A stretch of 64,000 nt of DNA from Paenibacillus sp. V4I7. Lineage in GTDB: Bacteria > Bacillota > Bacilli > Paenibacillales > NBRC-103111. The translations under genes and the position numbers were made by a program. Shown here piece after piece: positions 1 to 64,000 of this stretch (positions are counted from its first letter, which is position 1; each line of letters begins with the position of its first letter). Under the pieces are notes generated by a model. It was not told the DNA's origin, did not search any database, and saw only the letters and a list, made by a program, of their open reading frames with translations. The stretch covers positions 5,642,001 to 5,706,000 of the forward strand of contig NZ_JAUSZD010000002.1 in the NCBI RefSeq assembly GCF_030817275.1, given 5' to 3'.

Positions 1-600
<600 letters not shown>

Positions 601-832
601 TTATTTCATATATATAAAGTATTATAATCAAATTTGAGTATTTAGCAACGGAAATTGGTTGTGTTCGTCCGAACTTCCTCGCTAGAATGTGCTTGGTTGT
701 CCAACTTTATCCTGAAATGTTGCCGATTCCGGTCTTCCTATCATATAATAGGGTTACAAAAGGTTTTTATGTCCTTTACAATTCCGATAAATTTTATTTG
801 TATCTTTACTATAAAAAGCAGGAGGTATGCTC

Positions 833-1735
833 ATGAATATGAACCAGTTAGAAACATTGCTCACCATATCCAAAACAATGAGCTTTCGAAAAGCTGGCGA
901 AATTCTTAACTTGACCCAACCTGCCGTTTCCGCGCAAATAAAGAGCCTTGAAGACGAATTCGGCACAATTCTCATTGATCGCAATCAGCCCGTTACATTA
1001 ACCGATAGTGGCAAGCTGTTCTTGGAGCATGCAGAAAAAATGCTGCGGATCGCCAGTGATCTCAAGCAGCGGTTGTCTGACTTACATCATATACCTCAAG
1101 GTCATATCCATATTGGCACGACAACGTCAATTGCCATGCAGATTTTACCGAGGGTGCTGTCCTATTTCCAAGACCAGTTCCCACTGATCAAGACGACCAT
1201 TCACTCGATGACCTCTTCCCAAATTATGACTTCGGTGGAGAATAGCCAAATTGATATTGGCATTACGTATTTGTTCGAAAAAAATCAAGCCTTAGAAACT
1301 TCGGTGCTTTATTATGATACTTTCGAGCTGATTGTTTCCACACAGCATCCACTTAGCCGATTTGCCCATTTATCTATTGAGAAGCTGCGCAACATTCCAT
1401 TCATTATGCTTTCTCCGGAAACAGCCGGCCGACGATTCGTTGATCAAATCTTCAAAGCTTATGATGTCTCCCCACATATTGTGATGGAGCTCTCCAGCAG
1501 CGAAGAAGTGAAGCGCATGGTGGAGCTAAATCTCGGGGTCGCTATCATCTCCAAGCTTTCTGTCGCAGATGAACTGCGACATGGAACTTTGAAAATGGTC
1601 AAAGTGAACGAATTGGATATTACGCACCCTGTAGGTGTAGTATATAAGTCAGGACGCTACTTGAATTCTGCGATGCAGCAGTTCCTTCGTGATCTAAAAG
1701 GAATGCCGGAAACCCAGTTTCTCGGCTCAGAATAA
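833..1735 (+). CDS. LysR-family transcriptional regulator
   Basis: A 300-residue LysR-type DNA-binding regulator. Residues about 3-62 form the winged HTH ('FRKAGEILNLTQPAVSAQIK'), and about 90-295 form the periplasmic-binding-like effector domain. I place the start at 833, 7 nt after GGAGG (821-825); the in-frame ATG at 827 touches the Shine-Dalgarno and is unlikely. It is divergent from the MFS exporter at 579, with about 250 bp between them, so the simplest inference is that it controls the exporter and itself. The effector is not readable from sequence. It could instead act on other loci, as LysR proteins often do. Confidence 0.92.
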   Translation: MNMNQLETLLTISKTMSFRKAGEILNLTQPAVSAQIKSLEDEFGTILIDRNQPVTLTDSGKLFLEHAEKMLRIASDLKQRLSDLHHIPQGHIHIGTTTSIAMQILPRVLSYFQDQFPLIKTTIHSMTSSQIMTSVENSQIDIGITYLFEKNQALETSVLYYDTFELIVSTQHPLSRFAHLSIEKLRNIPFIMLSPETAGRRFVDQIFKAYDVSPHIVMELSSSEEVKRMVELNLGVAIISKLSVADELRHGTLKMVKVNELDITHPVGVVYKSGRYLNSAMQQFLRDLKGMPETQFLGSE

Positions 1736-1794
1736 AATATGACTGCTTGCGATGCCAGTTTTGCTAAAGCAAAACTCTAAGGAGGTTATTTACG

Positions 1795-2601
1795 ATGAAA
1801 TTCGACCTACATACCCATCATGACCGATGTGGACACGCTAAAGATAAAATTCGCGACTATATCGAAGCCGCTATTGCCGGCGGATTGCAAGTCATCGGGA
1901 TTTCTGACCATTCCCCTTATTTTGGGAGCCCAGATGATCAGGCTCAACCTTTAATCGCTATGGCTAAGAGTGAATTCCCCCGTTATATCGAGGAAGTTCT
2001 GCAACTAAAAAAAGAATATGAAGGTAAAATTGATGTGCTTCTAGGTGTTGAATCCGATTACTTCCCAGATCATGTCGAGATCTACCGTCAAGAGTATGCA
2101 AAATACCCGTTCGATTATATTATTGGCTCTGTTCATCTATCAGGCGGTGTCAGTATCTTCAACCGCAACAGGTGGAAAAAACTAAATGAAGAGCAGAAGA
2201 TCCAGCATAAAGAAGAGTATTATAACCTTATTGCGGAATCAGCACGTTCCGGCATGTTCCAAATTCTCGGGCATATCGATGCAATGAAAGGCTTCTATCC
2301 TGCCTTCTCTGATATCGCTACACCTTTGGTTAATGAAACGTTGAAAATCATTGGAGAAGCTGGTGTAGCGATTGAAATCAATACTTCAGGAAAGACGAAG
2401 GACGTAGGCGGCTGGTACCCTTCCAATGAAATATTGGAGCAAGCGCTGCATTATGGTGTTGAAGTGACCTTCGGCTCAGATGCTCATCTGCCAAGCCGAG
2501 TTGCTGATGATTGGGAAGAAGTTAGCAAGACGTTAAAAGAGATTGGCTTCAACCATTGGGTCTATTTCAAAAATAAACAAAAACAAATCGTTCAACTTTA
2601 A
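1795..2601 (+). CDS. hisJ: HisJ-type histidinol-phosphatase, PHP family
   Basis: A 268-residue PHP-domain metal-dependent phosphatase of the HisJ family, expected to hydrolyse L-histidinol phosphate to histidinol in histidine biosynthesis. Metal-ligand motifs are in place: N-terminal 'DLHTHHDRCGH', 'ISDHSPY', 'GVESDYFPDH', 'IGSVHL', 'ILGHIDAMKG' and C-terminal 'FGSDAHLPSRV'. Length matches the family. The start is set by TAAGGAGGT ending 9 nt before the ATG. No other his genes are nearby, as is common for hisJ in Firmicutes. Some HisJ-like PHP proteins have other phosphate-ester substrates, so the reaction is inferred from family. It ends just before a strong bidirectional terminator. Confidence 0.85.
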   Translation: MKFDLHTHHDRCGHAKDKIRDYIEAAIAGGLQVIGISDHSPYFGSPDDQAQPLIAMAKSEFPRYIEEVLQLKKEYEGKIDVLLGVESDYFPDHVEIYRQEYAKYPFDYIIGSVHLSGGVSIFNRNRWKKLNEEQKIQHKEEYYNLIAESARSGMFQILGHIDAMKGFYPAFSDIATPLVNETLKIIGEAGVAIEINTSGKTKDVGGWYPSNEILEQALHYGVEVTFGSDAHLPSRVADDWEEVSKTLKEIGFNHWVYFKNKQKQIVQL

Positions 2602-2602
2602 A

Positions 2603-2651
2603 ACAGAAAAAATCTCCTTCGCTGCTTTCAGCGGGGGAGATTTTTTCTGTT
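2603..2651. terminator. bidirectional intrinsic terminator
   Basis: A long stem of A6-TCTCC and GGAG-AT6 arms around a short loop lies between convergent hisJ and the GGDEF-EAL gene. The A-tract and T-tract let it serve both strands. Confidence 0.9.
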
Positions 2652-2653
2652 CT

Positions 2654-4966
2654 CTATTCAATATGGCCAGATGGGTTTGATTCAAGAAAAGCAAGCTTAT
2701 GCTGTAAACATTGCTGTAACACAGGCAGAGCTTGCTCGGCAGTCATTGGCCGGAAGAAGTAATAGCCTTGAATTTGACTGCAGCCATTAGCGACTAAGAA
2801 GCCCGCCTGTTCTTCTGTTTCAACACCTTCCGCAATAATTTGCAGTTGAAACGAATTGGCTACAGAAATAATTGCTTTAATCATTGCTCGATCCTTATCA
2901 TCCGTCTGTACGCCGCGGACAAACGATTGGTCCAATTTGATTTTGGTGACTGGGAACCTTTTCAAATAACTTAGAGAGGAGTAATGTGTACCGAAATCGT
3001 CAACGGATATCGCAATGCCCAGCCCTCGAAGCTTGCTAAGTGCATCTAGCTGTTCATCCTGCATCGCGAAATTCTCGGTTATTTCCATCTCCAAATACTT
3101 GGCTTCCAGGCCTGTCTGATCTAAAATTTGTATCACTTTATCAACAAAACGTTCATCATTCAGCTGTTTGACCGATAGATTGACCGAAATCACTAAAGGT
3201 TCATTCGTCATGCTGTGCCAAGCCTTCATCTGCTTGCAAGCACCTCTCAAAACCCACTCACCAATACTAGCAATTGTACCAATTTCTTCTGCTAGAGGAA
3301 TGAAGTCAGCTGGAGAAATATAACCTTTGGTCGTATGATTCCAACGTAGGAGTGCTTCCACACCAATAATTTTACCCAATAAACAATCTACCTGCGGTTG
3401 ATACACGATTTCGAGTTCATTCCGCTCAAGTGACTGGCGCAGATGATTTCCCATCTCCAGCTTTGTTAGGGAATTCATTGCCATCTGCTGATTAAAGAAG
3501 CTGTATGAGCTGCCGCTCTCTTTTTTGGCTATGTACATGGCAATATCCGCATTTTTGAGCAATGCTTCCCAAGTTACACCCCCATACGGATACTGCACGA
3601 TACCAATACTGGCGCTAATGAAAAAAGAGCGATTCGATAACAAACAAGGCGGCTTTAAGATATCTATTAATTGTTCACAGAAGAGCTGAATCTCCTTCTC
3701 ACTTGGACAATCTTCTAGCAGGATGGCAAACTCGTCCCCACCAAATCTGGCAAACGTATGATAGGAAAGATTAGATTGTCCAATACGATTAGCAACTTCC
3801 TGCAGCATAAGATCGCCCATATGATGACCATGCGAATCATTAACCATCTTGAAGTTATCCAGATCAAAGAAAAGCATAGCAAGGGATGTATGATTAATTT
3901 CGTTGTGTACAATTTGTTCTTTTAAGATCATCTGAAAATGGGCTCGATTATGTATGCCTGTCAGAACATCATGATAAGCCATGTACGATAGCATTTGTTC
4001 GGATTCCCGCAAGCGTTTGGTTGAATCGTATAATTCTTGCTGTCCTGCCAGAAGTTCTTCATTCGCAGAAGTCAAATCCTCATTTGCAAACTGTAACTCT
4101 TGTGTGCGCTCATTTACCGCTCGATATAACTTATCCCGCTGTCTAACGCTATACAGGATAAAGATGAGACCAATTAGCAGAACAAGTATAAAAGAGCTGC
4201 GTATTAATATGATTTGATGCTTAATACTCTGAACAGCACTTGCTTGCGGCAGCGCAGCAAGCTCCCATTTCGTATCCGTATGTTCAATGGTGGCTATCAT
4301 TGGATTTTCTTGAAAAACAGAATCGTCACCAAAGAACGCTGTCTCTCCAGGATTGCGGATGGAAATCTGTAAATCCCCTGTATCTACATTCTTAATTCCT
4401 GCTTCGACAAGCAGATGGTCCAGATTTACACCAACAGATACGAACCCCCAAAAAACACCATCTTGATAGATTGGCTTTCGAGCGACTAAACCATAAATGC
4501 CTTGTAGTAATTGAAATGGGCCATTCATTGTCATTTTTTTAGTCTGCAAAGCTCTTAAAACTTGCTGTTGAATATTGGCACGAGGATCCTGCAGCAAATC
4601 CCAATTATATATACTTTCGTTGCCCTGAATCGGATATACGAACTTCATAACTCCTTTAGGCGCAATAATTAAATTAAACGTTGATCCCTGAGCCCCATGA
4701 TAAAGAGATGCCATGTATGCCATGACTTCTTTATCGTCTTTGTTTTGCAAGTAACTCGCATCCACATAAGCTTCCAAGCTTACCATCATATTAAAATTAC
4801 GGTCAATAACGGATTGTAAAGCCAATGCTCTTGAGGATAATTGGGACTGTTCCGTAATTTCAAGCTCATGGAGTAAGGAGTCCTTATACTTATTAAGAAC
4901 AAACTCTGACGATGAAACTAATATGACGAAAATTAGAGCTATTATCGTGTTTTGAATCATTTTCAT
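2654..4966 (-). CDS. Membrane c-di-GMP enzyme: CHASE-GGDEF-EAL
   Basis: A 770-residue sensor and c-di-GMP turnover protein. TM1 is at about 4-20, an extracytoplasmic CHASE sensory domain at about 45-190, TM2 at about 252-272, then a short coiled segment. The GGDEF domain carries an intact 'RFGGDEF' (409-413), so diguanylate cyclase activity is plausible. No RxxD inhibitory site is seen just upstream of it. The EAL domain keeps 'EALLRW' (537-542), 'EITEN', 'DDFGT' (656-660), 'KLDQSF' and 'EGVET', so phosphodiesterase activity is also plausible. In many such bifunctional proteins only one activity dominates. It stands alone on the minus strand and ends at the shared terminator. Confidence 0.93.
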   Translation of the reverse strand: MKMIQNTIIALIFVILVSSSEFVLNKYKDSLLHELEITEQSQLSSRALALQSVIDRNFNMMVSLEAYVDASYLQNKDDKEVMAYMASLYHGAQGSTFNLIIAPKGVMKFVYPIQGNESIYNWDLLQDPRANIQQQVLRALQTKKMTMNGPFQLLQGIYGLVARKPIYQDGVFWGFVSVGVNLDHLLVEAGIKNVDTGDLQISIRNPGETAFFGDDSVFQENPMIATIEHTDTKWELAALPQASAVQSIKHQIILIRSSFILVLLIGLIFILYSVRQRDKLYRAVNERTQELQFANEDLTSANEELLAGQQELYDSTKRLRESEQMLSYMAYHDVLTGIHNRAHFQMILKEQIVHNEINHTSLAMLFFDLDNFKMVNDSHGHHMGDLMLQEVANRIGQSNLSYHTFARFGGDEFAILLEDCPSEKEIQLFCEQLIDILKPPCLLSNRSFFISASIGIVQYPYGGVTWEALLKNADIAMYIAKKESGSSYSFFNQQMAMNSLTKLEMGNHLRQSLERNELEIVYQPQVDCLLGKIIGVEALLRWNHTTKGYISPADFIPLAEEIGTIASIGEWVLRGACKQMKAWHSMTNEPLVISVNLSVKQLNDERFVDKVIQILDQTGLEAKYLEMEITENFAMQDEQLDALSKLRGLGIAISVDDFGTHYSSLSYLKRFPVTKIKLDQSFVRGVQTDDKDRAMIKAIISVANSFQLQIIAEGVETEEQAGFLVANGCSQIQGYYFFRPMTAEQALPVLQQCLQHKLAFLESNPSGHIE

Positions 4967-5100
4967 GCTACTCTACTCCTAAGTCATATAAAAGTTTTAT
5001 GTCACAATTCGACATCATCAGACTCTATTATTTCATCTCTAAACCTTCTGATGCAATCTTTTTATTGAAGTTGGTATTACTTCGCAAAAATGAATGAGAA

Positions 5101-5143
5101 ATAACAAGAAGGACCTAGCCTAGATTGGCTGGGTCCCTTCTTG
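5101..5143. terminator. intrinsic terminator after the GNAT/MFS unit
   Basis: Inverted repeat AACAAGAAGGxACC...GGxCCTTCTTGTT with a short loop. The core resembles the GGACCTAGCC/GGCCAGGTCC hairpin found at 27071, 39475 and 43078. Confidence 0.8.
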
Positions 5144-5387
5144 TTTTCCGATTTTACAACGCTCCATTAATGCAGCTGAGAAAGGTCCCATCAACCCATA
5201 CAAGAAAATATGAATTGAGACAACGGAGGATACATCCGCGCGGCCCTCACCCGAACTCTTTTTCAAAGGGAAGCATGAAAATGCTAGGCACCGAGCGTAT
5301 ACCCGCCGATACAATCAAGGTAAAGAAGGTCACCAAGACGACAATTCAGCCGTAATGCAGTTTGGTGCGTTTTGCTAAAGTTCTCAC
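5120..5387 (-). pseudogene. Decayed MFS transporter, N-terminal relic
   Basis: Reading from a GTG at 5387, whose GTGA overlaps the stop of the acetyltransferase gene, gives 'VRTLAKRTKLHYG', an in-frame TGA where this MFS subfamily has Trp, then 'IVVLVTFFTLIVSAGIRS', 'VPSIFMLPFEKEFG', a second break, and in the next frame 'GRADVSSVVSIHIFLYG', 'LMGPFSAALMER'. This is the first two to three helices of an MFS permease. The second break fits a single inserted A in TTCGGGTG(A)GGGCCGC. The rest of the gene is missing and a terminator follows at once. It was probably co-translated with the upstream acetyltransferase gene before decay. No function is expected. Confidence 0.75.
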
Positions 5388-5932
5388 TTTATTAACTCCC
5401 ATTCCTCTGCCAAAATCCCATAAACCTCATGATCATGAAAGGTGTTATAACTGAACCCGGCCTGTCTAATTGTTCCTTCATGTTTGAATTTCAGCCTCAC
5501 TGGAACTGCGCGGCTCTTGAAGTTATCCGTACGAGCTCTTATTTCGATCCGGTTTAATTTCAACTCTTTCAAGGAGTAGCTCACCATACATCTACAAGAA
5601 TCCGTCATGATCCCTTTCCCCTGATACCCCTCTGCAAGCCAATATCCAATCGATGTTATCTGATTGCCCCAATCAATTTCGTGAAGGCTAATACAACCTA
5701 CGATCTCATTCTGATAAAAAATACCGCAATTAATGCCATTGTTTTTTGCAAAGCGGCTAAGTTCTGATTCTATAAAAGCCCTTGTGTCTTCTACTTTAGT
5801 TGTTTTATCAACCCATGGAAGCCATTTCGCTAAATAAGCACGATTCTGATTGACCAAATGGAATAAGGCATCTGCATGCCTAACTTCTAGTATCTTTAAT
5901 TCGAGTTCATCACTTATTTTACATGTAAACAT
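5384..5932 (-). CDS. GNAT N-acetyltransferase, RimL/YdaF-like
   Basis: A 182-residue GNAT-fold acetyltransferase of the RimL-like group that acetylates protein N-termini or small amines with acetyl-CoA. The acetyl-CoA loop is visible as 'YWLAEGYQGKGIMTDSCR', preceded by 'NEIVGCISLHEIDW' and followed by 'LKLNRIEIRARTDNFKSR'. The start at 5932 is chosen because GGAGGT lies just upstream; longer in-frame starts would run into the divergent parB-like gene. Its stop overlaps the GTG of the decayed MFS gene (GTGA), so they were likely one translational unit. The substrate cannot be assigned. Confidence 0.88.
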   Translation of the reverse strand: MFTCKISDELELKILEVRHADALFHLVNQNRAYLAKWLPWVDKTTKVEDTRAFIESELSRFAKNNGINCGIFYQNEIVGCISLHEIDWGNQITSIGYWLAEGYQGKGIMTDSCRCMVSYSLKELKLNRIEIRARTDNFKSRAVPVRLKFKHEGTIRQAGFSYNTFHDHEVYGILAEEWELIK

Positions 5933-6030
5933 GATTGACCTCCGATCTTGCACTATGATTGGCATTTCCACGATTTTGTTCCTTGTTATATAATAATGCA
6001 AAGACAACCTGAACGAATGGAGAAATGAAT

Positions 6031-7071
6031 ATGGATATACATGAAATTCCCATGCATTTAATTGACGAGGATACGGATCAGCCCAGATATCAATTCGATG
6101 AAGAGGCGCTCCAAGAATTAATGAAAAGCATCGAGGAGATTGGCTTACTCTCTCCAATTAAAGTGAGGACAACGGCTGACAACCGGTACAAAATTATTTA
6201 CGGGAATCGGAGATACAAAGCTAGCAAAATGCTGGGACGCCCCACCATGTCCTGTATTGTATCAACAGTAACAGATGAGTTGGAGATTTATTTGGAACAG
6301 ATTGCGGAGAATCTGACAAGGGAAGGCTTTTCACCCATTGAAGAAGCCGAGGCCTTCCACAAACTTATGAATGATTCCAAATTCAGTTCCTCTATTAAAT
6401 ACCTTTCTAGCAAACTGGGCAAGCCAGAAACATACATCAAAAACAAATGTGATTTGTTAAAGTTTGGAAATTCAGTTAAGAAGCTGATCGTAAGCGGTAC
6501 AGAAATTCGCAAAGACAAGCTGACCGAGGATCAGCTGCTGCCTATCAAAGATTTACCGATCGAACACCGTGATCCGCTAGCTTTGATTATTGCCAGAGAT
6601 GAAATGCCTGTCAGTGATGTCAAAAAGATTGCTCGAATGTTCAAAGATAAAGATATTTCAGAAAGCACTAAAGGGAAGCTTCTCTATAAAACAGGTCATG
6701 ATCTGGTAGAAACTTGGTCCGTCTTTCAAAACAACCGAGCAGAACGAGCCAAGCCTGCAGCTGCAAAAGCTTCGACAAAAGTGGAGAAAGCGGAGAAATC
6801 CAAGGAAGTAGTCTCGGACAATAAAACAGAAATGCCGATTCAAAGCGGGCTGCCTGCAGCTTCAACTAGTCCAACAACTAGCCCAATTCAAGCCAAACTT
6901 CTGCAAATGCTTAGCGCATTTCCTGCAGCTAGTGATATTCAAGTTGAAGCCTTAGACGTCGATGTCCATGATAAAGAACAATTTCTGAATGATCTCAATA
7001 CCTTAGTCGGTAATTTGGAAAAGCATTTGGATGCGTGGAAAAAAGTTAGAGAACTTGCCGTTACCCACTAA
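6031..7071 (+). CDS. ParB/Spo0J-family protein, solitary paralog
   Basis: A 346-residue ParB-like protein. The N-terminal ParB/sulfiredoxin-type domain carries 'DQPRYQFDEEALQELMKSI', 'GLLSPIKVR', then 'YGNRRYKASKMLG' where CTP-binding ParBs have GERRxRA, and 'IAENLTREGFSPIEEAEAF', the ENxxR/IEEA block. An HTH follows ('LSSKLGKPETYIKNK'), then an Ala/Lys/Ser-rich linker (about 235-285) and a C-terminal helix. No parA lies beside it and neighbours are unrelated, so it is probably not the chromosomal Spo0J. It could be a Noc-like, plasmid-derived or regulatory ParB paralog. Start 6031 is preferred over 6025 because GGAG (6019-6022) lies 8 nt upstream of 6031 and only 2 nt from 6025. Confidence 0.85.
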   Translation: MDIHEIPMHLIDEDTDQPRYQFDEEALQELMKSIEEIGLLSPIKVRTTADNRYKIIYGNRRYKASKMLGRPTMSCIVSTVTDELEIYLEQIAENLTREGFSPIEEAEAFHKLMNDSKFSSSIKYLSSKLGKPETYIKNKCDLLKFGNSVKKLIVSGTEIRKDKLTEDQLLPIKDLPIEHRDPLALIIARDEMPVSDVKKIARMFKDKDISESTKGKLLYKTGHDLVETWSVFQNNRAERAKPAAAKASTKVEKAEKSKEVVSDNKTEMPIQSGLPAASTSPTTSPIQAKLLQMLSAFPAASDIQVEALDVDVHDKEQFLNDLNTLVGNLEKHLDAWKKVRELAVTH

Positions 7072-7075
7072 CATC

Positions 7076-7597
7076 CTAGTCCTGCAATTCAAGTACTCCA
7101 AGCTTCTTCGCATAGCAATGCCTTAGAAGACCGCCATACATCGGGCGGGTGAATTGAAGTGTGAAACCTGCAGCTTCTAAGTTTTTCCGACTTATCTCAT
7201 TGTCAGGATGAACGGTCGCGTAGAGGTATAACATACCTTGTTCCTGCGCCCGCTGTTCCCTCAAAGCATGAAAATGCCGCTGCAGTCCTTGTCCCCTGAC
7301 CGATTCATGGACAATAGATCCTTCTAGAGAAGCAACTCTTGGTAGATCTGCTTCCGGCACTCCAAACTCTCGTCCGAGATTATTGGCACTTAGACCGGGA
7401 AATGCGATAACCGTATAGGCAACAAGCTTTTCACCTTGAAAAGTGCCATACATCTCCCCCTTGTCTTGGACATATTCGTATAGTGCCTCCAAGCGGTCCA
7501 TCGAATAAAGCGCATCAGAAGGAAGACGTGACACCACGTCCATCATTAATGCTTGCACTTGCGGTATATCTTGTTGCCATAAACGCCTTATTTCCAA
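7076..7597 (-). CDS. GNAT-family acetyltransferase
   Basis: A 173-residue acetyltransferase. The acetyl-CoA site reads 'EGSIVHESVRGQGLQRHF' and the C-terminal half has 'YATVHPDNEISRKNLEAAGF', typical of GNAT enzymes acting on small molecules or peptides. I choose a TTG start at 7597, because AGGAGG lies 9 nt upstream; the in-frame ATG at 7615 actually overlaps that Shine-Dalgarno and has no good site of its own. The N-terminus then begins 'LEIRRLWQQDIPQVQAL', the usual first strand of the fold. The relic of an APH-like gene lies directly upstream on the same strand. Substrate unknown. Confidence 0.85.
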   Translation of the reverse strand: MEIRRLWQQDIPQVQALMMDVVSRLPSDALYSMDRLEALYEYVQDKGEMYGTFQGEKLVAYTVIAFPGLSANNLGREFGVPEADLPRVASLEGSIVHESVRGQGLQRHFHALREQRAQEQGMLYLYATVHPDNEISRKNLEAAGFTLQFTRPMYGGLLRHCYAKKLGVLELQD

Positions 7598-7634
7598 GTT
7601 TGTAATCCTCCTCATGTTCCACTGACCAAGTAGG

Positions 7635-8102
7635 TCACCATGGGTTGCTGAAACCAAGTCTCATTTCGTCCGTCATTGTCTTGAGCTTTAATCTCAATCC
7701 TGCATACCATGGTGGCGTATTGGATAGATCACTGTCCTCCAAAGCTGTTAAGATTCTCGATAAGCTATAGAGCTTAGAGAACCTTAGGAACTTTGGAAAG
7801 TGTTCTATCATTTGCTTGTCTAATGGACATATCGCCGTATAGCCTCTCAGAAAGCATTCTATCTGACTGCTGAAAACCCTCTCTGTATTATCCAACACGT
7901 CGGCAAGAGCTGCAACAATATCCATCGCATACCAATGATTCATAGCATCATCATAATCAAAATCATGAAATTGCGACGTACTTGCATGCCAGAAATTGTT
8001 ATCCAGTTGAAAATCATAATGAATGATTTTTCTCTCAAATCTTCCCTCTGAGTAACAAACGAATCCTCGCGAATGTAATGACACACATAGGAACGTCGCC
8101 AA
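7635..8102 (-). pseudogene. Truncated APH-type phosphotransferase relic
   Basis: The reading frame keeps the C-terminal half of an aminoglycoside-phosphotransferase-like kinase: 'IIHYDFQLDNNFW' (the HxDxxxxN catalytic loop), then 'HDFDYDDAMNHWYAMDI' (metal-binding DFD segment) and a helical tail ending 'GLRLKLKTMTDEMRLGF'. The N-lobe with the nucleotide-binding strands and lysine is missing. The sequence from 8103 to about 8180 only holds stop-broken scraps. No Shine-Dalgarno precedes the apparent start. I therefore read it as a decayed gene of the type that phosphorylates small molecules, not an active resistance enzyme. A short expressed fragment cannot be excluded. Confidence 0.7.
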
Positions 8103-8235
8103 CGGTCCTTGCTTCGATTCTTATTGGACGAATGGATGAGCAGCTAATTTGTTCATCATACTGCCGAGGTTATCATTCAACAATGGCTGGAATTATCACG
8201 TTTGTATCTGAAATTGATATTAGCAGTTCCACTCA

Positions 8236-11200
8236 CTAAGAGGCTTCATTTGGGATAAATGTGATAATACGCTCTATTTCCTCTGCCACTTCAATGAGCT
8301 GATCATGGAAATCTTCTTTTTGCACAACGGCAAGTTCTAGGTAACTTGCAGCTTCATGCAAACGATTTGCGGAAATACTTCCGGCAACTCCGATAAGTGT
8401 ATGTATGGCCCTTTTGACAGCCTTCCAATCCTCATCAACGATACTTAGCGTTAGTTGCTCGACAAAAGTTGTATAATTTTTCTTAAACAACTGAAGCATG
8501 ACAATCAGAATGCTTTCTTTTCCTTCTAAACGGGCAAGTGCAGCTTGCCAATCTATCGCTTCAATGTGCCTATAAAAATGGATTGTGTTCGTCTGACTAG
8601 CACCTATTGAAGTAGAGAGTTCTATCCATTTACTAATCACACTAAAGAGACGCTTTATATCCAACGGCTTACTAATGACGTCATTCATGCCGTATCGGAT
8701 ATAATCCTCATGATCCTGTTTAACAACGTTGGCCGTCAGTCCAATGATGGGGATATTCATATAGTTCGGGATTTGACGAATGTGTGCTGTCGCTTCAACA
8801 CCGTCCATGATCGGCATGTGAATATCCATCAAAATCAAGTCGTATTCGTCGATTTCCAATTTTCCAATGGCTTCCTGACCATTTTCCGCTATCGTGATCT
8901 CAAATCCATGCTCCTCTAGAAACTCCATGGCAACCTGCTGATTAATTTCGTTATCTTCCACGAGAAGAATTCGCCCTTTCTTACTAACTCTGGAAGACTT
9001 GGCCTGCAAAGATCTCCTGCTTCTGGGAGATTGGTTGTGCGGATTAAACAGGGATTCCAACGTTTGATAAAGCTCTAAACGGCAAATCGGTTTAACCATG
9101 ACGGCATCTGGTCTTGCGCTAATCGGAAGCTTCAGCATTTCTTCTTTACCAAGCGGTGAAGTTAAGCATATAACAAGCGTTTGTTCTCTTTGGATCGACT
9201 CGATAAATGTGTTCCATGTATCTATGCCATACATATCTTCAATTTCCATATCAAGCAGGATACAATCGTACTTGTCGTCCTCGTTCTCCAACCCCTTCAT
9301 CCGTTCAAACATATCTTTCCAGGTAGGCACCTCTGAAACGATTAAGGCAAACGACTCTAACGTGTCCCGTAAGCTGCTGCGCATCAGGGGATGATCTTCG
9401 ACCAGTAAAACTTGATACGTTATATGCTCTTTTGTTAAGTCCCATTCATCAGGATCAGCGAGTTCTATGACTTGAAAAGGCAGTGTAAATTTAAATTTGC
9501 TTCCTTTACCCTCTACACTCTCAGCTGCTAAAGACCCGCCCATAAGCCCAATCAAATGTTGGCTGATCGTAAGTCCTAAACCAGTTCCCCCATATTCACG
9601 GCTCGTAGATCCATCTGCCTGAGAAAAAGGATCAAAAATAAAGGCTAAACGATCTGAAGATATACCTATTCCACTATCCTCTACGGTAAAGCTAAGCTTA
9701 ATTTCTTCTTTGGACGTGTGTGGTTCCAACTCAATTTGGAGCATCACATAGCCCTCTGAAGTAAATTTGATCGCATTGCTGCAAAGATTAAGCAGTACTT
9801 GCTTTAATCTTAGCGGATCCCCGAGAATATGGTTGGGAAGTTCAGCGGCTGTATTAAAAATAAGCTCGATTTGGCGACTATCGGATAAGACACTTAGTAT
9901 GCTGGAGAGATCCTTAAGAAGCTCATCTAACTGAAAGCTGGTACGTTCTACTTCGAGTTTTCCCGCTTCTACTTTGGAAAGGTCAAGAACATCATTAATA
10001 ATGCCTAACAGCGTATGGGAAGAAGATTTTATTTTATACAGATAATCCTTTTGATGGTCTGAGAGCGTGGTTTTCCCGAGAAGTTGGGAAAGACCAATGA
10101 TACCGTTCAGAGGAGTTCTAATTTCATGACTCATTTTGGCAATAAATTGGCTTTTAGCTTGATTCGCTTGATCGGCGGCATGCCGCATGGTTACCTCTGT
10201 GAAATCATGAACCGTTCCAACAATACCTTCCAATTCACCACTCGCATCATGGTAGGCTGAAAGGGTGACACAATAATCTCGAAGCTCACCCGTAGAGGAC
10301 GGAATACGCATTTCAAATCGTACGTTACCACTATTCAGGATAACTTCTTGGAAATGGGAATCCCAACGAATTTGCTCGGCATCCGGGAGAAACTCGGTTA
10401 TTTTTTTGCCCAACATGTCTGCAGCTGTCGCCTGGGTCATCAGGGATACAATTTGATTAACGGAGGTAATCTTGCCTTCCTTCGTGAACCCAAGAATTCC
10501 TTCCTGTGAATTCTCAACGAGGATACGATAACGTGCTTCACTCTCCCGAATCCGCCGCTCTGCTGCTGTTCTCTCTGTAATATCTGTCGTAGAGCCGATG
10601 ACTTCGACCACCTGCTCACCTTCAAATATAGGCTGTAAAGTTGTAAAGGCGATCTTACCCTTTATTTGATACTCATAAGCAACTTTGTTCCCCTTCCATG
10701 CTTCTTCAAATTTCCCAACTACAAATGTTGTGAATTCAGTGGTAAAACCTTTGATTGATTGTATATTTCTACCTAATAAATCTTGTGGATGTAGTCCGAG
10801 ATTTCGTAACAACCGGCCATCAACCATAGAATAAATGAATTGATTATGAATTTTCTTAAGTTTAAATGTAATGCCGGGCTGCAGCCGAAGAATGTCCACT
10901 AACTCTTGTTGAATATGACTTACCTGACTCCTTAGCTCCTCTGCCTTTAGGAAATAGCGGATTAGCGCTGCTGCGAATAAGCCCCCTCCCAAATGCAGAA
11001 GTAAAGCTGGAATGACTAACCGGGCAACAGGAATATGATAGATGAGTACCATATCAACGAACAAAACGCTGATAGGACACATAATTAAAAATGTCCATTT
11101 TCTCCAATAGCCATGAATGTAATGATTGGTTAGCGCAGTTCCCGCAAATATGAGCAGTCCCAGTGTAGAGATTCGAAAGAAAACAGAAGGATCTATCAGC

Positions 11201-11484
11201 GTCCTGCCAATAATCATAATCATGGTGGCAATAAAACCAGAGATTCCTCCACCAATGAATGTAGCCATCAGAATGGCAATCGCTTTTAAATCCAATATAT
11301 GTCTTGCAGTAACATGTACGCCAAGAAAAGTTAGAATGACACCATAGATCCCATGCATCAGACCTGCTATTAGGCGAAATTTCCATCTTGATGTGGCTTT
11401 TAATCTAGGAGAATAGAAAATCTCGATAGACAAGAAAATAAAAACAGCCAGTATCGAGAAATTGTTCAGTAGATCTTTGAGCAC
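8236..11484 (-). CDS. Hybrid sensor histidine kinase (5TM-LYT, PAS-PAS, HisKA, 2x REC, HPt)
   Basis: A 1082-residue phosphorelay kinase. Residues 1-180 form a 5TMR-LYT-like membrane sensor. PAS/PAC domains lie at about 205-305 and 320-435. HisKA has the phospho-acceptor His453 in 'MSHEIRTPLNG'; the ATPase domain has 'NAIKF' near 570 and 'DSGIG', 'GGTGLGL'. Two receiver domains follow: REC1 with Asp745 ('LLDME', divergent) and REC2 with Asp887 ('LMDIHMPIMDG'). The C-terminal HPt domain has His1028 in 'RAIHTLIGVAGSI'. The GTG start at 11484 follows GAGGTG. Just upstream on the same strand, 31 nt away, lies an OmpR-type regulator, so phosphate likely flows kinase-REC2-HPt-regulator. The signal is unknown. 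Confidence 0.93.
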   Translation of the reverse strand: MLKDLLNNFSILAVFIFLSIEIFYSPRLKATSRWKFRLIAGLMHGIYGVILTFLGVHVTARHILDLKAIAILMATFIGGGISGFIATMIMIIGRTLIDPSVFFRISTLGLLIFAGTALTNHYIHGYWRKWTFLIMCPISVLFVDMVLIYHIPVARLVIPALLLHLGGGLFAAALIRYFLKAEELRSQVSHIQQELVDILRLQPGITFKLKKIHNQFIYSMVDGRLLRNLGLHPQDLLGRNIQSIKGFTTEFTTFVVGKFEEAWKGNKVAYEYQIKGKIAFTTLQPIFEGEQVVEVIGSTTDITERTAAERRIRESEARYRILVENSQEGILGFTKEGKITSVNQIVSLMTQATAADMLGKKITEFLPDAEQIRWDSHFQEVILNSGNVRFEMRIPSSTGELRDYCVTLSAYHDASGELEGIVGTVHDFTEVTMRHAADQANQAKSQFIAKMSHEIRTPLNGIIGLSQLLGKTTLSDHQKDYLYKIKSSSHTLLGIINDVLDLSKVEAGKLEVERTSFQLDELLKDLSSILSVLSDSRQIELIFNTAAELPNHILGDPLRLKQVLLNLCSNAIKFTSEGYVMLQIELEPHTSKEEIKLSFTVEDSGIGISSDRLAFIFDPFSQADGSTSREYGGTGLGLTISQHLIGLMGGSLAAESVEGKGSKFKFTLPFQVIELADPDEWDLTKEHITYQVLLVEDHPLMRSSLRDTLESFALIVSEVPTWKDMFERMKGLENEDDKYDCILLDMEIEDMYGIDTWNTFIESIQREQTLVICLTSPLGKEEMLKLPISARPDAVMVKPICRLELYQTLESLFNPHNQSPRSRRSLQAKSSRVSKKGRILLVEDNEINQQVAMEFLEEHGFEITIAENGQEAIGKLEIDEYDLILMDIHMPIMDGVEATAHIRQIPNYMNIPIIGLTANVVKQDHEDYIRYGMNDVISKPLDIKRLFSVISKWIELSTSIGASQTNTIHFYRHIEAIDWQAALARLEGKESILIVMLQLFKKNYTTFVEQLTLSIVDEDWKAVKRAIHTLIGVAGSISANRLHEAASYLELAVVQKEDFHDQLIEVAEEIERIITFIPNEAS

Positions 11485-11515
11485 AACTATTCACCTCACC
11501 GCTTAATTACACACC

Positions 11516-12226
11516 TTAAATCGCTGAAAGATGCACAAATTTATAACCAACACCCCAGACGGTTTTAATATACTGAGGTTCCTTTGGATTCTGTTCTATT
11601 TTTCTACGGAGATTCGTAATATGTACATCAATGGCGCGATCATTCACGATTTCGCCCATCCGATATAAAGTATCTATAAGCTCATCGCGTCTAAACACTC
11701 TGCCAGGATAGTGAATAAAACGTTTCATAATTTCAAATTCCGAATTGGTGATATCAATTTTTTGATCTTTGATCACAATCAACCTGCGCTCTACATCCAG
11801 AGTAAAGTCAGGATATTGTGACTCTGATTCTGTCCCTTCCGACACACCGCAAGCAGGAACCTGTATGTCCGCCATACGAAGCGAGGCTTTGATCCGTGCT
11901 TTTAACTCTTGCATGCTAAATGGCTTACAAAGATAGTCATCAGCCCCAATATTAAAGGCCTCTACCTTCTCCTTAATGTTTGTTTTTGTCGATATCACAA
12001 TAATAGGAACGGAACTTAGCCCCCTAATGGCCCCGCATAGCTCTAACCCCTCATAATCTGGCAAAACAAGATCTAATAAAATCACATGAGGCTGAAAATG
12101 AATGATTTCCCTCAAACCGTCATGTCCATTTACGGATTGCTTCACTTCAAATTGATCTTCCGAAAGATACATGCTTATCATTTGTCCAATAATGATGTCG
12201 TCTTCGATAATAAGCACCTTAATCAC
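11516..12226 (-). CDS. OmpR/PhoB-family response regulator
   Basis: A 236-residue response regulator: receiver domain with phospho-acceptor Asp52 ('ILLDLVLPD') and the conserved Lys in 'DDYLCKPFS', then a winged-helix output domain ending 'TVWGVGYKFVHL'. It starts at GTG 12226, 7 nt after GGAGGGG. It lies directly upstream of the hybrid kinase on the same strand and is the likely output of that phosphorelay. It is clearly paralogous to the regulator at 55709, both sharing the Asp52 context and the 'DRAIDVHI.NLR.KIE.NPKEP' block. Target genes cannot be read from the window. Confidence 0.93.
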   Translation of the reverse strand: MIKVLIIEDDIIIGQMISMYLSEDQFEVKQSVNGHDGLREIIHFQPHVILLDLVLPDYEGLELCGAIRGLSSVPIIVISTKTNIKEKVEAFNIGADDYLCKPFSMQELKARIKASLRMADIQVPACGVSEGTESESQYPDFTLDVERRLIVIKDQKIDITNSEFEIMKRFIHYPGRVFRRDELIDTLYRMGEIVNDRAIDVHITNLRRKIEQNPKEPQYIKTVWGVGYKFVHLSAI

Positions 12227-12637
12227 TAATACCCCTCCTTTATACCTATTTTGTTTCTCTCACCTATTATAATATGTCGAATTATGGCAGGTCTAGACTA
12301 TTTTTTACCAGAAATATGAAAAACAAAAACGCCATAGAACCGATAGTCCCTGTCATGGCGCTAGGATGACTCTTATGTATTCGCAATTCGATTGCATGCA
12401 AATCTATCAAAAATCTCGGGTACTTCGCTTGCTTCTACCGGTGCTAAACATTATTTTTCCTAATAGTTCACTAATGAATCTAACACTTCCACTCTTCTGA
12501 AAAAAGTGAAAAGACCAAGCTCTGACCGCACTCGGGTCATAAACTAGGCCTTTATCTTATAGTTGTTACATATTCTCTCAGACATGCTTGCTATTCATGG
12601 CAATCATTTAAGGAAATCGAAACAACTTCGTTATTTC
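12227..12637. other. Intergenic region, mostly empty
   Basis: No supported gene. It holds the leader of the response regulator (near 12227-12280) and a hairpin at about 12318-12357 with CGCCAT/ATGGCG arms. On the minus strand that hairpin is followed by a T-rich run, so it may terminate the CYTH gene. The remaining 280 bases show nothing I can name. Confidence 0.6.
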
Positions 12638-13132
12638 TTATGGTTTCGTTTGCAGTTTTACCCACATAGACTTATTTCGGAATTCTTCCTCCGCTCCCAA
12701 CTCTCTCCCAAACCATGAAGGTACTTTAAAGAGCCGCGCAGCTTCAACATCTGGAAACTCGACCTCGACAACCAGGAGATCTACTTGTTTATATTCATCA
12801 ATTTCAAAATGGAGCCCCTGAACATCAACCGTGGTGCGAATCTTCTCCATTGGGATTAACCCCGTACGTTCAAGCAGCTGCTTATAGATAGGCTCCGATA
12901 TGTTATATTCAATCTCTTCCCGAACCAAGCCATGTCCCGATTTGTACGTATGTGTAAAATGCGACAATCCAGAACTATCCACCAGCTGGCGCACTCTGAT
13001 TTCTTGATCCTCCGAGAAGGCCAAATAGGTTTGATAGATGTACTGCTTTGAAACTAGCGTTATCTCATTATTGTCCAGTTCAGCCGCAGGGAACGCGGGT
13101 AATAGGAACTTTCTTTCGATTTCGGCACTCAT
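12638..13132 (-). CDS. CYTH-domain (triphosphate tunnel metalloenzyme) protein
   Basis: A 164-residue CYTH protein. The hallmark N-terminal ExExK is present as 'EIERKFL', followed by the strand 'QEIRVRQ', 'HFTHTYKSGHGLVREEIEY', 'HFEIDEYK' and 'VVEVEFPD', the alternating charged strands that line the triphosphate tunnel. Bacterial members of this size usually hydrolyse inorganic triphosphate or thiamine triphosphate, or are of unknown role; adenylate cyclase activity is less common. The ATG follows AAAGGGGTC. It stands alone between a regulator and an AraC gene, so context adds nothing about the substrate. Confidence 0.88.
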   Translation of the reverse strand: MSAEIERKFLLPAFPAAELDNNEITLVSKQYIYQTYLAFSEDQEIRVRQLVDSSGLSHFTHTYKSGHGLVREEIEYNISEPIYKQLLERTGLIPMEKIRTTVDVQGLHFEIDEYKQVDLLVVEVEFPDVEAARLFKVPSWFGRELGAEEEFRNKSMWVKLQTKP

Positions 13133-13225
13133 TGGTGTGACCCCTTTCCAAATAAATCATGTTTTCTTCATCATTTTACCACGCTATCATGAAAAAGACT
13201 CCCCTAAAGGAAGCTTTCCCCCTTC

Positions 13226-14053
13226 TCATCGATTAGACTGATTCAAAGATCGGAATCGAGCTGGAGATACCTCATTCCACGCCCGAAACATTTTACCAAA
13301 ATGAAATTCATCGGCAAATCCGCATGCAGTTGCAATAGCTTTCATGGGTTCTTCTGTTAGCAGCAGCAGTGTTTTGGCTTTCTCATTGCGAATCCGGTTC
13401 AAGTACTCTTTGGGTGAAACGCCTACTTGCTGCATGAACATTTTTCGTAACTGGGAGACGGAGATATGGAATGTTCGCGCGAGTTCTTCCATCCTCAGGG
13501 GCCGATTATAGCAGGTTTCTATCCAAAACTTCGCTTGTTGAAATGCTTTCATATACGGGTCCGTTGACGTGTTCGTATCCCTCATGAAATGAATCAATCG
13601 TGAAAGGACATATTGGAATTCAGCCTGTCTTTCGTGCGGGTCTGGGCTCTGTAACGTCCCTATCTGCTTGAACTGCTCTTGAATCCAGACTGCTTGCTCC
13701 GGAGAATACAACTTATTAAAAGGCAATTGAAGTGAGTCCAAATGAACGGGCTGCAGCCAGGTTTGGTTCTCATAGGGGATGTCGAAAGCATCAAACAGAA
13801 GCATACGAATATAGAGCGGTTTTTCCACAGATGATGTCATGGTCAACGTAAAACCCGGCTTTAAGTAGAAGAGCATACCCGATTGTACCTTCAGTATCTC
13901 TTCATCAAATGAATGTGTAAATTCTCCTTCTCCACTCATAATCCAGTAAAAAGAATGAACATCTGTTGTATTCCGAATGTCTTTCCAGCCTGGAACAGGA
14001 AGCTTCTCATAGGTCAGACGAAGATGATACATCCGGTGCTCTTTCGTTTCCAT
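13226..14053 (-). CDS. AraC-family regulator next to GH2 gene
   Basis: A 275-residue AraC-type activator: an N-terminal cupin-like sensing domain (about 10-150, with 'FYWIMSGEGEFTH' and 'GMLFYLKPG') and two C-terminal HTH motifs ('MEELARTFHISVSQLRKMF', 'MKAIATACGFADEFHFGKMF'). AGGTGG precedes the ATG. It is divergent from the beta-glucuronidase-like gene with about 110 bp between the starts, so it probably senses a sugar or glycoside and activates that gene and perhaps the transporter operon beyond it. This role is inferred from position. Confidence 0.9.
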   Translation of the reverse strand: METKEHRMYHLRLTYEKLPVPGWKDIRNTTDVHSFYWIMSGEGEFTHSFDEEILKVQSGMLFYLKPGFTLTMTSSVEKPLYIRMLLFDAFDIPYENQTWLQPVHLDSLQLPFNKLYSPEQAVWIQEQFKQIGTLQSPDPHERQAEFQYVLSRLIHFMRDTNTSTDPYMKAFQQAKFWIETCYNRPLRMEELARTFHISVSQLRKMFMQQVGVSPKEYLNRIRNEKAKTLLLLTEEPMKAIATACGFADEFHFGKMFRAWNEVSPARFRSLNQSNR

Positions 14054-14165
14054 TCATTCACCACCTTCAAAGCGATTTTGACAAATATTAAAGTTCTTTA
14101 TCCATAGAAAATAGCCTTTCTTCCATGATACGCTTTACTAAACATACATGAAAGGGGCTTTTCCT

Positions 14166-15872
14166 TTGATTCGTACTTTTCAACAACACTCTCTACGCCA
14201 TACCCGACTTCTTGATGGATTGTGGGACTTCATAACGGATCCAGGAAATGTAGGGATAATGGAACAATGGCATGCCAAGTTTCCATCCGATTCCCGAAAG
14301 CTTGTGGTTCCTTCTTGCTGGAATAACGAATTAGGCTATTACGATTATATCGGCGCTGCGTGGTATCGCACGTATTTCGACACCGCACAGGAAGCCAATA
14401 TTCGACTGTGCTTTGAAGGAATTCTTCATCATGCCGATGTTTATGTTGACGGTCATCACCTCGGTTACCACTTTGGCGGCTACACCCAGTTCTCCAAGGT
14501 CATCCCTCATCTAGCGAAGGGAAAGCATGAATTAATTATTCGTGTAGACAGCACCCTTGATTGGCAGACACTGCCCACAGATATCGCAGATTGGTACTCT
14601 TATGGTGGAATCATACGTTCTGTCGAGCTTCAGGAGCTTCCTGATGTTTATATTGAATCTTTGAAAATCGATTATCAACTAGAGGGCGATACCGCAGATA
14701 TCCAGCTGGAAGTAAAGTTAAACTCCTTGAGCTCGGTTGATAGTCAAATTATTGTTAGTGCCTCTACAGAAGGACTAGCTTTCTCAGAATCACCTGTCCA
14801 TATCGCGGCGGGCCAATCTTCACAGCTTTCGCTCCGAGGAAGCCTCGAAAACATCCGTAAATGGGATGTTGGACATCCCGAATTATATATGTTCACGGTC
14901 CAAGCAGGAGAAGATGATCTTATCGATCGGACAGGATTCCGTACCATTGAAGTCAATAACAGCCAAATCCTCCTAAATGGCAAAGCGCTGTATTTGCAAG
15001 GAGTGAATCGACACGAAGAGCATCCCGAATGGGGATTTGCTTTTCCGCCTAAGCTTATGCTGAAGGATTTGGATATTTTGACCGATATGGGCTGCAACAT
15101 CGTTCGCGGCTCGCACTACCCACAAAGCCAGTTCTGGATCGATTTGCTTGATGAACATGGAATGCTCCTGTGGAGCGAGATCCCGATGTGGGGCTGTTTT
15201 ATGAGCAAAGAAACGCTGGCTAGTCCCCTATTCGCAGAACGCGGCTTGCAAATGTTAGACGAAATGATAAGCCGTGATTATCATCACCCTTCGATCATTT
15301 TCTGGGGGGCCCATAACGAAATAGATACTCGCACGGATGAAGCACTTACGCTTACTAAGAAATTCGTTAGCAAAATTCGCAGCATGGATACCAGCCGCCT
15401 AGTTACGTACGCCACGATGCATCCTGAGGAAGACATTGTGCTATCCTATTTCGATGTCATCGGAATCAACAAATATTACGGCTGGTATCAAGGAAACGTG
15501 AACGGATTCCGTGACATGCTTCAGCAGTATTATCAAAATGCAGAATCACAAGGCGCCAGTGGTAAGCCCGTCATCATGAGCGAGTTTGGCGCTGCAGGCA
15601 TCTTCGGAGATGCTGGATGGGAGCCTCGCTTGTTCAGTGAAGATTATCAAGCTGACGTTGTGCAGCAGGCTTTACAGATCTTCCGCGAGGATCCCCGCAT
15701 CGTCGGCACATTGATTTGGCACTTCGCCGACATTCGCGTCGATGTGCGCAGTGACCGTCCTTACTTCCGAGATCGGGCGCGGAGTTTTAACAACAAGGGG
15801 CTGCTTAATGAATATCGCAAGCCTAAGCTGGCTTACCGATTGGTGAAGGAGATTTATCGATCTAAGAATTAA
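14166..15872 (+). CDS. GH2 glycosidase, beta-glucuronidase-like
   Basis: A 568-residue glycoside hydrolase family 2 enzyme. It starts 'LIRTFQQHSLRHTRLLDGLW', as beta-glucuronidases do. The sugar-binding jelly-roll and Ig-like domains fill about 1-260 and the TIM barrel the rest. The barrel shows 'GVNRHEEHPEWG', 'WSEIPMWG', the acid/base Glu in 'FWGAHNEIDT' and the nucleophile Glu in 'VIMSEFGAAGI'. I choose TTG 14166: AAAGGGG lies 8 nt upstream, whereas the in-frame ATG at 14148 precedes that site. No signal peptide, so it acts in the cytosol on imported glycosides. Beta-glucuronidase is favoured over beta-galactosidase from length and N-terminus. The sugar importer at 15960-19126 likely supplies the substrate. 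Confidence 0.88.
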   Translation: MIRTFQQHSLRHTRLLDGLWDFITDPGNVGIMEQWHAKFPSDSRKLVVPSCWNNELGYYDYIGAAWYRTYFDTAQEANIRLCFEGILHHADVYVDGHHLGYHFGGYTQFSKVIPHLAKGKHELIIRVDSTLDWQTLPTDIADWYSYGGIIRSVELQELPDVYIESLKIDYQLEGDTADIQLEVKLNSLSSVDSQIIVSASTEGLAFSESPVHIAAGQSSQLSLRGSLENIRKWDVGHPELYMFTVQAGEDDLIDRTGFRTIEVNNSQILLNGKALYLQGVNRHEEHPEWGFAFPPKLMLKDLDILTDMGCNIVRGSHYPQSQFWIDLLDEHGMLLWSEIPMWGCFMSKETLASPLFAERGLQMLDEMISRDYHHPSIIFWGAHNEIDTRTDEALTLTKKFVSKIRSMDTSRLVTYATMHPEEDIVLSYFDVIGINKYYGWYQGNVNGFRDMLQQYYQNAESQGASGKPVIMSEFGAAGIFGDAGWEPRLFSEDYQADVVQQALQIFREDPRIVGTLIWHFADIRVDVRSDRPYFRDRARSFNNKGLLNEYRKPKLAYRLVKEIYRSKN

Positions 15873-15892
15873 CTACTAAAAAGTAAAATCGT

Positions 15893-15944
15893 AGAAAAGA
15901 CGTTCAAATCAGGCAATCACCCGGTTTTGAACGTCTTTTTTGCT
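15893..15944. terminator. bidirectional intrinsic terminator
   Basis: Perfect arms AAAAGACGTTCAAA and TTTGAACGTCTTTT around a 17-nt loop between convergent GH2 and permease genes. Confidence 0.92.
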
Positions 15945-15959
15945 TCCCGTTTGTATGTA

Positions 15960-16802
15960 CTAGCCTTTGAGTGATCCCGCTGTTATACCAGAAATAATCC
16001 GTTTATTGAAAATGGAGATTACAAGGATTGACGGAAGGGTTGTCATCACAATGGCCGCAAACATCGGTGCAAAATCCGTTGCGTATTGACCCTGAAAACT
16101 CAAAAGTCCAATAGGAAGTGTCATTTTATTGGCATCGTTAATGAATGTTAGTACAACCAGTAGTTCATTCCAGATTCCAGCAAAGTTTATAATGCCAACC
16201 GTCATAAGCGCCGGTATTAATAAAGGCATCAAAACTCGCCAATAAACACCGTAAACCGTACAGCCATCAATAATGGCCGCTTCCATAATTTCTTTGGGAA
16301 TGGAACTCATAAAACCGCTTAGCACCAGCACCGATGTAGGTAGAGCAAAGGCAACATAAATAAGAATCAAGCCGATTTGCGAATTCATCAGATTTAATTT
16401 AGAGAAGAATATAACCAAAGGAATGAGTGTTGCTTGCAGCGGAACCATCAAACCGATGAGAAAATAAACTAATGTGCCTTTCGATGCTTTCCACTTTAAT
16501 TTAATAATCGCAAAAGAGGCCATTGAACCTATTAGTAAGACTAGAAGTAAAGTGACCGTCGTAACGAGTACCGAATTATAAAAATAACGGCCTGTCCCCC
16601 CTGTAATCCATGCATTTATGTAGTTTCCCCACAGCCAATGCAGTGGAAGTTCCCAAGGACGTTCAAAAATTTCCGGTGTTTTCTTGAGTGAATTTACAAT
16701 AAGCCAAAACAGAGGATAAATATAGACAAGCGTTCCTAATCCCAAAAATAAATAAGTGAACAGCTTTTGAATGGGGCGAATCATTTTTGAACCTTGCTCC
16801 AT
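15960..16802 (-). CDS. Sugar ABC transporter permease, MalG type
   Basis: A 280-residue inner-membrane permease of the carbohydrate ABC importer family. Six hydrophobic segments are visible and the cytoplasmic EAA loop reads 'EIMEAAIIDGCTVYGVYWRVLMP', which docks to an ATPase. The C-terminus 'RIISGITAGSLKG' is typical of MalG-type subunits. It starts at ATG 16802 after GGAGGT. It is the last gene of a five-gene minus-strand unit (regulator, kinase, binding protein, two permeases). No ATPase is encoded here, so a shared MsmX-type ATPase elsewhere is expected. Confidence 0.92.
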   Translation of the reverse strand: MEQGSKMIRPIQKLFTYLFLGLGTLVYIYPLFWLIVNSLKKTPEIFERPWELPLHWLWGNYINAWITGGTGRYFYNSVLVTTVTLLLVLLIGSMASFAIIKLKWKASKGTLVYFLIGLMVPLQATLIPLVIFFSKLNLMNSQIGLILIYVAFALPTSVLVLSGFMSSIPKEIMEAAIIDGCTVYGVYWRVLMPLLIPALMTVGIINFAGIWNELLVVLTFINDANKMTLPIGLLSFQGQYATDFAPMFAAIVMTTLPSILVISIFNKRIISGITAGSLKG

Positions 16803-16818
16803 ACGCGTACCTCCTTCC

Positions 16819-17703
16819 TTAATCTTCGATATCTTTGGTAGAAATTAATTTATTAATAACAAACGTAACGATTAAGCACATAACTAGTAAGATGACAGCT
16901 AATGAATTACCGTAGCCATATTCCAACTGACCAAAAGAACGTTTTTGCAAATAACCGACCAGTGTTTGTGATACATTGGCAGGTCCCCCACCCGTCATGA
17001 CATAAACAAGATCAAAAAACCTTAAGGAACCAATAGAAATGAGAATGGCATTCACTTTAATAATCGGTTTAAGCAATGGCATGGTGATATGCCATACCAA
17101 TTTCCATCCGATAGCACCTTCAAGACGCGCGGCCTCATAGATTTCCTCGGAAATATTCTGTATCGCAGCAATGAACAGGATCATGGTATACCCAATAAAT
17201 TGCCAAGATACAACCGCTGTAACTGCCCACATCACCGTTTTGGGTTCAGACAACCACAGGTGCTTTAGTGAATCTAGCCCCAGCCAATCAAGTAAATTAT
17301 TAATAATACCGATCTGCGGATGATATATAAATGTCCACATCATACCCACGGCGACACTCGATAGGAATGCTGGCATAATGAAAACAAGCTTAAAGAAATC
17401 TTTCCCTCGTACGTTTCCTGTCAGAATCAAGGCCAGAAAAAAACCAAATGGCAGTTGAATCACCAAACTTGTCACCAAGAGAAATAACACGTTACGGATC
17501 GTTATAAAAAAAATATCATCATCTGAAAACATACGCGTATAATTGTCCAACCCTATAAACTTCATCGGATTCAGAACATCCCAATCAAAAAAGCTCAAAT
17601 AAATCGATGCGATGATGGGGATGAAAACAATAGCCGAATATAGAAACAGGGCAGGGGTTATAAAGAATGCAATAGTCGAGACTTTTCTCAGCATTTTATC
17701 CAT
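16819..17703 (-). CDS. Sugar ABC transporter permease, MalF type
   Basis: A 294-residue permease, partner of the MalG-type subunit 16 bp downstream. It shows six membrane helices and the EAA loop 'EIYEAARLEGAIGWKLVWHITMPLL' in two parts. I choose ATG 17703 because GGAG lies 9 nt upstream; longer in-frame starts place that Shine-Dalgarno inside the gene. With the lipoprotein at 17783 it forms a CUT1-type carbohydrate importer. Confidence 0.92.
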   Translation of the reverse strand: MDKMLRKVSTIAFFITPALFLYSAIVFIPIIASIYLSFFDWDVLNPMKFIGLDNYTRMFSDDDIFFITIRNVLFLLVTSLVIQLPFGFFLALILTGNVRGKDFFKLVFIMPAFLSSVAVGMMWTFIYHPQIGIINNLLDWLGLDSLKHLWLSEPKTVMWAVTAVVSWQFIGYTMILFIAAIQNISEEIYEAARLEGAIGWKLVWHITMPLLKPIIKVNAILISIGSLRFFDLVYVMTGGGPANVSQTLVGYLQKRSFGQLEYGYGNSLAVILLVMCLIVTFVINKLISTKDIED

Positions 17704-17782
17704 AAACAACCACTCCATTATTGTTTTGATGAAAAAAGGGAGAAGAATATCTTCCCCCACCCATTAAGAAAATTTTATTGAT

Positions 17783-19126
17783 CTAGCGGTTTTTCTCCGT
17801 ATAAGCTTGCAAGCTCTTGAACGCATCTTCCGGTGATTTGCCTGCTAAGATAGATTGGATCGTGTTGTTATATTCGTCCCCAATCTTCGCACCCAGTCCC
17901 ACATCATAAAAGATGAACATCCCTTTCATTGTGGACATTTGATCTTTTAATTCTTTACTTAACGCTGGCACTTTAGCTGGATCTAAAGTAACTTTAGTAG
18001 CTGGAATGTCTCCTTGCTCTTCACCAACACGTTTTTGTGTTTTGTCCTCGGACCATACTTTCAGATATTTAACAGCTGCTTCTTTGTCTTTTGCCGTTGA
18101 ACTTATCACTAAGTTAAATGCAGGTTGACCCAACCAAGTGTCAATATCCCCTTTTCCATTCGGAAATGTTGGGAATTTAGCAATGCCCACGACATCCTTC
18201 ACCTTGGAATCGGTATTTACCAACGTATTGATTGCCCAACTGCCAGTAACCATCATGGCCGCTTGCCCATTTTGGAACATGCTCGTCATTGCACTGTTGT
18301 CGATACTAAGGAACCCTTCTGGGAACGCCTTCATTTTTGTTAATTCTTGCAATACACGCCCTGTTTCGATGTAAGAAGGATCAAGCCAAGTTCCTTTGCC
18401 CTCCATTAATGCATTAAATGGTGCGTCGCCGCCAATCCGATTGGCTACAAATTCACTAAATAAGGCACTAACCCAAGCATCTTTGGCACCCATGGCAATC
18501 GGTGTCACTTTATTTTTAACCAACACATCAATCACATGCTTTAACTCATCGTACGTCTTAGGTACCTCAAGGTTATACTTTTTGAAAATGTCTTTATTGT
18601 AGTACATAGTAGCTGCCGCGAAATTAACCGGAACACCATAAATTTTGTCATTGAATGTTAATAAATTAAACGCTCCAGAGATAAAGCGATCTTTCCACGC
18701 TGGATCTTTATCCAGATATTCATTAAGCGCCAGCACTTTTCCTGAATCCGCATACGTTTTTAATTTACCGGCAGCATGCAGAGTGAACACATCCGGCGCT
18801 TCATTTCCAGCGATTTGAGCATTTAATTTCGGATAAAAAGCTGTACTAGGAAGATGTGATACTTCAAAAGTCGCGTTCACATCTGTTCTTGCATTAAATT
18901 CTGCAAGCAGATCTTTCTGAATATTGATCCCCTTGTTTTCCGGCTCTAACCAATCAAATTCTTTCATTTTTATCTTATCTTTTGGCTTTGCAGCCGCTTC
19001 TGTTACTTTTGGAGCATCACTAGCTTTGGGTGCCTCACTTACTTTCTCGGTCCCGCAAGCAGACAATACTGCAGTGAGTGCAAAAATAGTAGTGATTGAT
19101 GCTGAAAGCCTTTTAACCTTTTTCAT
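17783..19126 (-). CDS. Sugar-binding lipoprotein of ABC importer
   Basis: A 447-residue extracellular solute-binding protein (family 1). The N-terminus 'MKKVKRLSASITTIFALTAV' runs to the lipobox 'LSAC' (Cys24), followed by an Ala/Lys/Pro-rich linker. The mature part has the usual 'GNEAPDVFTLHAAG', 'YGVPVNFAAATMYYNKDIF' and 'QNGQAAMMVTGSWAI' segments. It captures an oligosaccharide or glycoside outside the membrane and delivers it to the MalF/MalG pair. The ATG follows GGAGGG. The adjacent GH2 enzyme suggests a glucuronide or beta-glycoside, which is an inference. Confidence 0.92.
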   Translation of the reverse strand: MKKVKRLSASITTIFALTAVLSACGTEKVSEAPKASDAPKVTEAAAKPKDKIKMKEFDWLEPENKGINIQKDLLAEFNARTDVNATFEVSHLPSTAFYPKLNAQIAGNEAPDVFTLHAAGKLKTYADSGKVLALNEYLDKDPAWKDRFISGAFNLLTFNDKIYGVPVNFAAATMYYNKDIFKKYNLEVPKTYDELKHVIDVLVKNKVTPIAMGAKDAWVSALFSEFVANRIGGDAPFNALMEGKGTWLDPSYIETGRVLQELTKMKAFPEGFLSIDNSAMTSMFQNGQAAMMVTGSWAINTLVNTDSKVKDVVGIAKFPTFPNGKGDIDTWLGQPAFNLVISSTAKDKEAAVKYLKVWSEDKTQKRVGEEQGDIPATKVTLDPAKVPALSKELKDQMSTMKGMFIFYDVGLGAKIGDEYNNTIQSILAGKSPEDAFKSLQAYTEKNR

Positions 19127-19198
19127 TTAAACCCTCCTCTATCATGTTTTACAATCTAAGCTTAGATGAAATGGGTTCAAACGAGTATGCGGTATTGC

Positions 19199-20998
19199 CT
19201 ACTTCTTGGTTGAATCTGCCGACCTCTTCTCATCTTTTCGCGGTAAGGTTAACGTGATCACTGTGCCTTGCCCTATAAAGCTATCAATCTGCAAGCCGAA
19301 TCTCTTTCCGTAATGCAATTGAACCCGCTGATGGACATTAATCAATCCAATCCCCATACCTGAATCATCAACAGTCACTTGCAAATTTTCCCGAATCTGC
19401 GCTAGTCTTTCAGCCTCGATACCGTTTCCGTTATCACTTATGGAGATGATAAATAAGTCATCTTCAAAAAAACCGCGAATATCAATAAGCCCTTGGTCAA
19501 TCTTCATTTCCATACCATGAATAATCGCATTTTCCACCAACGGCTGCAGAATAAATCGCGGAACTAACAAGGGCAGCGCCATCGCATCTATGTCGATAGA
19601 AATGGTAATTTTATCTCCATATCGATAGTGCTGAATATAGACATACTTATTGACGTTGTCCAATTCCTTGTCGAGGGGAATGTACTCTTTTCCCTTGATT
19701 CCTTCCCGCATTAAATCACCCAACGCTTTGGATAATTTCCCTACTTCAGGAACGTTATTCATGCGCGCAAGCCAATTGATTGTTTCTAGTGTATTAAAGA
19801 GAAAATGAGGGTTAATTTGGAACATTAAGTATTTTAACTGCGACTGTTGTTTCAACAATTCCTCTTGATAAACGGTATTGATTAAATGATGAATACGATC
19901 AATCATCCGGTTAAAGTTTCGACTCATAACCCCTATCTCATTGCGGGAATTGTAATTAAATTGAATATCAAAGCGATCTTTCTCCACGTCTTTCATCATC
20001 GCGGAGAGCTGACGAATAGGTTTAGATATACTGTTCGACACAAAATAGGCGATTAATAAAGCAACGACAATACAGATAATGAAGATAACAAACATCCAAT
20101 TTTTCAATTCAATAGACGTTTGGGAGTATTTAGCATCCGGAATGACACTGACGATCTTCCAATCGGTATTCCCGATGGCATGATAAGTAATGATATAGTT
20201 AATCCCGTCCATCATCTCGCTAGTATGATCTTGTTCAGGTCCATGCAACACGCGATTTATATACGGGTAATCGGGGGTCGTATTGATCAAGGATTTATTC
20301 GAATGTGAAATGATTCTTCCATTCTGATTGATAATATACATTTCGCCTTCATTGTTTAATTTCGTTTGCGCAAAAACCGAATATAAAGCGTCTTCTTTAA
20401 GATGAAGTTCAAAATAACCGATTTTCTTCAGGTTTCCTACATCAAACATAGAACTTCTAGCTGTAATCGTTAGCTGCTTGGGGTTCGTATTCATCCAAAC
20501 TAAATTGCCCTCATTCTCTTTCAGTACATCCCAATCGTGTATGTCCAAATCATTGGATTTCAAGACATTTCCGGATGGAAAGACATCTTTATTTAAAGCG
20601 TAAAGGCTGATGTCCTGTATGTCTTCGCTATCAATGATGGCACCATCCAACAAGAGCTTAATTTTGTTGATTTCGTCTAAATATTCCAACTGACTCTGAA
20701 AGCCTAGATTGGCTTTTTTAAGAGCATCCCTTATTTCTTTATTCGTAAAAAGGGAATAATACACCCGCTTGACTTCCTTCATCTTGAATTCAATATTTTT
20801 GCTTACTTCGGTTAACAAATCAGTGGTGTAAGCGTTTGTTTTTTCCTGTATGAGCGATCGAGATTTTTGATAAGTTAACGTGCCGATCACAGCTAATGGA
20901 ATAAGGTTCAAAATAAGGAAGGACACTAGTAATTTTTTTTGAATCTTCATGTCTAGTATCCATTGCCGCAACCTGCTTGCTGGCTGGTTACGCATCAT
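19199..20998 (-). CDS. YesM-like sensor histidine kinase
   Basis: A 599-residue membrane kinase. TM1 at about 19-38, an extracellular Cache-like sensor to about 295, TM2 at about 297-318, HAMP at about 320-375, then the His_kinase domain with the acceptor His in 'FQINPHFLFNTLE' and the ATP-binding 'VENAIIHGM' and 'DNGNGI' motifs. Its start overlaps the end of the upstream YesN-type gene, with AGGTGG inside that gene, so the two are translationally coupled. It probably senses an extracellular sugar or its binding protein and drives the adjacent importer. Confidence 0.92.
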   Translation of the reverse strand: MMRNQPASRLRQWILDMKIQKKLLVSFLILNLIPLAVIGTLTYQKSRSLIQEKTNAYTTDLLTEVSKNIEFKMKEVKRVYYSLFTNKEIRDALKKANLGFQSQLEYLDEINKIKLLLDGAIIDSEDIQDISLYALNKDVFPSGNVLKSNDLDIHDWDVLKENEGNLVWMNTNPKQLTITARSSMFDVGNLKKIGYFELHLKEDALYSVFAQTKLNNEGEMYIINQNGRIISHSNKSLINTTPDYPYINRVLHGPEQDHTSEMMDGINYIITYHAIGNTDWKIVSVIPDAKYSQTSIELKNWMFVIFIICIVVALLIAYFVSNSISKPIRQLSAMMKDVEKDRFDIQFNYNSRNEIGVMSRNFNRMIDRIHHLINTVYQEELLKQQSQLKYLMFQINPHFLFNTLETINWLARMNNVPEVGKLSKALGDLMREGIKGKEYIPLDKELDNVNKYVYIQHYRYGDKITISIDIDAMALPLLVPRFILQPLVENAIIHGMEMKIDQGLIDIRGFFEDDLFIISISDNGNGIEAERLAQIRENLQVTVDDSGMGIGLINVHQRVQLHYGKRFGLQIDSFIGQGTVITLTLPRKDEKRSADSTKK

Positions 20999-21821
20999 TT
21001 AAGTGTCCACCTCGTTCATCATGCCTAACAAATAATTGCTTACGAAAATCGTTTGGCGTTTGCCCATAATGTTTTTTAAACATTTGTCCAAAATACCTGG
21101 AATCTCGAATTCCCACCCGACTGGCTATTTCAAATACTTTAACCTGGGGGTCTGCTAGCATATCCACAGCTTTTTGCATACGAATTCGGGTGAGTGTATC
21201 CGAGAAGTTTTCTCCCGTTTCCTTCTTAAATAAGCGGCTCAAATAATCTGGATGATAATGAAGCATGTCCGCAACTTTGGCAATGGTCATTTCCTGCATG
21301 TAATTTAATTCTATATATTCAATGATTTGAGCAATCACTTCATTTAATTTTGATATATCACTATCCGGTACCAACATGCCTTGCAGGGTAAACGAATATT
21401 CCTTCAGCTGATGCCGCAGACCAAGCTCTAACGCATTTCGCTGACGGTCTTCTTGAATCACTTGTTTAGCTTTTCTGCAAGCCAACATGATTTCATCTGG
21501 ATCGGTAGGTTTTAATACAAAACCGACTGCCCCCAATTTTATTGCTGACATTGCGTAATCCAACTGGTGGTACGCCGTAATAAACACCCATTTGATGGAT
21601 GGATTCTCTACTTGTATCAGCTCCATTAATGCTAGTCCGTCTATACCAGGCATCTTAATATCAGTCAATACTAGATCTGGATGAACAGCTCGAATCAGCT
21701 CAAGTGCCTCCAATCCATTAGCCCCTAACCCTACTAAATCAAAGCCTTCTTCTTCCCAATCTAAAGACTGCAAGCCCATTCGAGTGATCGGCTCATCATC
21801 AGCAATAATCATCCTAATCAC
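20988..21821 (-). CDS. YesN-like response regulator with AraC output
   Basis: A 277-residue regulator: receiver domain with acidic pocket 'IIADDEPITR' and phospho-Asp in 'LVLTDIKMPGIDG', then an AraC-type double HTH ('MTIAKVADMLHYHPDYLSRLFKK' in two parts, 'KVFEIASRVGIRDSRYFGQMF'). I choose GTG 21821, which follows GGAGG by 7 nt. First gene of the five-gene sugar unit. It likely activates the importer downstream when phosphorylated by the YesM partner. Confidence 0.92.
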   Translation of the reverse strand: MIRMIIADDEPITRMGLQSLDWEEEGFDLVGLGANGLEALELIRAVHPDLVLTDIKMPGIDGLALMELIQVENPSIKWVFITAYHQLDYAMSAIKLGAVGFVLKPTDPDEIMLACRKAKQVIQEDRQRNALELGLRHQLKEYSFTLQGMLVPDSDISKLNEVIAQIIEYIELNYMQEMTIAKVADMLHYHPDYLSRLFKKETGENFSDTLTRIRMQKAVDMLADPQVKVFEIASRVGIRDSRYFGQMFKKHYGQTPNDFRKQLFVRHDERGGHLNDA

Positions 21822-21920
21822 GTATAATCCTCCCACCTGAAGTAAGTGAGTTCATTATCATTGTTTTTGTTTAATAGATCAATGAATATTTGCCACCAAG
21901 TTTAATTTATAATAACTATG

Positions 21921-21958
21921 CCAAAAACGCCCTCATCCATTTGGACGAGAAGCGCTTC
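21921..21958 (-). terminator. terminator of the cyanate operon
   Basis: On the minus strand CTCGTCC-aaat-GGATGAG is followed by GGCGTTTTT. It lies about 40 nt past the cyanase stop. A second palindrome (AGAAGCGCTTCT) sits just before it. Confidence 0.7.
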
Positions 21959-21994
21959 TACTCGGTGTGCCATGAGACACATAATCGTTATGCT

Positions 21995-22438
21995 TTAAAA
22001 CTTCTTATACGGCAGAAACTTGCCGTTTAATGTGACGATTACACGATCGCCATTCGGATCTTCTCTCTTGTCAATATGCATCTCATAGTCAATGGCGCTC
22101 ATAATACCATCCCCGAACTTCTCGTTCAGAATTTCTTTGAAAGCAGGACCATACACCATGATAATCTCATATAATCTATATAACGCTGGCTCCGAAGGGG
22201 GCATCTGTATGGCGTTCCCGCGAAACGGAGGTGTCGTCAACGAAGCAGTAACTTCCGGACTCAACGCCAAGATTTCACCGACTTTGGCTGCTTGCTCAGG
22301 TGCCATCGTCGCTTGACCCAATAAAGCAGTCGCAACCCAAACCTCAGCTGCCCCGACTCGCTCAGCAATTTCCTGCCAAGATAGCTTCTTCTCGGCTTTA
22401 GCCTGCAAAATAATCATTGTGCTGTTTGTTCTGTCCAT
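21995..22438 (-). CDS. cynS: Cyanate hydratase (cyanase)
   Basis: A 147-residue cyanase, which converts cyanate and bicarbonate to ammonia and CO2. The N-terminal helical domain is followed by the catalytic domain with Arg and Glu in 'YRLYEI' and Ser in 'GDGIMSAIDYEMHID'; their spacing (R, R+3, R+26) equals that of Arg96, Glu99 and Ser122 of the E. coli enzyme. The start ATG 22438 lies 10 nt after GGAGG; the GTG 6 nt upstream is too close to it. It is the last gene of an operon with an NrtA/CynA-type importer and tatA-tatC, so cytosolic detoxification and nitrogen release from imported cyanate is the natural role. Confidence 0.96.
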   Translation of the reverse strand: MDRTNSTMIILQAKAEKKLSWQEIAERVGAAEVWVATALLGQATMAPEQAAKVGEILALSPEVTASLTTPPFRGNAIQMPPSEPALYRLYEIIMVYGPAFKEILNEKFGDGIMSAIDYEMHIDKREDPNGDRVIVTLNGKFLPYKKF

Positions 22439-22471
22439 CTTCACACAACCTCCGATATAAACAGATAAGGG

Positions 22472-23206
22472 TTATACCAACTGCTTTTGGGTTAGTCCCG
22501 TTTTGACTTGTTTACGAATTACCCCTACAGATAACAGGATGCTGATTTCATACAGTAATAACATCGGTAAAATAACGAGAACATCGGACAATAAATCGGG
22601 AGGTGACAAAACAACCGACATTACGATGAGTATGAAGTAGGCATATTTCCGTGATTTTCTTAGCAGTTGTGGTTTGAGTAACCCAAGGTATGTCAAAAAC
22701 ATGACAACCGCTGGAAGTTCAAATAATACAGCGATGGGAACCGTTAATCGAAACATGAATGTAAAATATCCGCTCACTGTATACATCGTTTGAAACTGAT
22801 TTTCCGCCAACCCCATCAAAAAATTCATGACCATTGGAAAGAGGATGAAGAAACTAAAACTTAAGCCCGTAATAAACAAAAAAAACAAACCAGGAATAAA
22901 CGCGAGCGTGGCTTTTTTTGCATTCTCAGGCATCGCCGGAACCATGAATTTCCATACTTGGTATGTGATTAAAGGGATCGTCAAACACAGTGCAGAAGTG
23001 GCAGCTATTGCGAAATACACCCAAACCACATCACCTGGACTGAGAATCGTTAATTTTCCATTGACACCCTTTATGAGAAATTGATAAATATCCCCCACGA
23101 ATAAAAAAGAAAAGAGGAAAAACACAAGAAAGCCAACTCCGCTAACGATGATACGTATACGAAGCTCTTCCATGTGATCAACCAATGACATTGTTTTATC
23201 CATCAT
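22472..23206 (-). CDS. tatC: Twin-arginine translocase subunit TatC
   Basis: A 244-residue six-TM protein and the receptor of the Tat pathway, which exports folded proteins. Conserved marks are 'MSLVDHMEELRIRI' at the N-terminus, 'FAIAATSALCLTIPLITYQVWKF' in two parts, 'FIPGLFFLFITGLSFSFF' and 'FRLTVPIAVLFELPAVVMFL'. It lies between tatA and cynS in the cyanate-type operon, an unusual place for translocase genes. It may serve the whole cell or mainly the operon's own cargo. Confidence 0.95.
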   Translation of the reverse strand: MMDKTMSLVDHMEELRIRIIVSGVGFLVFFLFSFLFVGDIYQFLIKGVNGKLTILSPGDVVWVYFAIAATSALCLTIPLITYQVWKFMVPAMPENAKKATLAFIPGLFFLFITGLSFSFFILFPMVMNFLMGLAENQFQTMYTVSGYFTFMFRLTVPIAVLFELPAVVMFLTYLGLLKPQLLRKSRKYAYFILIVMSVVLSPPDLLSDVLVILPMLLLYEISILLSVGVIRKQVKTGLTQKQLV

Positions 23207-23314
23207 CTGTCGCCCCCATCTCTTTTCCAGTCATGCTAGCTTTAAACGTTACCATTAAAAAAATGAAGGGACTTATGATTCCGTCCCCACATTTTTCATG
23301 TTTTAAGTCATTTT

Positions 23315-23512
23315 TCATACTTTGTGATCAGATGTTTTCCCTTCTATTTCCTTTTCATCAAGACTCTGAAAGACCTCACGGGAACCTTTTTTAAATTCCG
23401 ACAACGTCCTTCCGAAAGCACTGCCAATCTCAGGCAGCTTGCGTGGCCCAAAAATGACAAGAGCAATAATGAGAATTAATATCAGACCGGGAACCCCTAT
23501 ATTACTTATCAT
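23315..23512 (-). CDS. tatA: Twin-arginine translocase subunit TatA
   Basis: A 65-residue TatA/E protein: a single N-terminal TM ('[18 protein letters not shown]'), the '[20 protein letters not shown]' hinge and amphipathic helix, and a charged tail. It oligomerises as the Tat pore with TatC. It follows the ATPase gene of the importer by about 45 bp and precedes tatC by about 110 bp, consistent with one transcript. Confidence 0.95.
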
Positions 23513-23557
23513 TTTGTCACCCCTCCATGTATAATGTCATCTAGACTTACTGGTGTC

Positions 23558-24379
23558 TTACCTCATTTCAACGGCCGATTTGCCGTGAAGATACTCCAGC
23601 AATTCATCTTTCAGGTCGTTATAAACGGACTGATGAATCACTTCGCGCCGTACACGGGGACGTTTGATCGGAACGGTGATGACCGTCTCCACGGTTGCGG
23701 ACGGGCCATTAGTCATCACTACGATCCGGTCGGATAAAAGAATCGCTTCATCAATATCGTGGGTCACCATGATAACGGTATCTGTACCGCCCTTAGAACT
23801 GTCATCGCCATTACCGTCTTCCGTGGGCTTCCACAGGCTGACAAGCTCATCTTGAAGACTGGCCCGCGTGAGTGCGTCCAACGCGCCGAAGGGTTCATCA
23901 AGAAGAAGCACCTGGGGGCCAACCGCGAATGCGCGTGCAATGGCTGCGCGCTGCTTCATACCGCCGGAGATCTCATCTGGCCGCTTATGCCGGTGCTTCC
24001 ACAATCCGACCACACTGAGATAATGCTCGACAATAGCGTTCTTTTCAACCCGTGAACGATCGGGAAAAACGGCGTCTACAACCTCGTAAACATTCCCCCA
24101 TACCGTGAGCCACGGCAAGAGAGAGTAGTTCTGAAAGACGACGCCTCTGTCGGGACCGGGACCGGTAACAGGCGACCCGCCCAGGAGTACCTTACCGGTC
24201 GTTTGTTTCTCCAGTCCGGCGACGATATTGAGAATCGTCGATTTACCGCACCCCGAGTGTCCGATCAAGGAAACGAACTCTCCTCTTTCGATGTTCAAGT
24301 TGATATTTTGGAGGACTTGGAAATCGCCCTTCTTTGTTGGATATACCTTGCTGATGTTCTCTAAGCTCAGATAGGACAT
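23558..24379 (-). CDS. ABC importer ATPase, nitrate/cyanate type
   Basis: A 273-residue ATPase of the NitT/TauT (NrtD/CynD/SsuB) group. Walker A is 'GHSGCGKST', the Q-loop region 'FQNYSLLPWLTVWGNV', signature 'ISGGMKQR', Walker B 'LLLDEPFGALD' and the switch His in 'VTHDIDEA'. The start at 24379 is preferred: GGGGGGTGACGGA precedes the ATG, and longer starts run into the permease gene. It energises uptake through the permease encoded just upstream. GC content here is visibly higher than in neighbouring loci. Confidence 0.92.
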   Translation of the reverse strand: MSYLSLENISKVYPTKKGDFQVLQNINLNIERGEFVSLIGHSGCGKSTILNIVAGLEKQTTGKVLLGGSPVTGPGPDRGVVFQNYSLLPWLTVWGNVYEVVDAVFPDRSRVEKNAIVEHYLSVVGLWKHRHKRPDEISGGMKQRAAIARAFAVGPQVLLLDEPFGALDALTRASLQDELVSLWKPTEDGNGDDSSKGGTDTVIMVTHDIDEAILLSDRIVVMTNGPSATVETVITVPIKRPRVRREVIHQSVYNDLKDELLEYLHGKSAVEMR

Positions 24380-24383
24380 TCCG

Positions 24384-25238
24384 TCACCCCCCATAGTTGA
24401 ATCGTTTTTCGATATAATGAAAGCCTCGATCCAAAACAAGACCGACTAGGCCGATGAGCACGATAGCGGAGATGACCCGTTCCAGACTGAGCGCATTCCA
24501 GCTATCCCAGACGAAGAACCCGATACCAGTTCCGCCTGAAAGCATTTCTGCTGCGACGATCACCATCCAGGCGATTCCAAGACTCAGCCGCAGACCGGTA
24601 AGGATATACGGCAAAGAGAAGGGAATAAGCACCTTTGTCAGGTACTTCCATCTCGAAAAGCGGAAGACCGCAGCTACGTTTCGGTGGTCCTTAGGAACCG
24701 ACGCGACGCCGAGGGCAGTGTTCACGACCGTCGGCCACAGCGACGTGATGAAGATAATAAAGATCGTGGCCGGACCAACCGAATGAAATACGGCCAGCCC
24801 AATGGGGAACCAGGCCAACGGGGACACTGGTCTGAGCACTTGGACAATCGGGCCTAAGAGATTTCTAAAGAATGGCGTCGCACCCATGACGATCCCTAGC
24901 GGCACCGCAACTAGCGCGCCCAATAGGAATCCGGTGAACACCCGCATCAGCGAGGCGACAAACTGCAGCCCAATCCCCTTATCGTTAGGTCCGTAGTTAT
25001 AAAACGGGTTGGCGACAAGCTCCCAGAAAGTGGCTAGCGTACTCATGGGACCAGGAAGTGCTTTACCTGAGAAGCGGCTCGTCACCTCCCACAACAGAAT
25101 GAGGAGCGCCATGCTCCCGATCAAGTAACCTGTCTTGTGCAGCCCGTTCGTCAGGCCGTTCTTCCAGTGGGGGGGGAAAGCGAGACGTTTCGCTGATAAC
25201 ACCGTATGCGTGACACTTTGTTCCATTTGCTTACTCAT
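24384..25238 (-). CDS. ABC importer permease, NrtB/CynB type
   Basis: A 284-residue membrane permease of the NitT/TauT class with about six helices and the EAA loop 'VASVPKDHRNVAAVFRFSRW' followed by 'KVLIPFSLPYILTGLRLSLG'. ATG 25238 lies 9 nt after GGAGG, which overlaps the end of the binding-protein gene. It ends 4 nt before the ATPase start. It forms the channel for nitrate, cyanate or a similar small anion. Confidence 0.92.
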   Translation of the reverse strand: MSKQMEQSVTHTVLSAKRLAFPPHWKNGLTNGLHKTGYLIGSMALLILLWEVTSRFSGKALPGPMSTLATFWELVANPFYNYGPNDKGIGLQFVASLMRVFTGFLLGALVAVPLGIVMGATPFFRNLLGPIVQVLRPVSPLAWFPIGLAVFHSVGPATIFIIFITSLWPTVVNTALGVASVPKDHRNVAAVFRFSRWKYLTKVLIPFSLPYILTGLRLSLGIAWMVIVAAEMLSGGTGIGFFVWDSWNALSLERVISAIVLIGLVGLVLDRGFHYIEKRFNYGG

Positions 25239-25243
25239 CGCGA

Positions 25244-26518
25244 TCAACCTCCGTATTGTTTTAACGAACCAGCCGGATCTTTCGGGTCAAATGTAGCGCC
25301 ATCCAATTTAAGCTGGAACGGCTTCATGTCGTCGTCGGGAATGGCTATCTTCATTTCGCCCGCGACCTCGCGGTACAGGTCTTTCATGATCAGCTTGTCG
25401 GCAATCTCCTCGTATTTCGGGTGTTCGTTCAAGTATTTGAACCGGACGTACTGGCTCATAAAGAACATGGCATGAGCTTTGCGCGGAAAGTTCACACTAC
25501 CGTCCTTGTGAAAAAGCATGTAGTCGTCCTTGTAGACGTGTTCGCCCAGGTCAGCGCCAAGATCGTATTTACCGAGCAAGCGATTCTCGATCGTTTCGGC
25601 TGGGGCGTTAACGTAGGCCTGATGGCCGATCACCTTGGCAGCCTCTTTGCGGTTATCCAAATTATCGAGCCACTTCGACGCTTCGAGGATGGCCTTCATG
25701 ACGGCCTTCACCTCATCGGTGCGGCCACTCCAAGCCTTGTTGAGGACGAGAGCCTTCTCGGGGTGATCCTTCCAGATGTCCTGGGTGGAAATATGAGTGA
25801 ATCCTATTTTCTGCGCGACAGCCACTCCACCCCAAGGTTCACCCACGCAGTACCCATCCATATTGCCCACTTTCATGTTGGCAACCATCTGCGGCGGCGG
25901 GATCGTGATGATCTTTACCTTGGTCTGGTTTATTCCAGCCGCCCCCAACCAGTAGCGAAGCCACAGGTCATGCGTTCCCCCGGGGAAGGTCATGGCAAAA
26001 GTCGTCTCGCGCTCTGCCATTTTCTTTTCGATAATACGCTTGGCCGCCTTCAGGTCTCGAAAGCCGGCATCTTTGAACTCGTTGGAAAGTGTAATCGCCT
26101 GTCCGTTCGTGTTGAGCATCATCGCGATCGGCAACTCGCTGCCGGCCGTACCGCCGACCCCAGTGTAGACGGAGAACGGCATACCGAAGAGACAGTGAGA
26201 CGCATTCAGATCTCCGGAGAGCAATTTATCACGTACCGCAGCCCATGAAGCTTCCTTGGTAACTTCCACGTCCACGCCGTATTTCTTAAAGAGGCCGAGT
26301 TCTTTAGCCATGACGACCGAAGCACAATCCGTCAGCGGAATGAAACCAATCTTGATCTTATTTCCCAGCATTGGGGTTGCGCTGTTTGAAACAGTCTTTA
26401 TCTGTTCAGTCTTATTTACTCCGCATGCGGCAAGCAGGGCGCTAGGTACCAGCAATGCGGCTCCAGCCATACCCGTCTTTTTCAAGAAATCTAGTCTCGT
26501 CATCTTATTCTCGCTCAT
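25244..26518 (-). CDS. NrtA/CynA-type substrate-binding lipoprotein
   Basis: A 424-residue binding protein of the NrtA/CmpA/CynA family (nitrate, bicarbonate or cyanate). Family signatures are 'KIGFIPLTDCASVVMAKELG', 'KEASWAAVRDKLLSGDL', 'LNTNGQAITLS', 'TFPGGTHDLWLRYWL' and 'GYCVGEPWGG'. The N-terminus has 'TRLDFLKKTG' then a hydrophobic stretch and lipobox 'LLAAC'. That leader resembles a Tat signal (S/T-R-R-x-F-L-K) with Leu in place of the second Arg. The ATG follows GGGAGAG. Cyanase in the same operon favours cyanate as the ligand; nitrate cannot be excluded from sequence alone. Confidence 0.92.
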   Translation of the reverse strand: MSENKMTRLDFLKKTGMAGAALLVPSALLAACGVNKTEQIKTVSNSATPMLGNKIKIGFIPLTDCASVVMAKELGLFKKYGVDVEVTKEASWAAVRDKLLSGDLNASHCLFGMPFSVYTGVGGTAGSELPIAMMLNTNGQAITLSNEFKDAGFRDLKAAKRIIEKKMAERETTFAMTFPGGTHDLWLRYWLGAAGINQTKVKIITIPPPQMVANMKVGNMDGYCVGEPWGGVAVAQKIGFTHISTQDIWKDHPEKALVLNKAWSGRTDEVKAVMKAILEASKWLDNLDNRKEAAKVIGHQAYVNAPAETIENRLLGKYDLGADLGEHVYKDDYMLFHKDGSVNFPRKAHAMFFMSQYVRFKYLNEHPKYEEIADKLIMKDLYREVAGEMKIAIPDDDMKPFQLKLDGATFDPKDPAGSLKQYGG

Positions 26519-26597
26519 CGGATCTCTCCCTCATCATCGTCAAGTGAAACAATTTGATTTCTTCGTTTATAAACTTAAATAAAATTGCAAGCTTCAT
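26505..26597 (-). CDS. Candidate leader peptide (uORF, 30 aa)
   Basis: An ATG at 26597 preceded by AGGAAGGGAACAA opens a 30-codon frame, 'MKLAILFKFINEEIKLFHLT' and 'MMRERSDERE', that runs past the start of the NrtA-type gene and stops 14 nt inside it. Ribosomes finishing it could reinitiate at the overlapping start, so it may couple or tune translation. It has no recognised domain. The good Shine-Dalgarno and overlap are direct observations; a regulatory role is inference, and it may be chance. Confidence 0.4.
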   Translation of the reverse strand: MKLAILFKFINEEIKLFHLTMMRERSDERE

Positions 26598-26675
26598 TTG
26601 TTCCCTTCCTGTGAAATCCCCTTTCCTATCGACCGAAAAATCTCTCTCTAAGCGCTCTTATCCGCCCCCCTAGAT

Positions 26676-26760
26676 CAAAAAGAGCCCTGCACAAACTCTC
26701 CCCATTCTGTCCCATAGCCAATCATGCGACGCGAATTGAAAAAAAGTGAATGCAGGGCTC
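26676..26760 (-). promoter_or_regulatory. Leader attenuator-like hairpin before nrtA-type gene
   Basis: On the minus strand GAGCCCTGCA and TGCAGGGCTC pair perfectly (10 bp) around a 59-nt loop and are followed by TTTTTGATC, so the structure can terminate the 5' leader about 160 nt before the first gene. The loop holds a 16-codon frame from ATG 26725 ('MIGYGTEWGEFVQGSF') without a clear Shine-Dalgarno. I do not recognise a known riboswitch or ANTAR-target structure. Confidence 0.6.
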
Positions 26761-26802
26761 CATTGCCCTAAGTAATGCCGACCTAATTGTCAACATCACC
26801 TA

Positions 26803-26819
26803 TGTTACTATTCATAACA
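26803..26819. promoter_or_regulatory. GlnR/TnrA box, downstream site
   Basis: TGTTACTATTCATAACA matches the GlnR/TnrA consensus TGTNA-N7-TNACA at every fixed position. It lies about 55 nt downstream of the predicted transcription start of the cyanate-type operon, a repression-type position. Confidence 0.65.
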
Positions 26820-26871
26820 TAAATAACTAAATATTAACTACTCTGTTCCTCGTAGGTGTTTTATATTTATT

Positions 26872-26899
26872 ATTCTATCCAAAAAATACAATTAGTCAA
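26872..26899 (-). promoter_or_regulatory. Promoter of the cyanate/nitrate-type operon
   Basis: Minus-strand TTGACT (26899-26894), a 16-nt spacer and TAGAAT (26877-26872). Predicted start is near 26865, giving a leader of about 345 nt. Confidence 0.65.
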
Positions 26900-26907
26900 G
26901 ACATTTG

Positions 26908-26924
26908 TGTTATGTTATTTAACA
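26908..26924. promoter_or_regulatory. GlnR/TnrA box, upstream site
   Basis: TGTTATGTTATTTAACA matches TGTNA-N7-TNACA fully. Its centre is about 50 nt upstream of the predicted start, the position from which TnrA/GlnR-type regulators activate. Confidence 0.7.
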
Positions 26925-27064
26925 TGATTTTCAAATATATTACATAAACATAACATATAAGTTACATCGCGAAATAAACTTAGACAGTTACGATCCTGAT
27001 GCAAGATTACTTCAGTCAGTTATAACACTTTTCCTGCCGATCGAATGATATACGATCCTCAAAC

Positions 27065-27192
27065 AAAAAAAGGGACCTAGCCAACGGGGCCAGGTCCAAA
27101 GTTTATATTAAAAAAGGGGGGTCTTGTTAATTATAATACACCTACTTTGTTAGAGAACTGTAACAGGAATGTTCCAATTGTGTTACAAAAAA
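27065..27192 (-). repeat. Dispersed repeat copy A / candidate small RNA
   Basis: This block matches 43068-43200 in the same orientation over about 130 bp. On the minus strand it reads: a conserved box (TGTAACA...TGTTACA arms), TATAAT (27135-27130), then a transcript-like segment AAGACCCCCC, T-run, AATATAAACTTT and the hairpin GGACCTGGCCCCGTTGGCTAGGTCC followed by CCTTTTTTT (given here in parts of the same stem). That layout suits an sRNA of about 60 nt with its own promoter and terminator. The C-rich 5' end is complementary to Shine-Dalgarno sequences. The repeat is observed; the RNA is inferred. Confidence 0.55.
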
Positions 27193-27217
27193 GCGATTCT
27201 ATTCGAATCGCTTTTTT
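27186..27217. terminator. hairpin upstream of erythromycin-esterase-like gene
   Basis: AAAAAAGCGATT-ctattcg-AATCGCTTTTTT, a symmetric intrinsic terminator 60 nt before the GTG at 27277. It may insulate the gene or act as an attenuator. Confidence 0.75.
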
Positions 27218-27276
27218 GTAATGGATTTTTTGTACATACTACAGAATGTAAATCTTTAGGAATAGGGGTTAAACAA

Positions 27277-28551
27277 GTGAAAGTTAATGACGCAATTGTG
27301 GAACAAATCAAACAGCAAGCTGTGAAGCTGAGTACCTTCGAAGATTTGGATGTATTGGTGGAAGCAATCGGAGATAAAAGGTACATTTTACTGGGTGAGG
27401 CTACGCATGGAACCTCGGAATTTTATAAGCTGCGTATGGAATTAAGCCGTAAGTTGATTGAAACGAAAGGATTTTCTTTTATTGCTGTTGAGGGCGACTG
27501 GCCTTCCTGCTATGAGGTTAACCGTTATGTGAAGCAATACAAAGATACTAAGCCGAACTCCCGTCAGGTCTTGGAAGAAGCTTTTAATCGCTGGCCAACG
27601 TGGATGTGGGCGAATGAAGAAGTTCTCGAGTTGATGGATTGGCTTAAACAGCACAATGAAGATAAACCGCAGGAACAGCGAGTCGGGTTCTATGGTCTAG
27701 ACGTCTATAGTTTATGGGAGTCACTGGAAGAGATCGAACGTTATTTGAAGGAAAAAGGCACGCCAGAGCAATTAGCTTTAGCGCGGGAGGCTTTTAAGTG
27801 CTTCGACTCTTACGAGAAGGAAGGACAAAATTATGGGGTTTCGGCGGCTTTTTACGGCGAAAGCTGTAAGGATGAGGTTGTGAAGCTGCTTCAAGCGCTT
27901 CACGCGAAACGCGTGCGGTACGAAGAAGACAGCGAAGCAGCTCTAAGCGCGGAATTGAACGCGCTTGTTGCTGTGAACGCTGAGGATTACTACCGCACGA
28001 TGGTTCGTCACGACGCGGACTCGTGGAACGTCCGCGACCGACACATGGTCAGCGCGCTGCGCCGCCTCGTCGACCACCACGGCCCAGACGCCAAAGTCAT
28101 CGTCTGGGAGCACAACACGCACGTCGGCGACGCGCGTGCAACAGATATGATGGCCGACGGTATGGTGAACGTCGGCCAGCTCTTGCGCGAAGCGCACGGC
28201 GAAGCCGATGTGTTCGCTATCGGCTTCGGCACTTACCGCGGCACGGTCATCGCCGCGACATCCTGGGGCGCGCCGATGGCGACGATGCAAGTACCACCTG
28301 CCCAGCCGGGCAGCTGGGAGGAGCTTATGCATCGCGCCGGCGCGCATGATCAGATCCTCCTGCTGCACAAGGAGGATCCTATTCTCGGGCACGAGGTGCT
28401 GGGGCACCGTGCCATCGGGGTCGTGTACCGCCCTGCTCATGAGAGAGGGAATTATGTTCCCTCTCTTATGGCTCGGCGGTACGACGCCTTCGTGCATGTG
28501 GATGAAAGCCATGCGCTTCATCCGCTTACCCTAAAAAAAGTGCTTGTGTGA
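27277..28551 (+). CDS. Erythromycin-esterase-family hydrolase
   Basis: A 424-residue member of the erythromycin esterase (Ere/EreB-like, PF05139-type) family, of which some members open macrolide lactone rings and many have unknown substrates. Characteristic segments are 'YILLGEATHGTSEFYKLR', 'FIAVEGDWPSCYEVNRYV', 'GFYGLDVYSLWESLEEI' and 'VIVWEHNTHVGDARATDM', containing the Glu/His residues used in catalysis. I choose GTG 27277, with AGGGG 9 nt upstream, because longer starts pass through a terminator hairpin. Base composition changes inside the gene: the first ~600 nt are ordinary for the window, while 27.95-28.35 kb is very GC-rich. Macrolide resistance is possible but unproven. Confidence 0.88.
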   Translation: MKVNDAIVEQIKQQAVKLSTFEDLDVLVEAIGDKRYILLGEATHGTSEFYKLRMELSRKLIETKGFSFIAVEGDWPSCYEVNRYVKQYKDTKPNSRQVLEEAFNRWPTWMWANEEVLELMDWLKQHNEDKPQEQRVGFYGLDVYSLWESLEEIERYLKEKGTPEQLALAREAFKCFDSYEKEGQNYGVSAAFYGESCKDEVVKLLQALHAKRVRYEEDSEAALSAELNALVAVNAEDYYRTMVRHDADSWNVRDRHMVSALRRLVDHHGPDAKVIVWEHNTHVGDARATDMMADGMVNVGQLLREAHGEADVFAIGFGTYRGTVIAATSWGAPMATMQVPPAQPGSWEELMHRAGAHDQILLLHKEDPILGHEVLGHRAIGVVYRPAHERGNYVPSLMARRYDAFVHVDESHALHPLTLKKVLV

Positions 28552-28680
28552 ACTCACACAAGCACTACCTATAACAAAAGCATATCCGCCTACAGCTACA
28601 CCTATAAATACAACTTTATTGATGCTATTTCCACATGCCCCCTGCAAATGTTCCATAACAGAGACCGTCGATTCATTCAT
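28531..28680 (-). CDS. Possible small hydrophobic peptide
   Basis: A 49-codon frame, 'MNESTVSVMEHLQGACGN', 'SINKVVFIGVAVGGYAFVIG' and a tail 'SACVSSHKHFF'. It has a Gly-rich hydrophobic core and two Cys. Its end coincides with a strong hairpin whose T-tract points along the minus strand. The Shine-Dalgarno is weak and it overlaps the end of the esterase-like gene by 21 nt. It could be a small membrane or secreted peptide, or a chance frame. Confidence 0.22.
   Translation of the reverse strand: MNESTVSVMEHLQGACGNSINKVVFIGVAVGGYAFVIGSACVSSHKHFF
28533..28566 (-). terminator. strong terminator on minus strand
   Basis: Arms AGTGCTTGTGTGA and TCACACAAGCACT are followed on the minus strand by TTTTTTT. 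There is no T-tract on the plus strand, so it ends a leftward transcript, either the small frame or the isomerase gene 420 nt upstream. Confidence 0.8.
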
Positions 28681-28981
28681 CCAATCTTGCTCTGCATTGA
28701 GGTATGTTAAATCGGGATCAATCGTCAACTATGCACAATTGAGGTTGCTGGATGAATAAATCCCTAATGTGTTCAGAAATGTTGTACAAACTGCAACTTC
28801 AAGTTGCGAAATAGCCTTTGGGCTTGTGAATTGGTAGAAAATACAACATTGGTAACCACAATAGCCTATTTGCCCTCAAGAAAGCTGAATGACTCTAAAA
28901 TCGAACTTTGGAGTTTTGATATCCGTTGTGAGGAGGCATAATGAATCAATCGACAGTCTCTAACACACAACCAGCAGCCTT
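28567..28981. other. Intergenic region with a dyad repeat
   Basis: Apart from a possible small minus-strand frame at its left edge, it contains the dispersed dyad repeat at 28781-28859. The remaining ~120 nt before the isomerase stop show nothing I can name. Confidence 0.6.
28781..28859 (+). repeat. Dispersed dyad repeat, copy 1
   Basis: About 80 bp that match 50473-50553 in inverted orientation (roughly 80-85 percent by eye), including GTTGTACAAACTGCAACTT, TAGCCTTTGGG, AGAAAATACAAC and TGGTAACCAC. It is built from GTTGyA/TrCAAC half-sites that form imperfect dyads. Confidence 0.65.
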
Positions 28982-29734
28982 TCACTTGTCATTAATAAGA
29001 CGTTTTAATCCAACACTCGGTTCCTCCAACGGAAAATACTCTAAACCGATATAGCCAGTGAACCCAGTTTCATCAATGGCCTTGAAAATCTGCTCGTAAT
29101 TCAACTCGCCATTACTCAGCTCATGTCGCCCTGGATTGCCAGCTGCATGAAAATGGCCTATCCAAGCTATATTTTCACGAATATTCGTAATCAGATGACC
29201 TTCGGTAATTTGTTGGTGATAAATATCGAACAGCACTTTCACATGTTGGCTCCCCACCTGCTTCACAATATCGAATGCTTCTTCAGATGAAGCTAAGAAA
29301 TATCCTTGATGGTTCACAAGTGTGTTCAGCGGCTCTACCAATAATGTTATCCCTTCCCGCTCCAACAACGGCACGCATGCTTTTAGTCCATCAACTAATG
29401 ACTGACGCTGCGCTTCTCTGGACACGCCTTCTAGTTCCTGACCCACTTGTGAAATGAGCTGAGTGCAATTTAATCGCTTCGCTGCCTCAATGGATTCGGC
29501 AAGTCCAACTAGATAAGTTTCACGCATGCTTTCATCGACTAAGCTCACAAATTTGGTACAAAAGGCAGCAACCGAAACACCAGTAGTCTTCACAACACGC
29601 GCGACTTCATCCAAATCTTTATTCCACCATGACCAGAATTCAATGGTATCATAGCCAATTTGCTTCACTTCCTTAACACTTTGAGCAAAATCATGCTTGC
29701 TATAAACCGCATCCATACAAACGGAGAGCCTCAT
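28982..29734 (-). CDS. Sugar-phosphate isomerase/epimerase, Hyi-like TIM barrel
   Basis: A 250-residue xylose-isomerase-like TIM barrel (AP endonuclease 2 family) close to hydroxypyruvate isomerase. Metal-binding residues appear in 'LLVEPLN', 'VLFDIYHQQI', 'IGHFHAAGNPGRHEL' and 'GYIGLEYFP'. The start ATG 29734 has AAGG 6 nt upstream; longer frames extend into the corA leader. Members interconvert ketoses/aldoses or hydroxypyruvate and tartronate semialdehyde. The substrate is not determined. It is divergent from corA. Confidence 0.85.
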   Translation of the reverse strand: MRLSVCMDAVYSKHDFAQSVKEVKQIGYDTIEFWSWWNKDLDEVARVVKTTGVSVAAFCTKFVSLVDESMRETYLVGLAESIEAAKRLNCTQLISQVGQELEGVSREAQRQSLVDGLKACVPLLEREGITLLVEPLNTLVNHQGYFLASSEEAFDIVKQVGSQHVKVLFDIYHQQITEGHLITNIRENIAWIGHFHAAGNPGRHELSNGELNYEQIFKAIDETGFTGYIGLEYFPLEEPSVGLKRLINDK

Positions 29735-29848
29735 TGTCATCCTTCTTTCCAAATATACTTTTTTGTGCTGGGGACCAAGCATTTCTGAACTCTCCCTATT
29801 GTATGGTAAAATTAAGCAGATGAAAATATGATCCAAGGAGTTTTATTT

Positions 29849-30799
29849 ATGATTCGTTCCCTTGCTATTACCATGGACTTCAATGTGCTCCATAATGTCC
29901 CCTTCGAGGAGCTTCTAGGCCCGAACATTAAGTGGTATTGGGTCGACTTTCATAATCCGAACGAGAAGGAAGCGCTGCATCTGAAAGAGCATTTCCATTT
30001 TCATCCGCTGACCATAGAGGACTGCTTTTTCTTACTGCAAAGACCAAAGATGGATCACTACGAGAACGTTCACTTTTTTGTCATGCATGCGATTAATGCC
30101 ATGACACTGGACGCGGAAGAAGTGGACATGTTTCTAGGAAGCAATTACATTGTGACCTTTCATTTGCATGAATCAAGGGAAATTGAAGATGCTTGGAGCC
30201 GAATCTCTGAACAAGAACACTTGCGGAATGAAGGTCATATTTATGCGGCTTATTTAATTCTTGATAATTTGGTGGATCAATATTTCCCTAGTGTCTACCA
30301 AATCGAAGATCAATTGGATGATATCGAAAATAATTTTGATGCCGAATCCATTGAGACCTTAATGAAACATATTTTTGGTATTCGGGCCAAATTGCTAAAA
30401 TTACGTCGCACCATCGTGCCCATGCGCGACTTGCTGTACAGGGTCATCAATACAGATCGAATCGAGCATCTTCGCGAGCAGTTAGTCTTTTTCACGGATA
30501 TTCATGATCATCTGCTCAAATTGTCTGAAATGATTGATTCAAACCGAGAAATGACGGCTGATATGAGGGATAGCTACATCTCCCTAAATTCCAACCGAAT
30601 GAATACCATCATGAAAACGTTGACCGTAATCACAACGATCTTCATGCCATTAACGTTCATTGCTGGTCTTTATGGGATGAACTTCGCTTATATGCCTGAG
30701 CTGAAGTGGCAAGGGGGTTATTTTGGAATTCTCTTGATCATGTTCGGAATTGGATTCGGCATGTTCGCTTGGTTTTGGAAAAAGGGCTGGTTTAAATAG
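29849..30799 (+). CDS. corA: CorA-family divalent metal transporter
   Basis: A 316-residue CorA-type channel. The long cytoplasmic domain is followed by two C-terminal TM helices, with the selectivity motif 'YGMNFAYMPE' at the end of TM1 and a basic tail 'WKKGWFK'. It likely carries Mg2+ and perhaps Co2+ or Zn2+ as a pentamer. AAGGAG lies 8 nt before ATG 29849. Its 3' end overlaps the convergent AraC gene by 8 nt. Confidence 0.93.
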   Translation: MIRSLAITMDFNVLHNVPFEELLGPNIKWYWVDFHNPNEKEALHLKEHFHFHPLTIEDCFFLLQRPKMDHYENVHFFVMHAINAMTLDAEEVDMFLGSNYIVTFHLHESREIEDAWSRISEQEHLRNEGHIYAAYLILDNLVDQYFPSVYQIEDQLDDIENNFDAESIETLMKHIFGIRAKLLKLRRTIVPMRDLLYRVINTDRIEHLREQLVFFTDIHDHLLKLSEMIDSNREMTADMRDSYISLNSNRMNTIMKTLTVITTIFMPLTFIAGLYGMNFAYMPELKWQGGYFGILLIMFGIGFGMFAWFWKKGWFK

Positions 30800-31703
30800 A
30801 AGAGCTTACTGATTCTGAGCGATGCTCATCACGGAATTCCTTCCTAAAGCCAGCAGGCGAAACCCCCACTTTTTTCTTAAAAGCTCGACTGAATGCATGA
30901 ATACCGGAAAATCCTAATTGATCTGCGATTTCCTGAAGCGGCATTAAGGTATGCCTGATCATATTCTTGGCTCGCTCCAGCCGGATTCTCTGGTGATATT
31001 GGATCGGACTTACATCGAATACTTTATTAAACAAATGGATCAAATAATATTTACTGATATGGAATCGCTCCGATAGCTCATCCAATTTCAACTCTCGGTG
31101 AACGTGAGCCGCGATATAACGTTCCATATCCAATAAGAGCTCTTGCTGAAGACTGTTTTCAAATAATCGTCCGTTCCATGCATGCTCCCTCACTACAGCT
31201 GTAATTAACTCCAGCAGACTGCCCTTTAGACGCCATTCATATAATGGCAGCTTCGCTTCAAATTCCGCTATGATTCCAAAAAGCTGCTGCTCCACGCGAC
31301 TCGGCTCCCTTAATCGAATATGATTCGGGAGATCAATGAGTGCGCCCGACAGTTCATCCTTACGAAACCAACTTCGCTCCGTCTCATCCATATCTTGTAA
31401 CATTTTAAACGATACCTTGACGTCCTCACTATCCTCCTGCTCGAATAAATCAAAATGCACGTGCGGTTGCCGAATCGGCTTACCACCTACGAGCTGGATG
31501 GAGTGCCTCTGTCCAGGCTTAAACAGAAACAAGTCTCCTGGTTTGCCTTCATAGGTCTTGTCCTCGATAGTTACATCAGCCCGACCCTCCATTAGATATA
31601 ACAGCTCGTAGTCCCAAAGCATTCTTTCTTTTAACATCCAAGGAGATTGTATGATACTATCCATCGCAATACGTACGTATGGGGAGACAGTTTGAAAGCT
31701 CAC
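30792..31703 (-). CDS. AraC-family regulator next to GH172 gene
   Basis: A 303-residue AraC-type regulator with an N-terminal cupin domain ('YELLYLMEGRADVTIEDKTY', 'GDLFLFKPGQRHSIQ') and the two C-terminal HTHs ('LKLDELSERFHISKYYLIHL', 'LQEIADQLGFSGIHAFSRAF'). It starts at GTG 31703 after GGAAGG. It is divergent from the GH172-like gene with about 130 bp between, and is its likely activator. Confidence 0.9.
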   Translation of the reverse strand: MSFQTVSPYVRIAMDSIIQSPWMLKERMLWDYELLYLMEGRADVTIEDKTYEGKPGDLFLFKPGQRHSIQLVGGKPIRQPHVHFDLFEQEDSEDVKVSFKMLQDMDETERSWFRKDELSGALIDLPNHIRLREPSRVEQQLFGIIAEFEAKLPLYEWRLKGSLLELITAVVREHAWNGRLFENSLQQELLLDMERYIAAHVHRELKLDELSERFHISKYYLIHLFNKVFDVSPIQYHQRIRLERAKNMIRHTLMPLQEIADQLGFSGIHAFSRAFKKKVGVSPAGFRKEFRDEHRSESVSSSI

Positions 31704-31831
31704 AGAAAGAATCCTTCCTTTTCAGCAATAATGGTTAACTTTTAACTAACTTTGGCTAAATGAACGCGCTTACCTTCATTATATAATGTTTTCAAGCTCG
31801 CATAACTATAATGATAGAGGTGGATGTTCCT

Positions 31832-32938
31832 ATGTCGCAATATCAAGGCTTTATCCCTGAACTCTCTGCAGCTCCATTCCTGACACAAGGCCGAACCCGC
31901 TGGATCACGGCGGAGAATCCGACCGGAGAGAAGGGAGAAGGAGGGAAAGCAGCAAGCAATTTAGGTATTGCCCGCAAAGGCAGGCCGTGCATCACTTTAC
32001 CTCAAGGAGAAACGATCGTTTTAGCCGATATTCAAGGAACTGGTATCCTGCAGCACTTCTGGATCACATGTACGAACGCTACCTCCAAGGGGAATTTTGT
32101 CCTAAGAGATTTAGTGCTCCGCTTCTACTGGGATGATGAAGCCTCACCTTCCGTGGAGGTGCCGCTTGGCGATTTCTTTTGCAACGGGTTCGGTGAACGC
32201 TGTAAGGTGAATTCGCAGCCGATCGTCGTGAATCCCACAGGCGGCATGAACTGCTACTTCCCTATGCCTTTCCGACAATCAGCCAAAATTACGATTGAGA
32301 ATCAGCACGCCGAGGATATTCACGGCTTTTTCTATCAGTTTCATTATACACTCGTAGATTTGCTCCCGGAGAATACGGCTTATTTTCACGCTCAGTGGAG
32401 AAGAGAGAATATCACAACGGAAGGCAAAGATTACACGATTTTGGACGGAGTCAAGGGCAAGGGGAAATATGTTGGCACCTATTTGGCATGGGCGGCATTA
32501 GAACGTTATTGGTGGGGTGAGGGGGAAATTAAATTTTATTTGGACGGAGATGAAGAATGGCCGACGCTCTGCGGGACTGGGACGGAGGATTATTTCGGTG
32601 GAGCCTGGTGCTTTTACGAAAAAGAAAACGGGATCCCCGTCGAGGTGCCGTACAGCACTCCCTATCTAGGATACCCGTTCTATTCCAAAACGGATTCGAC
32701 CCTCAAAGAGAAGTTCGGCGAAGATTCCGTACCTATGCATGGACTGTATCGCTGGCATCTTCCAGACCCCATCCATTTTGAGAACGATCTGCGCGTCACG
32801 ATTCAACAGATTGGACATAACAGCAGAGAGCTTTTCGAACGAACCGACGATGTTTCCTCCGTTGCCTATTGGTATCAGATGGAGCCTCATGCGGATTTCC
32901 CCATACTTCTTCCCGTTCACCGGAGATGGCCGCGATAG
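31832..32938 (+). CDS. GH172 / DUF2961 glycoside hydrolase
   Basis: A 368-residue DUF2961 protein, the fold of glycoside hydrolase family 172, whose studied members act on alpha-D-fructofuranosides or alpha-D-arabinofuranosides. Family features include 'GTGILQHFWITC', 'VPLGDFFCNGFG', 'GGMNCYFPMPFRQSAKITIE' and 'GTGTEDYFGGAWCFYEKENG'. No signal peptide, so it is cytosolic. GAGGTGG lies 8 nt before ATG 31832. It sits beside an LplABC importer on the opposite strand, suggesting that imported oligosaccharides are its substrate. Confidence 0.88.
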   Translation: MSQYQGFIPELSAAPFLTQGRTRWITAENPTGEKGEGGKAASNLGIARKGRPCITLPQGETIVLADIQGTGILQHFWITCTNATSKGNFVLRDLVLRFYWDDEASPSVEVPLGDFFCNGFGERCKVNSQPIVVNPTGGMNCYFPMPFRQSAKITIENQHAEDIHGFFYQFHYTLVDLLPENTAYFHAQWRRENITTEGKDYTILDGVKGKGKYVGTYLAWAALERYWWGEGEIKFYLDGDEEWPTLCGTGTEDYFGGAWCFYEKENGIPVEVPYSTPYLGYPFYSKTDSTLKEKFGEDSVPMHGLYRWHLPDPIHFENDLRVTIQQIGHNSRELFERTDDVSSVAYWYQMEPHADFPILLPVHRRWPR

Positions 32939-33052
32939 TTAAACTGGTTCTGAATAATCGGTGAAATCGGAATTATTATCCTGCTTTTACTAGCCATCAT
33001 CAAACCAGGAGAAAAAGTTAAACCAAAGATATAAAAAAAGAACCTATGGACA

Positions 33053-33104
33053 GAATTAAAAAACCGGGGATCAAAGGCGAACTTAATCGCCATTGATCCC
33101 CGAT
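33053..33104 (-). terminator. terminator of the LplABC-type operon
   Basis: CGGGGATCAA and TTGATCCCCG arms with a nested GGCGA/TCGCC stem; on the minus strand GGTTTTTT follows. Confidence 0.9.
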
Positions 33105-33171
33105 TCTGCAATCGTTCAAACTTCCCTAAGTGAGCGTTATGTGCTTCGCTTTATACGAACCGCCAATAAAT

Positions 33172-34824
33172 CTACTTCTTCTTCGCGTCATAGGCAGCTT
33201 GGTAAATTTCCAGATAACGCTTCAGGTTCATATTATCCAAATTTTTCAGGTAGCCATCCCATTCTTTCTCCAGATTCGCATCTCCGATGATGAAACGTGC
33301 AGTCATCTCTTTGACATGATCGGTAATCGTCTTCTCTAGATCGGCTAGCTCCATCGCCTGCTCGTTCGTGAAGAACAGCTGTGGCAGAACAGTATCCAGC
33401 TTCTGCTTATAAGGTTCGTATTTGTTTTTCGTTTCATTGTACAAAATAACTTCCAATGGATTTTTCGGATCGGCGACCAAGCCTAAGCGGAAATCATTCG
33501 TTCTAAGCGATGGTCCGGTTTGAGACCATTTCACATTTTGCACATTTTGCAGCTTGGCTTCGGTATATTTCCAAATGGCTTGCTTGCCATTGATACCGAT
33601 CTCACCTTGAGTCGCATATTTCCATTCCACATCTGGACGCCCCTCTGCGTTACGCAGCGTCATCTCCTGCGTATACATCAGATCCGCTAGGCGGAAAGCG
33701 GCTTCTGGATTTTTACTCGCTTTCGTAATGACGTAACGCCCTTGAGAGACGCTATTGGTATACGGCGCAACTTGCAAGCCTTTCGGCCCTTTGAGCACTG
33801 GAACGGCGGTAACCTCAAGCCATCTTCCGCTCGGTCCGTTAAAAGCTGTGAACGTCCCATTATGCTGGGCTATCGCTGCACCCAATATATTAATATTGGG
33901 GTTCTCCCCCATCTGCTTCGCTTGATCCCGATCCTGTGTGAAGGACTGCGGCGCGATCAAACCTTCGGCATACAGCTTGTTTAAGTACTTCAGGCCCTCT
34001 TGCCATTCCGGCTTGTTATAAGGCACATCGACCTTGCCGTTATTAAGGTACAAACGATTGGTATTATTAGGGTTTAGTATAAAAGCATTCATAAGGAACG
34101 AATCGATATTTACTGCTGGTCCCACCGCTGCACCTGCAAGCGGAATCTCATCGACTTTTCCGTTGCCATTCGGATCCTTTGTTTTAAACTCCTTTAGCAC
34201 CTTGTACAGCTCATCCGTCGTGGTTGGCACAGCAAGCCCCAATTTATCCAGCCATGGCTTGTAAATCCACATTTTTTGCCCCATCGAACAGTGGAAACAC
34301 TCGTTCACGAGCGGCAGCCCATATATTTTACCACCCGGCGCCGTAATAGCATCTTTCACTCCAACAACCTGCTCAAACATCTTCTTGGTCTCGACACCAT
34401 ACTTAGCAATATAGGGCGTTAGATCGAGGAAATCCCCTTGGCTGCCATAGATCAGCTGCTGCGTAGGGCTAACGTCAAAGCCCATAATCACATCAGGCAA
34501 ATCTCCGCTTCCTAGCACCAAATTAAGCTTTTCTACCGCTGATTTCTCCGGGGCAACATCCCATTCAATATGAATGTTCGTCTTCTCCTCTAGGTACTTC
34601 GTATATTCATTCGTTGCAAAGTCTTCAACAAATGCACTACCCTTTACTAGAACCTTTAAGGTCGTTTTTTCCTTCGTGATAGGTAATTCCCCTGCTGCAG
34701 TCACCCGATCCTCTGACACTTTAGGAGTCGCATCTGATTGCGCTGCTTCCTTATCTGAACAACCGCTTAATACCGAGACTGTACACAAGGCTAACCCTAA
34801 GCTTACTACCATCCATTTTTTCAT
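33172..34824 (-). CDS. LplA-like oligosaccharide-binding lipoprotein
   Basis: A 550-residue extracellular binding protein of the long (LplA-type) class. The signal peptide 'MKKWMVVSLGLALCTVSV' leads to lipobox 'LSGC'. The mature part carries 'LGSGDLPDVIMGFDVSP', 'KIYGLPLVNECFHC', 'WIYKPWLDKLGLAVPTTTDE' and 'KTKDPNGNGKVDEIPL', an EF-hand-like calcium loop common in this group. It is the last gene after two permeases and lies convergent to the GH172-type enzyme. Ligand unknown, probably a plant or microbial oligosaccharide. Confidence 0.92.
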   Translation of the reverse strand: MKKWMVVSLGLALCTVSVLSGCSDKEAAQSDATPKVSEDRVTAAGELPITKEKTTLKVLVKGSAFVEDFATNEYTKYLEEKTNIHIEWDVAPEKSAVEKLNLVLGSGDLPDVIMGFDVSPTQQLIYGSQGDFLDLTPYIAKYGVETKKMFEQVVGVKDAITAPGGKIYGLPLVNECFHCSMGQKMWIYKPWLDKLGLAVPTTTDELYKVLKEFKTKDPNGNGKVDEIPLAGAAVGPAVNIDSFLMNAFILNPNNTNRLYLNNGKVDVPYNKPEWQEGLKYLNKLYAEGLIAPQSFTQDRDQAKQMGENPNINILGAAIAQHNGTFTAFNGPSGRWLEVTAVPVLKGPKGLQVAPYTNSVSQGRYVITKASKNPEAAFRLADLMYTQEMTLRNAEGRPDVEWKYATQGEIGINGKQAIWKYTEAKLQNVQNVKWSQTGPSLRTNDFRLGLVADPKNPLEVILYNETKNKYEPYKQKLDTVLPQLFFTNEQAMELADLEKTITDHVKEMTARFIIGDANLEKEWDGYLKNLDNMNLKRYLEIYQAAYDAKKK

Positions 34825-34875
34825 CTAAAAGAACCCTCCCTAGAATTTATTCGTTATAAATTTTTCATTTAATAA

Positions 34876-35772
34876 CTAACCCTTCAACGAACCGATCATG
34901 ACCCCTTTAACAAAATGCTTCTGTACAAAAGGGTAAATCATCATGAGTGGCAGCGATGAGACGACAATCAGAGAGTATTTAAGCAGTGCACGTAAGCCCT
35001 CCCGATTCGCTTCCTGTCCCAGATCGGACAGCATGGCGGGATCTACCTCATTCTGAATGAGTATTTCCCTAAGTACAAGCTGGAGCGGATATAAGCTCGG
35101 CTGCTTTAAATAGATCAGCGCATTGAAATATTGATTCCAATAGCCTACCGCCGAATACAGAGTAATGACAGCAATGATGGGACCGGACAGCGGAATAACA
35201 ACATTCCATACAAACTTGAAATCGTTACAGCCGTCCAGCTGAGCGGCCTCCAGCAGTTCATCCGGTATCGTCGTTTTGAAATAGGTTCTCGTAATAATGA
35301 CATTGAATACGCTCATCGCCCCTGGCAAAATCATCGACCAGATCGTATTGAGCATGCCGAGATCTTTGACCAGCAGGTAGCTCGGAATGAGTCCGCCGGA
35401 AAACATGGTGGTGAACACCAGTAAAAGCATGACAGCATTTTTCCCATACAAGTCTCTACGTGCAAGTGGATAAGCCGCCATTATCGTTAGCGCGACATTG
35501 ATTACCGTACCCAGAACCGTATAAATAACAGAATTACGAAACGAGCTCCAGATCAGCTTATGTTTAAATACAGCCTCATAACCGTCAAGTGTAGGTTGAA
35601 CGGGCCACAGCCACACCTTCCCCGAGATGACCGCATCTGGGCTGCTGAAGGATGCGCTTACAATAAACACTAGCGGATACATCACAATAATAAGAAACAA
35701 GGTAAGCACCGTGTAGTTGATAACATTAAACCAACGGTCATTGCTAGCCTCACGAATGTTAGCATGCTCCAT
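34876..35772 (-). CDS. Oligosaccharide ABC permease, LplC-like
   Basis: A 298-residue six-TM permease. The EAA loop reads 'ELLEAAQLDGCNDFKFVWNV' then 'VIPLSGPIIAVI', and the C-terminus 'KHFVKGVMIGSLKG' is the LplC/YtcP pattern. Strong GGGGGAGG precedes the ATG. Partner of the permease 24 bp upstream. No ATPase is encoded locally, as usual for these importers in Bacillales. Confidence 0.92.
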   Translation of the reverse strand: MEHANIREASNDRWFNVINYTVLTLFLIIVMYPLVFIVSASFSSPDAVISGKVWLWPVQPTLDGYEAVFKHKLIWSSFRNSVIYTVLGTVINVALTIMAAYPLARRDLYGKNAVMLLLVFTTMFSGGLIPSYLLVKDLGMLNTIWSMILPGAMSVFNVIITRTYFKTTIPDELLEAAQLDGCNDFKFVWNVVIPLSGPIIAVITLYSAVGYWNQYFNALIYLKQPSLYPLQLVLREILIQNEVDPAMLSDLGQEANREGLRALLKYSLIVVSSLPLMMIYPFVQKHFVKGVMIGSLKG

Positions 35773-35796
35773 GATGACGACCTCCCCCTATATGCC

Positions 35797-36756
35797 TTAC
35801 CATAGGCTTTCCTGTTTAGCTTTCTTCGCCATTTGGTTGACCAAAATCAGTAGAATCAAACCAATGACCGATTTGAATAAATTGATGGCCGTGGAATAAG
35901 AGTAATTCATCGCCTGGGAGGCAAGCCCGACCTTATAAACAAACGTATCAATGACTTCCGAGGTGCGCACATTAAGCGGATTCTGTAATAGCAGCACTTT
36001 CTCGAAGCCCAGATCCAGAATATGACCGGTGTTCAAAATAAGCAAAATAATCATAACTGGCATGATGCTCGGCAGATCGATATGCAGCATACGCTGAAAT
36101 TTACTTGCTCCATCAATGACAGCCGCTTCATGCTGTGCGGGATCAACACCCGCTAAAGCTGCTAAATAAATGATGCAGGAAAAGCCTACATTTTGCCAAA
36201 TACCAGACCAGACATAGATCGAGCTGAAATATTCCGGCTTGGCCATAAAATTGATCGGATCGATGCCCAATTGACCGAGCAGCATGTTCACTAATCCATT
36301 GCGGGGGTCGAGCAGCTCCATAACGATCCCTACCATCACGACGATGGATATAAAATGGGGAGCGTAAGTGATCATCTGTACGGATTTTTTGAACAGCTGG
36401 TTTTTCACATAATTTAATGATAGGGCCAGAATAATCGGAAAGGGAATTCCGGCAAGTAAGCTGTACAAGCTGATGATCAACGTGTTTTTCATCAATTTTC
36501 CAAATTCATAAGAGTTGAAAAATCGGATGAAGTGCTTCAAGCCGACCCACTCGCTCCCAGCGACTCCCTTGGATGCAATATAATCCTTGAAGGCAATCTG
36601 CGCCCCATACATCGGATAATATTTAAACACGAGGACATAGATGACTGGAAGTGCAAGCAGGGCATACAATTGCCAGCTTTTCTTCATTTGCTTCCTAGCG
36701 GCAAGCAGCAGATTGTTTGTACCCGTGCCTGTTTTGGTTAATACAACCTCTTTCAT
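35797..36756 (-). CDS. Oligosaccharide ABC permease, LplB-like
   Basis: A 319-residue permease of the LplB/YteP group, with 'YPMYGAQIAFKDYIASKGV' after TM1, the EAA-type loop 'GVDPAQHEAAVIDGASKFQR' and 'LPSIMPVMIILLILNTGHIL'. First gene of the three-gene importer operon. A CcpA-type cre element lies 66 nt upstream of its start. Confidence 0.92.
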   Translation of the reverse strand: MKEVVLTKTGTGTNNLLLAARKQMKKSWQLYALLALPVIYVLVFKYYPMYGAQIAFKDYIASKGVAGSEWVGLKHFIRFFNSYEFGKLMKNTLIISLYSLLAGIPFPIILALSLNYVKNQLFKKSVQMITYAPHFISIVVMVGIVMELLDPRNGLVNMLLGQLGIDPINFMAKPEYFSSIYVWSGIWQNVGFSCIIYLAALAGVDPAQHEAAVIDGASKFQRMLHIDLPSIMPVMIILLILNTGHILDLGFEKVLLLQNPLNVRTSEVIDTFVYKVGLASQAMNYSYSTAINLFKSVIGLILLILVNQMAKKAKQESLW

Positions 36757-36821
36757 TGTGCGCTCTTCCCCCTTTCAATTGATACCTTAACGATACAAGG
36801 AATTGCCTCAAGCCGTAAATT

Positions 36822-36835
36822 AGAAAGCGCTTTCT
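36822..36835 (-). promoter_or_regulatory. Catabolite-responsive element (cre)
   Basis: The palindrome AGAAAGCGCTTTCT matches the cre consensus TGWAARCGYTWNCW at 13 of 14 positions. It lies just upstream of the LplB-like start, so CcpA repression in the presence of preferred sugars is expected. Confidence 0.65.
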
Positions 36836-36892
36836 TTATGTGCAAATATTAAGAATCAGCCATGTGCACTTCGAAATTGATGTGCAAAAGTA

Positions 36893-36922
36893 AAGAATAC
36901 GGCACCTGAGTGCCGTATTCTT
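36893..36922. terminator. hairpin at the end of the AraC/Cache regulator gene
   Basis: Perfect 13-bp arms AAGAATACGGCAC / GTGCCGTATTCTT with a 4-nt loop overlap the stop codon. The T-rich run after it is short. Confidence 0.7.
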
Positions 36923-39248
36923 ATCCGTGCAATTTCTTATAGGAGGTCGCACTGACGCCATGCAGCCGCTTGAATGCCCGACAAAACGTATTGGAGGAGC
37001 TATAGCCAACCTTATCGGAAATTTCAAGAATGGTTAGCTCCGTTGTCTGCAGCAGATCTTTGGCCCGATCCATGCGCAGATTTTCCAAATAGTCGGAGAA
37101 ATTAATGCCCGTTTGCTCTTTGAAGAATTGGGAGAGATACACCTTCGAAATGCGAAACCGATCGGCCACTACATCCAGACAAAGCTCACTGTCCATATAT
37201 ACGTTCTGCAGCATGCCAAGAATACTTTGGATCAGCTGTACATTTTGACTTTTCTTATGATCGTTCACGCTTTCACATATCCATTGATAAGTTGCGCGGA
37301 TCGATTGATAATTTTTGCGCATATTTTCATAGGAATCAATCTCGCTGCTCAGTGACTGGATCCGCCTGTAAACCTCCTGCTGATCGAGCTCCATTTGCGG
37401 CAGCAGCTTCACAAGACTACCCCACATTTCGAACAAGAACAACTGCATAACCGCGAAGGAAAGGTGCCTCAGCTCGAAATTTTCATGGTATATCTCACCA
37501 AGCGTATGCTGAACCTCAGGATGATCCCCCGCTTTGGCTAAATTGATTAAGCGGATCTCCACATCCTGCGGAAAATAATAGTTGTTCATATCCGTCGGGA
37601 GCTCGTCATACCATACGATTTCATTCTCATTTTTCCATAACTGCACGTTCAATGCTTCTCTGGCCTGTTCATAAGATCTGGAGATGCTGGTGAGACTATC
37701 ACATATACCGCCTACACCATAGACGGACACCAGCTTCAACTGGCTTTTCATCTCCTCATTGGCTTCCTTCAGCTTTTGCTCGATTGGCTCCTTGTAGAGT
37801 TCCGGTTGCTCAGTTCGATAACAGAAAAGCACCCCGAATTGATCCTCCGCGATATCGTAAACAAAGCCTTCCTGATCGATCGTCCTTCTCAACATTTCTT
37901 TAGCCAGTAAACGCTTCATATCCAGTTCTTCCAACAGGTCATCATTATAGCCGTTATCGAAGCCTCGCAAATGAACAACCGCGACCCGATAGGACATCCC
38001 TTGAAGGTCCATACCTACATGCTTTAACAGTGCATCTGCATCACGTGCCGAAATAAATTGCCCGTTCAACAGCCGCTGAAAATACGCTGCCCTCAGCAAA
38101 GGAACCTGCTGCTCTATCTCCGACTTCATCCTATGGTTATTGTGGAACAAACCGGTTACCGTTTCTCCGATTAATCCAAAAGCATCCCTCTGGTGCGAGA
38201 TCACGTCCGCTTTTTCCAGAATCAAGTTTACGATATTTCGTAACGGTTTACTGTTGCGATAAGCCAGCACATACGCGATAAAGACACCCACGATAAGAAA
38301 GACGAACGTCAAAGAGAAGATGATTTTCTGAATATATCGGACCTTCTCTAGTACAACAAAAGTTGGCTGTCCCACCAGATACGTCCAACCGTTATAGGAG
38401 GATTTGGTATAAGTAATCATCATCTGCTTCGATTGCAGCGATTGCTCGATTACGCCCTTATCACCAATAAGATTGCCGATCTCGATCGGTAAGGGGGCTT
38501 TACTCGCCGAAAGCTCACTGATGATTTTCCCCTCACCATCCACAATATAGGCCCATCCCCCTTCGGAAATGTTGAGCCCTTGAAACAGCTTTTGGATTTC
38601 CTTCTGATCAATCATGACAGCAATAGCGCCCTGGGGATTGCCAGGGTACCCAAGCGATTGCATATATGTCAGCATGGAATAGGGTACACCCTGTACGATG
38701 ACTTCCTCAGACGCAAAAGTTTTGCGGGTATGAAATTGCTTAGCGACGAAGTCATACCATGAATCATAATCATGCTTGCTGTAATGAGCTACCCGATCAA
38801 AAAAATGCTGAAAAGAGTAAGTAGCCCCCGGGGTTAATACCATTTCACTATTTTTGAACAAGACATAATAATTAAATATGAAATTGTTAGACATCCTGTA
38901 ATCGTACAAGCTTTTATTCGTATCCAAAACCCGGTACGTATTCGTCCCCTCAAAAGGATCAGTGACAGACTGAAACCGCATAATTCTCGTATCGGCCGAT
39001 AACTGCTGAGTGATGGAGGCGATTTCCTCCAGTCTTCGATCGAGGATATCCTTACTCTGCTCCAGCAGGTTCATATGACTCGCGGTTGCTTCGCTTTCGA
39101 TTAGCGCCGTCGTCTTCTGATAAATGACCCAGCCAATAATCATCGGCAGCATCAGAAAAATAAGATAAGGAACGAGAATACGCGCAAACACGCGGTGCCT
39201 TCTTTTGTTAACGTTAACATTAACGCTTCTCTCTCTCTTGAACAGCAT
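36921..39248 (-). CDS. Membrane AraC-family regulator with Cache sensor
   Basis: A 775-residue regulator of the type found upstream of LplABC importers. TM1 lies at about 26-46, an extracellular Cache-like domain to about 300, TM2 at about 301-322 ('IIFSLTFVFLIVGVFIAYVL'), then a long cytoplasmic linker and a C-terminal AraC HTH pair ('LCLDVVADRFRISKVYLSQF', 'ILEISDKVGYSSSNTFCRAF'). I choose ATG 39248, 9 nt after GGGGG, over an ATG seven codons upstream. It senses an extracellular signal and probably activates the adjacent importer directly, without a kinase. Confidence 0.9.
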   Translation of the reverse strand: MLFKRERSVNVNVNKRRHRVFARILVPYLIFLMLPMIIGWVIYQKTTALIESEATASHMNLLEQSKDILDRRLEEIASITQQLSADTRIMRFQSVTDPFEGTNTYRVLDTNKSLYDYRMSNNFIFNYYVLFKNSEMVLTPGATYSFQHFFDRVAHYSKHDYDSWYDFVAKQFHTRKTFASEEVIVQGVPYSMLTYMQSLGYPGNPQGAIAVMIDQKEIQKLFQGLNISEGGWAYIVDGEGKIISELSASKAPLPIEIGNLIGDKGVIEQSLQSKQMMITYTKSSYNGWTYLVGQPTFVVLEKVRYIQKIIFSLTFVFLIVGVFIAYVLAYRNSKPLRNIVNLILEKADVISHQRDAFGLIGETVTGLFHNNHRMKSEIEQQVPLLRAAYFQRLLNGQFISARDADALLKHVGMDLQGMSYRVAVVHLRGFDNGYNDDLLEELDMKRLLAKEMLRRTIDQEGFVYDIAEDQFGVLFCYRTEQPELYKEPIEQKLKEANEEMKSQLKLVSVYGVGGICDSLTSISRSYEQAREALNVQLWKNENEIVWYDELPTDMNNYYFPQDVEIRLINLAKAGDHPEVQHTLGEIYHENFELRHLSFAVMQLFLFEMWGSLVKLLPQMELDQQEVYRRIQSLSSEIDSYENMRKNYQSIRATYQWICESVNDHKKSQNVQLIQSILGMLQNVYMDSELCLDVVADRFRISKVYLSQFFKEQTGINFSDYLENLRMDRAKDLLQTTELTILEISDKVGYSSSNTFCRAFKRLHGVSATSYKKLHG

Positions 39249-39463
39249 AGTAAATGTCCCCCATTTCATTCACGATTCCATGTTGCGATCATATTGAGAG
39301 TAATCATTGTGCATGATTTGCATTTTTGTATGCGTTTGCAATCTGTTGTGGCGTTCATCCCAAAAGGACTAAGCAGTTATTTCTAGTATACCTTGCTGTG
39401 CTGGTAATCGGAAGCTTGAAATATATCGCTAGATATGAAATGAGACTTTTTGTGCTTAACAAA

Positions 39464-39496
39464 AAAAAGGAACCCAGCCAACGGGGCGTGGGTTAC
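39464..39496 (-). terminator. terminator of the UvrA-like gene
   Basis: AACCCAGCC-aacg-GGGCGTGGGTT; on the minus strand it ends in CCTTTTTTTT. Its core is shared with hairpins at 27071 and 43078. Confidence 0.8.
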
Positions 39497-39561
39497 GAGA
39501 CTTTGATGATTAATCGAACGATCCGTCTATCTGCAATCATTTCACGCTATGCTAGAGTATT

Positions 39562-42500
39562 TCACTTCAGGCAATGATAAACCGCCATCATATCTCGTTT
39601 ATTCAACTCACGAATACGATTGAAGATAGGAATATCTGCAACTGCCTCAGTTAGTAAGCTTTCAGCAACAACATCACTTACTTTGCCAGTAAGCCATGTT
39701 TGTACATCTATACGATCGACGATTTCCTTGCGCCCTTCATCATTGATGCCACTTACATAACAGCTAACACATGGCACCGATAATTTAAATACGCCTTCAT
39801 GGAGACCATCCTCTGAAATTACTTTCTTCCCGTTACAGAATGGACATGGATGACTTGCTTTAATTTTATTAATTTGGGTAACAATTTTATTGTAGCCAAA
39901 CACTTCATAGACATAAGTTAGTTTTTTATATTTCCCATTGGTGAAATACTTATCAATAATGGTTTCTCTAGTTTCAGCAATATTGGCAAAATCACAGATG
40001 GTAATCAAGTTATTACTGCTGATCGCCTCGAGGTTACCTTTAATCTTGTCCCAAAATGGTACGGCATTTTGTAAAACCACTTCATAGCCCACAAAGCTTG
40101 CAAGCTCCAGTTCAAGCATTTTCAGCGCAACTTGTGTTTCCCTAGGAAGTAAGGAGACATCTTCCGTAAGTGCAAGATCGCCGCCAACAATTGATTTTAG
40201 TTTTTCTAGTTCCGGTAACTTCCCTACAGTTTTAATGACCTGATCAATCGATTGTTGAATAATCTCACGAATATCCGTGTCACCAAATTTTAGCTTTTTA
40301 TGATGATTTAACACGGTCCCTTGACAAACTGGGCAGTTAATCATTTCTTTTGAGGCTTTCATTTGCTCTTTAAGTGGAATGTTCTTCGAAATAACCATAT
40401 AACGCCCAAGGATGAGATTAAAACCCTCCCATGTTCTTGAAGCCTTCCCTGCTTTATCATAAAACGACTTTTCCCAATACCCATATAAGAACGTATTTTT
40501 TTCTGCCTCTGACATCTCATTATAGCTTTTGCTCATATCGTGGCCAAGTTCGTTCTTTATCTCTTCAAATAAGAAGTGCAATTTGGCGTGCTGATAATAT
40601 TTCAAGACATCCATGACTTCTGGAAGTAACATGCCGTCCCAGAATGGCACTGTTTTGTCTTGAATGAGAACATCCATATCAAATCGTTCTATAACTCGAC
40701 GACCCGAACAACTTGGACAATGATTATCTTGATAATAGAAATCGAAGCTTCTTGTATCTTTATTGGTCGGATGAGCAGCCACAATATGGTTGATCAGTCC
40801 CCCTATTTCATATAGAAAACTATATTGACTATACAGGTGTCGTTCAAGATCGATGGCGATGACAGGTGCAATCTTATCAGATTCATATTCACCATAAATC
40901 AGATGTGCCATGGATGATAAGCTTTTTAGGATACCACCTTTATAGACGTTTTCAGCCTTTTTAAAATAGTCCAACTGATTTTCTTGTAAGTAGTGAATAC
41001 CATTTTGCTGCTTAAGTGTGGAAGAAATATGCAAGGGGGCCTTGCTATCTTCTTTATACTTGTGACGACGATAATAATCATCATGACTGAGAACATCCAG
41101 ATGTTCTACAGGTGCAAGTTGTCTTTTGCCAAAATCAACGATAAAATCAGAGCTTTCGAGCATATAGGCATTATGTTCAATCATCAGGATGGAGACCGAT
41201 TCATCTTGCAGAATGTCTCTAACACTATCAATGAATTGGTTTAAAATATTTTGCGATAAACCTTTTGAAGGCTCGTCGAAAATAAAAAGCGTATGCGGGT
41301 TTCTTGAGTTGGCAAACAGCTCAGATACTAAATGGACACATTGAAATTCTCCTGTCGATAAGGACTGTGTTTTTCTTTCCAACGTCAAATAACCAAGCCC
41401 AAGTTTGATCAATAAGCTCAAGCGTTTATGAGCGATGTCTTCACCCGGCAGTTCATCAATAATATCTTCAATCGAGCGCTGAAAAATATCATCAATATCC
41501 TCACTATATTTCGTGAGTTTCTTTTTTATATCAAGAAACGTCGCAATGGTTGACCGACTGGAAATCGATTGGTTTCGATCTTGCCCAACCACGACCAGTT
41601 TATCTTTTGGATAACGCTTTTGAAAATCTTTCACTATACACTCATTAACAAGTGTAGATTTACCACATCCCGACTCACCCGTAAAGGTTACAAGTCTATT
41701 TTGGGGAATCTGAATTTCAGCCATTTGAATATTACGACAATAAAGATCATGAAACTGATAGTAGTCTGTTGGCATTGCCTTATTTAGTTCACAATGGATG
41801 GGTTGTGGACGTGGTGATTCTTCTACAATTTTCCCACCGTATTTACCACTACCAGGTCCAAAGAACAATTGTTCATCCGATGTGTCCAGCACCGTGTCAG
41901 AATGGTCAATGAGCCAAATTTGATTCTTATACCCCAATTGTTTAATCTCATCTAAAATTTTCAATAATGTTTGGTGATCAAGACCCACGGAGATTTCATC
42001 AATGATAATAACCGTATTTTCACTAGTTGCCATGAATTCTGCCAAGTACATTCGTGTTATTTCTCCACCTGACAAAGTACCCATTATGCGATTTAGTGTT
42101 AAGTAGCCTATATTCATATTGATAATATTTTGGAGAATATGCTGCTTCGCTTCACTAATGTGTAATTCCTCTGCGAGAGAAAGAATCGTTTCAATGCTTA
42201 AGTTATTGATATCGGAAATACTATGTGGTTGATTCAATAATTCCATCTTATATTGCTCAACTTCTTGATTGTAGCGCCTACCCTTGCACTTTGGACAATC
42301 GACATTTTGGGTCATACTGCGCCCTTTACAATCTGGACACCAGCCTAAGGCATTATTAAAGGAAAAAACTTCTGGAGAAAGATTAAATTTTTCAGCAAGA
42401 GTAACACGAATCTCTTTAAACACGCCAGTATGTGTGCCAATGGTTGAACGAGGATTGGATGAAATTGATGATTTTCCGAGAAAAAGGACTAAAGGCATTT

Positions 42501-42729
42501 CTTCCATCTTGATGGCACTGAAATTGGTTTCCATAATTTCAGGAAATAAATACTGATATTCTGCCTTTGGCAATAAAGAAACGAGACGCTTCTTGGATTC
42601 TTCACCAATGGTTTGACAAAAAGTTGTTTTACCAGATCCAGACAAACCAGCAATACCTAACGATTTATCTACTGGTAGTGCTGCATCTAATAGGTTAATA
42701 TTGTTCGAAATTAATCGATTTATTTTCAT
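39562..42729 (-). CDS. Rearranged UvrA-like ABC ATPase
   Basis: A 1055-residue UvrA-family protein that is not canonical UvrA. ABC module 1: Walker A 'GLSGSGKTT' (28-36), a zinc module with Cys131/134/145/148, 'LSGGE' (219-223), Walker B 'IIIDE' (241-245). Module 2: 'GESGCGKST' (351-359), 'LSTGE' (457-461), 'LFIFDE' (481-486). Walker A to B in module 1 is only ~210 residues, so the large UvrB-binding and insertion domains are absent there. Residues 570-1055 add Cys pairs at 671/674, 799/802, 962/965 and 987/990 and look like a displaced, degenerate UvrA half without Walker motifs. Related UvrA-like proteins such as DrrC protect against DNA-binding drugs. An integrase remnant lies just upstream. 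Role unknown. Confidence 0.82.
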   Translation of the reverse strand: MKINRLISNNINLLDAALPVDKSLGIAGLSGSGKTTFCQTIGEESKKRLVSLLPKAEYQYLFPEIMETNFSAIKMEEMPLVLFLGKSSISSNPRSTIGTHTGVFKEIRVTLAEKFNLSPEVFSFNNALGWCPDCKGRSMTQNVDCPKCKGRRYNQEVEQYKMELLNQPHSISDINNLSIETILSLAEELHISEAKQHILQNIINMNIGYLTLNRIMGTLSGGEITRMYLAEFMATSENTVIIIDEISVGLDHQTLLKILDEIKQLGYKNQIWLIDHSDTVLDTSDEQLFFGPGSGKYGGKIVEESPRPQPIHCELNKAMPTDYYQFHDLYCRNIQMAEIQIPQNRLVTFTGESGCGKSTLVNECIVKDFQKRYPKDKLVVVGQDRNQSISSRSTIATFLDIKKKLTKYSEDIDDIFQRSIEDIIDELPGEDIAHKRLSLLIKLGLGYLTLERKTQSLSTGEFQCVHLVSELFANSRNPHTLFIFDEPSKGLSQNILNQFIDSVRDILQDESVSILMIEHNAYMLESSDFIVDFGKRQLAPVEHLDVLSHDDYYRRHKYKEDSKAPLHISSTLKQQNGIHYLQENQLDYFKKAENVYKGGILKSLSSMAHLIYGEYESDKIAPVIAIDLERHLYSQYSFLYEIGGLINHIVAAHPTNKDTRSFDFYYQDNHCPSCSGRRVIERFDMDVLIQDKTVPFWDGMLLPEVMDVLKYYQHAKLHFLFEEIKNELGHDMSKSYNEMSEAEKNTFLYGYWEKSFYDKAGKASRTWEGFNLILGRYMVISKNIPLKEQMKASKEMINCPVCQGTVLNHHKKLKFGDTDIREIIQQSIDQVIKTVGKLPELEKLKSIVGGDLALTEDVSLLPRETQVALKMLELELASFVGYEVVLQNAVPFWDKIKGNLEAISSNNLITICDFANIAETRETIIDKYFTNGKYKKLTYVYEVFGYNKIVTQINKIKASHPCPFCNGKKVISEDGLHEGVFKLSVPCVSCYVSGINDEGRKEIVDRIDVQTWLTGKVSDVVAESLLTEAVADIPIFNRIRELNKRDMMAVYHCLK

Positions 42730-42810
42730 ATGTACATCCTCTCTATTCTTTTAAACTTAGTCTTTCCATGTTATCACAGAGTTAAATGTATGAATTGATT
42801 TTTTGGGACG

Positions 42811-43060
42811 GAAGAAGAAGCTAAAACTTTCTTTAGAGCTATTGATGGTCACAGACATGAAATTATTTTAGTGTTAGCAATTCGTTGCGGTATGCGTATG
42901 GGTGAAATTCATGCGTTGAGATTTTCAGATATCGATCTGAAAAAGGGGATTATATCTGTGAGGCATATCATGGACTCTGAAAGGAATTTGCAAAATCCTA
43001 CCAAGACTCCCTTCAGGAATGAAAAACTACAACCAAATGGCCCATATAAGGGTTATTTGT
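42811..43060 (+). pseudogene. Tyrosine-recombinase (integrase) remnant
   Basis: The frame reads 'TEEEAKTFFRAIDGHRHEII', then 'LAIRCGMRMGEIHALRFSDI' and 'DLKKGIISVRHIMDSER', ending in an 'NPTKTPFR'-like stretch. This is the start of the catalytic domain of phage-type integrases, including the first catalytic Arg in 'GMRMGEI'. The N-terminal domain and the HxxR...Y part are missing. It marks a former mobile element next to the UvrA-like gene. Confidence 0.7.
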
Positions 43061-43067
43061 CATACAC

Positions 43068-43200
43068 AAAAAAAAAAGGAACCCAGCCAACGGGGCCGGG
43101 TTCAAAAGTTTATATTAAAAAGGGGGTCTTGGTTATTATAATACCTCGCCAACATTATGAAACCATAACAGGAACATTTCAATTATGTTACAAATTAGAA
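43068..43200 (-). repeat. Dispersed repeat copy B / candidate small RNA
   Basis: Second copy of the block at 27065-27192. The minus strand has the same order: TGTAACA box, TATAAT (43140-43135), AAGACCCCC, T-run, AATATAAACTTTT, then the hairpin with GAACCCGGCC / GGCTGGGTTC arms and a run of ten T. The hairpin arms differ from copy A by paired changes that keep the stem, which suggests selection on RNA structure. The right edge ends in a cre-like AGAAAGCGCTTTAT. Confidence 0.55.
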
Positions 43201-43310
43201 AGCGCTTTATTTCCTTACCTTTCCTACAATTTCACCACTAAGATTCGATCCCGCAAAGCCGGGGTAATGACCTAATAAATGTATTCCATTCATTTAGGAG
43301 GTTTTTTCCA

Positions 43311-43736
43311 ATGACCGCACAAGAACAAAACCATCCAGACTCATACGATATTTCGAAGAAAGTCGCCATTGTGACCGGCGCATCCTCCGGCATTGGTTTG
43401 GCTTCCGCTGTACGTTTGGCTGAAAAAAGGGTTCAAAATCTGGCTGCTCAACCGCCCTGGCGGTGAACTTGAAGCAGCGGTGGCCAAAGTGCAGGTGTAA
43501 ACGCCATCTGTCCGGGAGCGATCGAAACGAATATTGATGAGAATACGGAACGCAGACCCGAGCTGGAAGAAATCACGATCCCTATTGAATTTCCCGAAGG
43601 AGAACATCCGCTCCGACACAATTCCGGAACAGCTAGTCAAGTCGCGAATCTGGTGCTGTTCCTCGCTTCGAATCAATCCGACCACATTACCGGAACTTCC
43701 GTCATCGACGGCGCCGAATCTTTAATTCATGGATGA
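43311..43736 (+). pseudogene. Broken short-chain dehydrogenase (SDR) gene
   Basis: Starts well, with GGAGG before ATG 43311 and 'KKVAIVTGASSGIGLASAVR', the SDR nucleotide-binding motif. After 'RLAEK' the frame slips and ends in a stop near 43500. The tail resumes as 'NAICPGAIETNIDENTERRP' and 'VANLVLFLASNQSDHITG', 'TSVIDGAESLIHG'. The central ~100 residues with the catalytic Ser-Tyr-Lys are deleted. The enzyme is dead. Higher GC than the integrase remnant suggests separate origins. Confidence 0.8.
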
Positions 43737-43783
43737 TAAAGGAGAACTTCCCATGCAGATCCCAACTGGAAACATAGTTACAG

Positions 43784-43808
43784 ATGAGCCTGAGAAATCA
43801 GGCTTTTA
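43784..43808 (+). terminator. small terminator after SDR relic
   Basis: AGCCTGA-gaaa-TCAGGCT followed by TTT. Confidence 0.6.
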
Positions 43809-43899
43809 CTATGCCAAACACGACCTCTCAAGGGTCTTCATATACTCTTTATACAAAATCAGTTGCACCTTACGAAGGTCTGGCATATAATATTCTTAA

Positions 43900-43914
43900 T
43901 TAGAATTATTATAA
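43900..43914 (+). promoter_or_regulatory. Fur-family (PerR/Zur-like) box candidate
   Basis: TTAGAATTATTATAA matches the PerR-box consensus TTATAATnATTATAA at all but one fixed position and lies directly before the CDF transporter's ribosome binding site. A metal- or peroxide-responsive repressor is plausible; the region is AT-rich, so chance is possible. Confidence 0.4.
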
Positions 43915-43929
43915 ATAAGGAGGGAACGT

Positions 43930-44895
43930 ATGAGTATCGAATACGACTATCATCATCTCCATCATGTTAAAGAACAGAGCAAATCCAGAAAAACGTTATG
44001 GGTGACTCTCATACTGACCGCCTTTTTCACTATTGTAGAAATTGTAGGTGGGGTGCTCTCGAATTCCCTTGCTTTGCTATCCGACTCTGCCCATATGATC
44101 TCCGACGTCATTGCTTTGGGACTAAGTATGGTCGCTTTGAAGCTGGCTACTCGTCAGCCTAATGCTCGATTCACCTTTGGTTTCCTTCGGTTTGAGATTA
44201 TCGCGTCTTTTCTGAATGGATTAGCCCTTTGTATCATTGCTTTGGGAATTTTCATCGAGGGGATTCAACGTATCATTGACCCGCAGCCTATTCGCCTGGC
44301 GCTTATGCTTGGAATTGCCTCCATCGGTTTCGTTGTCAATCTTGTGCTTACTTTGGTTCTTCATAACAGTGTGAAAGAAGAAGACAATCTGAATGTGAAA
44401 AGTGCGCTGTGGCACTTTTTTGGCGATTTACTCAGCTCGGTAGGTGTCATTATCTCATCTATTATCATTTATTACACAGGTCTTCTCTTGTTCGATCCTC
44501 TGATTTCGATGGTGATTGGCGGCATTATTTTTACTGGTGGAAGCAAAATCATTCGAGAATCATATCTGATTCTGATGGAATCCGTGCCTGAGCGCTTCAA
44601 CTTAGATGAAATACGCAGCGAGATCGCGCGTGTTGAAGGTGTCGAAGATGTGCATGAAATGCATCTGTGGGCGATTTCGACTGATCATTACTCTTTAACT
44701 GCGCATGTGTTCATTAATCCTAACATTCAGCCCTTCTGTGTTATTCTTGCAATTAATGAAACGTTGAAAAGTAAATATGGTATCGAGCATTCAACCATCC
44801 AAATTGAACATGCCAACATTAATCCACATGGGGATTATGGCAAAGAGTTCTTGAAGCATCAAAGACAATCGAATGGAAATGGGCTTCAAATCTAA
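43930..44895 (+). CDS. Cation diffusion facilitator (CzcD-like)
   Basis: A 321-residue CDF metal/proton antiporter, probably exporting Zn2+, Co2+ or Cd2+. The His-rich N-terminus ('YDYHHLHHVKEQSK') precedes six TMs; the metal site residues are in 'LLSDSAHMISDVIALG' (DxxH-type) and 'WHFFGDLLSSVGV' (HxxxD). A C-terminal cytoplasmic domain carries 'VEDVHEMHLWAIS'. AAGGAGG precedes the ATG, and a Fur-type box lies just upstream. Confidence 0.93.
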   Translation: MSIEYDYHHLHHVKEQSKSRKTLWVTLILTAFFTIVEIVGGVLSNSLALLSDSAHMISDVIALGLSMVALKLATRQPNARFTFGFLRFEIIASFLNGLALCIIALGIFIEGIQRIIDPQPIRLALMLGIASIGFVVNLVLTLVLHNSVKEEDNLNVKSALWHFFGDLLSSVGVIISSIIIYYTGLLLFDPLISMVIGGIIFTGGSKIIRESYLILMESVPERFNLDEIRSEIARVEGVEDVHEMHLWAISTDHYSLTAHVFINPNIQPFCVILAINETLKSKYGIEHSTIQIEHANINPHGDYGKEFLKHQRQSNGNGLQI

Positions 44896-44908
44896 TAAGG
44901 GATATGCC

Positions 44909-44957
44909 AAAAAGACCGCTATACTTCTCATCTTAACGAGAGTATAACGGTCTTTTC
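44909..44957. terminator. bidirectional intrinsic terminator
   Basis: AAAAAGACCGxTATACTTCTC and GAGAGTATAACGGTCTTTT arms between convergent CDF and LacI genes. Confidence 0.9.
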
Positions 44958-46014
44958 ATGTTGTTGTAGACTTCCGGACAATCATCTCCAAATCAATAAA
45001 TAGCTCATGTCCATGAATACGCGGTAGGTGCTCGTCCAGCAGCTGTGTATTCTCCTCGTCCAAGTCTTCACCAATCTGCCGCATCAGAAAAGCGGCAACT
45101 AATCTCGTTTGCAAATCGACAGGCATGTCAAAGCTTGTGATAGAGGGAAAGCTGGCTTTAGAAAACAGTTCATTGTCCATTCCAATCAACTGCACATCCT
45201 CTGGCACGCGAATACCTCGCTCATGACACACAGCTAGAAGCTCCAACGCTAACGCATCATTAAAGGTGTAAATGCCGATAGGTCGCTGCTCGCCGCTTAT
45301 GCGAAGAGCTTCCTCCAGTGTACCTTCGATACCGAGCTCTCCCGCATCCAGAAGCGCATGAACTGTCGACTCGGCTTTATCGCCTAACCCTGCCATAAAC
45401 CCTTGAATACGCTGCTCATTGGCCCCCATCCCTTTACGCCTGCCGGCATAAATGATGGAGCGGCAGCCGTTTGTGAGGAAATGCTGCACAGCTTCCGTCG
45501 AAGCCTTCGCAAAATCCAAATTAATCGCCAGCTTGACGATGTCGCTAGGCCAACCCCAGCCATTAAAGATAACCAGCGGCGTGCCCTCACCGACTAATTG
45601 CTGGGTCGATTGCATACTCATCGCTAAACCATGGCTCACTAAACCGTCTACTCTTCGCTGCAGCAAGTGCTCCAGGTGACGCTTCTCGATCACTGGATCC
45701 ATACCCGCTGCTGAAAATACGGATAAATGGTAGCCGAAACTATGTACTTTCTGCTCAAGCTTCTCTGCAAATCGGCCATAATAGCCGCCAAAATGCGGTA
45801 TGATAAGCCCTAGCTCATAGGATCGGCGCCGGCTAAGGTTCGTTGCCATCACATTGCGGCGATAACCCAGCTGTATGACGGCATCCTCCACTTTGCGTAT
45901 CGTCTCCGGCGACATCGGCACCTTTCTCCGATTTAAAACATTAGAAACTGTCGCAATGGAAACGCCCGCTTCGGAAGCAACATCTACAATGGTGGGCTGT
46001 TTACTTCTCTTCAT
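44956..46014 (-). CDS. LacI/GalR-family regulator
   Basis: A 352-residue LacI-type repressor: N-terminal HTH and hinge ('TIVDVASEAGVSIATVSNVL', 'YRRNVMATNLSRR'), then a periplasmic-binding-type sugar domain ending with dimer contacts ('ELFIDLEMIVRKS'). No sugar genes are directly adjacent, so its target may lie elsewhere or be itself. Effector unknown. Confidence 0.9.
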   Translation of the reverse strand: MKRSKQPTIVDVASEAGVSIATVSNVLNRRKVPMSPETIRKVEDAVIQLGYRRNVMATNLSRRRSYELGLIIPHFGGYYGRFAEKLEQKVHSFGYHLSVFSAAGMDPVIEKRHLEHLLQRRVDGLVSHGLAMSMQSTQQLVGEGTPLVIFNGWGWPSDIVKLAINLDFAKASTEAVQHFLTNGCRSIIYAGRRKGMGANEQRIQGFMAGLGDKAESTVHALLDAGELGIEGTLEEALRISGEQRPIGIYTFNDALALELLAVCHERGIRVPEDVQLIGMDNELFSKASFPSITSFDMPVDLQTRLVAAFLMRQIGEDLDEENTQLLDEHLPRIHGHELFIDLEMIVRKSTTT

Positions 46015-46200
46015 AGGAAATCCCTCATTCTTGAAATGCTTTAACTCATTTTATCGATAAGCAAATCGCTCGTCAAATTTCGATAATCTGTGCATTCCTA
46101 CAGCAATTCGCTATAATGAATAGATTCGTGTATTCGAAAAAGCAATTGCTTGGGGGTGCATGCAGCCCTATGAAACGAAAACGTAAGGAGTTCACACATC

Positions 46201-47088
46201 ATGTGGTTTATTGCTGCAGTCGGCAGTGCCGTACTATTTGGTCTAACCGGCTTTTTTATGAAAGCGAGTCAAATGCGCCAAGGCTCCACACCGCATCTAT
46301 TGCTCGGACTCTATCTCACAGGAACACTTGGCTTCACTGTGAACAGTCTATGGGAAGGCTCCCTCTTCTTAGACGATTGGCGTGTTTGGTTAGCTGGCAT
46401 CATCATTGGCGTGGGGTCAGGCTGGGGCAATGTCGTGTTCATGAAGGCGCTCGATAACGGTCCGGCAAGCTTGACAGCACCGCTAATGAACTTAAATATT
46501 TTGTTAGTCATTCTCATGTCCGTCACAATCTACGGTGAACGTATACATAGCACGGAAGCCGGCGGCATCGTCCTGCTCATTGCTTCAGCGGTACTTGTAT
46601 CCATTAAGCTCAAAGAGCCTCTTACCATCAAAGAGAAGAAATGGTTCGCACTCGTTGCACTCGGCGGACTTCTTTTCTTCTTCCGCAACGGCGGCTTAAA
46701 AGTTACTGCCGAGCTAGCATTAGCGAATACGCCTATTCTACTCATCAGTTATCTGCTCTCCGCCATTTGGTTCGCCATTGCCGCAGCTAGCCACACCAAG
46801 AAGCAGCAAAAGCCTGTCCAACAAGGACTCATCGCAACCTATGATGGGTCACCAAGTCGTACAGGACTTCTATGGGGACTGCTTTCTGGCTGCTTCTCTT
46901 ACGGTGGCCTTCAGCTTTACTCCGTTGCGCTGCAAATGGGGCCAGGTTCCATCGTCGCACCCATTTTCTCGACCTATGGTCTTGTCGTCGTTGTCGGCTC
47001 TGTGCTCGTTTATAAAGAAAAGCTGACAATCCTGCAAGGTCTCGCCTTAACACTTCTATTCGCAGGTCTCATATTCGTAAAGCTGTAA
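46201..47088 (+). CDS. DMT-superfamily (EamA) permease
   Basis: A 295-residue, ten-helix drug/metabolite transporter built from two EamA repeats, with 'NVVFMKALDNGPASLTAPLM' in repeat 1 and 'GGLQLYSVALQMGPGSIVAP' in repeat 2. AAGGAG lies 10 nt before the ATG. Substrate cannot be predicted. Alone on the plus strand with its own terminator. Confidence 0.88.
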   Translation: MWFIAAVGSAVLFGLTGFFMKASQMRQGSTPHLLLGLYLTGTLGFTVNSLWEGSLFLDDWRVWLAGIIIGVGSGWGNVVFMKALDNGPASLTAPLMNLNILLVILMSVTIYGERIHSTEAGGIVLLIASAVLVSIKLKEPLTIKEKKWFALVALGGLLFFFRNGGLKVTAELALANTPILLISYLLSAIWFAIAAASHTKKQQKPVQQGLIATYDGSPSRTGLLWGLLSGCFSYGGLQLYSVALQMGPGSIVAPIFSTYGLVVVVGSVLVYKEKLTILQGLALTLLFAGLIFVKL

Positions 47089-47120
47089 GATAAATTCACT
47101 ATAAATTCGCGATTCATGCC

Positions 47121-47160
47121 AAAGAAGGTGATGAGAATTATTCATCACCTTCTTTTTTTT
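47121..47160 (+). terminator. intrinsic terminator
   Basis: GAAGGTGATGA / TCATCACCTTC arms followed by eight T. Confidence 0.92.
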
Positions 47161-47190
47161 CGTTTATTTTGCCTACGATTTCAGTGCGGG

Positions 47191-47997
47191 TTAGTCCTCA
47201 TGATCCCCTATAAGTGAAATAATTTGTTTCTTCAGTTTAATAAACGACTCCGTATCTTTACACTCCAAGGTCTCTCGAAGTCCTTGTGGAATCACGATTT
47301 CTTGGCGAATCCTTCCTGGATGCGCCTGCATCACATACACGCGCTGAGATAAGAAAATAGCCTCCTCGATGTCATGGGTAATGAAAACGACGGTGGTTTT
47401 TTCCTTTTCCCAAATACGCAGCAACAGCTCCTGCATCGAATTCTTCGTCTGCGGATCGAGCGCACCAAATGGCTCATCCATCAGCAGGACTTCCGGATTG
47501 TTCGCGAGGGCCCGAGCGATGGCGACCCGCTGCTTCATGCCGCCCGAAAGCTCTTTCGGCAGCGATCTGGCGAACTTCTGCAGCCCGACAAGCTCCATGA
47601 AGTGATCGGAAATGGCCCTCTTTTCGAATAAAGGAACGCCTTTGAGTGTCAGTCCGAACTCGATATTCTCCCTCACAGAAAGCCAAGGGAATAAGGTGTA
47701 CGATTGGAATACCATCCCACGGTCAGCGCCAGGACCATCAATTTCATGACCGGAAATGCTTAACGTACCTGTCGTCAATGGCTCTAAACCCGCAAGAATT
47801 CGGAGCAGAGAGGACTTGCCACAGCCTGATGGACCTACAAAACTGACAAACTCATGCGCATCCACATGGAATGAAACCCGATCCAACGCAACAAACTGGG
47901 ATTTCTTTGTGCTATACACTTTCGTTACATCCGTCGCCATAATTTTGCTCACAGCCATAGCTCTGTCATTAGAGGGCTCCCTATTCAAAGCATGCAT
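47191..47997 (-). CDS. ABC ATPase of guanidine-riboswitch importer
   Basis: A 268-residue NitT/TauT-type ATPase: Walker A 'GPSGCGKSS', 'FQSYTLFPWLSVRENIEFGL', signature 'LSGGMKQR', Walker B 'VLLMDEPFGALDPQ', switch 'ITHDIEEA'. GGAGGG lies 9-10 nt before ATG 47997, at the end of the permease gene. Last gene of the riboswitch-controlled operon. It resembles the ATPase at 23558 but is clearly distinct. Confidence 0.92.
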   Translation of the reverse strand: MHALNREPSNDRAMAVSKIMATDVTKVYSTKKSQFVALDRVSFHVDAHEFVSFVGPSGCGKSSLLRILAGLEPLTTGTLSISGHEIDGPGADRGMVFQSYTLFPWLSVRENIEFGLTLKGVPLFEKRAISDHFMELVGLQKFARSLPKELSGGMKQRVAIARALANNPEVLLMDEPFGALDPQTKNSMQELLLRIWEKEKTTVVFITHDIEEAIFLSQRVYVMQAHPGRIRQEIVIPQGLRETLECKDTESFIKLKKQIISLIGDHED

Positions 47998-48000
47998 GAT

Positions 48001-48819
48001 TTAACGCCCTCCTTCCAACCACGGGAAAAATCTGCGGTGACAATAAGCAAATGTGCGATCCGTTAGTAATCCAAGCAAGCCAATGGCGATAATTCCTACG
48101 AAAATCAGATCCGTATTGAGGAACCGCTGTGCTTTCATAATAGAGAACCCTAGTCCACTGCTAGCCGCAACCAATTCAGCTACAACGAGATAAGTCCAAG
48201 CCCAACCGATGATTAATCGCATGGTGTTCATTAAATCCGGCAGTAGTGCAGGAATAAGCACCTTTTCGATCACTTGCCAGCGGTTCGCACCAAGGGTATA
48301 GGAGGTTTGAAGCAAATCATTGGATACCGAACGTGTATTATCGGCAACCATCAGCATGAGCTGGAAGAAGCAGCCGATGAAGATGACGATCACCTTCGCC
48401 CATTCACCAATCCCTGCCCATACCATAATAAGCGGGATGAAAGCCGTCGCTGGCATATACCGGATAAACTCTGTTGGAGGAACGAGCAGCGCTTCAGCGA
48501 AGCGAAACGTACCAGCCAGGATGCCAAGCGGAATACCCAGTAAACAAGCAAGCAGGAAGCCCGCCCCTACTCGAAAAATACTTATGCCAACATGGTTCCA
48601 GAAGACAGAACTCTGAAGTTGAATTGCAAACTGACGAAGTACTTGATCCGGTGTAGGTAAGAACGTACGATTTACAAAGCCGCCATAGCTGAGCACACTC
48701 CAGAAGAGCAGAGCTATCACAACAATGAGCACGACACCGGATGTATAAGTTCTACGGCTAATATCGCCCCGTATGGCAAACAAAGTTGATTTGCGCCTTT
48801 TTTTCACCATGGTGTCCAT
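48001..48819 (-). CDS. ABC permease of guanidine-riboswitch importer
   Basis: A 272-residue NitT/TauT-type permease with about six TMs, the EAA-like loop 'LLQTSYTLGANRWQVIEKVL' and 'IPALLPDLMNTMRLIIGWAW'. It is co-transcribed between the binding protein and the ATPase. Permeases of this kind are a recurrent partner of guanidine-I riboswitches. Confidence 0.92.
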   Translation of the reverse strand: MDTMVKKRRKSTLFAIRGDISRRTYTSGVVLIVVIALLFWSVLSYGGFVNRTFLPTPDQVLRQFAIQLQSSVFWNHVGISIFRVGAGFLLACLLGIPLGILAGTFRFAEALLVPPTEFIRYMPATAFIPLIMVWAGIGEWAKVIVIFIGCFFQLMLMVADNTRSVSNDLLQTSYTLGANRWQVIEKVLIPALLPDLMNTMRLIIGWAWTYLVVAELVAASSGLGFSIMKAQRFLNTDLIFVGIIAIGLLGLLTDRTFAYCHRRFFPWLEGGR

Positions 48820-48842
48820 TTAGAGCCCTCGCTCTCCAGTTG

Positions 48843-49862
48843 TTATTTCTTACGTTCCTTCAGCACTTCTTCTACAAAGTGTCCATCTAAGAAGCTTTCC
48901 GCCTTCGGAATGGAAGTCAGCATATCTAATCCCTTTAAGAACTCGGCCGTCTTCTGCGAAGTAAAGTGTAGGGATTCTAAGTTATCGCCCTTTTGGAAAG
49001 CTTTCACATTATCTTCAAGTTGGAAAATTTTCACGCTATCCACGCCAGCTTTATATTCATCAACCGGCGTCTCTGCTGCTTTTGCCATTATATTCAATGA
49101 CTCTTCTGGATTGGCCTTCCAGTAATCCAAAGCGTCGAACCAAGCGTTGATGATTTTTTTCACATCTTCCGGACGATTCTTCGTTATTTCTTCTTTGAAA
49201 ACTAGCAGATCAGGGATAAGTCCGGGTGTATCCTTGGAGGAAAATAATAACTTACCTTTGCCCTCTTGAATCGCCTTGCTTAGGAATGGCTCCCATAGTA
49301 CCGCGGCGTCCAGGTTGCCTGAAATGAAAGCAGGTCCTGCATCGTTAACTGTCATATTCGTATAAGCAACATCTTTCTCGGCAAGCCCGGCCTTTTCAAG
49401 TGCAGTTAGCATCAGAAGGTGATCAACCGTTCCCAGCTCAGTCGCTACTTTCTTCCCCTTCAAATCCTTCAATGAATGAATGCTCGGCTTCACAACAACA
49501 CCGTCTCCGCCATTGGAGTTATCGTTCACCAGCACTGCCTTGAGTTTAATTCCTTTACTTGCTGGAGCAAGTGTATCACTTAACGTTTGGCTGTTCGCAT
49601 CGACTTTACCAGACGCTAATGCTGATAAGGAATCGCTATATACCGGGAACCAAATGAGATCAACATTAACCCCATTTTTCTCAAAGAACCCCTTTTCCTT
49701 CACTAAATACCACACAAACCAACCTGGCCATGGACTGAGTGCTAATTTAATCGGTTCTCCGCTTTTTCCTGTAGTGCCAGTTGCCCCTTTGCTCGTACAT
49801 CCGCTAACTACTGTAAAAATCAATAACAACGCCATCATCAGGAATACCACTCTTTGTCTCAT
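48843..49862 (-). CDS. Substrate-binding lipoprotein, guanidine-riboswitch importer
   Basis: A 339-residue NMT1/NrtA/TauA-like binding protein. The signal peptide 'MRQRVVFLMMALLLIFTV' leads to lipobox 'VSGC'. The mature fold shows 'IKLALSPWPGWFVWYLVKEK', 'VDANSQTLSDTLAPASKGI', 'LKGKKVATELGTVDHLLML' and 'NLDAAVLWEPFLSKAI'. I choose ATG 49862 because the ATG at 49880 lies on the Shine-Dalgarno GAGGGAG. Databases usually call such proteins nitrate/sulfonate/taurine binding, but the guanidine-I aptamer upstream points to guanidine or a guanidine-related compound. Confidence 0.9.
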   Translation of the reverse strand: MRQRVVFLMMALLLIFTVVSGCTSKGATGTTGKSGEPIKLALSPWPGWFVWYLVKEKGFFEKNGVNVDLIWFPVYSDSLSALASGKVDANSQTLSDTLAPASKGIKLKAVLVNDNSNGGDGVVVKPSIHSLKDLKGKKVATELGTVDHLLMLTALEKAGLAEKDVAYTNMTVNDAGPAFISGNLDAAVLWEPFLSKAIQEGKGKLLFSSKDTPGLIPDLLVFKEEITKNRPEDVKKIINAWFDALDYWKANPEESLNIMAKAAETPVDEYKAGVDSVKIFQLEDNVKAFQKGDNLESLHFTSQKTAEFLKGLDMLTSIPKAESFLDGHFVEEVLKERKK

Positions 49863-49890
49863 TCCGATCTCCCTCTCCATTTGTAATGGT

Positions 49891-50032
49891 AAAAAGAAAA
49901 GCCCGGAACGATATCATATTCTGATATCCTCCCGGGCTTTTATCCCTCCGTGTGCACGATGAAGCTCACCGTGTGTCTTCTCTTGGACCTGACCAACAGC
50001 CTTCATTCTGTCGCGGAACCCTAGAAAACAAG
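49891..50032 (-). ncRNA. Guanidine-I (ykkC) riboswitch with terminator
   Basis: The minus strand carries the ykkC subtype-1 core in order: TTTTCTAGGGTTCCGC, GGTCCAAGAGAAGACACACGG, CACACGGAGGGATAAAAGCC and CCGGGAG. The 3' strand AAAAGCCCGG can instead pair with CCGGGCTTTT, followed by CTTTTT, to form an intrinsic terminator (49891-49941). Guanidine binding should stabilise the aptamer and stop termination, turning on the importer genes downstream. Compared with the B. subtilis ykkC RNA the GGUCCGAGAG segment has one G-to-A change. The aptamer match is strong; ligand identity rests on the family. Confidence 0.93.
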
Positions 50033-50074
50033 TTTGCTATGAGGTTGGTACTTCGATGTCTTACATTTGTCTTA

Positions 50075-50103
50075 ATCATACTTACATCCGAGTTGTATGT
50101 CAA
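50075..50103 (-). promoter_or_regulatory. Promoter of the guanidine-type operon
   Basis: Minus-strand TTGACA (50103-50098), 17-nt spacer and TATGAT (50080-50075). Near-perfect vegetative promoter about 45 nt before the aptamer. Confidence 0.85.
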
Positions 50104-50114
50104 TATATATAACA
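50098..50114. promoter_or_regulatory. GlnR/TnrA box over the -35
   Basis: TGTCAATATATATAACA matches TGTNA-N7-TNACA fully and overlaps the -35 of the guanidine-type promoter, a repression-type position. Confidence 0.55.
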
Positions 50115-50148
50115 CAAATTAATAATTGGTTGCCAAAATAGCTGTATG

Positions 50149-50165
50149 TGTAATAATATATAACA
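50149..50165. promoter_or_regulatory. GlnR/TnrA box before the small gene
   Basis: TGTAATAATATATAACA matches TGTNA-N7-TNACA fully. It covers the predicted -10 (TAATAT, 50154-50159; -35 TTGCCA, 50130-50135) of the rightward small gene. Confidence 0.5.
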
Positions 50166-50194
50166 TATATAACTACTAACCGGAGGTGTATACG

Positions 50195-50380
50195 ATGTAC
50201 TCGATTCATTTCCATATTACGATGTTAGATAATCAACTTGTTCTACCTAAACCTGTTACATCAACGAGCCCTTCTATTTCTGGTATTCAAGAAGGACACC
50301 TTTTATCCGAGCATCCTCTCCTGATTTCCCCTATAAATAATCAAGCAGCCACTCAAGCTGATAGCCTGCCCGCTGACTAG
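50195..50380 (+). CDS. Small protein of unknown function (61 aa)
   Basis: A short gene with a full expression setup: promoter-like elements at 50130-50159, GGAGG 8-9 nt before ATG 50195, and a strong terminator right after the stop. The product starts 'MYSIHFHITMLDNQLVLPKP', is Ser/Pro/Gln-rich, and has no membrane helix, signal peptide or Cys. I do not recognise it. It is divergent from the guanidine-type importer operon and shares its control region, so it may respond to nitrogen status. The signals support transcription more than they prove translation. Confidence 0.5.
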   Translation: MYSIHFHITMLDNQLVLPKPVTSTSPSISGIQEGHLLSEHPLLISPINNQAATQADSLPAD

Positions 50381-50395
50381 CCTCTAATCTTACAG

Positions 50396-50431
50396 AGACC
50401 ATCAGGGCTATCCTCCTGATGGTCTATTTCT
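50396..50431 (+). terminator. terminator of the small gene
   Basis: Perfect 11-bp arms AGACCATCAGG / CCTGATGGTCT followed by ATTTCT. Confidence 0.88.
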
Positions 50432-50472
50432 GTGAGCGGGGTTTCCATCGAAAATACCGTATCCCCCTCTCC

Positions 50473-50670
50473 GTGGTTACCAAAGTTGTATTTTCTGCAA
50501 CAATTCCCACTCCCAAAGGCTACTTTGCATGTTAAAGTTGCAGTTTGTACAACACTTTGAGCCCTTTTGTTGCAAAATGGCTTGTATAGGGCCCAATTGT
50601 TGTATATTATGCAACAACGAAGGGAGCGAGGCGCGATATAGGCAGCTATTGTTGCACTTTATACAACATC
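50473..50670. repeat. Array of GTTGTA/TGCAAC dyads with repeat copy 2
   Basis: 50473-50553 is the inverted match of 28781-28859. The region continues with related dyads: GTTGTATTTTCTGCAAC (50485), GTTGCAGTTTGTACAAC (50537), GTTGCA...TTGTATAG (50570), GTTGTATATTATGCAAC (50599) and GTTGCACTTTATACAAC (50651). Spacings are about 52, 33, 29 and 52 nt. No gene is visible. It fills the space between the small gene and the sdh terminator. Confidence 0.6.
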
Positions 50671-50707
50671 ATCCATTGAGAGTCTGAATTAATACTTTTA
50701 GCGTTAT

Positions 50708-50750
50708 AAAAAAGCCCGACACCCTGAAAAGATCAGGGCATCGGGCTTGG
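50708..50750 (-). terminator. terminator of the sdhCAB operon
   Basis: AAGCCCGATGCCCTGA / TCAGGGTGTCGGGCTT arms; on the minus strand TTTTTTAT follows. Confidence 0.92.
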
Positions 50751-50760
50751 GCGATTTCGT

Positions 50761-51525
50761 TTACACGCCTAACCATTTTTTGAACATATGTTTCGTTGTA
50801 TCTGCATTCAGTGCTGCGATTGAAGTCGTCAGCGGAATGCCTTTCGGACAGGAGCGTACGCAGTTCTGCGAGTTACCGCAGCCTTCGATACCGCCATCTG
50901 TCATCAACGTATCCAGACGCTCGTCTTTGTTCATTTCACCCGTTGGATGCGCATTGAACAGTCGAACTTGAGAAAGCGATGCTGGCCCGATAAAGGAGTT
51001 CTTATCATTTACGTTCGGACAAGCCTCAAGACAAACGCCGCATGTCATACATTTGGAAAGCTCGTAAGCCCATTGACGCTTCGACTCCGCCATACGAGGT
51101 CCTGGTCCAAGATCATACGTACCGTCGATTGGAACCCATGCTTTTACTTTCTTCAAAGCAGTGAACATGCGCCCACGGTCGATAACAAGGTCACGCATAA
51201 CAGGGAACGTGCTCATTGGAGCTACGCGAATCGGCTGCTCCAATTTATCAACCAGAGCCGAACAAGCTTGACGCGGCTTACCGTTGATCACCATGGAACA
51301 AGCTCCGCATACTTCCTCGAGACAGTTGGATTCCCAGCATACAGGTGTCGTCTTGTCACCTTTGGCATTCTTCGGATTACGCTGTACTTCCATCAAACCG
51401 CTGATGACATTCATATTGGAGCGATAAGGAATTTCAAATTCCTCGGTATAAGGTTTGGAATCTGGACTCTCTTGACGAGTCACGATAAACTTCACTGTCT
51501 TTTGTGCGCTTAGTGTCTCAGCCAT
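50761..51525 (-). CDS. sdhB: Succinate dehydrogenase iron-sulfur subunit
   Basis: A 254-residue SdhB. The N-terminal plant-type ferredoxin domain binds [2Fe-2S] ('CWESNCLEEVCGACSMVING', then 'RQAC'), and the C-terminal domain binds [4Fe-4S] and [3Fe-4S] ('CMTCGVCLEACPN', 'CGNSQNCVRSCPKGIPLTTS'). It passes electrons from SdhA to haem and menaquinone. GGGAGG precedes the ATG; it follows sdhA by 2 nt. Confidence 0.97.
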   Translation of the reverse strand: MAETLSAQKTVKFIVTRQESPDSKPYTEEFEIPYRSNMNVISGLMEVQRNPKNAKGDKTTPVCWESNCLEEVCGACSMVINGKPRQACSALVDKLEQPIRVAPMSTFPVMRDLVIDRGRMFTALKKVKAWVPIDGTYDLGPGPRMAESKRQWAYELSKCMTCGVCLEACPNVNDKNSFIGPASLSQVRLFNAHPTGEMNKDERLDTLMTDGGIEGCGNSQNCVRSCPKGIPLTTSIAALNADTTKHMFKKWLGV

Positions 51526-51527
51526 GA

Positions 51528-53291
51528 TTAATGTCCTCCCTTTTTCTTCTCCGTGGAGTAGTCACGTTTCCGCGGTGCAATCAAAGATACATCGATTTCT
51601 TCATAGCTGATTTTCGGACCATCTGGCGTCCAATCGGCAATTGTTGTTTTCATGAAGTTCTCATCATCACGTTCAGTGAATTCTGGCTTGTAATGCGCGC
51701 CGCGGCTCTCGTTACGCAGCAAGGCGCCAAGTGTCATCGCTTCAGCCAACTCGAACATGTTCCAGAGCTGACGTGTGAACGCAACCCCTTGATTGTTCCA
51801 ACGAGCTGTATCTGTGATGTTGATGTTGTTGTATCTTTCTTTCAAATCCTTGATCTTACCAATGGTATCTTCGAGACGATCATTGTAACGAACAACCGTC
51901 ATGTTGGCATTCATCATGTCGCCAAGCTCTTTATGCAGAACATAGGCATTCTCCGTACCATTGTTCATTTTGAGCAAGTTCTCATAACGATCTGTATGAC
52001 GCTTCTTCTCGCGATCGTATACGATCGAGGAAGTATCATCAGCGTGCTTCTCTAAGCCGCGGATATACTCAACCGCTTTAGGACCGGAAACCATCCCATC
52101 ATAGATGGCCGAAACGAGCGAGTTCGCTCCGAGACGGTTCGCACCATGATGCTGATACTCACACTCACCAGCAGCGAACAAGCCGGGAATGTTCGTCATC
52201 ATGTTGTAATCGACCCAGATTCCGCCCATGGAATAGTGAACCGCAGGGAAAATCTTCATCGGAATTTTACGCGGATCATCGCCCATGAATTTCTCGTAGA
52301 TTTCCATAATTCCGCCGAGCTTAATATCAAGCTCCTTCGGATCTTTATGAGAAAGATCGAGGTAAACCATGTTCTCGCCGTTAATACCAAGCTTCTGGTC
52401 TACGCACACCGAGAAGATCTCGCGAGTTGCAATATCACGTGGCACCAAGTTACCGTATGCCGGATATTTCTCTTCGAGGAAGTACCAAGGCTTCCCGTCT
52501 TTGTATGTCCAAATACGTCCGCCTTCACCACGCGCAGATTCAGACATCAAGCGAAGCTTGTCATCTCCGGGAATCGCTGTTGGGTGAATTTGAATCATCT
52601 CGCCATTCGCATATTTAACGCCTTGTTGGTAAACAGCACTTGCTGCTGTGCCTGTATTAATAACCGAGTTCGTTGTTTTGCCGAAAATGATACCAGGACC
52701 GCCTGTAGCTAAGATGACCGCATCGGATGGGAATGTTTGAATTTCCATGCTCCGCAAATCTTGAGCTGCAATACCACGGCACGTGCCATCATCATCGAGA
52801 ACGGAACCTAGGAACTCCCAATGCTCGAATTTCGTTACTAGACCAGCTGTTTCCCAGCGGCGTACTTGCTCATCAAGTGCGTACAAGAGCTGCTGCCCTG
52901 TAGTAGCGCCTGCGAATGCCGTACGATGATATTTCGTTCCACCGAAACGACGGAAGTCGAGAAGACCTTCTGGTGTACGGTTGAACATAACGCCCATACG
53001 GTCCATCAAGTGAATAATACCTGGAGCCGCATCGCATAAAGCTTTAACAGGTGGTTGATTTGCTAAGAAATCTCCACCGTAAACTGTATCATCAAAGTGC
53101 TCCCACGTGGAGTCACCTTCACCCTTCGTATTCACCGCTCCGTTAATGCCGCCTTGCGCACATACGGAGTGGGAACGTTTAACAGGAACCAAGGAGAACA
53201 ATTGCACGTGAACTCCGGCCTCTGCTGCCTTAATTGTCGCCATGAGTCCCGCAAGGCCTCCACCGACGACGATAACTTTTGAATTAGCCAC
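51528..53291 (-). CDS. sdhA: Succinate dehydrogenase flavoprotein subunit
   Basis: A 587-residue SdhA, oxidising succinate to fumarate with covalently bound FAD. It has 'VVGGGLAGLMATIKAAEAGV' for FAD, 'KRSHSVCAQGGINGA' with the FAD-linked His, 'QIHPTAIPG' and 'HYSMGGIWVDYNMMTNIPGL' at the active site, and 'ANRLGANSLVSAIYDGMVSG'. The GTG start at 53291 follows GGGAGGG. Middle gene of sdhCAB; GTG start and 2-nt spacing to sdhB suggest tight coupling. Confidence 0.97.
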   Translation of the reverse strand: MANSKVIVVGGGLAGLMATIKAAEAGVHVQLFSLVPVKRSHSVCAQGGINGAVNTKGEGDSTWEHFDDTVYGGDFLANQPPVKALCDAAPGIIHLMDRMGVMFNRTPEGLLDFRRFGGTKYHRTAFAGATTGQQLLYALDEQVRRWETAGLVTKFEHWEFLGSVLDDDGTCRGIAAQDLRSMEIQTFPSDAVILATGGPGIIFGKTTNSVINTGTAASAVYQQGVKYANGEMIQIHPTAIPGDDKLRLMSESARGEGGRIWTYKDGKPWYFLEEKYPAYGNLVPRDIATREIFSVCVDQKLGINGENMVYLDLSHKDPKELDIKLGGIMEIYEKFMGDDPRKIPMKIFPAVHYSMGGIWVDYNMMTNIPGLFAAGECEYQHHGANRLGANSLVSAIYDGMVSGPKAVEYIRGLEKHADDTSSIVYDREKKRHTDRYENLLKMNNGTENAYVLHKELGDMMNANMTVVRYNDRLEDTIGKIKDLKERYNNINITDTARWNNQGVAFTRQLWNMFELAEAMTLGALLRNESRGAHYKPEFTERDDENFMKTTIADWTPDGPKISYEEIDVSLIAPRKRDYSTEKKKGGH

Positions 53292-53307
53292 TTCTGTTCA
53301 CCCTCCC

Positions 53308-53964
53308 TTATTTCCCCGTATGCGCTTCTACTGGAAGCTGCTGAAATTGAGTATCTGTAAATGCGACCAGAGTCATAATAAACATAATGGACATCACGAC
53401 AAACAAAGCCATCCAGATATACGAGGAAAAGCGTTGTGCGCGAGGGCCAACCGTGATTCCCCAGCTAACGAGGAACGACCACATACCGTTACTGAAGTGG
53501 AATGCCGCGGAGACTGTACCAATCACATAGATCGTGAACATAACCGGATTCGTCGCGATATCATGCATCGTTCGGCCAAGCTCTTCATGCGCTACGTTGC
53601 CGAAAGCAACCTGCAAACGCGTTTCGAAGAAATGCCAAGCAACGAACAAGAAGGTGATAACACCAGTAACACGTTGGAGCAAGAACATTTGATTACGGAA
53701 GTAACCATACTGCGACACGTTATTGCGAGCTTGATACGCTACATACAAGCCATAAACCGCATGGTAAAGAAGCGGCAGCCAGATGCCGAAAATTTCAAGA
53801 AAAAGCACTAGCGGCAAACTGTTCAGCCACATCACCATTTCTACGAAAGCAGCCGGACCCTTTGTTGCCTCATAGTTTGAGAGCAGATGCTCGACGAGAA
53901 AGAAGCCCACTGGAATTACGCCAAGCAAAGAGTGGATCTTCCGAAAATAATACGAATTACCCAT
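53308..53964 (-). CDS. sdhC: Succinate dehydrogenase cytochrome b558 subunit
   Basis: A 218-residue, five-TM membrane anchor of the Bacillus-type complex, which binds two haems b and needs no separate SdhD. Haem-ligand His candidates lie in 'FFLVEHLLSN', 'YHAVYGLYVAYQ', 'FVAWHFFETR' and 'FHFSNGMWSFLVSWG'. GAGGGGGG precedes the ATG. First gene of the operon; a LysR gene is divergent about 290 bp away. Confidence 0.95.
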   Translation of the reverse strand: MGNSYYFRKIHSLLGVIPVGFFLVEHLLSNYEATKGPAAFVEMVMWLNSLPLVLFLEIFGIWLPLLYHAVYGLYVAYQARNNVSQYGYFRNQMFLLQRVTGVITFLFVAWHFFETRLQVAFGNVAHEELGRTMHDIATNPVMFTIYVIGTVSAAFHFSNGMWSFLVSWGITVGPRAQRFSSYIWMALFVVMSIMFIMTLVAFTDTQFQQLPVEAHTGK

Positions 53965-54252
53965 AATTGAACCAATTCCCCCCTCATAAAAATTTATTCA
54001 TCATTTATCCGACATTATCAGACAAGACAAGCCACATATCATTGTACTCTCGCCGCAAACGAGCGTCAACCCATAATCATCCAAGCCTATTTTGCCAAAC
54101 CAGTGAATGATTATACACCTTCGTCCAAGAAATGTGAATAAAAAGTGACATGTACATCGTACCTCTTTCACGCTTATAATGGAAGTGCCGTTTTTTTATA
54201 TACACTTATAACTTACACACATATGCATGGCGCAAAAGGAGTCGATAGAAGC

Positions 54253-55149
54253 ATGGAACTCTTGGATGTTTTCGCTGTTGTTGTCGAACAAGTAAGCCTC
54301 AATAAAGCATCTCAGCTATTAAACATCTCTCAACCAGCTCTCTCTCGCAAAATAATGAAGCTCGAGGAAGAGTTGGGTGTAGAACTATTTATCCGCAAAG
54401 GTAAAAGGCTGGAGCTGACCAAAGTCGGTCAAATTTGCTATGACCATGCTTTGGAACTGCGTCATCTCGAGCGAAAGTTCAAGCAAGCGATCCAAACCTA
54501 CAAAGCAGCTGGCAGCCACACTTCGATTACCATAGGAGCGAGCCTGACAACGCTGCAAACAACACTCCCAGATCTTATCACAGATTACTTGCAGGATTAC
54601 CCGCTGACGGAAATTAAGCTTCTTACAGGTAAGACGCACGAGATCGTTACCATGGCGAAAGAAAATAAAGTGGATATCGGCATCGTTGCTTCCCAGATTA
54701 ATGCTTCCAGCCTTCATTGCGAACCATTATTTGATGATCACTTATGTCTGGTGCTTCCTCTGGGGCATCCGCTTATCGATCGCGCCACCATCACAATGAA
54801 CGATTTAAATGAATTGCCAATGATCCTCTTTTCCAAAGGCACTTGGTATCGCATCTTGATGGATGAGTTATTTAACCGTTTTACCATATTACCCAACGTG
54901 CAAATGGAGATCGATTCCTTCGAAGCCATCATCCGACTCGTTTCAACCTGTAAAACAGCAACCTTGCTTCCAAGATCCTATTTACGTGAAGATTTAATTC
55001 GTAATAATGAATTGATTTTGCGTAATCTGGTCGAGTTAGAACAGACGAAACGAACGACTTCCCTCATTTACTCCGACCATACAGCGGATAATATGGCGTC
55101 TATGAAGTTTATAACTCAAGCGGTCAATTACTTCGCCAAACAAAAATAA
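54253..55149 (+). CDS. LysR-family regulator divergent from sdhCAB
   Basis: A 298-residue LysR regulator: HTH 'NKASQLLNISQPALSRKIMK' and an effector domain with 'TSITIGASLTTLQTTLPDLI'. The ATG at 54253 has AAGGAG 11 nt upstream; longer in-frame starts lack a ribosome binding site. Its position invites a role in sdh or central-carbon control, but no target evidence is visible. Confidence 0.88.
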   Translation: MELLDVFAVVVEQVSLNKASQLLNISQPALSRKIMKLEEELGVELFIRKGKRLELTKVGQICYDHALELRHLERKFKQAIQTYKAAGSHTSITIGASLTTLQTTLPDLITDYLQDYPLTEIKLLTGKTHEIVTMAKENKVDIGIVASQINASSLHCEPLFDDHLCLVLPLGHPLIDRATITMNDLNELPMILFSKGTWYRILMDELFNRFTILPNVQMEIDSFEAIIRLVSTCKTATLLPRSYLREDLIRNNELILRNLVELEQTKRTTSLIYSDHTADNMASMKFITQAVNYFAKQK

Positions 55150-55279
55150 AACCTCTCAATCTACTAATTGTCTCTATTATATTTATACATTTTCTATTAA
55201 ATAGGTAAAACTACTTCACGGGCAACCCTTTTTCGACATCTACTAGGAGCAGATAGAGAAAAAGGAGGTGATCACTAAG

Positions 55280-55642
55280 ATGCCAACCAAAAAACGAAGT
55301 GTCCCTACTCGTAGAGATTTGGGTCTAAGAGGCAAAACTTACGCTCGGGTTCCTCTTAACAAAAAAAGCGGACCCAGACAAACACTAACCAGGTTTACCG
55401 TCCTTTGGGTAAATAACGCTGGTGTTCCATTCGTTACTTCGGGCTTTACTTGTAGAGCCTCATCTACAGGAGGAACCCTCATCGCTACAGCTAATTTCGA
55501 TGCCTTTGGAACTGCTGTATTCAGTACAATTAACACTCCGACAACACGCACCTTGGTTCTTAGAACTTTCGATGAAGACGGTAACTTATTCCGTACACGT
55601 ACCGTTCGTTCTGGAGTTTCCGCTTACGCCATCATTGGTTAA
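55280..55642 (+). CDS. Small basic beta-rich protein, unknown function
   Basis: A 120-residue protein with an unusually strong ribosome binding site (AAGGAGGTGATC, 6 nt before the ATG). The first ~40 residues are highly basic ('MPTKKRSVPTRRDLGLRGKT', 'NKKSGPRQTLTR'); the rest alternates hydrophobic and polar residues like an Ig-type sandwich ('VLWVNNAGVPFVTSGFTC', 'TLIATANFDAFGTAVF', 'RTLVLRTFDEDGNLFRTR'). No signal peptide. I do not recognise a family; a coat, appendage or nucleic-acid-associated protein are guesses. It has its own terminator and is not part of a clear operon. Confidence 0.7.
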   Translation: MPTKKRSVPTRRDLGLRGKTYARVPLNKKSGPRQTLTRFTVLWVNNAGVPFVTSGFTCRASSTGGTLIATANFDAFGTAVFSTINTPTTRTLVLRTFDEDGNLFRTRTVRSGVSAYAIIG

Positions 55643-55644
55643 TG

Positions 55645-55690
55645 CAAAAAAGCGGTAAATGGGGGGGGGGGCACCCACTTACCGCTTTTT
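55645..55690. terminator. terminator with an 11-G homopolymer loop
   Basis: AAAAAGCGGTAAxTGGG / CCCACTTACCGCTTTTT arms; the loop contains G x 11 at 55661-55671. It can serve the small gene and the convergent regulator. Confidence 0.88.
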
Positions 55691-55708
55691 CATCATTATT
55701 CAAATCTT

Positions 55709-56446
55709 CTAATAAATAAATTTGTAGCCTACACCCCAAACCGTCCGAATCCACTTAGGTTCTTTGGGATTGTCCTCGATCTTTTTACGAAGGTTAGCAA
55801 TATGTACATCAATGGCCCGATCCGTTACTAAACAGTCAAATCCGCGAACCGTTTGCAGTAAATCTTCTCGGCTATAGACGCGACCTGGATGATTCACGAA
55901 GCATTTCATAATTTCGAATTCCGAATATGTCGTCTCTACTAAAACACCATGAACACGCATAGAGCGCGTATTCGGATTGAGCGTAATCTTCTTATCGATA
56001 TCCAAGACTGCCTCTAATACCGCAGTTGTTGATCCTCCAACTGCTTCCTTTACTTGTCGGGTATTCACACTCGATTTCAAATACAAGTTGGAGCGCCGAA
56101 TGAGAGCGTGAACTCTCGCACTCATCTCATGCATACTGAAAGGTTTACACATATAGTCGTCCGCACCAACACCAAGAGCGTTAACTCGTTCAACGACTTT
56201 ACTTTTCATCGAGACGATCATAATAGGTATTTTCGAGGTTTCCCGAACTTGTCTGCATAACGCAAGACCATCCATATCAGGCAGCATCAGATCAAGCAAA
56301 ATGACATCTGGATCAAACTGGGTGACAGCGGCAATGCCTTCTGCCCCATTCGCCTTCCTAATGACATGAAATCCTTCTTCACTTAAATACATAGTGACCA
56401 TATCGCCGATCATGGCATCGTCTTCAATTATTAATACCTTATACAT
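55709..56446 (-). CDS. OmpR/PhoB-family response regulator, orphan
   Basis: A 245-residue response regulator with phospho-acceptor Asp52 ('ILLDLMLPDMDG'), 'DDYMCKPFS' and a winged-helix domain ending 'TVWGVGYKFIY'. It closely resembles the regulator at 11516 in both domains, so the two are paralogs. No histidine kinase gene lies nearby. It may receive phosphate from a distant kinase, possibly the hybrid kinase at 8236. Confidence 0.92.
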   Translation of the reverse strand: MYKVLIIEDDAMIGDMVTMYLSEEGFHVIRKANGAEGIAAVTQFDPDVILLDLMLPDMDGLALCRQVRETSKIPIMIVSMKSKVVERVNALGVGADDYMCKPFSMHEMSARVHALIRRSNLYLKSSVNTRQVKEAVGGSTTAVLEAVLDIDKKITLNPNTRSMRVHGVLVETTYSEFEIMKCFVNHPGRVYSREDLLQTVRGFDCLVTDRAIDVHIANLRKKIEDNPKEPKWIRTVWGVGYKFIY

Positions 56447-56645
56447 GGGGAGTCCACCTTCAGTTAGAAATTCTCTTGCTGTATATGTACTCGCAAATTT
56501 ATTAATTGAAAAGTCGCATGGCGATCAAAGAGATTTATTTTAATTAAGGTTATCGGGATCGTCGGGCTTTATTTGTCATGCCCAATCCAAAATAAGCAAG
56601 TGTAAAATGATAACATGTTCAATTAGATCGAGGTTGTATTTTACA

Positions 56646-57308
56646 TCACCCGATGACTTCACTTTCAAATTTATCAATTTGATTGTTGGTTCCGATGATG
56701 ACCATTACATCATTCTCATTCACGACATCACCCGCCGTAGGTGCAATGATAATGCCATTTTTTTTATTGATAGCGACAATGCTGCAGCCATACTTAGCAC
56801 GAGGATCCAGCTCTCTGAGAGCAAAGCCACATAGATTCTTAGGCACAGATAATTCCACGATCGTATACTCTTTGGAAATCTCAATATAGTCCAGAAGATT
56901 AGGTGATACTAGTTGATGTGCAACACGAATCCCCATATCTCTCTCCGGATAAATTACACGGTCAACACCTAGCTTATTCAGTACTTTCCCATGCAATTCG
57001 GACAATGCCTTAGCGACAACCTTTTTGATCCCCAAATCTTTAAGAACAATGGCCGCTAGGATACTCGATTGAATATCATCCCCAATGGCTACAACAGCGC
57101 AGTCGAAATTTCGTACGCCCAGTGATTTCAATACCTCTTCATCCGTCGCATCCGCAACTACCGTATGGGTAAGCACAGAACTCAGCTCGTCAACGACTTC
57201 TTCATCTTTATCAATACCCAACACTTCATAACCAAGCTTTATGAGTTCTTTGGAAATACTGGCCCCAAAACGACCCAGCCCGATTACAACATATTGATTT
57301 TTTTTCAT
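56646..57308 (-). CDS. ktrA: Ktr/Trk potassium uptake regulatory subunit
   Basis: A 220-residue RCK protein: an N-terminal Rossmann domain ('QYVVIGLGRFGASISKELIK', 'GIDKDEE') that binds ATP/ADP or NAD(H), and a C-terminal RCK_C domain (about 135-220) that can bind c-di-AMP in related KtrA proteins. It gates the membrane subunit encoded 15 bp upstream on the same strand. AGGGG precedes the ATG. Confidence 0.92.
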   Translation of the reverse strand: MKKNQYVVIGLGRFGASISKELIKLGYEVLGIDKDEEVVDELSSVLTHTVVADATDEEVLKSLGVRNFDCAVVAIGDDIQSSILAAIVLKDLGIKKVVAKALSELHGKVLNKLGVDRVIYPERDMGIRVAHQLVSPNLLDYIEISKEYTIVELSVPKNLCGFALRELDPRAKYGCSIVAINKKNGIIIAPTAGDVVNENDVMVIIGTNNQIDKFESEVIG

Positions 57309-57322
57309 ATTCGTAGTTCCCC

Positions 57323-58675
57323 TTATCCAATCGTGATTTTACCCTCTGGGTATCTATATAGTTCTTTCTCTTGCTTCGGTTGCAGGGCATAAGCTAATGT
57401 GATGGTTCCCAATCTTCCTGCAAACATCGTTATACAAATGAGAACCTTGCCAAATGTCGTTAAATCTGGGGTCAACCCCATAGATAGACCTACAGTTCCA
57501 AAGGCAGAAGTGACCTCGAACAAAATTTTCAAAAACTGCGAATCCTCTGTTGTCGATAATAGCATCGTCACTAAGATTACCAGAAATAATGCCATCATCG
57601 TTAAAGTAATAGCTTTGAGAATGCGGTCTTTCGCCAAGCGGTAACGATAAATAACAATGTCTTCTTTCCCTCGAATCATGGTAATGATAGCGCTAATAAG
57701 AATTGTGAATGTGGTTGTTTTGATACCTCCCCCTGTAGAGCCAGGAGATGCACCGATAAACATCAGAATGATGATAAAAAATTGAGATGCTTGACGAAGA
57801 GCTCCAATATCTACTGTATTCGGACCGGCTGTACGCGGAGCAACGGATTGAAAGAAAGAAGCTAATACTTTGCCGCCCATATCCAGTGAACCCATGGTTC
57901 TGTTATTTGTAAATTCGAATATAAAGATGACAAGGGCTCCAAACACAATTAGAAAACCCGACATGCTAAGAACAACTTTGGAATGCAGGGTAAGCTTTTT
58001 CTTGTTCCGGAAGTCCATCAGATCGGACATAACAATGAATCCAATACCCCCAAGCACAATAAGCGCCATTACAACAAAGTTCACAACAAAATCGTCGGCA
58101 TAGGCTGTAAAGGAGACAAATGGTGCATCGACAGTTCCAAATAAATCGAAACCAGCGTTATTAAACATCGAAATCGCATGCCAGATTCCGAAATAAAGGG
58201 CTTGACCAAAATCCATATCAAATGACCAACGAATCGTTAAAATCACTGCTGCAATGGCCTCAATCGATAACGAATAAATAATAACTTTACGGATAAGTCT
58301 GACAATACCTTCCATACTGCCTTGGTTAAAAGCCTCTTGCAGAACCAGTCGTTCTTTTAACGTAATTTTTTTACGGAAGGCAAAAGCGATTAAAGTCGCC
58401 ATTGTCATGAAACCCAGGCCGCCAACTTGAATCAAGCTCACAATGACGATTTGCCCAAACATCGTGTAGGCACTACCTGTATCCACTACGACCAAACCTG
58501 TCACACATGTTGCCGAAGTCGCTGTAAAAAGCGCATCAATGAAAGCAATCGAATGTCCTGTTGCCGAAGCAAAAGGAAGCGTCAAAAGACCTGCTCCTAA
58601 GAAAATAATAGCAGCAAATCCGAGAACGAGAATTTGTGGAGGCGTCAATCGCCAAATATTCATTTTTTTAATCAT
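57323..58675 (-). CDS. ktrB: Ktr/Trk-type potassium uptake membrane subunit
   Basis: A 450-residue KtrB/TrkH-family transporter with four pore repeats. Filter-type glycines are visible in 'TATSATCVTGLVVVDT', 'MFNNAGFDLFG', 'GASPGSTGGGIKTTTF' and 'TSAFGTVGLSMGL'. It moves K+ (with Na+) into the cell and pairs with KtrA just downstream. I choose ATG 58675 because AGGAGG lies 4-5 nt upstream; the longer frame adds a stretch unlike the family. Confidence 0.93.
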   Translation of the reverse strand: MIKKMNIWRLTPPQILVLGFAAIIFLGAGLLTLPFASATGHSIAFIDALFTATSATCVTGLVVVDTGSAYTMFGQIVIVSLIQVGGLGFMTMATLIAFAFRKKITLKERLVLQEAFNQGSMEGIVRLIRKVIIYSLSIEAIAAVILTIRWSFDMDFGQALYFGIWHAISMFNNAGFDLFGTVDAPFVSFTAYADDFVVNFVVMALIVLGGIGFIVMSDLMDFRNKKKLTLHSKVVLSMSGFLIVFGALVIFIFEFTNNRTMGSLDMGGKVLASFFQSVAPRTAGPNTVDIGALRQASQFFIIILMFIGASPGSTGGGIKTTTFTILISAIITMIRGKEDIVIYRYRLAKDRILKAITLTMMALFLVILVTMLLSTTEDSQFLKILFEVTSAFGTVGLSMGLTPDLTTFGKVLICITMFAGRLGTITLAYALQPKQEKELYRYPEGKITIG

Positions 58676-58888
58676 AGTGCCTCCTGTGTTTGCAAAAAAA
58701 GACATAAGGATTCCCAATACATTAACGGTAGGGTTCCCCCGTTATTATTTAGAAATTCCGAACGTTATCCAATTGATAGGTATTATATAATTGTTTTTAA
58801 TTCATTACCACTAAATTGGCTTTCTTTTTAAACTATGATAACGTGAAAGATGTGATTTCAGAATCGAGAATGTAGAAGGGAACTCACT

Positions 58889-60523
58889 ATGATCAGGCCA
58901 AAATTAAATCGTTTTCTCCTTTTCCTTGCATGCATTGGAGTAGCTCTTTACTTGGGAATATCCGCTTTATACGGACTTCAGGCCGAAGAAACGTCGGCAG
59001 AAGACAATCCATCCATCACGAAGCAGCAGGCTGCGGATCGCGCAGCTCAATTTGTAAGTGAGCGCTACGATGTGCATAACCCGCAAACCTTTGTTGTTTA
59101 TCAATCCAAGAAGGAACGCAGCGGTTATTTGCAAAAGGAGCATTTATTAGAAGTCTATATGAAGGACTATGGGGAGCGTTACCCCATTGATTATTATCGA
59201 GTAAGCGTAGAAGACACCAAGACCAACCGTCAGTTTGAAGTTGAGATTAATTACACGAATGCATCCGTTATTGGATGGCGTGAAACGCAAAATCCATCCG
59301 ATCAGGCAATCATCAGTAAGCAGAAAGCAGATATTTTGGCCAAGCAGGAAATTCGGAAGCAAGGATTTGAGCCGGATGACTTCATACCCATAGATAAGGG
59401 GACTGCCGAAGACGATCAAGCACATGGAACAACCTTATTTTATGAAAAGCAAACGAAACCGCTTGGTGAAGCAAAGTTACAAGTTCGAGTTGATTTCGAT
59501 GATAAAAATCTGACCGGTTATAACGTGCTGTTTAGCTTACCGGCGTCGCATCAAATCTGGATCGATCAGCAGGATCGCTCCGCATCAATCATGACTTGGA
59601 TTTCCATGGGCTTTACTCTCATCATGACCATTGCCGCGATTGTATTCGCCATTATCTATAGAAAACATATGAAATTCAGTAGAGGCCTTCTTTTGACAGC
59701 CATTTTCTTAGCCATTTATATCACTAACAACTTTAATATGTACCCTGCTTTTAGATCTATGAGTGGAGCTATGAACGATGAATTCGCAACATGGGCAACT
59801 ATTATTTTCATGAATGTAGTGACTGTCCTGCTCGGCATATCTCTCTACTTAGCTCTAGTAGCAGGTAATGGATTGTGGCATTCAATCGGAGAGCGGAAAT
59901 GGCCGGCTTGGAAAGAATCCTCATTTGGGACTGAGGTTTATAGCGGCATGGGGCGCGGCTATTTGCTTGCTCTCTTTATCTTAGGCGTTCAGCAGGTGCT
60001 CTTTTATACAGGTGAAGTGAATTTTGATGTTTGGGCTGTGAATGATCCGTCCGATTCTGTTCTTAATATGATTGAACCCCGCTTCTTCCCGCTTATGGCC
60101 TGGGTTGCTGCCATATCGGAAGAAGCGACCTACCGGCTGCTTGGCATCATTCTATTCAAGAAGCTGTTTCGCTCAAACTTCATTGCAATTGTTATTCCCA
60201 GCGTGATCTGGGCGGCTAGTCATACCCAGTATCCCATTTATCCAGTCTATACTCGGCTAATCGAGGTCACCATCATAGGCATTATTCTTGGTTATGTCTT
60301 CCTTAAGTACGGTTTCATTACCGCCGTATTCGCTCATGCCTGCATGGACAGCATCCTCATGGGGATGTCCCTCTTCTACCTCGGACATATAAGCGATGTG
60401 CTTGCTGGCATTTTCTACATCCTGCTGCCTGGTTTGATTGGCTTGCTCCTAGCCTGGCTGCATGGAAAAAGGCGGGGTCCCCTTATTCCTGGGGAGCCGC
60501 CGCCTCGCCTTGAAGCGCTTTGA
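58889..60523 (+). CDS. CPBP (Abi) intramembrane protease with large N-terminal domain
   Basis: A 544-residue membrane protein. After one TM (about 9-27), an extracytoplasmic region to about 230 contains two PepSY-like repeats ('[20 protein letters not shown]', '[20 protein letters not shown]'). The C-terminal half is a CPBP/Abi (CAAX-protease-like) domain with the glutamate motif 'EEATYR', the His in 'IWAASH' and 'HACMDS'. Such proteases act within the membrane; targets are unknown. The fusion of PepSY-like repeats, often protease-inhibitory, with a CPBP domain suggests self-control. The 3' end overlaps uvrC by 41 nt tail to tail. Confidence 0.85.
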
Positions 60524-62480
60524 GAATTTCGATAGCTAATTTCTCACCTATACCCAGAGGCTTGAAGTCTTGGACTTCAGCCTCTTTTATTTTGCGTACG
60601 GAGCCAAAATGCTTAAGCAATGCCTTCCGGCGTTTCTCTCCGATGCCCGGAATCGCGTCCAGCTGTGAAACAACCATTGACTTCGCCCTTGTTTCGCGGT
60701 GGAACGTAATCGCGAATCGGTGAACCTCGTCCTGAATCCGCTGCAGCAGGTAGAACTCTTGGCTGTCACGCGGCAATGGCACAACTTCTGCGGGATCTCC
60801 GATCATGAGCTGCGCTGTTTTGTGCTTCGCATCTTTGACGAGTCCACAGATCGGAATGAACAGGCCTAATTCGTTCTCAAGCACGTCGACAGCTGCTGAG
60901 ATCTGCCCTTTCCCTCCGTCCACGACGATCAGGTCAGGCATCGTGAGATTGTCTTTAAGCACACGCTCATACCGCCGGCGGATGACCTCTCGCATCGTTT
61001 CGTAGTCATCCGGGCCAACGACTGTTTTGACTTTGTACTTACGGTACTCCTTACGATCGGGCCTGCCGTCCACGAAGACAACCATCGCAGAAACAGGATT
61101 CGTCCCTTGAATGTTCGAGTTATCGAACGCTTCAATGCGGCGAATCGTTCCCACGCCGAGCCATTCTCCAAGATTCTCGACCGCTTTGGTCGTACGGCGC
61201 TCATCGCGCTCCACCAAACGAAATTTCTCATCCAGCGCATTGCGGGCGTTGTCTTTGGCCATATCGACCATTTGCTTCTTCAGCCCACGCTGAGGGATAT
61301 GCACCTTGACCTTGAGCCAGGATTCCAGTGCTTCGCGGACATCCTTCTCTTCGGCCTCTACTTGAGCCACAACTTCCGCAGGGATTTCGGCAGAGATGTC
61401 CATTGATGCTTCAGTGGAGGCTTCAATAAGGGCATCTGTAGGAGCAGCTGTAAGAGTATCCGCAGCACCTTCTGCCCCCGTCATGGGAGCAACAGCCGCA
61501 TGCACGGGTATCGACGGCAGGAAGATCTCCTTCGGCAGCGCCGGATTATCGCTGTAGACCTGAGTAACGTAGGTGATGAAGTCATTGTACTCATCACCGT
61601 AATACGGAAATAGCGAGACGTGCCGCTCAATGAGCTTGCCCTGCCGCATATACTGGATGTGCACAGCCATCCAGCCCTTGTCGACCGCGTAACCAAAGAC
61701 ATCTCGGTCTAGCGCATCTGCCGTCGTGATCTTCTGCTTCTCCATCACGGCGTCGATGTTCATGATATGATCGCGCAGCTCCTTGGCGCGCTCGAAGTTC
61801 AGTTCCTCCGCTGCGGCCAGCATTTTGGCCGTCAGCTCTTCCTTAATAACGTCGTGTCCCCCGTTCAGGAAACGGCTGATCTCTTGCACCATCCGCTCGT
61901 TCGTCTCGGCGGATACATCTAACACGCAAGGCGCCAGACACTGCCCGATATGATAGTATAGGCATACTTTCTCGGGCATCGTCTTGCACTTGCGCAGTGG
62001 ATAAAGCCGGTCCAACAGCTTCTTCGTCTGCTGGGCCGCAAAGGCATTCGGATAAGGGCCGAAGTACTTGCCCTTATCCTTGAACACCCGCCGCGTGACT
62101 TCTAGGCGCGGCTGCTCTTCATGTGTAATCTTGATGTACGGGAACGTCTTATCATCCTTCAAGAGTACGTTGTACCGCGGATGATGCTGTTTAATCAGAT
62201 TACACTCAAGAATCAAAGCCTCCATGTTCGAGGAGGTAATTATATATTCAAAGTCGCGGATTTCGCTGACTAGTTTTTGCGTCTTCGCACTGTGGCTCCC
62301 CGTGAAATAGGAGCGCACACGATTCTTTAGTACCTTCGCTTTTCCCACATAAATGATGGTACCCTCGCGGTTTTTCATGATATAACAGCCTGGCTTATCC
62401 GGTAATAAGCTCAGCTTGTGTTTAATTACTTCCAGACTCTGTTCGCGGACTCCAGCGTCCTCATGCTCATGCTCGGTCAT
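60483..62480 (-). CDS. uvrC: Excinuclease ABC subunit C
   Basis: A 665-residue UvrC, which makes both incisions in nucleotide excision repair. GIY-YIG domain at about 15-95 ('[19 protein letters not shown]'), UVR motif at about 200-235, the RNase-H-like domain with '[12 protein letters not shown]' and '[14 protein letters not shown]', and C-terminal HhH repeats ('[20 protein letters not shown]'). An Ala/Glu/Thr-rich insertion of about 45 residues near 330-380 makes it longer than usual. ATG 62480 follows GAGGAG by 9 nt. Confidence 0.95.
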
Positions 62481-62611
62481 GCATCCAATCTCCTCTCGCA
62501 CAAAAACTTACACATTTCCTAATTGTCCATCCACTCAAACAATTGTTGCATGTCAAACAACATAATCGTCTAAGCAGCAGCCAATTTAAACGCTCCCCTA
62601 TTATCGAAAAA

Positions 62612-62656
62612 CAAAAAAAAGCTCTTTTTCAGCATAGCAGAAAAAGAACTTTTTCT
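62612..62656 (-). terminator. terminator of trxA
   Basis: AAAAAGTTCTTTTTC / GAAAAAGAGCTTTTTTTT on the minus strand with a 9-nt loop. Confidence 0.88.
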
Positions 62657-62686
62657 CACGAACAATTGTTTCTAGTTTGTAACAAA

Positions 62687-63001
62687 TTATTGATGACGAG
62701 AAACAACATTTTTCAACGCTTCTTTGGATTGGAAACCAACCACTTTATCAACAGGCTGTCCGTCTTTGAAAACGATCAATGTTGGGATACTCATAACACC
62801 GAAGCGAGCAGCTGACTCTGGATTGTCATCCACGTTTACTTTTGCGATTTTCAAGGACTCAATTTCTTTATCCAGCTCTTCCAAAACGGGAGCGATCATT
62901 TTACAAGGTCCGCACCAAGGTGCCCAGAAGTCTACAAGTACTGTACCTTCTCCTTCAACTTCAGCTTTAAAGCTGTTATCAGAAACATTCACGATTGACA
63001 T
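62687..63001 (-). CDS. trxA: Thioredoxin
   Basis: A 104-residue thioredoxin with the redox site 'WAPWCGPCKMIAPVL' (Cys29/Cys32 region) and the cis-Pro in 'VMSIPTLIVFKDGQ'. General disulfide reductase of the cytosol. AAGGAGG precedes the ATG. Flanked by its own terminator; next to uvrC as in many Bacillales. Confidence 0.97.
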   Translation of the reverse strand: MSIVNVSDNSFKAEVEGEGTVLVDFWAPWCGPCKMIAPVLEELDKEIESLKIAKVNVDDNPESAARFGVMSIPTLIVFKDGQPVDKVVGFQSKEALKNVVSRHQ

Positions 63002-63143
63002 GATAGTTCCTCCTTCTAAGAATGGATTTAATTTATAACATCAAGTAGTACCTAGCTACCGATGAACGTCAACATGTAAAGTATACCACACCAGTGGGTC
63101 ATTTCAACCAAGCCATAAGTTAGCAAAAAGGTTGAAGTTGGAT

Positions 63144-63527
63144 CTACTTAGCAGGAAAACCTACAGGCAGCCCCTGAAGTCTTTGCTGCTCGATATAAGC
63201 AATACGATCCTTCAAATTAGCTTGCAGCAGCTGCAGCATCTTCATCTGTTGTTCGATTTCTTCGAGCTTCTCTGTGTAGAGTGGCAGCAAATCATCGCAC
63301 ATCGACTCCTGATTTTTCATGACGCAGTTCAGAAAGCTTTCAATTTGTTCGGTCGTAAACCCTAAGCTCAAATAAAACTGAATGGTTTTCACGCGCTCAA
63401 CAGCCATCTGGTTGAACACCCGATATCCGTTTTCTTCACGCTGTGTCGCGATTAGCCCTTTCGCCTCATAATACCGCAAAGAACGAATGCTGGCTCCGGT
63501 AAGCTTGGATAACTCACTAATCCGCAT
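63144..63527 (-). CDS. MerR-family regulator
   Basis: A 127-residue MerR-type regulator: N-terminal winged HTH ('RISELSKLTGASIRSLRYYE', 'GLIATQREENGYRVF') and a dimerisation coiled coil (about 80-115). Two Cys ('CVMKNQESMC') lie before the coil, but the metal-ligand pattern of classical metal sensors is not clear. ATG 63527 has AAGG 8 nt upstream; the GTG three codons before is less well placed. Target unknown. Confidence 0.88.
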   Translation of the reverse strand: MRISELSKLTGASIRSLRYYEAKGLIATQREENGYRVFNQMAVERVKTIQFYLSLGFTTEQIESFLNCVMKNQESMCDDLLPLYTEKLEEIEQQMKMLQLLQANLKDRIAYIEQQRLQGLPVGFPAK

Positions 63528-63737
63528 GGCCTTCACCTTTTTCCTTTTCCTTGATCAAGTAAGGATGATTTCATTGTAAACCATGACACTAATGTTAGAG
63601 TCAAGTCTTATTTTAACCTTTCCGCTGCTATCCGTTATTGTTTGCACAATTGTCACTTTGATAAGCTTTACAACTTTCGACGAATTTGGGTATACTAAAC
63701 TTAAACATACGAATGTCGGACGTTGGGGGGTAACCAC

Positions 63738-63881
63738 ATGAGCGATCCTAAACACCCTGAGCTTCACGTGTACGAAGAACCGCGTAATGATTTCATGGAT
63801 GTAGGCATTGGCTTTGGCGCTTTCTTTGGCTTTTTGTTTCTAATTGCAGCCATTGCAACCGTGATTCAAGTTATGAAATAG
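63738..63881 (+). CDS. Small membrane protein, YqzM-like
   Basis: A 47-residue protein with a strong GGGGGG ribosome binding site 7 nt before the ATG. A charged N-terminus ('MSDPKHPELHVYEEPRND') is followed by 'FMDVGIGFGAFFGFLFLIA' and a single TM segment. Size and the ND-x-x-DxGxGF pattern recall the YqzM family of Bacillales. Role unknown. Identification is tentative, the gene itself is well supported. Confidence 0.75.
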   Translation: MSDPKHPELHVYEEPRNDFMDVGIGFGAFFGFLFLIAAIATVIQVMK

Positions 63882-63906
63882 GAATGTCCAAGCTGGCCTG
63901 GAAGAG

Positions 63907-63939
63907 AACCGCTTTGCACGCCGTGTGAAGCGGTTTTTC
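63907..63939 (+). terminator. intrinsic terminator
   Basis: AACCGCTT / AAGCGGTT arms followed by TTT, just after the YqzM-like gene. Confidence 0.9.
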
Positions 63940-64000
63940 ATACCGTTTGTTATTAGGAAAAACTTATATTTTATTAGATGGTCAAAAAAGCTGTGCAGAT

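What the first reader, a model, noticed from the sequence alone, without database searches (positions are those of the whole stretch)
26803..26924. Two perfect GlnR/TnrA boxes bracket the cyanate-type promoter
Seen: TGTNA-N7-TNACA matches at 26908-26924 (about -50 from the predicted start) and 26803-26819 (about +55), with a TTGACT-16-TAGAAT promoter between. Known: TnrA activates from about -50, and in Paenibacillus nif GlnR activates from an upstream site and represses from a downstream site. Inference: cyanate uptake and cyanase use the same two-site nitrogen switch.
Basis: partly seen in the sequence, partly recalled or inferred. Interest (0 to 1): 0.65.

Follow-up and report, generated by a model that had tools for sequence, protein, structure and literature searches.

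The report
Nitrogen boxes plus RNA nitrate switch

Summary
Both TGTNA-N7-TNACA boxes are perfect and lie where stated (centres -51 and +54 from the predicted start). No shuffle of the local sequence gave two.

(1) The transporter looks like a nitrate transporter (NrtABC type), not a cyanate one: relatives sit beside nitrate reductase genes in 52 of 80 loci and beside cyanase in one. (2) The upstream box is conserved, on the same helix face, in two of three relatives. The downstream box is perfect only here. All three relatives have it, and the genome encodes an ANTAR protein beside its nitrate-reduction genes, whose leader carries two such motifs.

Of eleven ANTAR leaders in four species, nine have a perfect box within 250 nt, against 0.6% expected.

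Best reading: a GlnR/TnrA-controlled promoter sets the nitrogen gate, and an ANTAR antiterminator sets the nitrate gate. Caveats: one loop here lacks the conserved G, a model built without this operon scores it weakly, and nothing was measured.

By-products: a conserved 22-aa ORF under the same double control, and GlnR boxes ahead of a guanidine riboswitch.

The parts
26908..26924 (.). upstream GlnR/TnrA box TGTTAAATAACATAACA, centre -51
   Evidence: perfect counterparts in P. alkaliterrae (-72) and G131 (-82)
26872..26899 (-). sigma-A-type promoter TTGACT-16-TAGAAT
   Evidence: same hexamers and spacing in P. alkaliterrae
26803..26819 (.). downstream GlnR/TnrA box TGTTATGAATAGTAACA, centre +54; also a weak RNA hairpin
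   Evidence: one-mismatch counterpart in P. alkaliterrae at the same distance from P2
26771..26800 (-). leader hairpin P1, 12 bp, hexaloop AAUUAG
   Evidence: hexaloop P1 in three orthologous leaders; loop here lacks the conserved G at position 4
26753..26770 (-). leader hairpin P2 (antiterminator), 6 bp, hexaloop AAUGGA
   Evidence: stem kept in 27 of 27 aligned motifs
26677..26760 (-). intrinsic terminator whose 5' arm GAGCCC overlaps the 3' arm of P2, then TTTTT
   Evidence: -37.4 kcal/mol; architecture in 0 of 3000 shuffles
26505..26597 (-). 30-aa upstream ORF with Shine-Dalgarno, overlapping the nrtA start (possible translational coupling)
   Evidence: small ORFs ending on the nrtA start also readable in P. 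alkaliterrae and G131
25244..26518 (-). nrtA-like substrate-binding lipoprotein (NMT1_2)
24384..25247 (-). nrtB-like permease
   Evidence: TIGR01183 above cut-off
23558..24439 (-). nrtC/D-like ATPase (start codon uncertain)
   Evidence: TIGR01184 above cut-off
23315..23512 (-). tatA
22472..23206 (-). tatC
21995..22444 (-). cynS, cyanase

Best explanation
The operon is nrtABC-tatAC-cynS, a nitrate (perhaps also nitrite or cyanate) uptake operon with two serial gates. Gate 1 is at the promoter: when nitrogen is scarce a GlnR/TnrA-type protein bound at the -51 box helps RNA polymerase start; in nitrogen excess GlnR bound at the +54 box probably blocks elongation (this half is inferred). Gate 2 is in the leader RNA: by default the transcript folds the terminator at 26760-26677 and stops. 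When nitrate or nitrite is sensed, the ANTAR protein encoded beside the nas genes binds the P1/P2 hexaloop hairpins and holds P2, which shares its 3' arm with the terminator, so transcription continues. Shown: the boxes, hairpins, terminator overlap, conservation, the presence of GlnR and ANTAR genes, and the GlnR-ANTAR pairing across the nitrate genes. Inferred: binding, direction of each effect, and the inducing signal.
For: Boxes confirmed. The leader folds with z = -7.4. The P1/P2/terminator arrangement is absent in 3000 shuffles and unique in the window. Three orthologous leaders have the same layout. The genome has one ANTAR gene beside narK-type transporter, nirB and molybdopterin oxidoreductase genes, the other in a locus read as eut. 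Tandem ANTAR motifs with a box on the -35 lie before the nas operon in nearly all of 28 genus genomes. Hairpins covary: 95.9% of cells paired, 37 two-sided changes against 11.5 in shuffles, far above slid controls. A nas-only model finds the second motif in the P. alkaliterrae and G131 nrt leaders at E about 1e-5. Nine of 11 ANTAR leaders have a perfect box within 250 nt, 0.6% expected. Rules for ANTAR RNAs: PMC3369931 and PMC8934654; GlnR dual sites: PMC6191146.
Against: The window's P1 loop AAUUAG lacks the G at position 4, which is important in EutV targets (PMC3369931). The nas-only model scores the window motif at only 11.7 bits, E 0.16. The downstream box is not perfect in any relative. 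cynS in the operon suggests that cyanate matters here. The ANTAR protein has no recognised nitrate-sensing domain. No expression or binding data exist.
Confidence: 0.7

Rival explanations
1. One reading: a cyanate uptake/cyanase operon controlled only by a two-site GlnR/TnrA switch as in Paenibacillus nif; the leader hairpins are an ordinary or constitutive structure.
For: cynS is the last gene; two perfect boxes flank the promoter; the nif precedent has an activating upstream and a repressing downstream site (PMC6191146).
Against: The leader attenuator is conserved in three relatives and shared with the nas operon. Relatives of the transporter lie beside nitrate reductase in 52 of 80 loci and beside cyanase in 1. 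The downstream box is weak or absent in relatives.
Confidence: 0.12
2. GlnR/TnrA acts, but the attenuator of this particular operon has decayed or is read by another factor, because its first loop is non-canonical; the single terminator then sets a fixed basal level.
For: P1 loop AAUUAG lacks G4; nas-only model scores 11.7 bits; relatives P. alkaliterrae and G131 keep two motifs in series while the window keeps one.
Against: P1 (12 bp), P2 (loop A1/G4 intact) and a strong overlapping terminator are all intact. The P1 and P2 hairpins of eutP bind EutV with similar affinity on their own (PMC8934654). The P. alkaliterrae first motif also has one non-canonical loop.
Confidence: 0.13
3. The boxes are chance matches in AT-rich DNA.
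For: Perfect matches genome-wide are only slightly more frequent than the reversed control pattern (166 against 146).
Against: Two in 195 bp occur in 0 of 5000 shuffles; upstream box conserved at helical spacing in two relatives; 9 of 11 ANTAR leaders have one.
Confidence: 0.03

Closest known systems
Klebsiella oxytoca nasF leader with NasR (ANTAR antitermination of nitrate assimilation)
   Same: Hexaloop hairpins overlapping an intrinsic terminator in the leader of nitrate genes; nitrate-released antitermination by an ANTAR protein is the proposed mechanism.
   Different: NasR carries a NIT nitrate-sensing domain; the ANTAR protein here has none that Pfam or NCBIfam recognises and is encoded with a TrpD2-like protein. 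The promoter boxes here are of the GlnR/TnrA type of Bacillota.
Enterococcus faecalis eutP leader with EutV
   Same: Dual hexaloop motif, second hairpin overlapping the terminator.
   Different: Ethanolamine signal through a two-component system. The window's P1 loop lacks G4.
Paenibacillus polymyxa nif promoter with two GlnR sites
   Same: GlnR-type boxes on both sides of the promoter.
   Different: nif site II is 24 bp after the start site; here the downstream box is centred at +54. No leader attenuator was described in the passages read.
P. polymyxa nasA, nasD1 and nasD2EF promoters bound by GlnR (PMC9948412)
   Same: GlnR-type boxes at nitrate assimilation promoters, one of nearly the same sequence as the nas box here.
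   Different: That paper does not mention ANTAR control (0 occurrences); the transporter there is nasA, not an ABC type.

Membership tests
GlnR/TnrA-controlled promoter | TGTNA-N7-TNACA box(es) at promoter | tested here: met
   two 8/8 matches
GlnR/TnrA-controlled promoter | GlnR or TnrA encoded in the genome | tested here: met
   GlnR 137 aa before glnA; 78-aa TnrA-like protein, below the curated cut-off
GlnR/TnrA-controlled promoter | protein binding and nitrogen-dependent effect | not testable with these tools
   needs bench work
Two-site GlnR activator/repressor switch (nif type) | activating site upstream of -35 | tested here: met
   sequence and position only; conserved in two of three relatives
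Two-site GlnR activator/repressor switch (nif type) | repressing site downstream of the start | tested here: inconclusive
   perfect here, one mismatch in P. alkaliterrae, absent in G131 and G109
ANTAR antitermination leader | two tandem hexaloop hairpins | tested here: met
ANTAR antitermination leader | A at position 1 and G at position 4 of both loops | tested here: not met
   P2 AAUGGA fits; P1 AAUUAG has A1 but not G4. Both loops fit in G131 and G109
ANTAR antitermination leader | second hairpin overlaps an intrinsic terminator | tested here: met
ANTAR antitermination leader | found by a model built from other members only | tested here: inconclusive
   11.7 bits, E 0.16 in 84 kb; second motifs of the orthologous leaders score 26-27 bits
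ANTAR antitermination leader | ANTAR protein in the genome, linked to the pathway | tested here: met
NrtABC nitrate ABC transporter | permease and ATPase above curated nitrate-transporter cut-offs | tested here: met
   TIGR01183 239 against 209 bits, TIGR01184 319 against 292 bits
NrtABC nitrate ABC transporter | linked to nitrate reductase genes in relatives | tested here: met
   52 of 80 loci; not in the window itself
CynABD cyanate transporter | conserved linkage to cyanase | tested here: not met
   1 of 80 loci; not found in the stretches of P. alkaliterrae, G131 and G109 searched

The most novel reading that the evidence does not exclude
In this group of Paenibacillales the nitrate genes form one regulon built on a serial AND gate, GlnR/TnrA at the promoter and an ANTAR antiterminator in the leader, read by an ANTAR protein with no NIT domain whose sensing partner is a TrpD2-like protein encoded in an overlapping gene. 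The regulon includes an undescribed 22-aa protein.
Probability: 0.3. Interest if true: 0.65.

Novelty: new variant of a known kind. Interest (0 to 1): 0.5.

Why it matters
It would put the two best-known logics of nitrate assimilation, general nitrogen control and nitrate-triggered antitermination, together in Gram-positive soil bacteria with GlnR/TnrA in the promoter role. It reassigns a 'cyanate' operon to nitrate and predicts a compact regulon with a testable microprotein and an unknown nitrate sensor.

Tried and rejected
Rfam has no family that matches either leader, so no ready ANTAR model was available; the low-scoring miRNA hits are artefacts of a long terminator hairpin at 27181-27223. 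Orthologs of the operon were sought in 104 family genomes and 395 order genomes and are rare, so covariation on the nrt leaders alone is not possible; the nas leaders carry most of it. The strict architecture scan did not recover the nas, G131 or G109 leaders, because its thresholds (5-bp P1, 30-nt linker limit, five T in eight) are too tight for them; it is used only as a chance estimate. A regex test for twin-arginine signals over the 79 other loci found none and was judged unreliable. A 10-codon reading frame running into P1 has no Shine-Dalgarno and was dropped. Whole-genome box counts were rejected as evidence because the excess over control is small. The guess of a guanidine riboswitch in the leader of this operon was rejected; the guanidine riboswitch in the window lies elsewhere.

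Full report
Observation. On the minus strand the sequence reads: box TGTTAAATAACATAACA (26924-26908), 8 nt, TTGACT-16-TAGAAT (26899-26872), then box TGTTATGAATAGTAACA (26819-26803). Both boxes match all eight specified bases. With a start 7 nt after the -10 the centres are -51 and +54. Chance: in shuffles of the 195-bp AT-rich segment one box arises in 2.3% and two in none of 5000; in the 462-bp region two arise in 0.02%. A perfect match alone is weak evidence, since the genome has 166 against 146 for the reversed pattern.

The operon. Downstream lie a substrate-binding lipoprotein, a permease and an ATPase, then tatA, tatC and cynS. The permease and ATPase exceed the curated cut-offs of the nitrate transporter models TIGR01183 and TIGR01184. 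Among the 80 best relatives of the binding protein, 52 lie beside a molybdopterin oxidoreductase like the nas reductase of this genome, 20 beside a nirB relative, and one beside cyanase, in a locus that also has the reductase. The nearest relative, in P. alkaliterrae (82%), has tatC but no cynS; in G131 and G109 (76% and 73%) neither was found in the stretches searched. So nitrate is the likely substrate and cynS a local addition; cyanate as a second substrate is not excluded. The operon is rare: it is alone among 104 genomes of its family and one of 3 among 395 of its order.

The promoter boxes in relatives. P. alkaliterrae has TTGACT-16-TAGAAT with a perfect box at -72 and a one-mismatch box at +44. 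G131 has TTGACG-16-TAAAAT and a perfect box at -82. G109 has a one-mismatch box over the -35. The upstream centres differ by 21 and 10 bp, whole helical turns. The downstream box lies at the same distance (65 nt) from the end of hairpin P2 in the window and P. alkaliterrae. P. polymyxa nif has a weak activating site 58 bp above the -35 and a strong repressing site 24 bp below the start (PMC6191146). So the two-site idea is reasonable, but the repressing half is not shown to be conserved.

The missed leader switch. Between the downstream box and nrtA the RNA folds far better than shuffles (z = -7.4). P1 is a 12-bp hairpin with loop AAUUAG and P2 a 6-bp hairpin with loop AAUGGA. The 3' arm of P2, GAGCCC, is also the 5' arm of a strong terminator (-37.4 kcal/mol, followed by TTTTT). 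This is the layout of ANTAR target RNAs: two hexaloops, A at position 1 and G at position 4, the second hairpin overlapping the terminator (PMC3369931, PMC8934654). A search by fixed criteria found it once in the window and in none of 3000 shuffles. The orthologous leaders agree: P. alkaliterrae has P1 loop AAAGAU, P2 loop ACUAGA and a second motif with its own terminator; G131 has AAUGAC and AAAGGA, both canonical, and a second motif; G109 has AAAGUC in both loops and a terminator.

The likely reader. The genome has two ANTAR genes. One is in a locus read by eye as ethanolamine utilisation. The other is divergent from a narK-type transporter, nirB and a molybdopterin oxidoreductase and occurs in 28 of 30 genus genomes. 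The leader between them carries two ANTAR motifs in series, both with terminators, and its GlnR box sits on the -35. The two genus genomes without this ANTAR gene give no or one weak hit with the motif model. Across 27 motifs, 95.9% of pair cells are standard and 37 are two-sided changes, against 80.5% and 11.5 in shuffles; slid controls fall to 31-47% paired. The set mixes nas and nrt leaders and is related by descent, so this is support, not proof.

Honest weak points. The window's P1 loop lacks G4. The model R1 that scores it at 37.1 bits includes it. A model from nas leaders alone (R2) gives it only 11.7 bits, E 0.16, while finding the second motifs of P. alkaliterrae and G131 at about 1e-5. 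By strict membership the window leader fails one ANTAR feature; the claim is that it works like one, backed by its orthologs.

The pairing is general. Of eleven ANTAR leaders in four species (own nas, nrt and a small ORF; P. alkaliterrae nasA, nirB, nrt; G131 nasA, nrt; G109 nasA, nirB, nrt), nine have a perfect box within 250 nt before the end of P2. Of the other two, G131 nrt has a perfect box just outside that stretch and G109 nrt has one with one mismatch. Shuffles give 0.56%. This is the strongest single argument that both layers are real.

Who binds the boxes. GlnR (137 aa) is encoded before glnA. There is also a 78-aa protein matching residues 6-77 of the 108-residue TnrA model at 111 bits, below the 140-bit cut-off, without the C-terminal tail, with a perfect box upstream of its gene. 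P. polymyxa has only GlnR (PMC9948412). Which one activates here is open.

Comparison. Nitrate-responsive ANTAR antitermination is known from Klebsiella nasF, and ANTAR motifs were reported before nitrate and nitrite transporter genes in diverse bacteria (PMC3369931). GlnR control of nas genes is known in P. polymyxa (PMC9948412). The combination of the two in Paenibacillales was not found in the searched library, which holds only open-licence papers. I rate it a new variant of a known kind.

Noticed in passing
G000:C2:6074430-6074600 (-), locus L144; also L183, L185-L188, L194, L218: A conserved 22-aa ORF (MMKRLKSIVLFIQCLPVALRWY and close variants in 8 of 30 genus genomes) directly follows a GlnR box on the -35, an ANTAR-type P1/P2 and a terminator: a candidate nitrate-regulon microprotein.
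   Followed up: partly
window 49927-50165 and 48843-49880: A second ABC transporter operon (minus strand) has two perfect GlnR/TnrA boxes (50098-50114 on the -35, 50149-50165) and a guanidine-I riboswitch (RF00442, 88.4 bits) in its leader: the same logic of nitrogen-controlled promoter plus ligand-controlled leader.
   Followed up: partly
L003:8337-10015, L119, L087-L114: The nas-linked ANTAR gene overlaps a TrpD2-like gene (Glycos_transf_3) in this genome, and the pair is adjacent in P. alkaliterrae; the ANTAR protein has no recognised receiver or NIT domain, so the TrpD2-like protein is a candidate partner or sensor.
   Followed up: partly
L233:376-612 (G000:C2:4143875-4144111): 78-aa TnrA-like protein that ends before the C-terminal tail of the TnrA model, with a perfect GlnR/TnrA box upstream.
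   Followed up: partly
window 26437-26518 (nrtA N-terminus): Orthologs begin with a twin-arginine motif (SRREFLKK, TRREFLKK, SRRDFLKK) and the operon carries tatAC, but the window protein reads TRLDFLKK, so one arginine is replaced.
   Followed up: no
window 26505-26597: 30-aa upstream ORF with a good Shine-Dalgarno overlapping the nrtA start; similarly placed small ORFs in P. alkaliterrae and G131 end on the nrtA start codon.
   Followed up: partly
window 27073-27140 (-): TATAAT-like element followed about 40 nt later by a strong GC-rich terminator, upstream of the nrt promoter and with no ORF: possible short RNA.
   Followed up: no
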